DNA of 44,635 bases from Promethearchaeota archaeon. GTDB lineage: Archaea; Asgardarchaeota; Lokiarchaeia; Sigyniarchaeales; SOKP01. Where the stretch lies: contig SDNY01000014.1 in the NCBI GenBank assembly GCA_004524535.1, positions 1 through 44,635 on the forward strand, in the 5' to 3' direction. The notes beneath the pieces are model-generated. The model was not told the origin of the DNA, searched no databases, and was given only the letters and a program-made list of their open reading frames with translations. The position numbers and the translations under genes were made by a program. Positions 1 to 44,635 of this stretch are shown one piece after another (the stretch's first letter is position 1; every line of letters starts with the position of its first letter).

Positions 1-354
1 CCTCCCATTTCAGACATAACAGTAGAGGAGTTATATGAAAGACTTAATTCAGAAGACAAACCAGCGGTTTTGATAGATGTCCGAACACCTGAAGAATATA
101 ATGGTGTGGGAGGTCATATTGTAGAAGCGAAGTTAATTCCATTGGGAGACCTTATGTCAAATCTTAATATGGTTGAAGATTATAAAAATGATGAGATTGT
201 GCTAATTTGTCATAGTGGAGCTCGTTCTATGATGGCAGCGAGATTATTAGCCCAAGCTGGATTTAAGGATCTTCGAAATCTATCAGGTGGAATGCTAAAT
301 TGGCATAAAAAAGGTTATCCTACAAATAAGAGAAACCTGAATAATCCATCTTAA
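1..354 (+). CDS. Rhodanese-like domain protein, truncated at the window start
   Basis: Frame open from base 1 (PPISDITVEELYERLNSEDKPAVLIDVRTPEEY...). Rhodanese active-site loop CHSGARS. The track start at 70 is an internal TTG. Confidence 0.85.
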   Translation, partial: PPISDITVEELYERLNSEDKPAVLIDVRTPEEYNGVGGHIVEAKLIPLGDLMSNLNMVEDYKNDEIVLICHSGARSMMAARLLAQAGFKDLRNLSGGMLNWHKKGYPTNKRNLNNPS

Positions 355-377
355 TTAAAAAAAAATAAAGAAGAAAA

Positions 378-881
378 TTATTCTATTTTTTTAAATACTT
401 TCTTTGGAGCACCACAAACAGGACATTTATCTGGCAGGGGTCCTTCATGAGTATAACCACAAACAGGACAAATATGGATATCTTGTTTTTTTAAATCTTT
501 ACCGCTTTCTACTGTTTTTACTGCATTTTCATATAGCTTATGGTGGATTTTTTCAACTTCATTTGCGAAATTGAAAGTTCTTTCAGCAGCCTTATTGCCT
601 TTTGCTTTAGCAGCTTCAATAAATTCGGGATACATTGAAGTAAATTCATAATTTTCTCCCTCAACTGCGGCTTTTAGATTTTCTATAGTTGATTTAACAC
701 CTCCTAATACTTTTAAATGATTATGAGCGTGTACCGTCTCAGCTGCGGCAGCAGCCCGGAATAATTTCGCCACTTGAGGAAATCCATCTTTATCTGCTTT
801 TTCTGCAAAGGCTAAATACTTTCTATTTGCTTGGCTCTCACCTGCAAATGCTTCTTTTAAGCCTTCTTCTACTGTTGGCAT
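378..881 (-). CDS. Rubrerythrin with C-terminal rubredoxin-like domain
   Basis: Ferritin-like N-terminus (EGLKEAFAGESQANRKY) and CPVCGY...CPVCGAPK C-terminus. Confidence 0.93.
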   Translation of the reverse strand: MPTVEEGLKEAFAGESQANRKYLAFAEKADKDGFPQVAKLFRAAAAAETVHAHNHLKVLGGVKSTIENLKAAVEGENYEFTSMYPEFIEAAKAKGNKAAERTFNFANEVEKIHHKLYENAVKTVESGKDLKKQDIHICPVCGYTHEGPLPDKCPVCGAPKKVFKKIE

Positions 882-996
882 AATTTCACCTTAATAAATA
901 GTAAATAGTTATTTAAATTCATTTATTTAATTATTTCAATTTGAGTATTATGAATTATAAATTCTAAGTCTGAGAATTAATTGAAAAATAAATTCT

Positions 997-1365
997 TTAA
1001 CTTTTCTCTTTATAAATTATATTATCCTTTTTCAATATAATGAATTTATCCTTTAAATCTTTGAAATTCAACGATTTAAGACATTTTTCAAAAATAGGAA
1101 GCACATTTTCATCAATTAAAGGATGAATATCAATAATAATTAAGAAATTATCAATCTCGTGCTTAAAATAGATGAAATCTTTATCATATGAGATAAGTAT
1201 CCTATTTTTTAACCTTGCTAATTCCATTAATTCACTATTTTTTGTCCCTCTCTTATTTAACTCTTGGACTGTAACGACATCGTGTCCTTTTGTAATTAAT
1301 AACCGCCCAAGATTATTAGATACATTCTCATCTAATAAAAATCTAAAACTAGGCGATGGGGGCAC
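997..1365 (-). CDS. DUF5615 PIN-like toxin-type protein
   Basis: FRFLLDENVSNNLGRLLITKGHDVV...ILISYDKDF matches the DUF5615 pattern. Likely GTG start at 1365, overlapping the upstream DUF433 ORF; the 149-aa track ORF is over-extended. Confidence 0.75.
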   Translation of the reverse strand: MPPSPSFRFLLDENVSNNLGRLLITKGHDVVTVQELNKRGTKNSELMELARLKNRILISYDKDFIYFKHEIDNFLIIIDIHPLIDENVLPIFEKCLKSLNFKDLKDKFIILKKDNIIYKEKS

Positions 1366-1576
1366 TGCCCTCTTCCTCGAGGAGCTTTCTTGCATATCTA
1401 ATTGAGGCTGAAATATCTTTATTGGATAAAATTGGATATGCTTCAATTATCTCCTCGAAACTTTTACCTGCCTCTAACCATTCGAGAATTATTGAAATCA
1501 TTATCCTCGTTCCTTTAATACGAGGTTTCCCGTGACATATTTCTGGATTTATTTCAATCCGTTCTTCATCAATCAT
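1349..1576 (-). CDS. DUF433 antitoxin-type protein
   Basis: ICHGKPRIKGTRIMISIILEWLEAGKSFEEIIEAYP is the typical DUF433 signature; overlaps the DUF5615 gene. Confidence 0.85.
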   Translation of the reverse strand: MIDEERIEINPEICHGKPRIKGTRIMISIILEWLEAGKSFEEIIEAYPILSNKDISASIRYARKLLEEEGSAPIA

Positions 1577-1821
1577 CTTTTTGAAATCACTTTTAAAATC
1601 TAAATAAAACTTTTCTCTTTATTTAATATATAATCAAATCTTAATTAATAATTATCTGTCTTAATCTTATTGTAAGTCTCTGTGAAACAACCTTTTTATA
1701 ATCTTTAATCAACCCAATGCAAAATGAATACAAGAGAAAAAATGCGATTAAATTCAGAATTACAGAAAAAGATAAAAATATTTTTAAATATAATAAATTG
1801 ACAAATGAAAAAGGTGAAATT

Positions 1822-2412
1822 ATGAAAGAGACACCAAAAAAATTATTTACCGCATATGTAGGAGAATCACAAGCGAGAAATCGATATACATTTTGGGCAA
1901 AAGCCGCTAAAAAAGAAGGTTATGCTCTAATTTCCTCCGTATTTCTGGAAACTGCTAATCAGGAGTTGCAGCATGGGACTTGGTTTTATAAAATGCTCCA
2001 AGACTTCAAAAAGAAGGAGAAATTTGACGATATGAAAGTACTACCGGATGCGGAATTTCATACGACTTTAGGAAATACCATTGAAAATTTAACCTCCGCA
2101 AAAGCCGGAGAAGATTTGGAATGGCAAACACTCTATCCAGATATTGTAGAAACAGCAGAGAAAGAGGGGTATCCCAAGATTGCTGAGAGAGTGAAAGCAA
2201 TAATAATTGCTGAAAAACATCATGCGGAAAGGTATGGAAAATTATTAAAGTTAGTAGGAGATGATGCGTTCTTCAAGCGTGGCAAAAAGATTGTCTGGGT
2301 ATGTATGGAATGCGGATATGAAGTAGAGATGGACGAATTACCTAAAAATTGGAAATGTCCTTCTTGTGATCATCCAAGGGCAAATTTTAGAATAAAATGT
2401 GAAGAATTCTAA
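1822..2412 (+). CDS. Rubrerythrin, second paralogue
   Basis: MKETPKKLFTAYVGESQARNRYTFWAKAAKKEG...CMECGYEV...WKCPSCDHPRANF. The track ORF starts earlier (1717), but the homologous start is the ATG at 1822. Confidence 0.9.
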   Translation: MKETPKKLFTAYVGESQARNRYTFWAKAAKKEGYALISSVFLETANQELQHGTWFYKMLQDFKKKEKFDDMKVLPDAEFHTTLGNTIENLTSAKAGEDLEWQTLYPDIVETAEKEGYPKIAERVKAIIIAEKHHAERYGKLLKLVGDDAFFKRGKKIVWVCMECGYEVEMDELPKNWKCPSCDHPRANFRIKCEEF

Positions 2413-2483
2413 TATTTTAAAAAGACAATCATTAAATACCAATCTAACTAATAAAGCAATAGACTAAACTTAAGTGAAAAAAA

Positions 2484-2873
2484 ATGAACCAAAAAGAAAT
2501 ATGGAAATGTAATGTATGCGGAAAAACTTTAGAAATATTAAATCCTGGTGCTCCAACACAAATTTGTTGTGGCCAAGAAATGCAACTAATGGAGGAACAA
2601 ACTGCAGATTGGAAAGGAGAGAAGCATGTTCCTAAAATAACTATTGATGGAAACAATGTAACCGTTGATGTGGGAATTAGTATAAATATGGCACACCCTA
2701 TGACGAAGGAACATTGGATCATGTGGATAGAATTAAACTGTAAGGATAACTGCTATAAGAGAAAATTTTTAAAACCAGGGGACGAGCCAAAAGCTACTTT
2801 TGTTGTAGCGTCAACTGAAGGAATATGGGCTCGAGAATATTGTAATCTTCATGGCTTATGGAAATCATCGTAG
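2484..2873 (+). CDS. dfx: Desulfoferrodoxin / superoxide reductase
   Basis: CNVCGK...ICCGQ desulforedoxin domain, then EKHVPKI...HPMTKEHWIMWI...EYCNLHGLW SOR centre motifs. Confidence 0.92.
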   Translation: MNQKEIWKCNVCGKTLEILNPGAPTQICCGQEMQLMEEQTADWKGEKHVPKITIDGNNVTVDVGISINMAHPMTKEHWIMWIELNCKDNCYKRKFLKPGDEPKATFVVASTEGIWAREYCNLHGLWKSS

Positions 2874-2974
2874 GATTGTTAAAAATTTAAGTTAAATTAA
2901 TCTTTTTTTTTATCAATATAATTTTGTTCAAAATTTTTATTTATAATAATTATAATTTAGAATTAAGTTAAGAT

Positions 2975-4333
2975 ATGATTCTTCTTTTACCAATCATCGT
3001 GATCGCTTGCTTTTCAATGGTCATTATCGCCTTGTTTCGTGAAAGGACTGATTTCTTGACCTATAGCGTGTTAGCTATGTTCATTGCTGTTGTCGCGACA
3101 TTTATTTTCTTACCAAAAGCAATTACGGTTGAAGGTTTGATTTTAGCCATTGAATGGGAAGTTGTCTTTTTCCTGATTGCAGTCTTTACGATAGTTGAAG
3201 TTTTGGAGGACAAAAGAATTTTTGAAGAATTAGCCCTTAGAATCACGAATAAGTTTCATACCAACACGCGAAAATTCTTCTGGGTAATGTGTTTAATATC
3301 AACATTATGTGCAGCATTCATTGAAGATATTTCTGTAGCCGTAATCTTCATTCCGATGATTATTCATACGTGCAATAAAATGCATATTAATCCCACACCT
3401 TTTCTCTTGGGTACAACTATTTGCATCAATTTAGCAGCGACACTTACTCCTTTTGGTTCTTCACAAAATATATTAATTAGCGCGGAATTTGACTTAACAG
3501 CTACTTGGTTTATTATAAATTTAGGGCTTTACTTTGTAATTTCGACTTTAGTGACATTATTATTATTAGATTATTTCGTCCTAAGAAAATCATTAAAAAG
3601 AATTTGGCTACCTCATTGTACAATCAATGAAGAACCATATGAACAAAATTACATTCAGACTCATGAGCTAACTATCATGGAAGAGCACATTGATAAAAGA
3701 GTCTACAATAAAAATATGGCTGCCTTATTCGTCTTTATCATTCTTTTATTTATCATTCCAAATATCTTATTTGTTGGAATATTTGCAGGCTTGATGTTTG
3801 TTCTAATTAATCCGCGAAAAGATGCTTCTGGTAAAAAACGCCCTTCAATTTCTTATTATTTTACTAAAGTTGATTATAAGTTAGTCTTTTTCTTTATATG
3901 TTTATTTATATTAGTGTTTTGCATGGAATTAAATGGCACTATTAGGCTATTAGAGGATATTATCATAAGTTTCTCCATAAATGATTTATTTATAATGTGT
4001 CTCTTTATTTTGATAGCAACTTCTCTTTTATCAGGTCTTTTGGATAACGTTCCCATAACTGTTATATTTATCCCGATAATTACCGTTATGATAACCGAAT
4101 TAGGCTTTCCAGCCACACCGTTACTAATAGCTTTTATTTTAGGGATTAATTTAGGAGGGAATTTTTTACCCCAAGGAGCTGCCTGCGATATGTTAACTCT
4201 GGAAATAAGTAAAAAGAATCACATTCATGATATGAATTATAATAAGCTGCTAAAAATAGGAGGGCTTTTTGCATTACTCCATGTCTTAATAGGCATTATT
4301 TATCTCTGGTTTTACATCTATGTGATTTTATAA
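2975..4333 (+). CDS. ArsB/NhaD-superfamily (ion transporter) permease
   Basis: Multiple hydrophobic segments; FIEDISVAVIFIPMI and LLDNVPITVIFIPII repeated half-motifs typical of the ArsB/NhaD superfamily. Confidence 0.8.
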   Translation: MILLLPIIVIACFSMVIIALFRERTDFLTYSVLAMFIAVVATFIFLPKAITVEGLILAIEWEVVFFLIAVFTIVEVLEDKRIFEELALRITNKFHTNTRKFFWVMCLISTLCAAFIEDISVAVIFIPMIIHTCNKMHINPTPFLLGTTICINLAATLTPFGSSQNILISAEFDLTATWFIINLGLYFVISTLVTLLLLDYFVLRKSLKRIWLPHCTINEEPYEQNYIQTHELTIMEEHIDKRVYNKNMAALFVFIILLFIIPNILFVGIFAGLMFVLINPRKDASGKKRPSISYYFTKVDYKLVFFFICLFILVFCMELNGTIRLLEDIIISFSINDLFIMCLFILIATSLLSGLLDNVPITVIFIPIITVMITELGFPATPLLIAFILGINLGGNFLPQGAACDMLTLEISKKNHIHDMNYNKLLKIGGLFALLHVLIGIIYLWFYIYVIL

Positions 4334-4517
4334 CTCTATTAATTTAGAAAAAGTTATCATATATCAAAAATCTTGGAATTTCTTTGAAAGAGGTTATCTT
4401 TATTTTATACCTTAAAAATGCTGTGATATTCCAAATTAAGGGATTCATATAAATAAGATAGATTGTTTAATCAAATAGAAAATTTTTTCATAAGGACAAG
4501 TTGAGGTACTTCTATAA

Positions 4518-4964
4518 TTGTTTTTTCGAAAGTTAAATAATTCTGATTTATGGAATAAGATAAAAATTTTAAGAGAATACATTAAAGAATTAGGATCTGG
4601 ATTTAAGGAAAGAACTTGTTGGTCTTGTGGAAAATCTTTAAATATATATGATTTTCTTTCAGATAATTTGGAATTTTCGCCCGAACATATTCTGGAACTA
4701 TGGGAAAATCCTATTTTAGAATTCCATTGCTGTGAATGCTTTAAATATTTAAAAAGAGATGAGCTAAGTAATGTTGAACTTCAAAATACAAAAAGATATT
4801 GTAAAAATTGTCATAAACTCATGAATATATATCAATTTGCCAGAAGTTACAATTATTTAAAAATAAATGAACTAAAGGATGTTTGGTTAAATGAGAATTC
4901 TGTTATTTTTTGCAGTGGTTTCTGCGAAAAATATTATTATCGAATAAAAAAAGAAAAAAAATAG
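4518..4964 (+). CDS. Uncharacterised cysteine-rich protein with two tandem zinc-ribbon-like repeats
   Basis: TTG start. Internal repeat CWSCGKSLNIYDF...LELWENPILEFHCCEC / CKNCHKLMNIYQF...KDVWLNENSVIFCSGFC. Confidence 0.6.
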   Translation: MFFRKLNNSDLWNKIKILREYIKELGSGFKERTCWSCGKSLNIYDFLSDNLEFSPEHILELWENPILEFHCCECFKYLKRDELSNVELQNTKRYCKNCHKLMNIYQFARSYNYLKINELKDVWLNENSVIFCSGFCEKYYYRIKKEKK

Positions 4965-4972
4965 ATGAAATA

Positions 4973-6157
4973 TTAATTTGTTTTTCTTGCCTTGCCTAAT
5001 TTAGGCATCGCATGCTCATATTGTTTCATAATGAATCTGGAGATTACAATTCTCTGAATTTCCGATGTTCCTTCGTAAATCTGATATAGCTTTGCGTCTC
5101 TAAACAGTTTTTCTACGGGATAAGTTCTAAGATATCCATATCCTCCAAAAATTTGTATTGCTTCAGTAGTAACATTCATTGCAACATCAGAAGCAAATGC
5201 CTTTGCGATTGCTGAACTTAAATTATTATCCATTCCTTGGTCAGCCTCCCAGGCTGCTTTATGTGTCAATAAACGGGCAGCTTCAATATCCTTATACATT
5301 TCAGCGATCTTGAATTGAATTGCTTGATATCTTTCGATGGGTCTTCCGAAGACTTCCCGTTTTTTTGCGTAATCAATTGAATATTCCATTGCTGACCGAG
5401 CACATCCTACTGCGAATGCACCAATTGCTGGCCGAGTGTGAGCAAAAGTTTGCATAGCCACTACAAACCCTCTCCCTGGTTTTGCCAAAACATTTTCCTT
5501 TTGTATTCTTACATCTTTTAACCCCACAGATACAGTATTTGAAGATCGTTGTCCTAACTTAGGAATATGTTTTCCCAATCTAACACCTTCAGTATCTGTC
5601 GGAACGATAAAGGCACATATTCCTCTATGCTTTTTTTCTGGATCAATAGTGGCAAAAACAGTAATATAATCAGCGTGACCTCCATTTGTAATCCAAAATT
5701 TTGTTCCATTTAAAATGAAATCATCACCATCTTTCCTAGCAAGACATTTCATTCCAGCTACATCAGATCCCATAGTTGGCTCAGAAGTAGCAAACGCTAT
5801 TAATTTAAAATTATTTATAAGTTCCCCTAAAATCCTCTGTTTTTGTTCCTCATTACCACCAATAATAATTGGTTCTGCACCTAAATTATTATCAAATATC
5901 GAAGTTGCAATACCTGGACAAGCAGAAGAGATTTCCTCAACAACAATGCATGCATCGAGTAAACCAAGTCCTAGACCACCATATTTCTTAGGAATCGCTA
6001 AATTCAATAACTTCGCATCATAGGCTTTTCTAATGACATCCATCGGAAATTCCTCACTTTCATCATATTTACTAGCAACAGGTAAGACTTCATTAATAGC
6101 GAATTCCCTTGACTTTTTTTGTAGAGCTTTTTGCTCTTCGGTTAGATTAAATTCCAT
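4973..6157 (-). CDS. Acyl-CoA dehydrogenase
   Basis: Full-length family signature: FATSEPTMGSDVAGMKC...WITNGG...REVFGRPIERYQAIQFKIAEM...QIFGGYGYLRTYPVEKLFRDAKLYQIYEGTSEIQR. Confidence 0.95.
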   Translation of the reverse strand: MEFNLTEEQKALQKKSREFAINEVLPVASKYDESEEFPMDVIRKAYDAKLLNLAIPKKYGGLGLGLLDACIVVEEISSACPGIATSIFDNNLGAEPIIIGGNEEQKQRILGELINNFKLIAFATSEPTMGSDVAGMKCLARKDGDDFILNGTKFWITNGGHADYITVFATIDPEKKHRGICAFIVPTDTEGVRLGKHIPKLGQRSSNTVSVGLKDVRIQKENVLAKPGRGFVVAMQTFAHTRPAIGAFAVGCARSAMEYSIDYAKKREVFGRPIERYQAIQFKIAEMYKDIEAARLLTHKAAWEADQGMDNNLSSAIAKAFASDVAMNVTTEAIQIFGGYGYLRTYPVEKLFRDAKLYQIYEGTSEIQRIVISRFIMKQYEHAMPKLGKARKTN

Positions 6158-6239
6158 TTATATCTCCTTTTTTTCAATTAATTTATCTATAATATTTTTA
6201 AACTTAAGATTTTCAATCAACATGATTTTCACTCCTGAT

Positions 6240-7481
6240 TTAATAATCCTCATCCTTAATTTTAGTAGGTATTTCTTTAACTTGTCGAGCAAGTTCAGCT
6301 GCAAGAGCTTCACCTTTTTTTTGTATCTCGCTTTTAGGATATCCTCGAAAAACAACAGGTTCAAGAATATCCCATTTCATGTTCTTTGATAACTCATCAA
6401 AATCTTTTTGAGCACCTCCGCTCCATCCGTAAGACCCAAAAAATAAAACTTTCTTAAACCGCATTCGTTTTTTCTTTAATAAATCCAATAAATATTTCAT
6501 TGGAGGAAACATCTCATACTCATAAGTTGGTGTTCCTATAATTAATCCTGCAGATCTATACACATCCCCCAGAATAAAAGAAGGATCATCATTCGGAACT
6601 CTATAAATCTTAACAGGTACATTTTCGGAAGCAATACCTTTTAAAATACTACTCAACATTGCTCCAGTATTACCATACATACTTCCCCACACAACACATA
6701 TTTCAGGCTCCGCATAATCTTGATTATAATTCGCATAACGTATATATTTCTTGACTACAACCTCGGGCTTTCCTCTCCACACCAGACCATGGGAAGGAGC
6801 TATGGTTTTTATCTCAATATCTTTTAATGCATCAATTGCTTTTAAAACGCTTGTAGAAAACATAGCAACAATATTAGCATAATAACGTAGCATTTCTTCT
6901 TCCCAATATGGCTTATGATCATCTGGAGTCTCATCATCAAATATACTTCCCTTATGGACTCCATAGGCACCAAAGGCATCACTTGAAAAAAGTGTTTTAG
7001 TACTTTTCTCATAAGTAACCATTGTTTCAGGCCAGTGTACATTTGGAATTTCAGCAAACATAAATTCCTTCCCCCGTCCAAGGTCAAGTGTATCTCCTGT
7101 TTTTACTGTTTTAACATTATTTTTAATTTCATAAAATCCATCAACTAATTCCGCTCCCTTTGGAGTAGCGATAATTTCAGCATTGGGAGCTAGTTTATGG
7201 AGCATATATGTAAATCCTGTGTGATCAGGTTCGAGATGATTTAAAATGATATAATCAATATCTTTCACATCTACCGGAATGGATTTCATACTCTCAAGGA
7301 GTATATGATGTGCCCCTGCCCATTCACGAACTAATTCGATGATCGCAATTTTATCTCCTTTAACAATATAAGAATTTAGTGCAACTCCTTTTGGAATTGG
7401 CCAAATTCCCTCAAATAAGTCTTCGGTATGTATATTTGCTCCAATCCAATAAATGCCATCAGCTATTTTTATTGCTTGCAT
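6240..7481 (-). CDS. fprA: A-type flavodiiron protein (FprA-like)
   Basis: Beta-lactamase-fold diiron motif ILNHLEPDHTG...SSDAFGAYG...PSHGLVWRG and C-terminal flavodoxin domain VWGSMYGNTGAM. Confidence 0.93.
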   Translation of the reverse strand: MQAIKIADGIYWIGANIHTEDLFEGIWPIPKGVALNSYIVKGDKIAIIELVREWAGAHHILLESMKSIPVDVKDIDYIILNHLEPDHTGFTYMLHKLAPNAEIIATPKGAELVDGFYEIKNNVKTVKTGDTLDLGRGKEFMFAEIPNVHWPETMVTYEKSTKTLFSSDAFGAYGVHKGSIFDDETPDDHKPYWEEEMLRYYANIVAMFSTSVLKAIDALKDIEIKTIAPSHGLVWRGKPEVVVKKYIRYANYNQDYAEPEICVVWGSMYGNTGAMLSSILKGIASENVPVKIYRVPNDDPSFILGDVYRSAGLIIGTPTYEYEMFPPMKYLLDLLKKKRMRFKKVLFFGSYGWSGGAQKDFDELSKNMKWDILEPVVFRGYPKSEIQKKGEALAAELARQVKEIPTKIKDEDY

Positions 7482-7664
7482 TATTCATCACAATTTATAT
7501 AGGATTCTTTTTAATTATTGTATATTAAAATTGTATATTAAAAAGGGATTTAAATTTAATTTATATGAATTATAAATTCTTAAGTAAAATAATAATAAAA
7601 AATTATTTTTTGATAAGGAGAAATTATAATTTATTTAACCATTTATCAATAGAGGTAGATAATA

Positions 7665-8102
7665 ATGTCTGAAGAAGTAAAAACTAAAGTAGGTCTAAAA
7701 TTGGAAAAAGATATGATTTTCAAATGTGAAATGGGTGAAATGGCAGTAAAAGACTGCTATATCGATGAAACAAATCAAGAAGAGGTAGAAATGTGGGGTC
7801 CAAATCCATCTAGACTTCTCGGCATGGCTCTTTTAGGATGTTTAAGTGCAAGCTTTATTTTCTGTCTAAAAAAAAGAAATTTTTCAATTGATGATTTAAA
7901 AGCAGAAGCAGAAGTGATAATAGGAAGGAACGATAAAGGTTTTTTAAGAGTAAAAAAAGTAAATGTAGATATCGTTTCTAAAATTGATGAGCCTGCTGTG
8001 AGAAAAAGAGCAGAGCAATGTAAGAAGATGTTTGAAAGATATTGTACAGTTACCGCTGCCGTGAGAGAGGGAATTGAAGTTAATGTTGATCTTAAGTATT
8101 GA
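7665..8102 (+). CDS. OsmC family protein
   Basis: WGPNPSRLLGMALLGCLSASFIFCLKKR...CTVTAAVREGIEV typical OsmC Cys context. Confidence 0.82.
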   Translation: MSEEVKTKVGLKLEKDMIFKCEMGEMAVKDCYIDETNQEEVEMWGPNPSRLLGMALLGCLSASFIFCLKKRNFSIDDLKAEAEVIIGRNDKGFLRVKKVNVDIVSKIDEPAVRKRAEQCKKMFERYCTVTAAVREGIEVNVDLKY

Positions 8103-8155
8103 AGGTAAATAATAAAACTAAAAAAAAGAAAGAAGAAAATAGATCTTATTAATTA

Positions 8156-8290
8156 TTAAATTTGTTCAAACATATCCTTTCCTACACCGCAGACTGGGCA
8201 AGTCCAATCGTCAGGTAAATCTTCAAATTTAGTTCCTTCGGCCTCCTCATCGTATATATATCCACAAGCGGTACATTCCCATTTTGCCAT
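8156..8290 (-). CDS. Rubredoxin
   Basis: Not in the ORF track (44 aa). [44 protein letters not shown], canonical CxxCGY...CPxCG. Confidence 0.95.
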
Positions 8291-8429
8291 ATTTTGCACC
8301 TAATATTTTAATTATATGGATTTTAATAACAAGAATATTAAAAAATTTAGTTCTATAATTTATAAAATCTTCTTATAATTAAATAAAAATTTATAGTTGA
8401 AACACATTATATGATTTGGAGATGATTTT

Positions 8430-8675
8430 ATGACTACTATACCTGTTAAAAAAGAACTTTTAGAGGAATTAGTTGATTTAAAATTAAAATTTTTAGATGA
8501 TGAGTCTGAAAAAATTCTGAATAAATGGAACTATAAAGCTCCCTTAAAGTTTCTTCAAGATGCAAAAGATGGTACAATTGAAGAAGCTGAAGATGATGCT
8601 ATAACATTAAAGCATCTCTTAGATCAACGAGAAGAACTACTAAATTTTAAAAAGGATTGGAATAATACAGAATAA
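8430..8675 (+). CDS. Putative antitoxin partner of the following DUF6516/TumE-like gene
   Basis: 81-aa helical, acidic ORF directly upstream of the TumE-like ORF. Confidence 0.5.
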   Translation: MTTIPVKKELLEELVDLKLKFLDDESEKILNKWNYKAPLKFLQDAKDGTIEEAEDDAITLKHLLDQREELLNFKKDWNNTE

Positions 8676-8694
8676 AGTCTTATTTTCATGTTCT

Positions 8695-9084
8695 ATGTCA
8701 AGTTTAGAAAAATTAGTTAAAGCTAAATCAATACTTGAAAAAGAACTATCTATTCAAGTAAAAAATTTAAATTTTGAACCGAAATTGGCAAGAATCCATA
8801 TAATTTTAAGAGATAATATTCAGATTTTTGTACGTTATAACAATTATGAGGAGTATAGTTATAATATAATATTCTCAAAAAAAGAATTAGATCGATGTAG
8901 ATTTGATAATTATGATGATAAATGGGAAGTTGAGTCTAAAACTCACCATTTTCATCCCAGATCTGAACAGGAGGGATTTTCAAGCCTAATGATAGGAGAT
9001 CCTGAAATTGATATTCCTAATTTATGCAAATTAATTAAATCTGGAGCTTTATTAAACAAGGAATATAGATTTAAGATTAAATAA
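8695..9084 (+). CDS. TumE/DUF6516-like putative toxin
   Basis: IFVRYNNYEEYSYNIIF...CRFDNYDDKWEVESKTHHFHPR resembles the RxDN...HHxH pattern of the TumE/DUF6516 family. Confidence 0.5.
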   Translation: MSSLEKLVKAKSILEKELSIQVKNLNFEPKLARIHIILRDNIQIFVRYNNYEEYSYNIIFSKKELDRCRFDNYDDKWEVESKTHHFHPRSEQEGFSSLMIGDPEIDIPNLCKLIKSGALLNKEYRFKIK

Positions 9085-9091
9085 TATAAAA

Positions 9092-9232
9092 TTAGTTCAG
9101 TTTTACAAACATATTCTTGTTGCATTTACATCGAGGACAGCGCCATTCTTTCTCATCTACATCTTCAAAACATTGCTTTTGCTCATCATCAATGTATAAA
9201 TAATTGCAACGTTTACATCTATATTTTGGAAT
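9092..9232 (-). CDS. Rubredoxin-like protein with apparent AUU start
   Basis: IPKYRCKRCNYLYIDDEQKQCFEDVDEKEWRCPRCKCNKNMFVKLN. In-frame stop TAA two codons before the ATA/ATT pair; GGAGGT 8 nt upstream of ATT; no ATG/GTG/TTG available before the first Cys. Confidence 0.72.
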   Translation of the reverse strand: MPKYRCKRCNYLYIDDEQKQCFEDVDEKEWRCPRCKCNKNMFVKLN

Positions 9233-9249
9233 TATTCCTTACCTCCATT

Positions 9250-10605
9250 TTATTCTTCAGGGGGTTGCCTTTGAAAATCATCTTTACAATTCCCACATTT
9301 GCATTTCCAATCCTCGGGCAAGTCTTTATATAATAAATCTTGTTTTGCCTCATCATAAACATATCCACATCCTTCACATTTCCATTTATATATGCCAACA
9401 GCCTTGCGTAGCTCATCTTCTTGAATCTCCGAATCCATATTCTTGTTAACATATGGGATGGCCTTTTTTTCCCCAAATAAGATTGCTCCTTTAAGTTTAT
9501 TATCTTTAAGGATAATTTTTTTATAACAATTCCCTTTCTTATCTACAGCTTTCAGAATTTCCCATCCTGCTCCTACTTGATCAATATCTTCGGGATCGAA
9601 CACTCCTACTGAAGTTAAATCGATTCCAACTATCTTAAGTGTATTTTTTGGTACAGTACCATGATATTCTATAGTTTTCTTACCAAGCACTGAAGCGGCA
9701 ATTATTTTAGATTGTTCTATACATGCGGGAATAATACCCCAAGTTTGATTATTAAATTCAATGCAGTCGCCAATAGCATAAACATCCTCTACACTTGTCT
9801 CTAAATATTTATTTACTATAATTCCTCGATTAGTTTCCAATCCTGCCTGTCTTGCTAAGTCTAGGGTTGCTCTAATTCCAGCTTGAATCAACACTATTTC
9901 TGCCTCAAATTCACGTCCATCTTTTAATTTAATTCCTTTTACTTTCTCGTCTCCAAGAATCTCTTCTGTAGCGGCGCTAAGAACAACCTTAATTCCCATA
10001 TCCTCAATAACTTTTTCTAACATTCCTCCGCAATCGACATCTAGTTGTCTTGGTAAGAGCCTCGGGAAAAACTCCACAACAGTAGTGTCTAATCCACAAT
10101 TTTTTATCTGTTTAGCAAGTTCAAGACCTAATAAACCGCCTCCAATAATGATCGCTTTTGAAACCTTATTTTTATCGATATATTCTTTTATTTCTAAAGC
10201 ATTATCAATATTTCTTAATGTAAAAACTCCTTTACCAATCATTTCATTTGCATTCTTAATTTGAGGAATATTTGGCATGCTACCTGTTGCGATAATTAAT
10301 TTATCATACTCAATCGGCTCACTCTCTCCCTCAAAGAACACATGCTTATGTTCAGGATGAATTCTGTTTATTTTCTTACCTAAAGTGGTCTTTATATTCT
10401 TCGTGTTATACCATTCTTGTTTAAATACAATCAGATCCTCAATAGTTACTTGCTCAGAAATCAATTCCGGAAGTTTAATTCGGGTATAATAGAGATATTT
10501 TTCAAGAGAATATATCTCGATCTCCGCCTCTTTATCAAGCATGCGAATGTTTTGAGCCGAAAAAGTTCCCGCCACATTATTTCCTATAATTACAACTTTC
10601 ATCAT
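9250..10605 (-). CDS. NADH:rubredoxin oxidoreductase-like FAD/NAD(P) protein with C-terminal rubredoxin domain
   Basis: VVIIGNNVAGTFSAQNIR, AIIIGGGLLGLELA, VYAIGDCIEF; C-terminus WKCEGCGYVYDEAKQDLLYKDLPEDWKCKCGNCKDDF. Confidence 0.92.
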   Translation of the reverse strand: MMKVVIIGNNVAGTFSAQNIRMLDKEAEIEIYSLEKYLYYTRIKLPELISEQVTIEDLIVFKQEWYNTKNIKTTLGKKINRIHPEHKHVFFEGESEPIEYDKLIIATGSMPNIPQIKNANEMIGKGVFTLRNIDNALEIKEYIDKNKVSKAIIIGGGLLGLELAKQIKNCGLDTTVVEFFPRLLPRQLDVDCGGMLEKVIEDMGIKVVLSAATEEILGDEKVKGIKLKDGREFEAEIVLIQAGIRATLDLARQAGLETNRGIIVNKYLETSVEDVYAIGDCIEFNNQTWGIIPACIEQSKIIAASVLGKKTIEYHGTVPKNTLKIVGIDLTSVGVFDPEDIDQVGAGWEILKAVDKKGNCYKKIILKDNKLKGAILFGEKKAIPYVNKNMDSEIQEDELRKAVGIYKWKCEGCGYVYDEAKQDLLYKDLPEDWKCKCGNCKDDFQRQPPEE

Positions 10606-10657
10606 TTTTTAATGGTTTTTTTAATATTTTAAAGTTTTTATTATAAGTTCTAAATTT

Positions 10658-10667
10658 GAACATGTTC
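10658..10667. promoter_or_regulatory. Palindromic operator candidate GAACATGTTC (in TTTGAACATGTTCGAA), NROR/cooS divergent intergenic region
   Basis: Perfect 10-bp palindrome; identical core at 14581 and 15022. An extra GTTC half-site lies just upstream (aagttctaaatttgaacatgttcgaa). Confidence 0.65.
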
Positions 10668-10776
10668 GAATAAGGTTTTAAAATAGATATAAAATATATG
10701 CTATTTAGTTTATAAGAACTATATTTATAAACTTAGTTTTCCTAAAGAATTAAAACAAATAAAGGTTTGAAGAAAA

Positions 10777-12681
10777 ATGGAAGGAGAAAGAATTTCATAT
10801 CATAAATCGGTACAAAAAGTCTATGAACGTATAAAAAAAGATGGTATGATTAATATCTGGGATCGGTTTGAAGCTCAAGGATTTGGTGGTGATCCTGATA
10901 AAAGATGTCCATTCTGCTTGAAGGGTGCTAGATGTGATTTATGCTCTAATGGTCCTTGTCGAGCAGATGTATCTATTGATAAGCGAGGGGTCTGTGGAAT
11001 CACAGCGGATGGTATGGCTATGCGGATGATGCTTCTAAGAAACGTAATGGGTACTTCCACATATCATTATCACACAGAAACTACACTAAAAACGTTAAAA
11101 GCGACAATTGAAGGAAAAACTCCGTTTAAAATCAGTGAACCGCAAAAATTAAAAAGTTTTGCAAATCGATTAGGGTTAGATACTTCTGGTTCGGATAATG
11201 ATATTGCTTTAAGATTATATAATGCTGTTAAGGAAGATTTCAATAGACCTTTTGATGAGCCCAGCAAGATTGTTGAAGCTTTAGCACCTAAAGAAAGACA
11301 GGAGGTATGGAAAAAAATTAGAATTTATCCTGGCGGTCTTTATGGTGAAATGATGTTCTCTACAAGTTCATGTTTGACGAATGTAGATGGATACTATGCA
11401 AGCTTAGCCTTAAAAGCAATGCGATTAGGAATCGCTATGGCATATCAAAGTCAAATTGTCAATGAATTTATTCAAGATATTCTTTTTAATGTTCCAAGAC
11501 CTCATAAAATGCGGGTAAATCTTGGTGTATTGGATCCTGATTATGTTAATATTATACCCAATGGACATGAACCGTTCCTTGGATTTGCAATGGTTCAATT
11601 GGCAAGAAAGCCTGAATGGCAAGAGAAAGCGAAAGCGGTTGGTGCTAAAGGCCTTCGAATTATCGCTAATATTGAAACTGGACAGGAAATGATTCAGAGA
11701 TGGGAGATGGACGATGTTTTCTATGGTTTTACGGGAAATTGGATAATGCAAGAAGCAGTTCTTGCAAGCGGATGTATTGATGCATTTGTATGCGATATGA
11801 ATTGTTCAATGCCAATCGATCCACTTTATGCTGAAAAATACAAGTTCAAATTAATTCCCGTATCAGAAGTGGTTGCCTTTGAAGGAATTGATGAAAGACT
11901 TGATTATATCCCTGAAAAAGCAGAAGAACAAGCAGCAACATTGCTTCAAATGGCAATTGATAATTTTAAAGATCGCCATGCAAGCATAGAACCTGTAATA
12001 GGATTAGATATGAATGAGGCTGTAGTTGGCTTTTCTACGGAAAGTATCGTTGAAGCATTAGGTGGATCCTTAACACCTCTTCTTGACGCAATAAAAGATG
12101 GTACTATAAGAGGCGTTGCGGGACTTGTTTCTTGTACAAGTCTTAGAGATAAGGGTCAAGATGTACATACTGTTGCTGTAGCTAAAGAATTAATTAAAAG
12201 AGATGTCTTGGTGCTGTCTATGGGATGTGGAAATGGGGGAGTACAAGTCGCAGGATTATGTTCTCCAGAAGCAAAAGATTTAGCAGGACCTGGTCTCAAG
12301 GCTCTTTGCGAAAAATTGGGCACACCTCCAGTCCTAAGTTATGGAACATGTACGGATACAGGACGGGTGGCTGATCTCATTGCCGCTGTTTCAGATGCAC
12401 TTGGAGGTGTTCCAATCCCTGATTTGCCTGTTGTTGCTGTCGCACCAGAATATATGGAGCAAAAAGCAACTATTGATGCGATTTTTGCCCTCGCGTTTGG
12501 ACTTTACACCTATGTGAATCCTGTTCCTACGGTTACAGGAGGACCAGATTTAGTCAAATTATTAACTGTTGACTGTAAAGATGTTACTGGTGGAATATTA
12601 CATGTTGAAACTGATACGATTCAAGCTGTTGATGCAATGTTAGAACACATTGAAGCAAATCGTAAGAAGTTGGGATTATGA
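10777..12681 (+). CDS. cooS: CooS-family carbon monoxide dehydrogenase scaffold protein with atypical active site (HCP-like ligand pattern)
   Basis: RCPFCLKGARCDLCSNGPCR...NIIPNGHEPFLG...VCDMNCSMP...GLVSCTSL...SMGCGNGG...SYGTCTDTGR...EQKA; full-length alignment by eye to CODH-II. Confidence 0.9.
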   Translation: MEGERISYHKSVQKVYERIKKDGMINIWDRFEAQGFGGDPDKRCPFCLKGARCDLCSNGPCRADVSIDKRGVCGITADGMAMRMMLLRNVMGTSTYHYHTETTLKTLKATIEGKTPFKISEPQKLKSFANRLGLDTSGSDNDIALRLYNAVKEDFNRPFDEPSKIVEALAPKERQEVWKKIRIYPGGLYGEMMFSTSSCLTNVDGYYASLALKAMRLGIAMAYQSQIVNEFIQDILFNVPRPHKMRVNLGVLDPDYVNIIPNGHEPFLGFAMVQLARKPEWQEKAKAVGAKGLRIIANIETGQEMIQRWEMDDVFYGFTGNWIMQEAVLASGCIDAFVCDMNCSMPIDPLYAEKYKFKLIPVSEVVAFEGIDERLDYIPEKAEEQAATLLQMAIDNFKDRHASIEPVIGLDMNEAVVGFSTESIVEALGGSLTPLLDAIKDGTIRGVAGLVSCTSLRDKGQDVHTVAVAKELIKRDVLVLSMGCGNGGVQVAGLCSPEAKDLAGPGLKALCEKLGTPPVLSYGTCTDTGRVADLIAAVSDALGGVPIPDLPVVAVAPEYMEQKATIDAIFALAFGLYTYVNPVPTVTGGPDLVKLLTVDCKDVTGGILHVETDTIQAVDAMLEHIEANRKKLGL

Positions 12682-12715
12682 TTTATAATTTTACTAATGT
12701 ATTGAGGGAAAAGAA

Positions 12716-13033
12716 ATGGAAGTAGCTTCTATTAAAAATCTGAATAGTTTGATTGAATATCAAGAGAAGTCAGTTGTGAGTAAAACTTTAATCGATAAGA
12801 AAGTTGGTACTGTCACCCTTTTTGCTTTTGATAAAGATCAAGGATTAAGCGAACATACAACTCCTTTTGATGCACTTGTTTACATTTTTGATGGTGAAGC
12901 AGAAATTACAATTAGTGGCAAACCATACCATCTTAAAAAAGATCAAATGCTTATTATGCCCGCAAATGATCCTCACGCACTCAGAGCAATAGAGAAATAT
13001 AAAATGATGCTCATAATGATTAAATCTGATTAA
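12716..13033 (+). CDS. Cupin domain protein
   Basis: LSEHTTPFDALVYIFDGEAEITISGKPYHLKKDQMLIMPANDPHAL cupin motifs. Confidence 0.9.
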   Translation: MEVASIKNLNSLIEYQEKSVVSKTLIDKKVGTVTLFAFDKDQGLSEHTTPFDALVYIFDGEAEITISGKPYHLKKDQMLIMPANDPHALRAIEKYKMMLIMIKSD

Positions 13034-13094
13034 AATTGAACTTTTTTCGTATTTAAATTTGGGTAATTTTTTTTTTTAATTTAATTTCTTAATC

Positions 13095-13106
13095 TTAACA
13101 TGTTAA
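13095..13106. promoter_or_regulatory. Palindrome TTAACATGTTAA upstream of the second desulfoferrodoxin gene
   Basis: Perfect 12-bp palindrome sharing the AACATGTT core of the GAACATGTTC sites, 39 bp before the ATG at 13146. Confidence 0.4.
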
Positions 13107-13145
13107 AAAGAAAAGTGAGGATTAATAAAATAAAGAGGTGTCAAT

Positions 13146-13520
13146 ATGGTAAAAGAAGTTTATAAATGTAATAACTGCGGGACGGTCCTTTTCGCTACTG
13201 CTGACTATATAGAGTGTTGTAAACAAGAAATGAAGTTATTAGAACCAAAAACAGCAGATTGGAAAGGTGAAAAACATGTTCCAAAGATTACAATTGATGG
13301 CAATAACGTAACTGTTGATGTTGGAATCAGTATGGGAGCGCCACACCCAATGACCCCTGAACACTCGATTCAATGGATTAACTTAATAGGTAATGACTTC
13401 TACGAAAAGAAAAATTTAAAACCGGGGGATGAACCAAAAGCAACATTCGTAGTTGCGAATACAGACGGACTTTGGGCACGGGAATATTGTAATCTCCATG
13501 GTTTATGGAAGTCATCTTAA
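13146..13520 (+). CDS. dfx: Desulfoferrodoxin / superoxide reductase, second paralogue
   Basis: CNNCGT...ECCKQ and TADWKGEKHVPKITIDGNNVTVDVGIS...REYCNLHGLWKSS, nearly identical to 2484..2873 in blocks. Confidence 0.92.
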   Translation: MVKEVYKCNNCGTVLFATADYIECCKQEMKLLEPKTADWKGEKHVPKITIDGNNVTVDVGISMGAPHPMTPEHSIQWINLIGNDFYEKKNLKPGDEPKATFVVANTDGLWAREYCNLHGLWKSS

Positions 13521-13527
13521 AACTAAA

Positions 13528-13541
13528 TTTTTTTTTTTTTT
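13528..13541 (+). terminator. Oligo-T tract, candidate archaeal terminator of the second dfx gene
   Basis: 14 consecutive T directly after the stop codon at 13520. Confidence 0.4.
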
Positions 13542-13664
13542 AATCTTATTTCTTAACCTAAATTTTTAGGCTTAAACAACCTTCTTGGAATTAAATTATA
13601 GAATTGTTCAGTATAATTCTTGACTTTTTTATTTATTTTTAGATCTCCATTTAAGAGTTTTTAT

Positions 13665-14519
13665 TCATTTTTTTTGTAATTTTATTGCATCTACGGGACA
13701 AATATCTACACACCTATTACAATAATAACACTCCCCCTTAGAACTATTCTTGTAGCTTTCTTGTGTAGGGCAAATTTTTTCACATAAACCACAATCAGTG
13801 CAAGCTTCTGTTCGACAGTATTTTAACTTACTAAATCGACTTGTAAATCCAGCTAAAGCGCCAAATGGACAAAGTAATCTACACCAAGGTCTATATATAA
13901 AAATACTCAAAACCATTACTGAAATTAACGAAATTAACGGAATTAAGAGCACCATTGCTAAAGGATCTCGGAAAAACGAATATCCTACAAAGGGGTTGAG
14001 TAATTGTAATAAAGCAATATTCCACACTACTATTATTAAAATTACAACTGCAAAAAACGACCATCTAATGATTCTTGCAGTTTTCTCTGATATATCTATT
14101 TTAAACTTTATATTCTTTTGTCCCTTGATACTTGATTTAAATTTTATTTTTGATATTAACTCTTGAACCGCACCAACAGGACAAGCATATCCACAAAATA
14201 TCCGACCAAAGACTAATGTTGTTAATAGTAAGATAATTAATACAATAATCATTGGGATAAGAGAGGTTATAATAGCATTTCCTCCAAGAGCACTCAAAAT
14301 TTGCTGAATTGGCATAACTACATTTGGGATTCCCCCTAATATTATGCCTCCTATGATAATTGATATTAAGTAGATTATTATACTTTTTTTCTTAGTAATC
14401 TTTTGCTTATAAATTAAAACTATAGCTAATGCACTGATAACTATCCAAAATATAAACATTGGTAAAGCAGTTATCATATTTAGTTGCGTGGTGTTATTTT
14501 GATTTATCATAAACATCAC
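13665..14519 (-). CDS. NapH/polyferredoxin-type membrane 4Fe-4S protein
   Basis: TM segments; FGRIFCGYACPVGAVQE, YRPWCRLLCPFGA and two 4Fe-4S motifs CTDCGLCEKICP, CYYCNRCVDICPVDA. Confidence 0.88.
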   Translation of the reverse strand: MMFMINQNNTTQLNMITALPMFIFWIVISALAIVLIYKQKITKKKSIIIYLISIIIGGIILGGIPNVVMPIQQILSALGGNAIITSLIPMIIVLIILLLTTLVFGRIFCGYACPVGAVQELISKIKFKSSIKGQKNIKFKIDISEKTARIIRWSFFAVVILIIVVWNIALLQLLNPFVGYSFFRDPLAMVLLIPLISLISVMVLSIFIYRPWCRLLCPFGALAGFTSRFSKLKYCRTEACTDCGLCEKICPTQESYKNSSKGECYYCNRCVDICPVDAIKLQKK

Positions 14520-14580
14520 TCCTTTTATTTTATATTTCTTTAATTAAACTAAAAAAAATAGCTAATATATAGTTTAATTT

Positions 14581-14590
14581 GAACATGTTC
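14581..14590. promoter_or_regulatory. Palindromic operator candidate GAACATGTTC, NapH-like/cupin divergent intergenic region
   Basis: Perfect repeat of the palindrome at 10658, between genes starting at 14519 (-) and 14643 (+). Confidence 0.65.
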
Positions 14591-14642
14591 TTGTTTAATA
14601 ATAAATTATAAGGAAGGTTATTATTTTATAAATATATTTAAA

Positions 14643-14993
14643 ATGGTGATAATCATTAAAATTATTAATGTTGATGAAGTAGATATTGCGGACACTCCCC
14701 ACAAAGTAGATGTAAGAAAATTAATTTCATATGAACATGCTACTATTGTTCGCATTGAGTTAAAACCAGGAGAGGCATTAAAAATGCATGTTACTCCTGT
14801 TGATGTTTGTTTTTTCATTTTGGAGGGTGAGGGAATAGTACAAATTGGGAAAGAAAAAGAAATTGTCAAAAAAAACAAGCTTATTTTTAGTCCTGCGAAA
14901 ATACCACACACGTTAATGAATGAATCAGATGCCAATTTCAGTTTTTTAGTATTAAAAACTCCCACACCTACAAGTGAAACAAAAATGCTTTAA
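14643..14993 (+). CDS. Cupin domain protein
   Basis: VRIELKPGEALKMHVTPVDVCFFILEGEGIVQIGKEKEIVKKNKLIFSPAKIPH. Confidence 0.88.
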   Translation: MVIIIKIINVDEVDIADTPHKVDVRKLISYEHATIVRIELKPGEALKMHVTPVDVCFFILEGEGIVQIGKEKEIVKKNKLIFSPAKIPHTLMNESDANFSFLVLKTPTPTSETKML

Positions 14994-15006
14994 TCATTTT
15001 TTTCCA

Positions 15007-15017
15007 TTTTTTTTTTT
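15007..15017 (+). terminator. Oligo-T tract downstream of the cupin gene
   Basis: 11 consecutive T after the stop at 14993; directly precedes the third palindrome. Confidence 0.35.
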
Positions 15018-15021
15018 AATT

Positions 15022-15031
15022 GAACATGTTC
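15022..15031. promoter_or_regulatory. Palindromic operator candidate GAACATGTTC upstream of the ferredoxin-type gene
   Basis: Third perfect copy, 39 bp before the ATG at 15071. Confidence 0.65.
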
Positions 15032-15070
15032 GAGAGTAAAAATAAATGATGTTCTCACTATTTTTCAAAT

Positions 15071-15835
15071 ATGACTGAAGCAAAGCAAGTAAAAAAAGTC
15101 GTAAGAAAGATAATCGAAATTGATGAGGATTTATGTACTGGATGTGGGAAATGTGTGACCTCGTGCGCAGAAGGAGCTTTAGCAATTATCGATGGAAAGG
15201 CGAAAGTTATAAATGATGTCTTCTGTGATGGTCTGGGAGCTTGTATCGGGGAATGCCCTGAAGATGCATTAAGAATAATTGAACGAGAAGCAGCAGAATT
15301 CGATGAGGAGGCTGTGGAAGAATATTTAGAAAAGCTTAAAGAAAATAAATCATCAATCCAACAATCTACACACTCTCACCAATGCAATTGTCCTTCTTCT
15401 CAGCCAATGGTGTTTGAGGGTAAATGGGAAGAAACCGAAATCACAGGAGATATTCCATCTGCATTGAGACAATGGCCAACAAAACTAACTTTAGTTAATC
15501 CCAACGCACCATACTTCAATAATAAGGAATTAGTAATCGCCTCAGATTGTTCGCCGTTTGCCTATGGTGATTTTCACAGAAAAATCTTGAGAGGGAAGCC
15601 ATTGGTAACAGTCTGCCCCATGTTAGGTCTTGGAGAAGTCGAGTTGGAAAAATTGGAGCAGATATTGAAATTGAATCCTATTGAAAACATTCAGCTGGTG
15701 TTAATGGAAGTTCCTTGCTGTCAAAAAATTAATATGTTTTTGGATCCGATATTGCAAACGATTGGCCGTAAGATATTTGTTGAGAAGACCATAATTGGTA
15801 GAGATGGTTCAATTATTAAAAGCCAGAATGGCTAA
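15071..15835 (+). CDS. 4Fe-4S dicluster ferredoxin-type protein with C-terminal Cys-containing domain
   Basis: CTGCGKCVTSCAEGAL...CDGLGACIGECPEDAL; C-terminal DCSPFAYGDFH...CPMLG...VPCCQKIN. Confidence 0.88.
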   Translation: MTEAKQVKKVVRKIIEIDEDLCTGCGKCVTSCAEGALAIIDGKAKVINDVFCDGLGACIGECPEDALRIIEREAAEFDEEAVEEYLEKLKENKSSIQQSTHSHQCNCPSSQPMVFEGKWEETEITGDIPSALRQWPTKLTLVNPNAPYFNNKELVIASDCSPFAYGDFHRKILRGKPLVTVCPMLGLGEVELEKLEQILKLNPIENIQLVLMEVPCCQKINMFLDPILQTIGRKIFVEKTIIGRDGSIIKSQNG

Positions 15836-16491
15836 ATTTTCAAGACAACCTTTTTTTTAATAATTTTTCTTAGCATAACTGATAAGGCAGATTTAGATTT
15901 TCCCAATTCATTAGCTAATTCTTCTAAGGAGATTTTTCGAGGAACTTCAAAAAATCCTGAATTAATTGCTTTTTCTAAAATTTTATCTTCCTCAAAACTT
16001 AATTTAGAACTAGGATCATCAATCTCATAAGGAGAATTACCAATTCTTAATAATTCAAAATCAATTCCTTTATTCTCAAAAAGAGTTAATAATTCATCAA
16101 TTCTTTTCCTCGTTGAAATTAGCTTCCAATAAGCATAGCCCTCCTTGACCTTAACCGGGAAATTTACTAAAACTCCGTATTTTATTACTCCATACAACAA
16201 ATATGGATCTTTTGTTTTCACATTAATTTTAACTTTATTTTCTTCTTTTTCTAAAATACTGAATTCAAAAACTGACCTGTGATTTCTAATTTCTTTAATA
16301 ATTGAATTAATATCATAATGCATTATTTCAACAATGGCATTTCCAATCGATTTTTCTAAATCATATGGTAAAAAATATAAAATTTCCATCTTTACATCAT
16401 GAAATTGACTAAATATATTAGAAAACCATAAATCGACAGGAAACTTGATTTTAATTCTTGCTAAACTTGTTTTATTTGAATCCATTTTCAA
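15832..16491 (-). CDS. HTH_10 (bacterio-opsin activator type) transcriptional regulator
   Basis: C-terminal AINSGFFEVPRKISLEELANELGKSKSALSVMLRKIIKKKV matches the HTH_10 consensus. Confidence 0.8.
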   Translation of the reverse strand: MKMDSNKTSLARIKIKFPVDLWFSNIFSQFHDVKMEILYFLPYDLEKSIGNAIVEIMHYDINSIIKEIRNHRSVFEFSILEKEENKVKINVKTKDPYLLYGVIKYGVLVNFPVKVKEGYAYWKLISTRKRIDELLTLFENKGIDFELLRIGNSPYEIDDPSSKLSFEEDKILEKAINSGFFEVPRKISLEELANELGKSKSALSVMLRKIIKKKVVLKI

Positions 16492-16585
16492 TGATAATTA
16501 AGATAGATTTATGAATTTAAGTTATTTTAGTTTTAAATAATTTTTAATAATTAATAATAAATAGATAGGTGTTCCTTCTATTATT

Positions 16586-17185
16586 ATGGTAGAAAATGAT
16601 AATCTACTATTAGGTATATGTGGAAGTCCAAGAAATCAAGGAACTGAATTTGCTGTTGAATATGCATTGGATTATGCTGCAAAAAAATTTGGATTTGAAA
16701 CTGAATTTTGGACAGTGAGAGGAAAGACAATAAAATTCTGCGTCCATTGCGATTATTGCATTCGTGAGAAAAAAGGGTGTATGCAGGTTGATAATTTAGC
16801 GGAGCTCTACCCTATTTTAGAAAAAGCAAAATTTTTACTATTTGGAACACCAATATTTCAAGGTAATTTATCAGGACAACTAAAAACCATTATGGATAGA
16901 TGTAGAGCATTAGTTGCGAAAAATTCAGAAGTATTTAAAAATAAGGTCGGAGCAGCTTTGGCGGTTGGGGGGGATCGAAATGGTGGTCAAGAAATTGCGA
17001 TTAGATCAATCTTAGATTTTTATCAACAGAATCATATAATTTGCGTCTCTGGAGGTGCCTTTGGAGCTAATTTAGGTGCCTCATTATGGACCAAGGATCT
17101 AGGTAAAAAAGGCGTTGAACAGGACGAGGAGGGTTTAAAAGGTATTAGAAAAGTTGTTAAAAGACTTGCTGAATTCAAGAAATAA
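16586..17185 (+). CDS. Iron-sulfur flavoprotein / NAD(P)H-dependent FMN reductase family
   Basis: GICGSPRNQGTEFAV and CVHCDYCIREKKGC compact Cys motif; LFGTPIFQGNLSGQLKTIMDR. Confidence 0.88.
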   Translation: MVENDNLLLGICGSPRNQGTEFAVEYALDYAAKKFGFETEFWTVRGKTIKFCVHCDYCIREKKGCMQVDNLAELYPILEKAKFLLFGTPIFQGNLSGQLKTIMDRCRALVAKNSEVFKNKVGAALAVGGDRNGGQEIAIRSILDFYQQNHIICVSGGAFGANLGASLWTKDLGKKGVEQDEEGLKGIRKVVKRLAEFKK

Positions 17186-17202
17186 ATAAAAAAAGAAGAT
17201 AA

Positions 17203-17514
17203 TTATGCCTTCAATTTGAATAAATCTTTAAATATTTTTTGAGCTTCTTTCTTCCGGAAACCAGAAATACCCCATAATTCTTTAAACCAATATTTTCCTT
17301 TCCACATTATAACTGGTGTATTTACAACACATCCTTCTTTATCACAAAACATTCCTACAAAATTAGGGTCATTTAATAATTGTTGTACAAATTCCTCATC
17401 GTCAATGTCTTTCTCGACATAGGGAAGCTCATTTTCCTTCATCCATGCTTTAAATTCTTTACAATGCGAGCAGCCCTCTTTTGTAATCACAATAGGTAAT
17501 TGAATATCTGACAT
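17203..17514 (-). CDS. Glutaredoxin/thioredoxin-fold protein
   Basis: IVITKEGCSHCKEFKAWMKENELPYVEKDIDDEEF. Confidence 0.75.
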   Translation of the reverse strand: MSDIQLPIVITKEGCSHCKEFKAWMKENELPYVEKDIDDEEFVQQLLNDPNFVGMFCDKEGCVVNTPVIMWKGKYWFKELWGISGFRKKEAQKIFKDLFKLKA

Positions 17515-17708
17515 ATTACTATTATTAATAAAAGAAATAAAAAACTTTTATCTTCTAACTTATAAATAGAAGAAATTAATTTCATAATAAAGATAATATT
17601 GACATACTCGTGTCGTAAAAGAATTAAAATCTAATTTAAAAAATAATGTGATATAAAATGAAAAAAACCTATAAATCTAAGGAAAATATATAGAAGTATC
17701 CGGGTAAA

Positions 17709-17900
17709 TTAGGTAAAACACTGTTCTTCAGAACATTTAGAGCATAAAATCTCGTCTAAACTCACATATCCACATTCTGGCCCCATAAAACATTCCCATT
17801 GGTTCTTTTTCTCATTAAAAATCATATCCTTCCCACAATGCTCTGGAATTGTTTCAATCCTAGTTCCACATTTAGAACATTTTATCTTTTTCATAATCAA
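17709..17900 (-). CDS. Small zinc-ribbon-like protein
   Basis: CSKCGTRIETIPEHCGKDM...CSKCSEEQC. Confidence 0.65.
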   Translation of the reverse strand: MIMKKIKCSKCGTRIETIPEHCGKDMIFNEKKNQWECFMGPECGYVSLDEILCSKCSEEQCFT

Positions 17901-18185
17901 CCTCCTTAATTTTCTAAGAAAAATATGAGTTACAATGATAAATACTTACCTATTTAGATTTATTGATCAAACAGAATAAGAGATTAAAAATATTAGAAAT
18001 TCTCTTTTTTCTTATAATAAAATATAAACAATATTTGCTGTTATTTGTTTAAGCCTTATTTAATTCAGATTAAAAAATATTAATTCTTTCAAGAGATCTA
18101 TTTTAGATTTAATTGAAATTCTCAACAAAATCTATAAAATATAAACAATAAGTTATAATGGCTAAAGTCTCTAATATTACTCAAT

Positions 18186-18647
18186 ATGGATTATAAAACT
18201 CAAAATAAAGAATATGAAACTGCCATACAAACTCTATTACGAGGGCAATCTTGGAATGAGAGGGCAGATGCAGCAAGACAATTAGGGAAATTTCAAGACG
18301 CAAGAGCAACTAATATTTTAGCTAGAGCTTTAAATTCAGAAAAAGATGAAATTGTTATCAATCAAATTATTGAAGCGATGGGCAAAATAAAGGATGCTAA
18401 GGCTACAATGCTAATCATTGATTTTTTAAAGAAAGAATTAGAACTCCCAGAAGAAAAACAAAATAAGAATAGATTGTTTTTAATTATAGAAAGTTTGATG
18501 AAGATTGGAGACAAAAGAGCCCTAGAACATTTAGGTGTATTATTTAATTCTTGCTATACTGATATTAGAGAATTAACTGAACAAGCCTTTCAATGTATTG
18601 ATCCTAATTGGAAGGAAAATCTCAAAAATATAAAGAATAATAAATAA
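18186..18647 (+). CDS. HEAT-repeat protein
   Basis: SWNERADAARQLGKFQDARATNILARALNSEKDEIVINQIIEAMGKIKDAKA repeats. Confidence 0.8.
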   Translation: MDYKTQNKEYETAIQTLLRGQSWNERADAARQLGKFQDARATNILARALNSEKDEIVINQIIEAMGKIKDAKATMLIIDFLKKELELPEEKQNKNRLFLIIESLMKIGDKRALEHLGVLFNSCYTDIRELTEQAFQCIDPNWKENLKNIKNNK

Positions 18648-18693
18648 TTGTATTAATTAAAAATAAGAAATCTCAAAAAAAGGATAAAAGCAA

Positions 18694-19011
18694 ATGTCGG
18701 ATAAAGAGTTAATTGCAACCTTAAATACGAAAGTAGAGGGCGAGAATAAGTCAAAAGATATCCAAATTTTCACGCTCTCAACTTGCATGTGGTGTAAGAA
18801 AACAAAGCGTTACTTAAACGATAATGATGTAGAATATAGTTACATTGATATGGATAAGATTCAATATGCTCAAAAGAAGCAAATTTTAGATTTTCTTAAG
18901 GCAACATATAAGGAAAGAATATCCTATCCATTTCTCATTTGTGATGGTAAGGCTATAGTGGGATATAATCCTGAAAAATATGATAAAATGCTAAAATCTG
19001 GAGCTGATTAA
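18694..19011 (+). CDS. Glutaredoxin-like protein
   Basis: IQIFTLSTCMWCKKTKRYLNDNDVEYSYIDMDK...YPFLICDGKAIVGYNPEKYD. Confidence 0.88.
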   Translation: MSDKELIATLNTKVEGENKSKDIQIFTLSTCMWCKKTKRYLNDNDVEYSYIDMDKIQYAQKKQILDFLKATYKERISYPFLICDGKAIVGYNPEKYDKMLKSGAD

Positions 19012-19012
19012 A

Positions 19013-19378
19013 ATGAATATGGAAACAAAAGAAGGAATGATTGAATATTGTAAGATGGTTTGTAAGAAAAATAACTGGATTTTAAATAAGGACGAAGTAA
19101 TATTCAATGATTTAATTGATGGATTAGTTTCTAATAAAAAAGAGTATGGTTATCAATCTTGTCCTTGTCGACTTGCATCGGGTAACAGAGACCTTGATAG
19201 AGATTTAATATGTCCTTGTGACTATGCCCCTCCTGATGTAAAAGAATTTAAAGCGTGTTATTGTAACTTATATTTGCATCCAGATTTTTATGACAGTGGG
19301 GTAGTATATGTCTTAGTTCCAGAGAGAAGACCTGAAGATAAGGATAAAGGATTATTAGATTATTTTAGTCAACAATAA
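19013..19378 (+). CDS. Ferredoxin:thioredoxin reductase catalytic subunit-like protein
   Basis: YGYQSCPCRLASGNRDLDRDLICPCDYAPPDVKEFKACYCNLYLHPDF has the CPC...CPC...CYC FTR pattern. Confidence 0.9.
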   Translation: MNMETKEGMIEYCKMVCKKNNWILNKDEVIFNDLIDGLVSNKKEYGYQSCPCRLASGNRDLDRDLICPCDYAPPDVKEFKACYCNLYLHPDFYDSGVVYVLVPERRPEDKDKGLLDYFSQQ

Positions 19379-19432
19379 GATTAATATTTTATAATCTTAA
19401 TTTTTTAATACTTTACTTTCTCATTGTTAATT

Positions 19433-19588
19433 ATGACTGATAAAGATTTAACTGATCAAGAATTAGAAGAAGAGCTTGATAAGGCTTTTAAAGAAAATGA
19501 GACTAAGAGAGATCAATGTGGTACGGCACTTCCCGGTTCTAGAGAAGTTGGAGTTCAACGAGATAATGTAAAACTAAAAAAGAAATAA
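19433..19588 (+). CDS. Small uncharacterised protein (51 aa)
   Basis: MTDKDLTDQELEEELDKAFKENETKRDQCGTALPGSREVGVQRDNVKLKKK; directly downstream of the FTR-like gene; not in the ORF track. Confidence 0.45.
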   Translation: MTDKDLTDQELEEELDKAFKENETKRDQCGTALPGSREVGVQRDNVKLKKK

Positions 19589-19950
19589 TTCTTTTTTTTC
19601 TCTATTTTAATTTTTCATGATTTCATATGCTTTTACATGCTATATTCCAAAATTTATACTTTTTAATCTAAGATTTTTAATTTACTCTTTGCTCCAATTG
19701 CGTTAAATTCACTAAGGTTTGCCTTTATATCTTTACCAATTAGAGCATTAACAATACTTGCAGCCAATATATCCCAGAAACATATTGAATAAATAATCTT
19801 ATTCACGATTTTTTAAATCTGTTATTTAATAATTTGAAATTTTTTTCGAATTATATTTAAGTATATTGATTAAAACCAATATATTTTAATAGGACTAGAA
19901 ATTTGTAGATAAAGATATGTATTAATTAATTTTAAAAGGTGAAAGAATAA

Positions 19951-21537
19951 ATGGATAAAGATCTTTATGATATTGTCATAATAGGGGCAGGCCCAGGTGG
20001 TTATCATGCGGCTATTCGTGCAGCTCAATATGATGCAAAGGTAGCTTTAATTGAAAAAGAAAAAGTTGGAGGAACATGTTTAAATCGAGGGTGTATTCCA
20101 ACAAAGGCATTATTTAGTTCTTCAAAATTAATTGAAAATATTGATCGTCATGCAAAGAGTTTTGGGGTTGATATCCTTGGAGAGATAAAACCAAATTTCC
20201 AAAATGCTGTAGGACGTAAAAACTTAATCGTAAAAGAATTAATTAGTGGTATTGAAGCATTAATAAAGCAAAGAAAAATTGATTTATTCTATGGTTCGGG
20301 CCGGATTATTGAAGGTTCCAAAAACTCTAATTTTTTAATCGAAGTTAAGAATAAAGACACCACGCAAATTATGGCTAAACGTATCATTATAGCTACGGGT
20401 TCAAGACCAGCTCTTATTTCATCCTTTAATATTGATCATGAATTCATTTTGACTAGTGATGATGTTCTTGCTGAAGATTTTATCAGAGTTCCAAACTCAA
20501 TTTTAATTATTGGAGGTGGTGTTATTGGATGTGAATTTGCTAATATTTTTCGGAGATTCGGTTCTAATGTAACCATTCTCGAATATTTACCAAGTATAAT
20601 TGCTATAGAAGAACCATTAATTGTGCGGGAACTTAAGAAAAAACTCAATATCATGGGAATTAAAATCTTTGAGAATACAAATATTTTAAGAATTGAAAAA
20701 TTTAATTCTAAAGTAAGAGCAATTACTTGTAATTCTAAATTAACTCCTGAAGAAATTGAGTCCGCAGAAAAACAAATTTATGAAGCAGATCTTTGTCTAG
20801 TTTCTATTGGGAGAAAACCATGTATCGAAGATCTTGGATTAGAAAATACAAAAATAATAACTAGTAAAGGGCGGATAAGTGTAAATACAAATACTTTAGA
20901 AACAAATGAAGAAGGAATTTACGCTATAGGAGATGTTACTGGCGGTGTTATGCTAGCACACGTAGCGAGTTATGAAGGTGATATTGCTGTCTTTAATGCA
21001 CTTAGTAGTATTGGAGGATTCGAAACATTTCCAGTTGTAGCAGATTATTCAGTGATTCCTGCCTCAATTTTTACAGCATTTGAAATTGGGTCCGTAGGAT
21101 ATAAATCAAAATTCCTAGAAGATAGAGGTATAAAAATCAGAACAGGAAAATTTGGGTATGCTTCATCAGGAAAAGCAAAATGTATGGGTGAAGATGAGGG
21201 CTTTTTAATGATAATTACAGATGAAAATACAGATGATATCTTAGGGGCCTCTTGTATTGGTGTTTCTGCACCTGAACTAATTGCAGAGATTGCTCTAGCA
21301 ATGAAGAATGGGTTAAATATACATGATATAACTAATACTGTCCACAGCCATCCTACATTGTCCGAAATGGTTTTAGAGGCTGCAGAGGATGTCTATGGAC
21401 TTTCAATTCATAGAGCTAGAAGGAGAATTAAACAAAAATTAGATCTTAAAGAAGATATGATCCGACAATTTACCCAGAGTGAAAATTTGAAGAAAATAGG
21501 GATTATTTCATTAGAACCTTTGCAGACTGCAAAATAA
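19951..21537 (+). CDS. lpdA: Dihydrolipoamide dehydrogenase-like protein
   Basis: IIGAGPGGYHAAIRAAQ, GGTCLNRGCIPTKALFSS, IGGGVIGCEFANIF, YAIGDVTGGVMLAHVASYEG, HSHPTLSEMV. Confidence 0.93.
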   Translation: MDKDLYDIVIIGAGPGGYHAAIRAAQYDAKVALIEKEKVGGTCLNRGCIPTKALFSSSKLIENIDRHAKSFGVDILGEIKPNFQNAVGRKNLIVKELISGIEALIKQRKIDLFYGSGRIIEGSKNSNFLIEVKNKDTTQIMAKRIIIATGSRPALISSFNIDHEFILTSDDVLAEDFIRVPNSILIIGGGVIGCEFANIFRRFGSNVTILEYLPSIIAIEEPLIVRELKKKLNIMGIKIFENTNILRIEKFNSKVRAITCNSKLTPEEIESAEKQIYEADLCLVSIGRKPCIEDLGLENTKIITSKGRISVNTNTLETNEEGIYAIGDVTGGVMLAHVASYEGDIAVFNALSSIGGFETFPVVADYSVIPASIFTAFEIGSVGYKSKFLEDRGIKIRTGKFGYASSGKAKCMGEDEGFLMIITDENTDDILGASCIGVSAPELIAEIALAMKNGLNIHDITNTVHSHPTLSEMVLEAAEDVYGLSIHRARRRIKQKLDLKEDMIRQFTQSENLKKIGIISLEPLQTAK

Positions 21538-21639
21538 ATTTTCTATAATTAAATTATTATATTTTTAAATTCCCTATTATCCGATTTCTCTCTTATTTTT
21601 GAGGAATCTTTTTAAAATATGCTATTTAATTCATTAAAT

Positions 21640-22755
21640 TTAATTATTTATGGGTATATTGCCATGATTAAAATATTTAGCATTACCTCTCCCAAAATGA
21701 TTTTTAGTCAAGAAGGCTAGTGTCATTGGTTTATATGGTTTTAAACGACATATAATTGGCTCATCTGCTAAAATATTCAATAATATCTCGTCTGTAATGT
21801 TGGATTTGTATTTTTTATATTGACTATTTAATAGAGATTCGGCATATCTCTGTCTCCTTTTTGAATATTTTTTTTTAATAAGAAACTGTTGATAAGGGTT
21901 TGAAATGAAAGTATTAGATTTCACAATTGTATTCTTAACATCTACTCGATTATGTTTGTTAGGTATGTTTTCTGTTGCAATAATTTTGGAATTATCAGAA
22001 ATTAATAAATTAAAGCTAGCATTCAATGGTGTTTGGATATAAAAAGTATAAAAAGATTCCGCACTTTTAGACAATTCAAGAGCAATGCGTGTTCTTATTG
22101 ATACTGGAATTGAAAATTTACCTTTAATTCTAGTTTTTACTACATTAATATTTACAACTATACCATAACTATTAATCCCAACTGGTAAAGATAACAGAGA
22201 ACCTAATCTTAATGTAAATATATTGGGTTTATTAGGCATTTTAATTAAAACAAATGATAATGAAGATTTAAATGGTATCGCTAAATCAAAATTTTGACCA
22301 ATAATAGTAGATTTATTATTAACTGCTCCAAAAGAAGTACATCCAATATTATAATAGTGTAAAATTAGACTATATATATCATTAGGGATTAAATGACCAT
22401 ATAATAAATCTAAAAAGCAATTTTGTAAAAGAATATCTCTATAATTAATATCTTGTAAGGCATCAGCCATTCCTTGCATTTCTAATTTAAGATGGCTTGG
22501 AATATTTTTTTCATAAATTTCAGCAACATTTTTTAATCGATTATATGCATATCTTTTACGATAATATCTAATTAAAAGTTTTTTTATTAACGCTTGAAAA
22601 TTATAAATTTTTTTTGATAGGAATTCCCCTTGTAATAGTCCTAATTGATAGTGGTTATTAGCGGAAACCTCTAAATATTTTTGATTATTTGAATAATTCC
22701 ATCTTGGATATTCATTTTTATCATTTAAAATAGAATTATCTTTATTCATTTCCAT
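21640..22755 (-). CDS. Peptidase C45 / acyl-CoA:6-APA acyltransferase-like Ntn hydrolase
   Basis: Family pattern around YNIGCTSFGAVNNKSTIIGQNFD and GINSYGIVVNIN. Confidence 0.75.
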   Translation of the reverse strand: MEMNKDNSILNDKNEYPRWNYSNNQKYLEVSANNHYQLGLLQGEFLSKKIYNFQALIKKLLIRYYRKRYAYNRLKNVAEIYEKNIPSHLKLEMQGMADALQDINYRDILLQNCFLDLLYGHLIPNDIYSLILHYYNIGCTSFGAVNNKSTIIGQNFDLAIPFKSSLSFVLIKMPNKPNIFTLRLGSLLSLPVGINSYGIVVNINVVKTRIKGKFSIPVSIRTRIALELSKSAESFYTFYIQTPLNASFNLLISDNSKIIATENIPNKHNRVDVKNTIVKSNTFISNPYQQFLIKKKYSKRRQRYAESLLNSQYKKYKSNITDEILLNILADEPIICRLKPYKPMTLAFLTKNHFGRGNAKYFNHGNIPINN

Positions 22756-22939
22756 AAAATAACCAATAATATACTTTATTTTATTGAAATATATAATTAA
22801 TATAATCTAAATCTTTTATATTCTTAATACTTATTCAATCATTATTCAATGATTATAAGACATTCATTTAATTTATAAAGATTATATCTTTCAATAATTT
22901 ATTATTAAAGAGGAATTTTTGTTATTTTAGGTTATTTCA

Positions 22940-23914
22940 ATGAAAGAGAGAATAAAAGGAAGAAAGAACTTTCCTACTGAAGAAGTAGATCCAGATAATT
23001 TCATTCCAGATGATGAGATAAGAAATATGGTTAAAAATATTGAAAATATCAAATTTAACCAAGAAGACTTCTTTAAACTTTATAATTGCGTTCAATGCGG
23101 AGAATGTGAGACTGAAAAGGATCGCCTTTCGTTAAGGCAAAAATTTATAGAAGATGGGAATGTTTTTGAAGGAACCAACGAAATTTTAGAGAATTTTGAG
23201 AAATTTCGATCTCCTTATCCAACAAATAAGATGCGTATAAAAATACCAGATGGTATACCTAAAACTTCAGATACACTGTTTTTTATGGGGTGTCTCTCAA
23301 CTATTAGAATTCCTAGATACACTGAACATGCCCTTCAATATTTACTTAAACAAAAGGTTGATTTTACAATTTTAGATACTGAAATCTGCTGTGGATGGCA
23401 TTTGTTGGCAAGTGGATTTAAACGAGAATTTGAAATTTGCATAAAGGAAAACTTAGAAATCTTAAAAAAATTTAAAAAAATCATTTGTCTCTGCCCAGCA
23501 TGCTATTATTTATTCACTACTTTTTATAAACAAGAAGATATTGAAATTGAATATGCAATTGATTATTTAAAACCTTCAGAAACAAAAAAAGAAGGAAAAA
23601 TTGGCATTCAGCATCCGTGTCATTTAATATTCCGAGAAAGAGAAGATATAAAGAAATTTGTTTGTAATACTTTAGAAAAAAGTGGTTATAAAATAGTAGA
23701 TGTTCCGCATTGGTGCTGTGGAGGTGGAATAGGATGGATGGGAAGAACAGATGTGATTCATGGGATTGCTAGAAAACGGATGGAAGATTTCAATAAAGAA
23801 AATATTGATTACGTAACAACCTATTGCGTAAGTTGTTGGTGGATTCTAAGAAGATATAGCAAATTGTGTAAGATTCACCCAAAAGCAAAAGATATTTTTG
23901 AATTATTACTATAG
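22940..23914 (+). CDS. HdrD/HdrB-like (Fe-S) CCG-domain protein
   Basis: CVQCGEC, FFMGCLSTIR, EICCGWHLL, QHPCHL, VPHWCCGGGIGWM, YCVSCWW. Confidence 0.82.
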   Translation: MKERIKGRKNFPTEEVDPDNFIPDDEIRNMVKNIENIKFNQEDFFKLYNCVQCGECETEKDRLSLRQKFIEDGNVFEGTNEILENFEKFRSPYPTNKMRIKIPDGIPKTSDTLFFMGCLSTIRIPRYTEHALQYLLKQKVDFTILDTEICCGWHLLASGFKREFEICIKENLEILKKFKKIICLCPACYYLFTTFYKQEDIEIEYAIDYLKPSETKKEGKIGIQHPCHLIFREREDIKKFVCNTLEKSGYKIVDVPHWCCGGGIGWMGRTDVIHGIARKRMEDFNKENIDYVTTYCVSCWWILRRYSKLCKIHPKAKDIFELLL

Positions 23915-23927
23915 TGCGAAATTTTTA

Positions 23928-24779
23928 TTACAGAAGTTTTGGGACATCCCAAGGCAAATCTGCAATAAGAGCTCCAGCATCCTTAAGTGCTTTTATCTTC
24001 CCTTGAGCAGTTCCAAAACTGCCTGATGATATAATTGCACCAGCATGACCCATCCTTTTACCCTCCGGAGCACTTTTTCCAGCAATATAAGCTATGACTG
24101 GTTTAGAGACGTGATCTTTTATATATTCGGCAGTTTTTTCTTCCTCATTACTTCCAATTTCGCCTATAAGAACGATTTTTTTAGTATTAGAATCATTAGA
24201 ATAATACTCTACAGCTTCAACCATCGTTTTTCCTCGTACAGAATCTCCCCCAATACCAATATAAGCAGATACTCCAATTCCTGCATTTCCTATAGCTTTT
24301 GTAATTTCATAAGAAAGTGTTCCACTTTTAGATATAACTGCAACATTCCCATAATGACACATATCACTCGGCATAATACCTAATTTGATTTTATCAGGAA
24401 TCATCATACCAGGGCAATTAGGGCCGACAATGTCTAGTTTCCCTTCATGAGCGATTTCCAGGAGTTTTATCATATCCAAAACAGGCACATTTTCTGTGAT
24501 AATACAAACTAATTTTATTCCGGCATATAAACTTTCTTTAGTAGCTTCAAATGCAAATCTAGCAGGAACGAACATAATACTTATATCGCAACCTGTTTCA
24601 TCAACAGCATCTTTCACACTATTAAATACTGGAACACCATGTATTTTTTGTCCCCCTTTTTTTGGCACAACACCCGCCACGATGTTAGTTCCATAATCTA
24701 ACATCAATTTTGTATGGAATGCCCCTTGGTTTCCAGTTATACCTTGAACAAGCACTTTTGAGTTTTCACTGATATTCAT
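23928..24779 (-). CDS. sucD: Succinyl-CoA synthetase (ADP/GDP-forming) alpha subunit
   Basis: VLVQGITGNQGAFHTKLMLDYGTNIVAGV...GPNCPGMM...VISKSGTLSYEI...GHAGAIISS. Confidence 0.95.
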   Translation of the reverse strand: MNISENSKVLVQGITGNQGAFHTKLMLDYGTNIVAGVVPKKGGQKIHGVPVFNSVKDAVDETGCDISIMFVPARFAFEATKESLYAGIKLVCIITENVPVLDMIKLLEIAHEGKLDIVGPNCPGMMIPDKIKLGIMPSDMCHYGNVAVISKSGTLSYEITKAIGNAGIGVSAYIGIGGDSVRGKTMVEAVEYYSNDSNTKKIVLIGEIGSNEEEKTAEYIKDHVSKPVIAYIAGKSAPEGKRMGHAGAIISSGSFGTAQGKIKALKDAGALIADLPWDVPKLL

Positions 24780-25901
24780 TTAAGCTAAGACCTCCTTTAC
24801 CTTATTTACAGCGTCCATAACATCTTTAAAAACATTAATTCCTTCATTTTTTAAAAGTTCGATCCCTTCAGCTTCATTAGTCCCAATCAACCGGATTACT
24901 ATTGGAGGTGCTTCAGTAAAATCCTTTAGAGCTTGAATTATAGCTTCTGCGACAATATCACAACGAGTAATTCCCCCAAAAATATTAATAAGCACACATC
25001 GTGGTTTTAATTTAAAAATTAAATCAAGAGCTTTATAAACCCTCTCTTTGCTTGCGCCACCTCCAACATCTAAAAAATTTGCGGGTTTTAAATCTAATTG
25101 AGACAGAACATCTAACAATGCCATAGTCAAACCCGCGCCATTAGCTAAAATTCCAATATCACCATCCAATTCTACAAAGGAAAATCCTGCTTCTACTGCA
25201 ATTTTTTCAAAGTCAGATAATTTTTTATCGAGGTAGTTTTGGATTATTGGCTGTCTAAATGCCGCATTATCATCAAGTATCATCTTACCATCAACAGCAA
25301 TTAAACCCTTAGGAGTTAATACAAGGGGATTTATCTCAACTAAGTGTGCTTCTATCTTTACTGTAATGTCCCATAATTTTTGAAATATTTTAATTGCCGA
25401 TTCTAAGAGATCTCCTGAAAAACCAATTTTCTCCCCAACTTCTTTAGCGATTTCATTTGTCAATCCTTCTTTATAAGAGAAATTGCTTTTAATAATTGCT
25501 TCGGGATTATTCTTAGCAACATCTTCTATATCTATCCCGCCTTCTTTACTAGCGATTAAGTAAAACTTTCTTTCAGAGGCGTCTAAAGCTATTGAACAAT
25601 AATATTCTTGCTCAATATCGGCTAATTCCTCAATTAAAATTGCTTCAACATTGAATCCCGCAACAACTCGTTTGAAATACTCTTTACATAAGAAAATTGC
25701 CTCTTCTTTAGTTCGGACAATTTTTATTAAGCCTGCTTTCTTCCTACTTCCAATAGCAATCTGAGATTTAACAATTGCTGGGAAAGAGAACTGATTTACT
25801 TTCTCACTAATATTATCGTTTTTATTAATAAGTATGCTATTTGCAAGTGGAATTCCAAACTTTCGAAACACATCCTTACTTTCATATTCAAGTAATCGAA
25901 T
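24780..25901 (-). CDS. sucC: Succinyl-CoA synthetase beta subunit; apparent AUU start at 25901
   Basis: Track start is the GTG at 25871, but the conserved N-terminus IRLLEYESKDVFRKFGIPL lies upstream and begins at ATT; in-frame TAG just upstream. Also GLIAVDGKMILDDNAAFRQ, DVGGGASKERV, NIFGGITRCD. Confidence 0.93.
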   Translation of the reverse strand: MRLLEYESKDVFRKFGIPLANSILINKNDNISEKVNQFSFPAIVKSQIAIGSRKKAGLIKIVRTKEEAIFLCKEYFKRVVAGFNVEAILIEELADIEQEYYCSIALDASERKFYLIASKEGGIDIEDVAKNNPEAIIKSNFSYKEGLTNEIAKEVGEKIGFSGDLLESAIKIFQKLWDITVKIEAHLVEINPLVLTPKGLIAVDGKMILDDNAAFRQPIIQNYLDKKLSDFEKIAVEAGFSFVELDGDIGILANGAGLTMALLDVLSQLDLKPANFLDVGGGASKERVYKALDLIFKLKPRCVLINIFGGITRCDIVAEAIIQALKDFTEAPPIVIRLIGTNEAEGIELLKNEGINVFKDVMDAVNKVKEVLA

Positions 25902-26088
25902 ATTTAACGTCTCCTAAATTGAATTAAATATTTAATTTTATGTTCTAACATATAATTAAAATTCATTGAATTATATATTTCTAATAGATTATAATTGCCA
26001 CATCTTAAATAATAAATGACTTATTGAAACATAAATTAATATAGATTAAAAAAATTAAAGATAAATTTTTGTAAAGGTTTTCATTGAA

Positions 26089-27282
26089 ATGAGCGAAAAG
26101 ATTGAAAAAGCGAAAATACATTTCGAAAATCTTATTATAGAACAATTAAAAAGAATTGAGAGATTGAAAAATGAAAGAGATTGGATTGAGTATTCAGCTC
26201 TCAAACCTATTATAATTGGTATTATTGGTGGAGATGGAATAGGGCCAATAATTTCTAAACATGCTAAAAATATTCTTCTATTTATCTTAAATGATGAAAT
26301 AAAAAATAATCAGGTTGAAATAAGAGAAATTGAAGGTTTAACAATTGAAAATAGAGCAAAAGTTATGAAAGCTATCCCTGATGACGTGCTTGAAGAAATA
26401 AAACAATGTCATGTTTTATTAAAAGGTCCTACAACAACCCCTCGAAAGGGAGATAAATGGCCAAACATAGAAAGTGCAAATGTTTCAATGCGTCGAGAAT
26501 TAGATCTTTTTGCAAATGTCCGTCCTGTAAAGGTTCCGGAAAAAAATATAGATTGGATGTTTTTTCGAGAAAATACAGAGGGTGCTTATGTACTTGGCTC
26601 AAAAGGAATTAATATAGATAATGATTTAGCCATAGATTTTAAAGTGATTACTACTCAAGGGGCTGAACGTATAATTCGTTTAGCATTTGATTATGCTAAG
26701 AAAAATAATATTAATAAAGTGACTGTTGTTACCAAAGCAAATGTTGTAAAAACGACAGATGGAAAATTTTTATCCATTGCTGAAGATATTTCTAAAGAAT
26801 ATCCTGAAGTGGATTGGGACGATTGGTATATTGATATTATGACTGCTAAATTAATTGATCCCGCACGTCAGAGTCAATTTAAAGTAATTGTTGCTCCAAA
26901 TTTATATGGTGATATAATTACAGATGAGGCAGCCCAAATGCAAGGAGGTGTTGGAACTGCGGGAAGTGCTAATATTGGAAAGCATTATGCAATGTTTGAA
27001 GCAATTCATGGATCAGCACCTCGAATGGTTGAAGAAGGAAGAGCAATTTATGCAGATCCATCAAGTTTAATAAGAGCAGTAATTATGATGTTAAATCATA
27101 TAGGTTTCCAAAAAAAAGCTAAGAAATTAGAAATGGCACTTGATATTTGTGGAATTTATGAGAAGAAAGTGGTTTTAACGGGTCGATCTAACGGGAGTAC
27201 AGGTGATGAATATTCAAAATATATAATGAACACCCTCCAAGATTCAAAATTAGAAGAAAAATGGAATAAATATCAAAATTAA
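26089..27282 (+). CDS. icd: Isocitrate/isopropylmalate dehydrogenase family, probably isocitrate dehydrogenase
   Basis: GIIGGDGIGP, RRELDLFANVRPV, FFRENTEGAY, NLYGDIITDEAA, FEAIHGSAP; operon with fumarase and aconitase. Confidence 0.85.
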   Translation: MSEKIEKAKIHFENLIIEQLKRIERLKNERDWIEYSALKPIIIGIIGGDGIGPIISKHAKNILLFILNDEIKNNQVEIREIEGLTIENRAKVMKAIPDDVLEEIKQCHVLLKGPTTTPRKGDKWPNIESANVSMRRELDLFANVRPVKVPEKNIDWMFFRENTEGAYVLGSKGINIDNDLAIDFKVITTQGAERIIRLAFDYAKKNNINKVTVVTKANVVKTTDGKFLSIAEDISKEYPEVDWDDWYIDIMTAKLIDPARQSQFKVIVAPNLYGDIITDEAAQMQGGVGTAGSANIGKHYAMFEAIHGSAPRMVEEGRAIYADPSSLIRAVIMMLNHIGFQKKAKKLEMALDICGIYEKKVVLTGRSNGSTGDEYSKYIMNTLQDSKLEEKWNKYQN

Positions 27283-27316
27283 TAAATTATTTTAAATGAA
27301 AAATGGGCGATTTTAA

Positions 27317-28708
27317 ATGTCGGATGGATTTCGTAAAGAAAAAGATGTGTTAGGAGAAATAAATGTCCCAAAGGATGTATACTGGGGCATAAATACTCAA
27401 CGGGCGTTGAATAATTTTAAAATAAGCGGAAAAACATTCCCTGATGTTTTCATAATAGCGCTTGCCATTATTAAAAAAGCGTGTATAAAGGCAAATTTAA
27501 AATTGGGACTGTTAGAAAAAGAGTTAGCTAATGCTTTATTAAAGGCAGTTGATGAGATTATTGTTGAGAAAAAATATCTTGATCAATTTCCAATTGATAT
27601 TTATCAGACAGGTTCTGGAACTCAAACAAATATGAATATGAATGAAGTATTGGCAAATAGAGCAAATGAGATTTTAGGATATCTTAAAGGCAAAAAAGAA
27701 CCTGTTCATCCAAATGATCATGTAAATATGGGTCAATCGTCTAATGATGTTATTCCTTCTGCAATGTATTTAGCAACTTATAAAATTATTAAAGAAGAAT
27801 TATTGCCAATATTACGTGAGCTAAATAATATTTTAGAAAAAAAAATAGAACAATTTAATGATATTATCAAAGTTGGTAGAACTCATTTGCAGGATGCTGT
27901 TCCAATTCCCTTATCTTTAGAATTTAAAGCGTATAGAGATCATAATCAGTTTGTTATTGAGAAATTAGAAAGCAGTTTTCCTCATTTAGCAAAAATACCT
28001 ATTGGAGGTACTGCTGTTGGAACAGGATTAAATGCTCATAAAGATTTGGCAAGATTGGTATGCTCAAATTTAAAAGAATATTTTGGATTTTCCATTGAAC
28101 CAAGTGAAAATAAAGCGCAAAATATTTCATCTCATATGATACTTGTTGATGTGAGTGGAACTCTCCGTCTTATAGCTCTCAATCTTTTAAAAATGGCAAA
28201 TGATATTCGTTGGATGGGAAGCGGTCCAAGGGCAGGATTAGGAGAATTGAGATTGCCTTCTAATGAACCCGGTTCTTCTATTATGCCTGGTAAAGTAAAT
28301 CCTACTCAATGTGAAATGTTAATTCAAGTAAGCCTAAAAGTATTGGGTAATGATTCAGTCGTGGAATTAGCAGAAAGTCATGGAAGTATTTTAGATCTTA
28401 ATGTTTGTAAGCCGATAATGATATATAGCATACTTGACTCAATATATATTCTAATTAATGGCGTAAGATCATTTACAGAGAATTGTTTAAAAGGATTAGA
28501 AGTAAATAAGGATAATATTAAATCGCAATTAGATCGAATGTTAATGATTGTGACAAATCTAAATCCTATTATCGGATATGATAAAGCATCAGAAGTAGCT
28601 CAAAAAGCATATAAAGAGAATAAAACAATAAAAGAAGTAATTTTAGAGATGGGTATAAAAATTGAAGGAGATCTTGATGACTTATTAGACCCTAAAAAAA
28701 TGGTTTAA
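27317..28708 (+). CDS. fumC: Class II fumarate hydratase
   Basis: YQTGSGTQTNMNMNEVLANRANE, MGQSSNDVIPSAM, GRTHLQDAVPI, GSSIMPGKVNPTQCE. Confidence 0.95.
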   Translation: MSDGFRKEKDVLGEINVPKDVYWGINTQRALNNFKISGKTFPDVFIIALAIIKKACIKANLKLGLLEKELANALLKAVDEIIVEKKYLDQFPIDIYQTGSGTQTNMNMNEVLANRANEILGYLKGKKEPVHPNDHVNMGQSSNDVIPSAMYLATYKIIKEELLPILRELNNILEKKIEQFNDIIKVGRTHLQDAVPIPLSLEFKAYRDHNQFVIEKLESSFPHLAKIPIGGTAVGTGLNAHKDLARLVCSNLKEYFGFSIEPSENKAQNISSHMILVDVSGTLRLIALNLLKMANDIRWMGSGPRAGLGELRLPSNEPGSSIMPGKVNPTQCEMLIQVSLKVLGNDSVVELAESHGSILDLNVCKPIMIYSILDSIYILINGVRSFTENCLKGLEVNKDNIKSQLDRMLMIVTNLNPIIGYDKASEVAQKAYKENKTIKEVILEMGIKIEGDLDDLLDPKKMV

Positions 28709-28723
28709 TGTGGGTATGAAAAA

Positions 28724-30658
28724 ATGACATCGATTGCGAAAAAGATTTTAATAGATCATTTAGTTGAAGGAGAGCTTAAAATTGGAGAAGAAATTGGTAT
28801 TAAAATAGATAATACTCTTACTCAAGACGCAACTGGCACGATGGCTTATCTTCAATTTGAAGCAATGAATTTAGAGAAAGTTAAAACAGAATTATCCGTA
28901 TCTTTTGTGGATCATAATACACTTCAAACTGACTCCAGAAATGCCGATGATCATCGCTATTTAGCTTCTGTTGCAGCAAAATATGGAATAAAATTTTCGA
29001 AACCTGGTAATGGTATTTGCCATCAAGTTTTTCTTGAGAGATTTGCTAGACCTGGAAAAACATTAATAGGCTCCGATTCACACACTCCGACAGCTGGAGC
29101 TATGGGAATGATCGCGATTGGTGCTGGTGGTTTAGATGTTGCTGTGGCTATGGGCGGAGGATTATTTTATTTAAAAACACCAAAGATAATTGGTATAAAA
29201 TTAACTGGAAGTTTACCTCAATTTGTTTCTGCTAAAGATGTAATTTTAGAAATATTAAGAAGGATAGATGTAAAAGGAGGAGTTGGGAAAATTTTAGAAT
29301 ATTTTGGTCCTGGAGTAAAAACCTTATCGGTACCAGAACGAGCAACTATCACTAATATGGGAGCTGAAACAGGAGCAACAACATCGATATTTCCTTCTGA
29401 TGAAAGAACTAAAGAGTTTCTTCATCTTCAAAATAGAGAGAATGAATTTATTGAAATTCCTGAGGGAACTGAAAAAGATTATGATGAAATCATTGAAATT
29501 GATTTAAAAGATTTAGTTCCTTTAATGGCTAAACCACATTCTCCAGGCAATATTGTTCCGATATCTGACTTAGAAGGGATTAAAGTAGATCAAGTTGTAA
29601 TTGGATCTTGTACAAATAGTTCTTTAAAAGATATGTTAACAGTTGCGGCGCTTTTAAAAGATAAAAAAATTTATAGAGATGTTAATTTAGGGATCTCTCC
29701 CGGATCTAAACAAGTATTATTTCATTTAGCTAAAATTAGTGGATTGTCTGACATTATATCAGCTGGAGCGAGAATTCTTGAATCAGCGTGTGGACCTTGC
29801 ATAGGAATGGGCTTTGCCCCTAATTCTGATGCGGTAAGTATAAGAACTTTTAATAGAAATTTTTATGGAAGGAGCGGAACTGAAAGTGCACAGATATATC
29901 TTTGCAGTCCAGAATCTGCAGTAGCTACGGCACTCTATGGAAAAATTACAGATCCCCGGAAAATTGGTGCTTATCCTGAGATTGAAATCCCAGTGGCTCT
30001 AGAAATTGATGACTCTATGATTATTGACCCTGCTAAAGATCCAAAAACAGTTGATATTATAAGAGGTCCAAATATCATTCCCCTGCCAGAAATTAAACCT
30101 CTTTCTGAAAATATTACGGTTAGAGTCCTTATTAAAGTAAAAGATGACATTACAACTGATCATATATTACCTGCTGGTGCGAAAATTCTTCCATTCAGAT
30201 CAAATTTACCAAAAATAAGTGAATTTGTCTTTAAACAGGTTGATCCCACATTTTCAGAAAGAGCACTTCAAACAAAAGAAGAGGGGGGAGGAGTTATCAT
30301 TGGAGGAGAGAATTATGGTCAAGGGTCTAGTAGGGAACATGCTGCTTTAGCTCCTATGTATTTGGGTGTTAAGTTTGTAATCGCAAAATCTTTAGCTCGA
30401 ATTCATCGTGACAATTTAATAAATTTTGGGATTATTCCATTTACTTTCAAAACAAATAAAGATTATAACACGCTAAAGAAAAATGATATTCTTGAATTGT
30501 CCGATATAAGGAAAAAAATAGAGGAGAATTTAAAAATAATACCTATTACTAATATTTCTCAAAAATATACAATTGAGGTTCAGCATGACCTCTCTGATCG
30601 TGAGAGAGAAATTATTCTTGCAGGAGGAAAATTGAATTACACTAGAAATAATTTATAA
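28724..30658 (+). CDS. acnA: Aconitate hydratase
   Basis: DHNTLQTDSRNADDHRYL, GSDSHTPTAGAMG, VIGSCTNSSL, ESACGPCIGMG, GENYGQGSSREHAALAP. Confidence 0.95.
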   Translation: MTSIAKKILIDHLVEGELKIGEEIGIKIDNTLTQDATGTMAYLQFEAMNLEKVKTELSVSFVDHNTLQTDSRNADDHRYLASVAAKYGIKFSKPGNGICHQVFLERFARPGKTLIGSDSHTPTAGAMGMIAIGAGGLDVAVAMGGGLFYLKTPKIIGIKLTGSLPQFVSAKDVILEILRRIDVKGGVGKILEYFGPGVKTLSVPERATITNMGAETGATTSIFPSDERTKEFLHLQNRENEFIEIPEGTEKDYDEIIEIDLKDLVPLMAKPHSPGNIVPISDLEGIKVDQVVIGSCTNSSLKDMLTVAALLKDKKIYRDVNLGISPGSKQVLFHLAKISGLSDIISAGARILESACGPCIGMGFAPNSDAVSIRTFNRNFYGRSGTESAQIYLCSPESAVATALYGKITDPRKIGAYPEIEIPVALEIDDSMIIDPAKDPKTVDIIRGPNIIPLPEIKPLSENITVRVLIKVKDDITTDHILPAGAKILPFRSNLPKISEFVFKQVDPTFSERALQTKEEGGGVIIGGENYGQGSSREHAALAPMYLGVKFVIAKSLARIHRDNLINFGIIPFTFKTNKDYNTLKKNDILELSDIRKKIEENLKIIPITNISQKYTIEVQHDLSDREREIILAGGKLNYTRNNL

Positions 30659-31753
30659 TACTTGGGTAAACCAACCTACGATTCTTAATTTATCTGCAAA
30701 TTTATTTAGTTCGGTTATAATTCCTTTTAGTCCAGAACCATCATGATATAGTAATTTATCAAATTTAATTGTTGCACTTCCCTTTTTACCTGGACTTAGC
30801 TCATCTCCTTCTATAAATTTCATAGGGGAGGCTTTTAAATTAACAATTGCATGATATTGAATTGCTTCTCCAGGTTTAATGCTTCCACCTTTTGGTTTAT
30901 AAAATGGATTAATATATACATTAGCTTCAATCTTTTTTTCTTGTTTGAAAATACCCTGTGAGACCAACATATTATCTCTGCTGATATCTTTAGGGGATAT
31001 ATTCCCTTTCAAGGCCAAACCAACTCTATCTCCTTCAAAAGCACTTTTAAAATTACGATCATGCTTTTGAATATTTCTAATGATTACTTTCTTGCCAGTT
31101 TCTTCATATCCCACAAGTTCAAGCATTTGGCTTGTATTTAGTTTCCCTTTTTTTACTACGCCTAGTATTACCGTTCCAATTCCTTTTACTGGAAAGGAAT
31201 GATCAATAAGAACTTGAGTATAAGAATGATTCTCGTTGCTTTCCTCACTTAAAATAGTATCTTCCATCTCGATTATCATACTTTTAAGAAGATCAAAGTC
31301 AGATTTCTCTCGAATTTCGAATAGTTCAAGGCTTCCTATTGAAGTAGTTTTCAAGATATCATTCAGTTGTTTCTTTGTCTGTTTTAATTTCCATTCCGTT
31401 TTAGAATTGATGTTTGCTATTACTACCAAGGATTTTTTATTAAAGATTTGATGGAAAATGTCCATTCCAACTAGTATTTCTCCCACAGCCGGGTTTAACC
31501 CTATTTCTAAATCAATTACCAACACATAAATATTCGTAATCATTAAAACTTGTATGAGGGGTTTTATTTTATCTGGATACTCTACGGGTGTCAGTGCACA
31601 AAAAACTTGACCTAAATTCGCATCTAAACGATTATAGAATTGAATATCTGATCTTGTGCCTGGTGCACCGAACGCTTGTCCTATGAGGTTACATTGTTCA
31701 AAATTATTACCAAAAATCCCAATTAAAAAATTTCGTTCTTTAGTCTGACTCAT
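30653..31753 (-). CDS. EF-Tu/SelB-like translation factor paralogue with degenerate G domain
   Basis: C-terminal EF-Tu domain-like HSFPVKGIGTVILGVVKKGKLNTSQMLEL...IRNIQKHDRNFKSAFEGDRVGLALKG; P-loop position reads GIFGNNFEQCN. Confidence 0.7.
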   Translation of the reverse strand: MSQTKERNFLIGIFGNNFEQCNLIGQAFGAPGTRSDIQFYNRLDANLGQVFCALTPVEYPDKIKPLIQVLMITNIYVLVIDLEIGLNPAVGEILVGMDIFHQIFNKKSLVVIANINSKTEWKLKQTKKQLNDILKTTSIGSLELFEIREKSDFDLLKSMIIEMEDTILSEESNENHSYTQVLIDHSFPVKGIGTVILGVVKKGKLNTSQMLELVGYEETGKKVIIRNIQKHDRNFKSAFEGDRVGLALKGNISPKDISRDNMLVSQGIFKQEKKIEANVYINPFYKPKGGSIKPGEAIQYHAIVNLKASPMKFIEGDELSPGKKGSATIKFDKLLYHDGSGLKGIITELNKFADKLRIVGWFTQVL

Positions 31754-31872
31754 ACTGATTTAGAAAATATCACATCAGAGAAAAATTTTTCTCAGTTATA
31801 ATTTATAAAGATAATTTATATTTAGAGAGATGTCTGTTGAAATAATAATAATGTATATTAAGGTCGATTTTC

Positions 31873-33375
31873 ATGAATGAGATTGAAGAATTTTCGATAA
31901 TGAAAGACGGTTTAGACTATAAATATTTTGTTGATGGAAAATGGAAGAATTCTGAATCAGGTAAAATTATTCCAATTAGAAATCCATATAATAATGAATT
32001 AGTAGGTAATATTCAAGCTTGTACAAAGGAAGAAGCAGATCGAATAATAGAATGCGCTAGGAGTAATATTGAGTGTTGGAATGAGACTCCTATAAGAGAG
32101 CGAGCAGAAATTTTACGTGAGGCAGCTAAATTGATGATAAAATGGTCTAACCCTTTAGGATCTTTATTAATGAAAGAGATCGGTAAACCCATTAAAAGTT
32201 CGATTTCTGAGATTACAAGAACTGCTGATATTTTTAATGCTACAGCTGATTCAGCCTCTCAAATTTCAGGTGAAACAATGATGGGTGATGTTTTTAAAGG
32301 ATTTACACGAGAAACAATCTCTATGACCTATAGAGTTCCCTTGGGCGTTGTATTGTGTATAGGTCCTTTTAACTATCCTTTCAATTTAACAGGCTCAAAA
32401 ATTGCTCCGGCTTTATTAGCAGGAAATTCTGTAGTAATGAAACCTCCAACTCAAGGAGCTCTTACACCCTTACATTTTGGTATCATTTTAGAAAAAGTTG
32501 GTGTCCCACCTGGTGTCTTTAATATTATAACTGGACGTGGTTCTGAAATTGGAGATTATTTAACCGCTCATCCAAAGATAGACATGATAAGTTTTACAGG
32601 CTCATCTGAGACAGGAAAGAATCTAGCAAAAATGGCTGGAATGAAGCCATTATTATTAGAATTGGGCGGAAAAGATGCTGCTATAGTTCTTAATGATGCG
32701 AATTTAGATCTTGTAGTGAAATCAATTATATCTGGAGCCTTTTCATTTAGTGGTCAACGCTGTACAGCTGTCAAAAGAGTACTACCCATGCCAAATATCG
32801 CTGATAAGCTCGTTGAAAATGTAACAGAATCAACACTTAAATTAACCGTTGGTGATCCTGCCGAAAATAATACAATTGGACCTCTTATTAGCTCAAAACA
32901 ATGTGATTATGTCCAAGGACTAATTGATGATGCCTTAGAAAAAGGAGCAACCCTGAAATGTGGAAATAAACGTGAGGGAAATATTATGTGGCCTACAATT
33001 TTAGATCATGTAACAACTGATATGCGTGTTGCTTGGGAAGAACCTTTCGGACCCATACTCCCTTTCATACGTATTAATAGTGCCGAAGAAGCCATACAGA
33101 TCTCAAATCAATCAGAATATGGCTTACAGGGAATGATTTTTACCGAAAATATTGATCTTGCATTTAACATCGCTCAAGAATTAGAAGTAGGATCAGTACA
33201 AATTAACGGAAAAAGTTCAAGGGGACCTGATCATTTTCCTTTTTTAGGAACAAAATCTTCTGGACTAGGAACTCAAGGCATAAGATATTCTATTGAAGCA
33301 ATGAGTAGACCAAAAGTTATTGTAATGAATCTCTCTGAAAAAGGAAAATTAGTAAAAGAATGTAAGTATGATTAA
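31873..33375 (+). CDS. gapN: Aldehyde dehydrogenase family, probably non-phosphorylating NADP-GAPDH (GapN-like)
   Basis: PLGVVLCIGPFNYPFNLTGSKIAPALLAGNSVVMKPP, LLELGGKDAAIVL, SFSGQRCTAVKR, QINGKSSRGPDHFPFLGTKSSGLGTQG. Confidence 0.8.
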   Translation: MNEIEEFSIMKDGLDYKYFVDGKWKNSESGKIIPIRNPYNNELVGNIQACTKEEADRIIECARSNIECWNETPIRERAEILREAAKLMIKWSNPLGSLLMKEIGKPIKSSISEITRTADIFNATADSASQISGETMMGDVFKGFTRETISMTYRVPLGVVLCIGPFNYPFNLTGSKIAPALLAGNSVVMKPPTQGALTPLHFGIILEKVGVPPGVFNIITGRGSEIGDYLTAHPKIDMISFTGSSETGKNLAKMAGMKPLLLELGGKDAAIVLNDANLDLVVKSIISGAFSFSGQRCTAVKRVLPMPNIADKLVENVTESTLKLTVGDPAENNTIGPLISSKQCDYVQGLIDDALEKGATLKCGNKREGNIMWPTILDHVTTDMRVAWEEPFGPILPFIRINSAEEAIQISNQSEYGLQGMIFTENIDLAFNIAQELEVGSVQINGKSSRGPDHFPFLGTKSSGLGTQGIRYSIEAMSRPKVIVMNLSEKGKLVKECKYD

Positions 33376-33465
33376 TTTCATTTACTATAGTAAAATAATT
33401 AGAAGATAAAAAAAAGATGAATTATGATTTAATAAATAGAAATCAATGGGCAAAAGAGAGAGCTG

Positions 33466-34113
33466 TCAAAAATTTTTCTCAATCCACTCTTCAAATTTCA
33501 TATTTCTGAGTTGTTCTGCCCACAGGATTTTGATATTAGGCTCTTGAGGTAGAAGTTGGCTTTCTTTCATGAGAGAATATAATTTTTCGATTGTTTTTTC
33601 CACCAAGATACCGTATAATTCAGAATTATTTTTCATATCGCCAAGTTCCTTTTCGATTTCTTTTTTTGTATTTTTGATAATCTGCACCCAATTTTCTGCG
33701 AAACGTGAAATATATTTTTCTATATTATTATAATTTTCCATCTTCAGAATTGGAAAAGTCAAGGCGTATTTATTATCCTCTATTTTTTTTATTAAATTAT
33801 TCCATTCTAAAGTCAATAAGTGATTTTCAATTGTTTCAACTGTCCATTGATAGGAGATATTGCATTTATATTCTTCTGATTTAATTAATAAAGGGTTAGG
33901 TGAAAAATTTATTCTACTATAAATTTCATCAAAATTCTTTGGTCCTTCAGATAATTTTATTAAAATTTCCCTTCTTACCTTATTTTCAACAACCCAAGGG
34001 ATTTCCCCTTCATCCCAGGGCTTATTCGACGCAAAATCGTACCATGGTTGAATCTCATCAATATCAATTTTACCAATAAAACGATAATCATTATATTTCG
34101 TGTTTTCTTTCAT
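33466..34113 (-). CDS. Putative winged-helix DNA-binding protein
   Basis: NKVRREILIKLSEGPKNFDEIYSRIN...ETIENHLLTLEWNNLIKKIEDNKYALTFPIL, wHTH-like. Confidence 0.5.
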   Translation of the reverse strand: MKENTKYNDYRFIGKIDIDEIQPWYDFASNKPWDEGEIPWVVENKVRREILIKLSEGPKNFDEIYSRINFSPNPLLIKSEEYKCNISYQWTVETIENHLLTLEWNNLIKKIEDNKYALTFPILKMENYNNIEKYISRFAENWVQIIKNTKKEIEKELGDMKNNSELYGILVEKTIEKLYSLMKESQLLPQEPNIKILWAEQLRNMKFEEWIEKNF

Positions 34114-34176
34114 TTAATTCTCACTCAACAAGTGTTTTTTTTATAAGTTATTTTTTAGAAAATGCGTCAATTCTTT

Positions 34177-35169
34177 TTATTCTTCTCCTAGCATTGCTTC
34201 TATTAGAATTTCAGTTGCTTCTTCTTCAGTAAGGCCTTTTGCCATAATCTCATCTAACCATTTTTGAGGAAATCGTCCTAGTGATGCTTCATGAGAGACA
34301 CTTGAAGTAGGATCCGTTGCTCGAATAAAAGGTCGTGCCCTACAAATAGAACCTTTTCCAAGCACAATTTCACTACACTCGACATGTCCATTGCAATAGG
34401 GGGCATTACCTTCCGTTATTCCATACATCAGAACTTCCCCGCCATCTTTCGCTGCTGCTTTCATTTTTAAGACGCTACTTGCATTTTGCCCCTCTAAATA
34501 GATAGCATCTCGTATTCTTACGGAGTCATTTTTATTTTTTCCAAAAGCTTTTACATTAGATCTTATTACACTATTTTCCATAGCGTAAATATCAAGCATA
34601 ATTTTTACTTTTCCAGGTGTTCCTTTAGTTAAATTAAATACATTTTCGAATATACTGTTTTCTCCGACGTACATATACCCAACAGGAGCCACCAAGGCTC
34701 CACTATTCTCTCCATGATAATGTGTTTCTGTATATGTGAAATTACAATTCTTTCCTATATAGAAATGTCCATACATTTTGTGTATCAATCCATTGGCATT
34801 CGGAAAACTGCAATGAGCTTGAACCTTAACATCTGTGTTATCTTCTGCGATAATTCTTGGAAATATTTCTTGCACTCCAGTTTCTTTATTGACGCCAAAA
34901 CATAGATGAACGGGCTCATCAATTTTTGTACCTTCTTTTATTATAACATCTGCCACAATACCATTAGGAATTTCTTTCCCTCTTAAAATAATTCCTTCAT
35001 ATTGTTCAATTCCCTTAATTCTATTAAAATCAAGAAGAAGTTTAGCCCCTCCCCCATGTCCAGGTAGGAAGTCTCTTATATCAATATTATAATCCTCCAG
35101 ACTGTTTAGTATATCCTCTGGATAATCTTCTTTACTCAAACGGTTCCTCCTCGTTAAATATTCTATCAA
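34177..35169 (-). CDS. sufB: SufB/SufD-like Fe-S cluster scaffold protein
   Basis: HCSFPNANGLIHKMYGHFYIGKNCNFTYTETHYHG, CNGHVECSEIVLGKG, SVSHEASLGRFPQKWLDEIMAKGLTEEEA. Confidence 0.88.
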   Translation of the reverse strand: MIEYLTRRNRLSKEDYPEDILNSLEDYNIDIRDFLPGHGGGAKLLLDFNRIKGIEQYEGIILRGKEIPNGIVADVIIKEGTKIDEPVHLCFGVNKETGVQEIFPRIIAEDNTDVKVQAHCSFPNANGLIHKMYGHFYIGKNCNFTYTETHYHGENSGALVAPVGYMYVGENSIFENVFNLTKGTPGKVKIMLDIYAMENSVIRSNVKAFGKNKNDSVRIRDAIYLEGQNASSVLKMKAAAKDGGEVLMYGITEGNAPYCNGHVECSEIVLGKGSICRARPFIRATDPTSSVSHEASLGRFPQKWLDEIMAKGLTEEEATEILIEAMLGEE

Positions 35170-35932
35170 TATAATCTTCTGGAAAACATGGCTTGCCTTC
35201 TTTATATAATGTTCTTTTGCAAAATTCTTTTAGACCTGCTTTTTTACAATATCTCAGCATAACATAGGGAAATAAATCTGTAATCAATACATCGCCATGC
35301 CAGATTAATGTTCCATAATCTGCAACCATTCCAATTTCTTCTCGATGGGTGATTAATAAGATGGTCATATTCAATTTTTTGATTTTATTAAAAATATTCA
35401 TGAAATCCTCTGTTATTATAACATCAAGTCCACTATCAGGTTCGTCCAATATGATGAGTCTCGGTTTCATAGCAACAACAGCAGCAAGTTCTATTCTTTT
35501 CCTCTCACCGCCACTTAATGAATTATCAATATAACGATTCACATATTTTTTAGAAGGTAAGTTCACTATCTCTAATGCTTCGGTGACTTTTTCTCCCAAA
35601 TTGCTTTTATCCTTTATACCAAGTGAGACATATTTCTTCACCGATAAACCTTCAATTCTGGCGGGTTCTTGCCAAGCCAATGTAATACCCATCTTTGATC
35701 GCTCTGTAATAGACATATCTGTAATATCTATTCCATCAAAATAGATTTTCCCTTGAAATGGCTTATAATTACTTAACCCCATAATTGAATAAGCTAATGT
35801 TGATTTCCCAGAACCGTTTGGACCAATAATAGCGTGAATAGAGCCTTCTCTTACATCAAATGACACATCATTGACGATAACGCATTTTTGATCGAATGTC
35901 GGGATTGTTAGATTTTTTACTTCTAAAAGCAA
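35132..35932 (-). CDS. sufC: SufC ABC ATPase
   Basis: AIIGPNGSGKSTLAYSIMG, NSLSGGERKRIELAAVVAMKPRLIILDEPDSGLDV; overlaps sufB; TTG start. Confidence 0.93.
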   Translation of the reverse strand: MLLEVKNLTIPTFDQKCVIVNDVSFDVREGSIHAIIGPNGSGKSTLAYSIMGLSNYKPFQGKIYFDGIDITDMSITERSKMGITLAWQEPARIEGLSVKKYVSLGIKDKSNLGEKVTEALEIVNLPSKKYVNRYIDNSLSGGERKRIELAAVVAMKPRLIILDEPDSGLDVIITEDFMNIFNKIKKLNMTILLITHREEIGMVADYGTLIWHGDVLITDLFPYVMLRYCKKAGLKEFCKRTLYKEGKPCFPEDYIDRIFNEEEPFE

Positions 35933-36221
35933 AAATAGACCCTTGGATTTGTTTATATGAAATTATTAATTAAATTGTTGTATGATATTTGATATTTAAT
36001 GATTATTCTAATATGTTAAAATAAAATCTAATTTAAGTTAAAAAATTCTCTTTAAAGAAATAACTTAAAATAACTTAATTTTTCATTTATTAATTAAATT
36101 CTTAACGTATTTATATGAAGATATCTAAAAATCAATCTTTTTTTATAATTTAAACAATAAAAATATTTTAAGAATTAATTTAAATAATACTAGTAGAAGT
36201 AAAAAAGGTGCTTATCTAAAT

Positions 36222-36911
36222 ATGTCTTATATTAAACAGCATGAAGATATTTTAAAAAATGAGATGGCAAAGTTAAAAAATGAGGTTCATATAATAGTTT
36301 TCACTGATGTTAAAGAACAAAATGGAGAGAAAGTAAGAAGATGCATGTCTTGTGATGGTACTATGAACCTATTAGAGCAACTTTCGGAGTTCTCAAATGG
36401 TAAATTGATGATAGAAGAGAAATCTATAGATATTGATGTAGATGAGGCAAAAAAATATAATGTTACAAGAATACCAACGATTCTATTCATTGATCAAGAA
36501 GAAAAAGAAGTTATTAGATATTTGGGAAATCCACTTGGTGCTGAAACAGCTCCATTTATTCAGAATCTAATATATTTCTCAGGTGTGAGAAGTTTTTATG
36601 AGGATGCAATCATAATGAATTTAAAGAATATGCAAAAATCAACATTAAAACTTTTTATAACCTTAACTTGTCCCTACTGTCCAAGTGTCGTACCAATTTC
36701 TGGTTTATTCGCAATATTATCTAGAGGGAAAATAAAGACCGAAATAATTGATGTTGATGTAAATCAAGACCTTGCAATGAAGTATCAAGTTCAAGGGGTA
36801 CCCCATGTTATGATTAATGAAGACCAACATATTTATGGTGTTTTTTCTCCTCAAGATTTATTAGATAAAATTACGAGGGGAAAATTAGATTTAGGAGGCA
36901 TGTATGCTTAA
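36222..36911 (+). CDS. Two-domain protein disulfide oxidoreductase (PDO/glutaredoxin-like)
   Basis: Two thioredoxin folds with CMSC and CPYC centres. Confidence 0.85.
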   Translation: MSYIKQHEDILKNEMAKLKNEVHIIVFTDVKEQNGEKVRRCMSCDGTMNLLEQLSEFSNGKLMIEEKSIDIDVDEAKKYNVTRIPTILFIDQEEKEVIRYLGNPLGAETAPFIQNLIYFSGVRSFYEDAIIMNLKNMQKSTLKLFITLTCPYCPSVVPISGLFAILSRGKIKTEIIDVDVNQDLAMKYQVQGVPHVMINEDQHIYGVFSPQDLLDKITRGKLDLGGMYA

Positions 36912-36931
36912 GAATTTACGAGGTGATTGAA

Positions 36932-37615
36932 ATTTCGTCTCAAGATCGATATAAACAAATAATTAAACGTGAAATGGCTAAATTAAAAAAAGCCGTGAAA
37001 TTAAAAGTAGTTACATGTAAAGCACGGCAACCAAACGGAAGTCAGATAAGAGAGTGTATGGATTGTGGACAATTTATGTCACTATTAAACGTTTATGAAG
37101 AGTATTCAAATGGAATGCTGAAGATTGAAGAATTATGCATAGAAGATAATCCAGAACTCGCAAAAAGATATGATATTTCTCGTGTGCCAACTATTCTTTT
37201 TTTAGATGATAACGGAAAGGAGCTAATACGATATCTCGCAGCCCCACAAGGTGGGGAAATCCAACCATTCATTCAAGCTGTTTTTGCTTTAGCAGGAGCA
37301 GGTAATTATTATGAAGCAACAATAAAACAAAATCTTGACAGAATCCCACCTTCCACGATAAAAGTTATGATAACAAACACGTGTCCATATTGCCCCCAGG
37401 TAGTTTCCGTTGCTAATCTATTTGCTCTTGCAAGTAATGGAAAAATTAGAACAGTAATCATTGATATAATGGTAAATCAAGATATTGGTCAATATTATGA
37501 TGCCGCTGGAGTACCACATACAATAATTAACGAAAAGCCAGCAATTTCAGGAATGGTTGGACCAAATGAAATTTTAAAAGCTTTAATAGGGGGAAATATT
37601 CGTGTTCAATATTGA
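36932..37615 (+). CDS. Two-domain protein disulfide oxidoreductase, tandem paralogue; apparent AUU start
   Basis: CMDC and CPYC centres; the ATT at 36932 aligns residue-for-residue with the ATG of the upstream paralogue; the track GTG (36923) lies within an SD-like GAGGTGA. Confidence 0.82.
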   Translation: MSSQDRYKQIIKREMAKLKKAVKLKVVTCKARQPNGSQIRECMDCGQFMSLLNVYEEYSNGMLKIEELCIEDNPELAKRYDISRVPTILFLDDNGKELIRYLAAPQGGEIQPFIQAVFALAGAGNYYEATIKQNLDRIPPSTIKVMITNTCPYCPQVVSVANLFALASNGKIRTVIIDIMVNQDIGQYYDAAGVPHTIINEKPAISGMVGPNEILKALIGGNIRVQY

Positions 37616-37616
37616 A

Positions 37617-38546
37617 ATGGCTGATTTAGATCCTGATAAGATATGGGACCTTATTATATTAGGGGGTGGCCCAACAGCGATTGGTTGTGCAATCTATGCT
37701 GCCAGATTTGCAATGGATATATTAGTAATTGGAAAAACATATGGAGGCTTGATTGCAACAACTCATATTGTAGAGAACTATCCAGGTATTACCTCCGTAA
37801 GTGGTACTGAATTTGTAGAAATGTTTCGAGATCATATGGATTCTTTGAGCATCCCTTACATCTCAGATGAAATTAAGAGTATTGAGAAAGCTAAAGATCA
37901 TTTCATTTTACACTCTTTCTTTGCTAAGTTCAAGGCTTATACAATTTGTATAGCTACAGGTTCTGAGAGAAGAAAACTAGGTATCCCAGGAGAAGAAAAG
38001 TTTGCAGGAAGGGGCGTTTCATACTGTGCAAGTTGCGATATGCTGTTTTATAAAGATAAAGTCGTTGCTGTAATAGGAGGGAGTGATTCTGCTGCAAAAG
38101 AAGCGCTTTTTTTGGCTCAAAACGTGAAAAAAGTATATATAATTTATCGAGGAAAAGAAATAAGAGCTGAACCTATTAATAAAAAACGAGTTTACGAAAA
38201 TGATAAGATTGAGATCATTAATAACACAAATATAACTGAGATTAAAGGAAACGACAAGGTAAAATCAATCATATTCGATAATGGTAGAGAATTTGAGGTT
38301 GATGGAGTTTTTATCGAAATCGGATCTATTCCTGCATCAGATGTCGTAAGGGATTTAGGTGTTAAACTGAATGAAAAAAATGAAATAATGATTAATAGAA
38401 GATCAGAAACAAATGTTCCTGGTATTTATGCTGCCGGGGATGTAGCAAACGCTCCATTTAAACAAGCAATAACCGGAGTTGCTGAAGGTGTTATAGCAGC
38501 GTATGCTATATTTGATTATTTGAAAAAAACTAAAATTGAATATTAA
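37617..38546 (+). CDS. trxB: Thioredoxin reductase
   Basis: ILGGGPTAIGCAIYAARFA, YCASCDMLFYKDK, AVIGGSDSAAKEAL, YAAGDVANAPFKQAITGVAEGVIAA. ATG at 37617 preferred over GTG at 37602. Confidence 0.92.
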   Translation: MADLDPDKIWDLIILGGGPTAIGCAIYAARFAMDILVIGKTYGGLIATTHIVENYPGITSVSGTEFVEMFRDHMDSLSIPYISDEIKSIEKAKDHFILHSFFAKFKAYTICIATGSERRKLGIPGEEKFAGRGVSYCASCDMLFYKDKVVAVIGGSDSAAKEALFLAQNVKKVYIIYRGKEIRAEPINKKRVYENDKIEIINNTNITEIKGNDKVKSIIFDNGREFEVDGVFIEIGSIPASDVVRDLGVKLNEKNEIMINRRSETNVPGIYAAGDVANAPFKQAITGVAEGVIAAYAIFDYLKKTKIEY

Positions 38547-38572
38547 AAAAAATAGAAACTAAAAGTGATATT

Positions 38573-38656
38573 ATGGAAAAATATGATTTGGTTGTGATTG
38601 GAAGTGGTGCTGGATTAAATATTATAAATGTCGGGCTCAATTATGAAATGAAATGA
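38573..38656 (+). pseudogene. 5'-terminal fragment of an FAD disulfide reductase gene (copy of the 43302 gene)
   Basis: MEKYDLVVIGSGAGLNIINVGLNYEMK* vs MEEYDLVVIGSGAGLNVINVGINLGLK...; homology ends abruptly. Confidence 0.8.
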
Positions 38657-38805
38657 GTTTGTATGCGCAGAGAGTGAGAGGGAGAATTATATCTCTCGGA
38701 GGGACATTTCCCGCCAGCGATGACGAGGATGAGGAGGATACGGGATTTGTGGTTGTACTGGTAGTTATAATTGTGGTAGCGAGTAGTGTTGGAGTTATTC
38801 ATTAA
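38653..38805 (+). CDS. Small putative single-pass membrane protein (50 aa)
   Basis: MSLYAQRVRGRIISLGGTFPASDDEDEEDTGFVVVLVVIIVVASSVGVIH; ATGA overlap with the fragment's stop; visibly higher GC than its surroundings. Confidence 0.45.
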   Translation: MSLYAQRVRGRIISLGGTFPASDDEDEEDTGFVVVLVVIIVVASSVGVIH

Positions 38806-38834
38806 TATAAAAATACTATCATTAATATAAAAAT
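38799..38834. repeat. Two direct copies of TCATTAATATAAAAAT
   Basis: 16-bp identical repeat at 38799 and 38819 (20-bp period), immediately downstream of the 50-aa ORF. Confidence 0.6.
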
Positions 38835-38907
38835 GATATTATTTTATAACACTAATATTATTATATATTCAAAGAATAATGAATAAATTTAAGTAAGGTA
38901 TGGGATA

Positions 38908-39285
38908 ATGGATAATCACGATCCTGTTGATTCATTAGGAGAGTATTCAAGATATTGGAGAAATAAAACAGAAGAAAGAAAAAAAAATTTGCTAAAAAGA
39001 GAACAACTATTAAAAGAATTAGCGAAAAAATGCTCAGTTTTATTAAAACAAAAATTTAATGTAAAAAAGGTTTATTTAATAGGTTCTTTAGCAAGAGAAC
39101 ATAGAATTCATGAAAATTCAGACATAGATCTAGTCGTTGTTGGATTATCCGATAAAGAATATTTTTCTGCTTTAAGAGAACTGTATAGATTAATCCCAGC
39201 AGGTATAAATATTGATTTGATTACAGGAGAAGACGCCTCGAAATCCATGAAAAACATTATTGAAAAGATTGGTGTTTTAATCTAA
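38908..39285 (+). CDS. mntA: MntA-like nucleotidyltransferase (MNT) antitoxin
   Basis: VYLIGSLAREHRIHENSDIDLVVVGL, GS...DxD nucleotidyltransferase motif; start/stop overlap with the HepT-like gene. Confidence 0.85.
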   Translation: MDNHDPVDSLGEYSRYWRNKTEERKKNLLKREQLLKELAKKCSVLLKQKFNVKKVYLIGSLAREHRIHENSDIDLVVVGLSDKEYFSALRELYRLIPAGINIDLITGEDASKSMKNIIEKIGVLI

Positions 39286-39773
39286 TGGGAGAAAATCATT
39301 TTTTAGTAATAATAGCTGAAATTAAACAAGAATTGGCATATCTAAAACAATTGACACAAGAATGTATTGAATTTTATGATTTGAATAAAAGTCAATTAAA
39401 CTCTCCAACCAATTTAAGAGTATTTGGCAGTTTTTTACATGATTTTTATACTTGTATCGAAAATATTTTTCGGAAAATTGCTATAAATATTGATGGCGAA
39501 TTACCATCAGAATCAACATGGCATAGCACCTTATTAAATCGAATGAATTTAAATATTCCTAATATCAGAGCAAGCATTATTGATGATGATTTAAAGGAGA
39601 TTTTATACGATTATTTGAGATTTCGCCATATATTTAGAAATGTCTACGGATTTAGACTCAATTGGGACAAAATGGGACATTTAATAACGACTCTTAAAAC
39701 TACTCAAAAGATGTTAAATATGCAAATCACAAAATTTTTAGAGATTCTTAGCAAAATTAAGAATAGTAGTTAA
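39285..39773 (+). CDS. hepT: HepT-like HEPN (DUF86-type) protein
   Basis: YDYLRFRHIFRNVYGFRLNW resembles the HepT-like FRHxFRHxYGF region; adjacent to MntA. Confidence 0.8.
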   Translation: MGENHFLVIIAEIKQELAYLKQLTQECIEFYDLNKSQLNSPTNLRVFGSFLHDFYTCIENIFRKIAINIDGELPSESTWHSTLLNRMNLNIPNIRASIIDDDLKEILYDYLRFRHIFRNVYGFRLNWDKMGHLITTLKTTQKMLNMQITKFLEILSKIKNSS

Positions 39774-39949
39774 TAGATTCCTCAAAAGATACCTGAAAAG
39801 GAAATAGAGGAATCATAAGATCATTTATTTAATAAAAAAGTATCTCTTTCATCTAAAACTAAAAATTCAGTTTTAAGAATTAATAATTAAATAACTACAA
39901 AAACATAGAATCTATAATAAATTATAATAATATATTACAATCTATTATT

Positions 39950-40114
39950 GTGGTTTCAATAAATCGAAAATCTGAGCCAAATATCCCTGGAATTTATGCA
40001 GCTGGAGATGTAGCAGATGCACCCTTTAAACAAGCTATAACCGGAGTTTCTGAAGGAGTTATCGCTGCGTATTCTGCATTCGATTATCTAAAAAAATTTA
40101 ATATCGAATATTGA
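39950..40114 (+). pseudogene. 3'-terminal fragment of a thioredoxin reductase gene
   Basis: SINRKSEPNIPGIYAAGDVADAPFKQAITGVSEGVIAAYSAFDYLKKFNIEY*, homologous to the C-terminus of 37617..38546. Confidence 0.88.
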
Positions 40115-40160
40115 ATCTATTGTTTATACTACTAGAACAATATCTTCAATTAATTGTATA

Positions 40161-40811
40161 ATGATTGATAATTGGCTCTCAAAGACTAAATTTAAAAAAC
40201 TAATTGAGAAATTTGTAAAGAAGATCTTTTTTGGGAGAATTTCCGCCAATAAACTTACACTCATAGGGTTAGTCTTAGGTCTTTCAAGTGCCTTTTTTAT
40301 ATTTTTAAGTGCTAAAATTCAATATACGTGTGAATTCGTTATCATTGCTGCGATTCTTATGACATTATCTTTTTTCTTTGATGCTCTAGATGGGATTTTA
40401 GCGAGGCTGGAAGGACAAACAATATTTGGAGGAATTTTAGATATATTTTGTGATAGAACTGTCGAGACGTTTATAATTATCGCTCTTATCTCGACTGATC
40501 CTGAACTTCTAGTATGGCCTGGTATCTTCTCTTTAGGCGCAATTATATTATGTATAACAATGTTTCTCGTTGTTGGAGGGGCTATTAAAGCCGAAGAATT
40601 AGATGAAACGCAGAAAGTGATATATTATAGAAGAGGGTTAATGGAACGTTTTGAAACTTTTATATTTTTAATGATAATTACACTAATAATCGCATTGCGC
40701 TTAATTTTTTTATGGCTTTTTGCCATTTTAGTTTTTATCACAGCTATCTTAAGATTCAGAGATGCTTACCTTATTTTCAAAACTAAAAGTAATATGTCCG
40801 AATCAGAATAA
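40161..40811 (+). CDS. CDP-alcohol phosphatidyltransferase family membrane protein
   Basis: DALDGILARLEGQTIFGGILDIFCDR = DGxxAR...GxxxDxxxD motif; multiple TM segments. Confidence 0.88.
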   Translation: MIDNWLSKTKFKKLIEKFVKKIFFGRISANKLTLIGLVLGLSSAFFIFLSAKIQYTCEFVIIAAILMTLSFFFDALDGILARLEGQTIFGGILDIFCDRTVETFIIIALISTDPELLVWPGIFSLGAIILCITMFLVVGGAIKAEELDETQKVIYYRRGLMERFETFIFLMIITLIIALRLIFLWLFAILVFITAILRFRDAYLIFKTKSNMSESE

Positions 40812-40990
40812 GTTTAAAGAGGTCTTACTCTTAGATATTATAATTATTACATTTAAAATTTATAATTTGAAATCCTATTTTTTAAATATTAGTCAAAATT
40901 TAAAGTAAAATGAATAATTTATCAATTAATTATAAAAAGAAGATTTTAGAACATATCTCTCTTTTTAATATTTAAGGTGATTCCGTTAAT

Positions 40991-42283
40991 ATGAGCACAC
41001 CGGACGATATAATAAATCGTATCTACAAAGACTATAAGAGTAAGATTGGATTATTTTGTTTAAATTGTCTAATCATGCGTACATCATTTGAAGAACTAAA
41101 CGAATTTGTTAAAAAAAACAATATAGCTATTAATGAAACTACAAAGACTAAAACTGGTTATATAAAAGAAATAGTAGTTCATTTTCATAATGTTTTTAAA
41201 AATGTCAAAAGTATTAGAGATAAATATTCAAGTCCAATCGACCTAATGGGTGATTTATTACTAAAAGACGATAATATAAAGAATCATTTAACCGAATTTG
41301 ATTATATTGCTAAGCAGGAACTAGTAAATATTTTTGCTGATTATTGTGCCGATTTTAAAATTTCAGTTTTTAATACTTCAAAAATACCAGAATATTCATT
41401 AGATTTATATTTAACAAAAAAAACGCCTCGCTTGAGAACTGAATCCGTAATAGTACGTACGAGTGCGGAGATGGATTTAGATAATTATGAAAATACTTTA
41501 GAATTAATCCAAAAATCTTCAGAAATCGCTATGTGGAGTGTATTCGTTACTACCCCCGCAGGTGTATATAAAATTGGATTTGATCGTATAGTTTCGGATA
41601 TGGAAAATTTCAAAGTCTGGTTTTATGTTGTAGATCCACGTCATAAAAAAATTTATGGCATAACTAAAGGTAAAAAATCCAAAAACTACGATCAATCTTT
41701 AAGTGAGAATTATCTTCAAAAATTACCACGTGAACCTGTTCGAGCACCTTCGCAGGTTATAAAATTTTCAAAATATGAATTTAAAGAAAATGAATCTTAT
41801 AATCCAAAAAGATTTCATATGTATGAAATATTCTCTGAAGAGGAGGTCGGTGAAGGTCTCAAAATTCCGGGAGAGAAACATAAATATCGGGATATTTTTA
41901 GAAATTTAATAATTATTGATAAAACTTCAGGTATATCTATTTTTTCTTACGAAAACGAAATAAAATCTTTAGATTATGATTTAATTTCGGGATTTTTAGT
42001 TGCTATGGATCAATTTGTATCGGAGTTGGGAGGTGGTGACAACATGCGAGAAATAAATTATAAAGGATTTTTTATACAAGCGGGGTATGGGGAAAAGATA
42101 AAAGTCGCACTTTTTCTCTCTAAATCAGCAGATAAAATATTAAAAGAGCGTTTGGCTTACTTTATAAATGAATTTGAAAAAAAACATAAAGAACAGATAA
42201 AATTCTTTCAAGAAACGGGGAATGTTTCTTATTTTAAAGAAGCCTCAGTAGAAGAAATGGCTAAAGAAATTTTAGATTTTTAA
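40991..42283 (+). CDS. Uncharacterised protein with C-terminal longin/roadblock-like domain
   Basis: C-terminal ~130 aa: LIIIDKTSGISIFSYENEIKSLDYDLISGFLVAMDQFVSEL...INYKGFFIQAGYGEKIKVALFLSKSADKILKERLAYFINEFEKKH. Confidence 0.5.
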   Translation: MSTPDDIINRIYKDYKSKIGLFCLNCLIMRTSFEELNEFVKKNNIAINETTKTKTGYIKEIVVHFHNVFKNVKSIRDKYSSPIDLMGDLLLKDDNIKNHLTEFDYIAKQELVNIFADYCADFKISVFNTSKIPEYSLDLYLTKKTPRLRTESVIVRTSAEMDLDNYENTLELIQKSSEIAMWSVFVTTPAGVYKIGFDRIVSDMENFKVWFYVVDPRHKKIYGITKGKKSKNYDQSLSENYLQKLPREPVRAPSQVIKFSKYEFKENESYNPKRFHMYEIFSEEEVGEGLKIPGEKHKYRDIFRNLIIIDKTSGISIFSYENEIKSLDYDLISGFLVAMDQFVSELGGGDNMREINYKGFFIQAGYGEKIKVALFLSKSADKILKERLAYFINEFEKKHKEQIKFFQETGNVSYFKEASVEEMAKEILDF

Positions 42284-42301
42284 AAATTAGGAGGTTATAA
42301 A

Positions 42302-42691
42302 ATGCCAAAGGAACCAAGAAGAACTGGAATTGTTGATGGAAAGTTCTATCCATGTCCAAAAAAACCAATTTGTGTTTCAACTCAAGCTTCTGAAGATGAT
42401 GAAAAACATTATATATCACCAATTAAATTAACAACATCTGTACAGGAGGCAATGAGTAAAATAATATCCATCATAAATACATTAAAACGTACTAAAATAT
42501 TAGAAAACAGTGACAATTACTTAAGAGTACAATTTACCACTGCGTTATTTAGATTTAAAGATGATGTTGAATTTTATATAGATGAAAAAGAGAAATTGAT
42601 ACACTTTAGAAGTCAATCCAGAATAGGGGGTTATGATTGGAACGCAAATAGGAATCGAATGGAGGATTTTAGAAATAGATATCAAGAATGA
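42302..42691 (+). CDS. DUF1499 family protein
   Basis: PICVSTQASEDDEKHYISPI...YLRVQFTTALFRFKDDVEFYIDEKEKLIHFRSQSRIGGYDWNANRNRMEDFR. Confidence 0.82.
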   Translation: MPKEPRRTGIVDGKFYPCPKKPICVSTQASEDDEKHYISPIKLTTSVQEAMSKIISIINTLKRTKILENSDNYLRVQFTTALFRFKDDVEFYIDEKEKLIHFRSQSRIGGYDWNANRNRMEDFRNRYQE

Positions 42692-42854
42692 TAATGTTAA
42701 TAATTTATAAATAGGTTTTATAATGAGAGAGTTGAAATTTCTATTCTATTTTTAATTTATTAACGAATATATTAAATTTTAATTTTTATAAGGTAAAATA
42801 TAATATCAGTAAAATTTTGAGATTAAATAATTTGATAATAAAAGGGTTAAAAAA

Positions 42855-43271
42855 ATGAGTGAAGAAGCTGAAAATAAATTAATATTTGTGTTTAATGCAG
42901 ATTCAGGGGGCGCGTGGGCAGGATTGAAAGATTCATTGAAAAAAACGTTTAAAAAATCTACGTATGAATGCAATCTCTGTGCGGTAACTTATGGATTTTT
43001 TGGTCAGAAGAAACAATGGAAAAATTTTGTGAATGAGCTCGAAGTTCCAGTTGAACAAATGAAAAAGGATAAATTTAAATTTGAATTTCTCCATAAAGAC
43101 GAATTTTATGAACAGTATAATGTAAAAGATGCGAAATTTCCAAGTGCTTATCTAGATGACGGTAGAGAGTTAAAAGTATTTATTTCCCTGAAGGAAATGA
43201 ATGCGATAAAAGATATCCCTGAATTAGAGGCTTTAGTAACCAAAAGGCTTGATGAATTTAATTTAAGATGA
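42855..43271 (+). CDS. Conserved uncharacterised protein with ECNLCAVTYG motif
   Basis: LIFVFNADSGGAWAGLKDSLKKTFKKSTYECNLCAVTYG...FEFLHKDEFYEQY. Confidence 0.6.
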   Translation: MSEEAENKLIFVFNADSGGAWAGLKDSLKKTFKKSTYECNLCAVTYGFFGQKKQWKNFVNELEVPVEQMKKDKFKFEFLHKDEFYEQYNVKDAKFPSAYLDDGRELKVFISLKEMNAIKDIPELEALVTKRLDEFNLR

Positions 43272-43301
43272 AAAAGTTTTTTCTTGAGATGGGTTATTAA
43301 T

Positions 43302-44635
43302 ATGGAAGAATATGATTTAGTTGTGATTGGTAGTGGTGCTGGATTAAATGTTATAAATGTTGGGATTAATCTAGGACTGAAATGTGCGCTTGTTGAAGAG
43401 AGTAAGATGGGAGGGACTTGTTTAACACGCGGATGTATCCCTTCTAAAATATTGGTACATCCAGCGGATTTAATCCGAGAAGCGCAACATGGTAAAAAAG
43501 TTGGGCTAACGTTTAAAGTAGAAGATATAAATTGGGATCTTATTGCAAAAAGAATGTGGCATCAAATTGATGAGAGTAAAATGATGGAACAAGGATTATT
43601 AGAAGTTCCAAATCTTAAAGTTTATCAGGGTACAGGTGAATTTACCGGGGAATATGAAATGACCGTACATGGTAAAGATGGTTCTAATCTTGGAACATTT
43701 AAAGGAAAACGCTTTCTTATTGCTACGGGAGCTCGCTCATTCATCCCTCCTATTGCAGGCATTGAAGATGCTGAGTATGTTACAAGTGAAACCTTCTTCG
43801 GTGAAAAATTCCCCAGAAAACCTTGGAAAAGTCTAATAATAATTGGTGGTGGGGTAATTGCGGCAGAATTTGCCCATATTTTTTCAGCGTTTGGAACAGA
43901 AGTAACCATAGTTGAGATGTTACCACGACTGGTAGCTACTGAAGAACCAGAAATAAGTAAATTTTTAGAAAATAATTTTAAGAAATATATGACTGTGCTT
44001 GTAAATCATAAAGCTATAAAAGCCAAATCAAAGGGTAAATTAAAAGTTGTGACTGTTGAAAATACACAGACAGGTGAAAAAAGAGATCTCAAAGCTGAAG
44101 AGATTCTCGTGGCTACTGGGCGTAAATCAAATGCAGATATCTTAAAAGTAGAAAAAACGGGTGTGGAAACTAATAAAGCTGGTTGGATTATTACTAATGA
44201 ATATCTCGAGACTTCAAAGGAAAACATTTGGTGTATAGGAGATGCTAATGGTCTCTTCCAGTTTCGCCATAAAGCAAATTATGAGACTCAAATAGTACAA
44301 AACAACATTTTCGGGGAAGAAAAAGAGAGGGTAGATTATTCCTCCGTTCCTTGGGCTATCTTTTCATATCCTCAAATAGGGCATGTAGGTATCACCGAAG
44401 CAGAGGCTATAGAAAAAGGGCACGAGATTTTCGTAGCAATCCATAATTATTCATCCGTAGCAAAGGGATATGCAATGGGCTTCGAAGAAAACGATGTAGA
44501 GGATGGATTTGTGAAGCTAGTTGTTGATAAATCATATAAAATTTTAGGTGCTCACATTGTTGGTCCATATGCTGCGATTTTAGTTCAACCATTTGTCTAT
44601 TTAATGAATTCTGGCTTTTCATGCAATTTAGAAGA
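43302..44635 (+). CDS. FAD-dependent disulfide reductase (dihydrolipoamide/mycothione reductase-like), truncated at the window end
   Basis: MEEYDLVVIGSGAGLNVINVGINLGLKCALVEESKMGGTCLTRGCIPSKILVHPADLI...IGGGVIAAEFAHIFSAFG...WCIGDANGLFQFRHKANYE; no stop before the end, so absent from the ORF track. Confidence 0.9.
   Translation, partial: MEEYDLVVIGSGAGLNVINVGINLGLKCALVEESKMGGTCLTRGCIPSKILVHPADLIREAQHGKKVGLTFKVEDINWDLIAKRMWHQIDESKMMEQGLLEVPNLKVYQGTGEFTGEYEMTVHGKDGSNLGTFKGKRFLIATGARSFIPPIAGIEDAEYVTSETFFGEKFPRKPWKSLIIIGGGVIAAEFAHIFSAFGTEVTIVEMLPRLVATEEPEISKFLENNFKKYMTVLVNHKAIKAKSKGKLKVVTVENTQTGEKRDLKAEEILVATGRKSNADILKVEKTGVETNKAGWIITNEYLETSKENIWCIGDANGLFQFRHKANYETQIVQNNIFGEEKERVDYSSVPWAIFSYPQIGHVGITEAEAIEKGHEIFVAIHNYSSVAKGYAMGFEENDVEDGFVKLVVDKSYKILGAHIVGPYAAILVQPFVYLMNSGFSCNLE

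Follow-up and report, generated by a model that had tools for sequence, protein, structure and literature searches.

A CooS-V-type enzyme, predicted to hold a Ni-free hybrid cluster, probably stands in for HCP in a Lokiarchaeal regulon

We analysed a 44,635-nucleotide stretch of DNA from a Promethearchaeota archaeon of the Lokiarchaeia (contig SDNY01000014.1 of assembly GCA_004524535.1; the whole stretch is called the window here) and found a gene, cooS-V, whose product is probably a Ni-free hybrid-cluster enzyme of the CooS-V type that reduces a small, probably nitrogenous, oxidised substrate and replaces the hybrid cluster protein (HCP) in a regulon marked by the palindrome GAACATGTTC. The type of enzyme is published; what we add is its gene context, namely the set of genes that carry GAACATGTTC and neighbours like those of hcp. 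For CooS-V and clade D 'CODHs', a conserved, operator-defined gene set common with hcp neighbourhoods gives a specific, testable physiological role. This gene set also names likely electron donors for assays, in which earlier work used methyl viologen, and it illustrates how two scaffolds can converge on one cluster and one genomic niche.

The cooS-V reading frame retains all of the C-cluster motifs that an initial annotation of the sequence had listed: GHEP (His264), VCDMNC (Cys343), LVSC (Cys453), MGC (Cys484) and YGTC (Cys525). The same annotation had placed a glutamate exactly at the position of Cys295 of CODH-II and had read MEQKA as the E-x-K of HCP. Both assignments were borne out by an alignment of 124 CooS proteins, comprising 92 with Glu in the Cys295 column and 32 canonical proteins with Cys. 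Glu300 of the window protein, within ANIETGQE, aligns with Cys in all 32 canonical sequences, and MEQKA supplies Glu561-x-Lys563. Tyr96 replaces the catalytic acid–base His. The top solved relative of the protein was CooS-V of Carboxydothermus hydrogenoformans (7b7q; phmmer, 689 bits, E = 4e-206), with the runner-up, 6t7j, far behind at 412 bits. The protein scored 730 bits against TIGR01702 (cut-off, 478 bits) and 24.3 bits against the HCP family TIGR01703, which is below the cut-off of 360.8 bits. An AF2 model, a check that the initial annotation had suggested, was built from 22 sequences (pTM 0.86, mean pLDDT 80.8, with low confidence in the Fe–S-binding N-terminal loop); the predicted fold matched CooS-V first (7b7q/7b9a; TM 0.93, 51% identity).

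Table 1. Features of the window, numbered from its first nucleotide
Feature	Position	Strand	Basis
cooS-V-type gene, 634 aa, ATG start	10777..12681	+	ORF, phmmer, TIGR01702, alignment, tree, AF2
CxxC C44, C47 (type III D-cluster; [2Fe-2S] in CooS-V) and B-cluster C53, C56, C61, C73	10906..10995	+	
Glu300, GAA codon; Cys295 position of CODH-II, Glu295 of CooS-V	11674..11676	+	Alignment column
MEQKA: Glu561 (Glu556 ligand of CooS-V, Glu494 of D. vulgaris HCP) and Lys563	12454..12468	+	
Flavodiiron protein, FprA type	6240..7481	-	
Rubredoxin	8156..8299	-	ORF; 98%-identical L004 copy matches PF00301
NADH:rubredoxin reductase (NirB/NorW-like flavoprotein), C-terminal rubredoxin-like domain, divergent from cooS-V	9250..10605	-	
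Operator-like palindrome GAACATGTTC, common to the divergent NADH:rubredoxin reductase gene and cooS-V	10658..10667		
Second small cupin, directly downstream of cooS-V	12716..13033	+	
Desulfoferrodoxin / superoxide reductase	13146..13520	+	
NapH-like membrane polyferredoxin with operator-like site	13665..14519	-	
GAACATGTTC between NapH-like gene and cupin	14581..14590		
Cupin with operator-like site; homologue flanks hcp in Halobacteriota	14643..14993	+	
GAACATGTTC ahead of FrdX-like ferredoxin gene	15022..15031		
FrdX-like ferredoxin, 2x[4Fe-4S] and ~130-aa C-terminal domain	15071..15835	+	
HTH_10 (PF04967) regulator, convergent with ferredoxin gene	15832..16491	-	

The window protein belongs to a published kind of enzyme, the CooS-V type of clade D structural group D-1, because CooS-V and group D-1 already carry the same features. 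Inoue et al. (PMC6344411) defined the group by these features and pointed out the HCP-like Glu. The structure of C. hydrogenoformans CooS-V contains a Ni-free [4Fe-3S-nO] cluster, with no Ni signal, that is held by His259, Glu295, Cys338, Cys449, Cys480, Cys521 and Glu556 (Jeoung et al., PMC9311411), which confirms the Fe–S–O hybrid-like cluster that the initial annotation had ascribed to CODH-V. By analogy with this 51%-identical homologue, we infer a Ni-free Fe–S–O hybrid cluster in the window protein. C. hydrogenoformans CooS-V neither oxidised CO nor reduced CO2, its reduction of NO could not be told from background, and it reduced hydroxylamine very slowly (0.13 per s; PMC9311411). The proposal of a Ni-independent enzyme that does not oxidise CO thus gains support from its nearest characterised homologue, which has the same ligands, while the O2, ROS, RNS or NO chemistry proposed along with it is not established. 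A 2026 survey leaves such sequences out of Ni-CODH (PMC13240472), and another recent survey reports no clear genomic pattern or gene context for clade D (PMC13056359).

Glutamate at the Cys295 site is far from a chance substitution, because all 92 sequences that have it also carry E-x-K, Tyr at the position of the acid–base His and a CxxC D-cluster. His264, Cys343, Cys453, Cys484 and Cys525 are kept in every one of them as well. Among the 32 Cys295 sequences, the residue aligned with Glu561 is Ser, Thr or His and the one aligned with Tyr96 is His; the CxxC D-cluster is present in 10 of them. The Glu295 sequences form a single clade with support of 100, and C. hydrogenoformans CooS-V falls outside the subclade of the window protein. 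This subclade includes Asgard archaea, Chloroflexota, Desulfobacterota, WOR-3, Actinomycetota and Methanolobus; the members that we fetched are 76–98% identical to the window protein. Glu295 was described as 'unique only in Ch CODH-V' in the alignment of one paper (PMC10502027). This fails more widely, because GTDB genomes contain 417 related stretches and Glu occupies the Cys295 site in 80 of the 80 loci fetched.

The initial annotation had also noted a detoxification neighbourhood, and redox and detoxification genes do abound around cooS-V (Table 1). Other neighbours of cooS-V encode OsmC, desulfoferrodoxins, rubrerythrins, an FMN reductase-like flavoprotein, glutaredoxin and ferredoxin–thioredoxin reductase. 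CooC, CooF and ACS were not found among the genes annotated in about 0.4–19.4 kb of the window. In 11 fetched loci, all of them Lokiarchaeal, the NADH:rubredoxin reductase gene diverges from cooS-V at a distance of no more than 2.5 kb. The FrdX-like ferredoxin gene, a label that rests on architecture and on position beside hcp rather than on published FrdX sequences, lies within 2.5 kb of cooS-V and always in the same direction in 22 fetched loci, which come from Asgard archaea, Thermoplasmata, Methanofastidiosa, Methanophagales, WOR-3 and Chloroflexota. Two smaller features were seen in the redox region of the window. Directly downstream of the NADH:rubredoxin reductase gene is a rubredoxin-like reading frame (CKRC...CPRC; 9092–9238, minus strand) without a clear start codon. 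A small gene pair (8430–9084, plus strand) is possibly a toxin–antitoxin module, because its second protein matches the toxin TumE (PF20126).

The palindrome GAACATGTTC has seven copies in 3.66 Mb, and three of these lie inside 4.4 kb of the window, all in promoter regions; about 0.00015 such triples would be expected if the seven sites fell at random. In Lokiarchaea, 14 of 22 cooS-V loci conserve the site 81–133 bp ahead of the gene, and one-mismatch versions occur at the cooS-V loci L010 and L011. Across 41 genomes of the family, we counted 215 sites as against 94 for reversed-pattern controls (Wilcoxon p = 4e-7). Inspection of nine genomes gave 48 sites, of which 25 were intergenic (including one in L133 that falls under an over-long ferredoxin ORF) and 23 lay inside ORFs; the latter were treated as background, with the reversed-pattern control giving 19 in the same nine genomes. 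All but one of the 25 intergenic sites precede cooS-V or the genes for NADH:rubredoxin reductase, ferredoxin, the cupin at 14643, the NapH-like protein or DUF166. We defined these gene categories from the window genome before turning to the eight others, where 19 of 20 sites fit them. The HTH_10 protein is possibly the reader of GAACATGTTC, because its gene is convergent with the Lokiarchaeal ferredoxin gene wherever the ferredoxin was found with enough flank.

Genes for DUF166 (PF02593; for example, L086:2034–2933, minus strand) are the main members of the GAACATGTTC set away from the cooS-V locus. A short ORF after a GAACATGTTC site (L085:3101–3382) is 74% homologous to the start of DUF166; it lies near the end of its contig and looks like a copy that has been truncated or frameshifted. 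A 72-aa CxxC protein behind GAACATGTTC in L125 was considered as a member of TIGR03980 ('hybrid cluster protein-associated') and rejected, as the match was too weak (E = 0.014, no Pfam match).

The genes marked by GAACATGTTC have counterparts beside hcp. In Desulfobacterota, 18 of 30 hcp loci have a homologue of the window ferredoxin no more than 1.5 kb from hcp, mostly at 40–50% identity. Among 31 hcp loci of Halobacteriota, we found homologues of the cupins in 8 (7 for the cupin at 14643, with all matches counted), of rubredoxin in 5, of the flavodiiron protein in 4, of ferredoxin–thioredoxin reductase in 3 and of the ferredoxin in 2. Homologues of the ferredoxin or cupin were found beside none of 30 canonical Cys295 CODH genes, and none of the sampled hcp loci had DUF166 as a neighbour. 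DUF166 could conceivably correspond to the member of the HcpR regulon described as a 'hypothetical protein conserved in Archaea'. It is known that hcp and FrdX form operons under HcpR (PMC1274295, PMC545781) and that a cupin–hcp operon ranks among those that NO induces most in D. desulfuricans (PMC5701242). The window genome encodes two prismane-family proteins, the cooS-V product and a CdhA-type CODH (contig C100), and neither is an HCP; likewise, no full HCP was present in 41 genomes of the Loki family, in which every prismane match was of the CooS or CdhA type. CooS-V therefore appears to fill the slot of HCP in Lokiarchaea, given this absence and the match of the GAACATGTTC gene set to hcp neighbourhoods. 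Two observations count against such a replacement: of 42 other CooS-V genomes, 9 also encode HCP, and in Desulfobacterota, where hcp is common, none of the E295 CooS loci sampled adjoins the ferredoxin. HCP occurs in 1 of 15 genomes with the ferredoxin beside cooS-V versus 8 of 27 without it, a difference that is suggestive only. In loci from WOR-3 and other lineages (L028, L056, L077 and L081), a regulator of the Rrf2 family, to which the NO sensor NsrR belongs, lies just upstream of cooS-V.

We considered whether the stress concerned could be oxidative, because rubrerythrins, desulfoferrodoxins, a flavodiiron protein and OsmC share this region. The hybrid-cluster protein would then be a reductase of O2 or peroxide, or a sensor, fed by rubredoxin, rather than an RNS enzyme. 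The nearby rubredoxins and the operator-like GAACATGTTC shared with the divergent NADH:rubredoxin reductase gene are consistent with this, as is the link between a [2Fe-2S] D-cluster and O2 tolerance (PMC9311411). However, no exact GAACATGTTC site accompanies the window's genes for superoxide reductase, rubrerythrin and the flavodiiron protein, and the genes that do carry it (ferredoxin, cupin and polyferredoxin) largely match hcp neighbourhoods, which makes an oxidative role unlikely. The genomic context favours a role in nitrosative stress like that of HCP over a general role against ROS.

We think it improbable that the protein is a redox or CO sensor or regulator with little turnover, auxiliary to the CdhA-type CODH of the genome. 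The cluster of C. hydrogenoformans CooS-V morphs reversibly with redox state and the enzyme has very low activity (PMC9311411), and a redox-sensing auxiliary role has been put forward for clades C and D (PMC13056359). By contrast, a reductase would account for the conserved linkage to the electron carriers ferredoxin and NADH:rubredoxin reductase, the substrate channel of CooS-V is open only in the reduced state (PMC9311411) and the annotated neighbours (about 0.4–19.4 kb) include no genes of CO metabolism. That the protein is an ordinary Ni,Fe-CODH that tolerates the ligand swap and still oxidises CO, as its TIGR01702 score would have it annotated, is highly improbable given the covariation of E295 with E-x-K and Tyr across 92 sequences, the lack of Ni and CO oxidation in CooS-V and the Ni-deficient, CO-inactive C295E variant of CODH-II (PMC9311411).

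For the hybrid-cluster reductase that we favour, we propose a homodimeric CODH scaffold in which the exchanges of Cys295 for Glu and of His for Tyr, together with the Glu of E-x-K, would allow a Ni-free Fe–S–O hybrid cluster to form at the active site. NADH or reduced ferredoxin would be the source of electrons, and the FrdX-like ferredoxin and/or rubredoxin, the latter reduced by the divergent NADH:rubredoxin reductase, would be the most likely carriers. Electrons would cross the bridging [2Fe-2S] D-cluster and the [4Fe-4S] B-cluster to the hybrid cluster, which may reduce NO, hydroxylamine or a related RNS. In this way cooS-V would stand in for hcp in a Lokiarchaeal stress regulon marked by GAACATGTTC and possibly read by HTH_10. 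The biochemistry of the homologue counts against an RNS substrate: in addition to the undetected NO activity and slow turnover of hydroxylamine, the potentials of its cluster lie about 300 mV lower than in E. coli HCP, from which the authors infer a different physiological role (PMC9311411).

In two relatives, G016 (L070/L284) and G004 (L283; the same genus as the window), cooS-V contains a 32-nt insert between the codons for Tyr559 and Met560, directly before MEQKA (L070:9678–9709; L284:3022–3053; L283, about 1472–1503 on the minus strand). It was seen in 2 of 65 genomes of the family. Although the two inserts have only 16 of 32 bases in common, against 80% identity in exon 1 of their genes, they fold alike, with compensatory changes in the stems. 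The fold fits an archaeal bulge–helix–bulge (BHB) intron, with an outer helix GCTCCA/TGGAGC, two 3-nt bulges (ATA and CAA/TAA) and a central 4-bp helix that pairs exon 1 with the 3' part of the intron; this helix is GAAT/GTTC in L283 (four pairs, one of them G-U) and GAAT/GCTT in L070 (one A.C mismatch). If each bulge is cut after its second base, the frame is restored to give a 634-aa protein that is 87–88% identical to that of the window. The cbf5 mRNA of Crenarchaeota is a known archaeal example with a BHB intron (PMC2738675); the literature that we searched contained no case in an Asgard mRNA, which is no proof of absence. If spliced, the insert would be a protein-gene intron in Asgard archaea at a catalytic motif.

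Taken as a whole, we put forward a broader picture only tentatively, judging it somewhat less probable than its opposite: a CODH-derived enzyme of Asgard archaea replaced HCP in an undescribed nitrosative regulon under GAACATGTTC, comprising cooS-V, the ferredoxin, cupin, polyferredoxin, NADH:rubredoxin reductase and DUF166 and perhaps acting via HTH_10, and a few relatives must also splice a 32-nt BHB intron from the mRNA ahead of MEQKA.

The window protein shares the scaffold, the C-cluster His and four Cys of canonical Ni,Fe-CODHs (CODH-II and D. vulgaris CODH), but differs from them in the change of Cys295 to Glu and of His93 to Tyr, in its E-x-K and in a locus without CooC or ACS among the genes annotated over about 0.4–19.4 kb. 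It is like CooS-V in six cluster-ligand positions, the E-x-K Glu, the Tyr, the CxxC D-cluster, the B-cluster and the fold, whereas it belongs to a separate, widespread subclade with a context of FrdX-like ferredoxin, cupin and NADH:rubredoxin reductase. With HCP (classes I–III) it has in common the Glu at the Cys295-equivalent site, the E-x-K Glu and equivalent neighbours (FrdX-like ferredoxin, cupin, flavodiiron protein and rubredoxin), although the two are only distantly related, the window protein has a CODH scaffold with a D-cluster and the persulfide position differs in CooS-V. The HcpR/hcp–frdX regulon of Desulfovibrio, Geobacter and Clostridium similarly joins a hybrid-cluster enzyme to an FrdX-like ferredoxin and a polyferredoxin under common regulation. 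In Lokiarchaea, by contrast, CooS-V appears in place of hcp, the conserved palindrome, GAACATGTTC, differs from TGTGA-N6-TCACA and TTGAC-N4-GTCAA, and the linked regulator is of the HTH_10 family instead of CRP/FNR.
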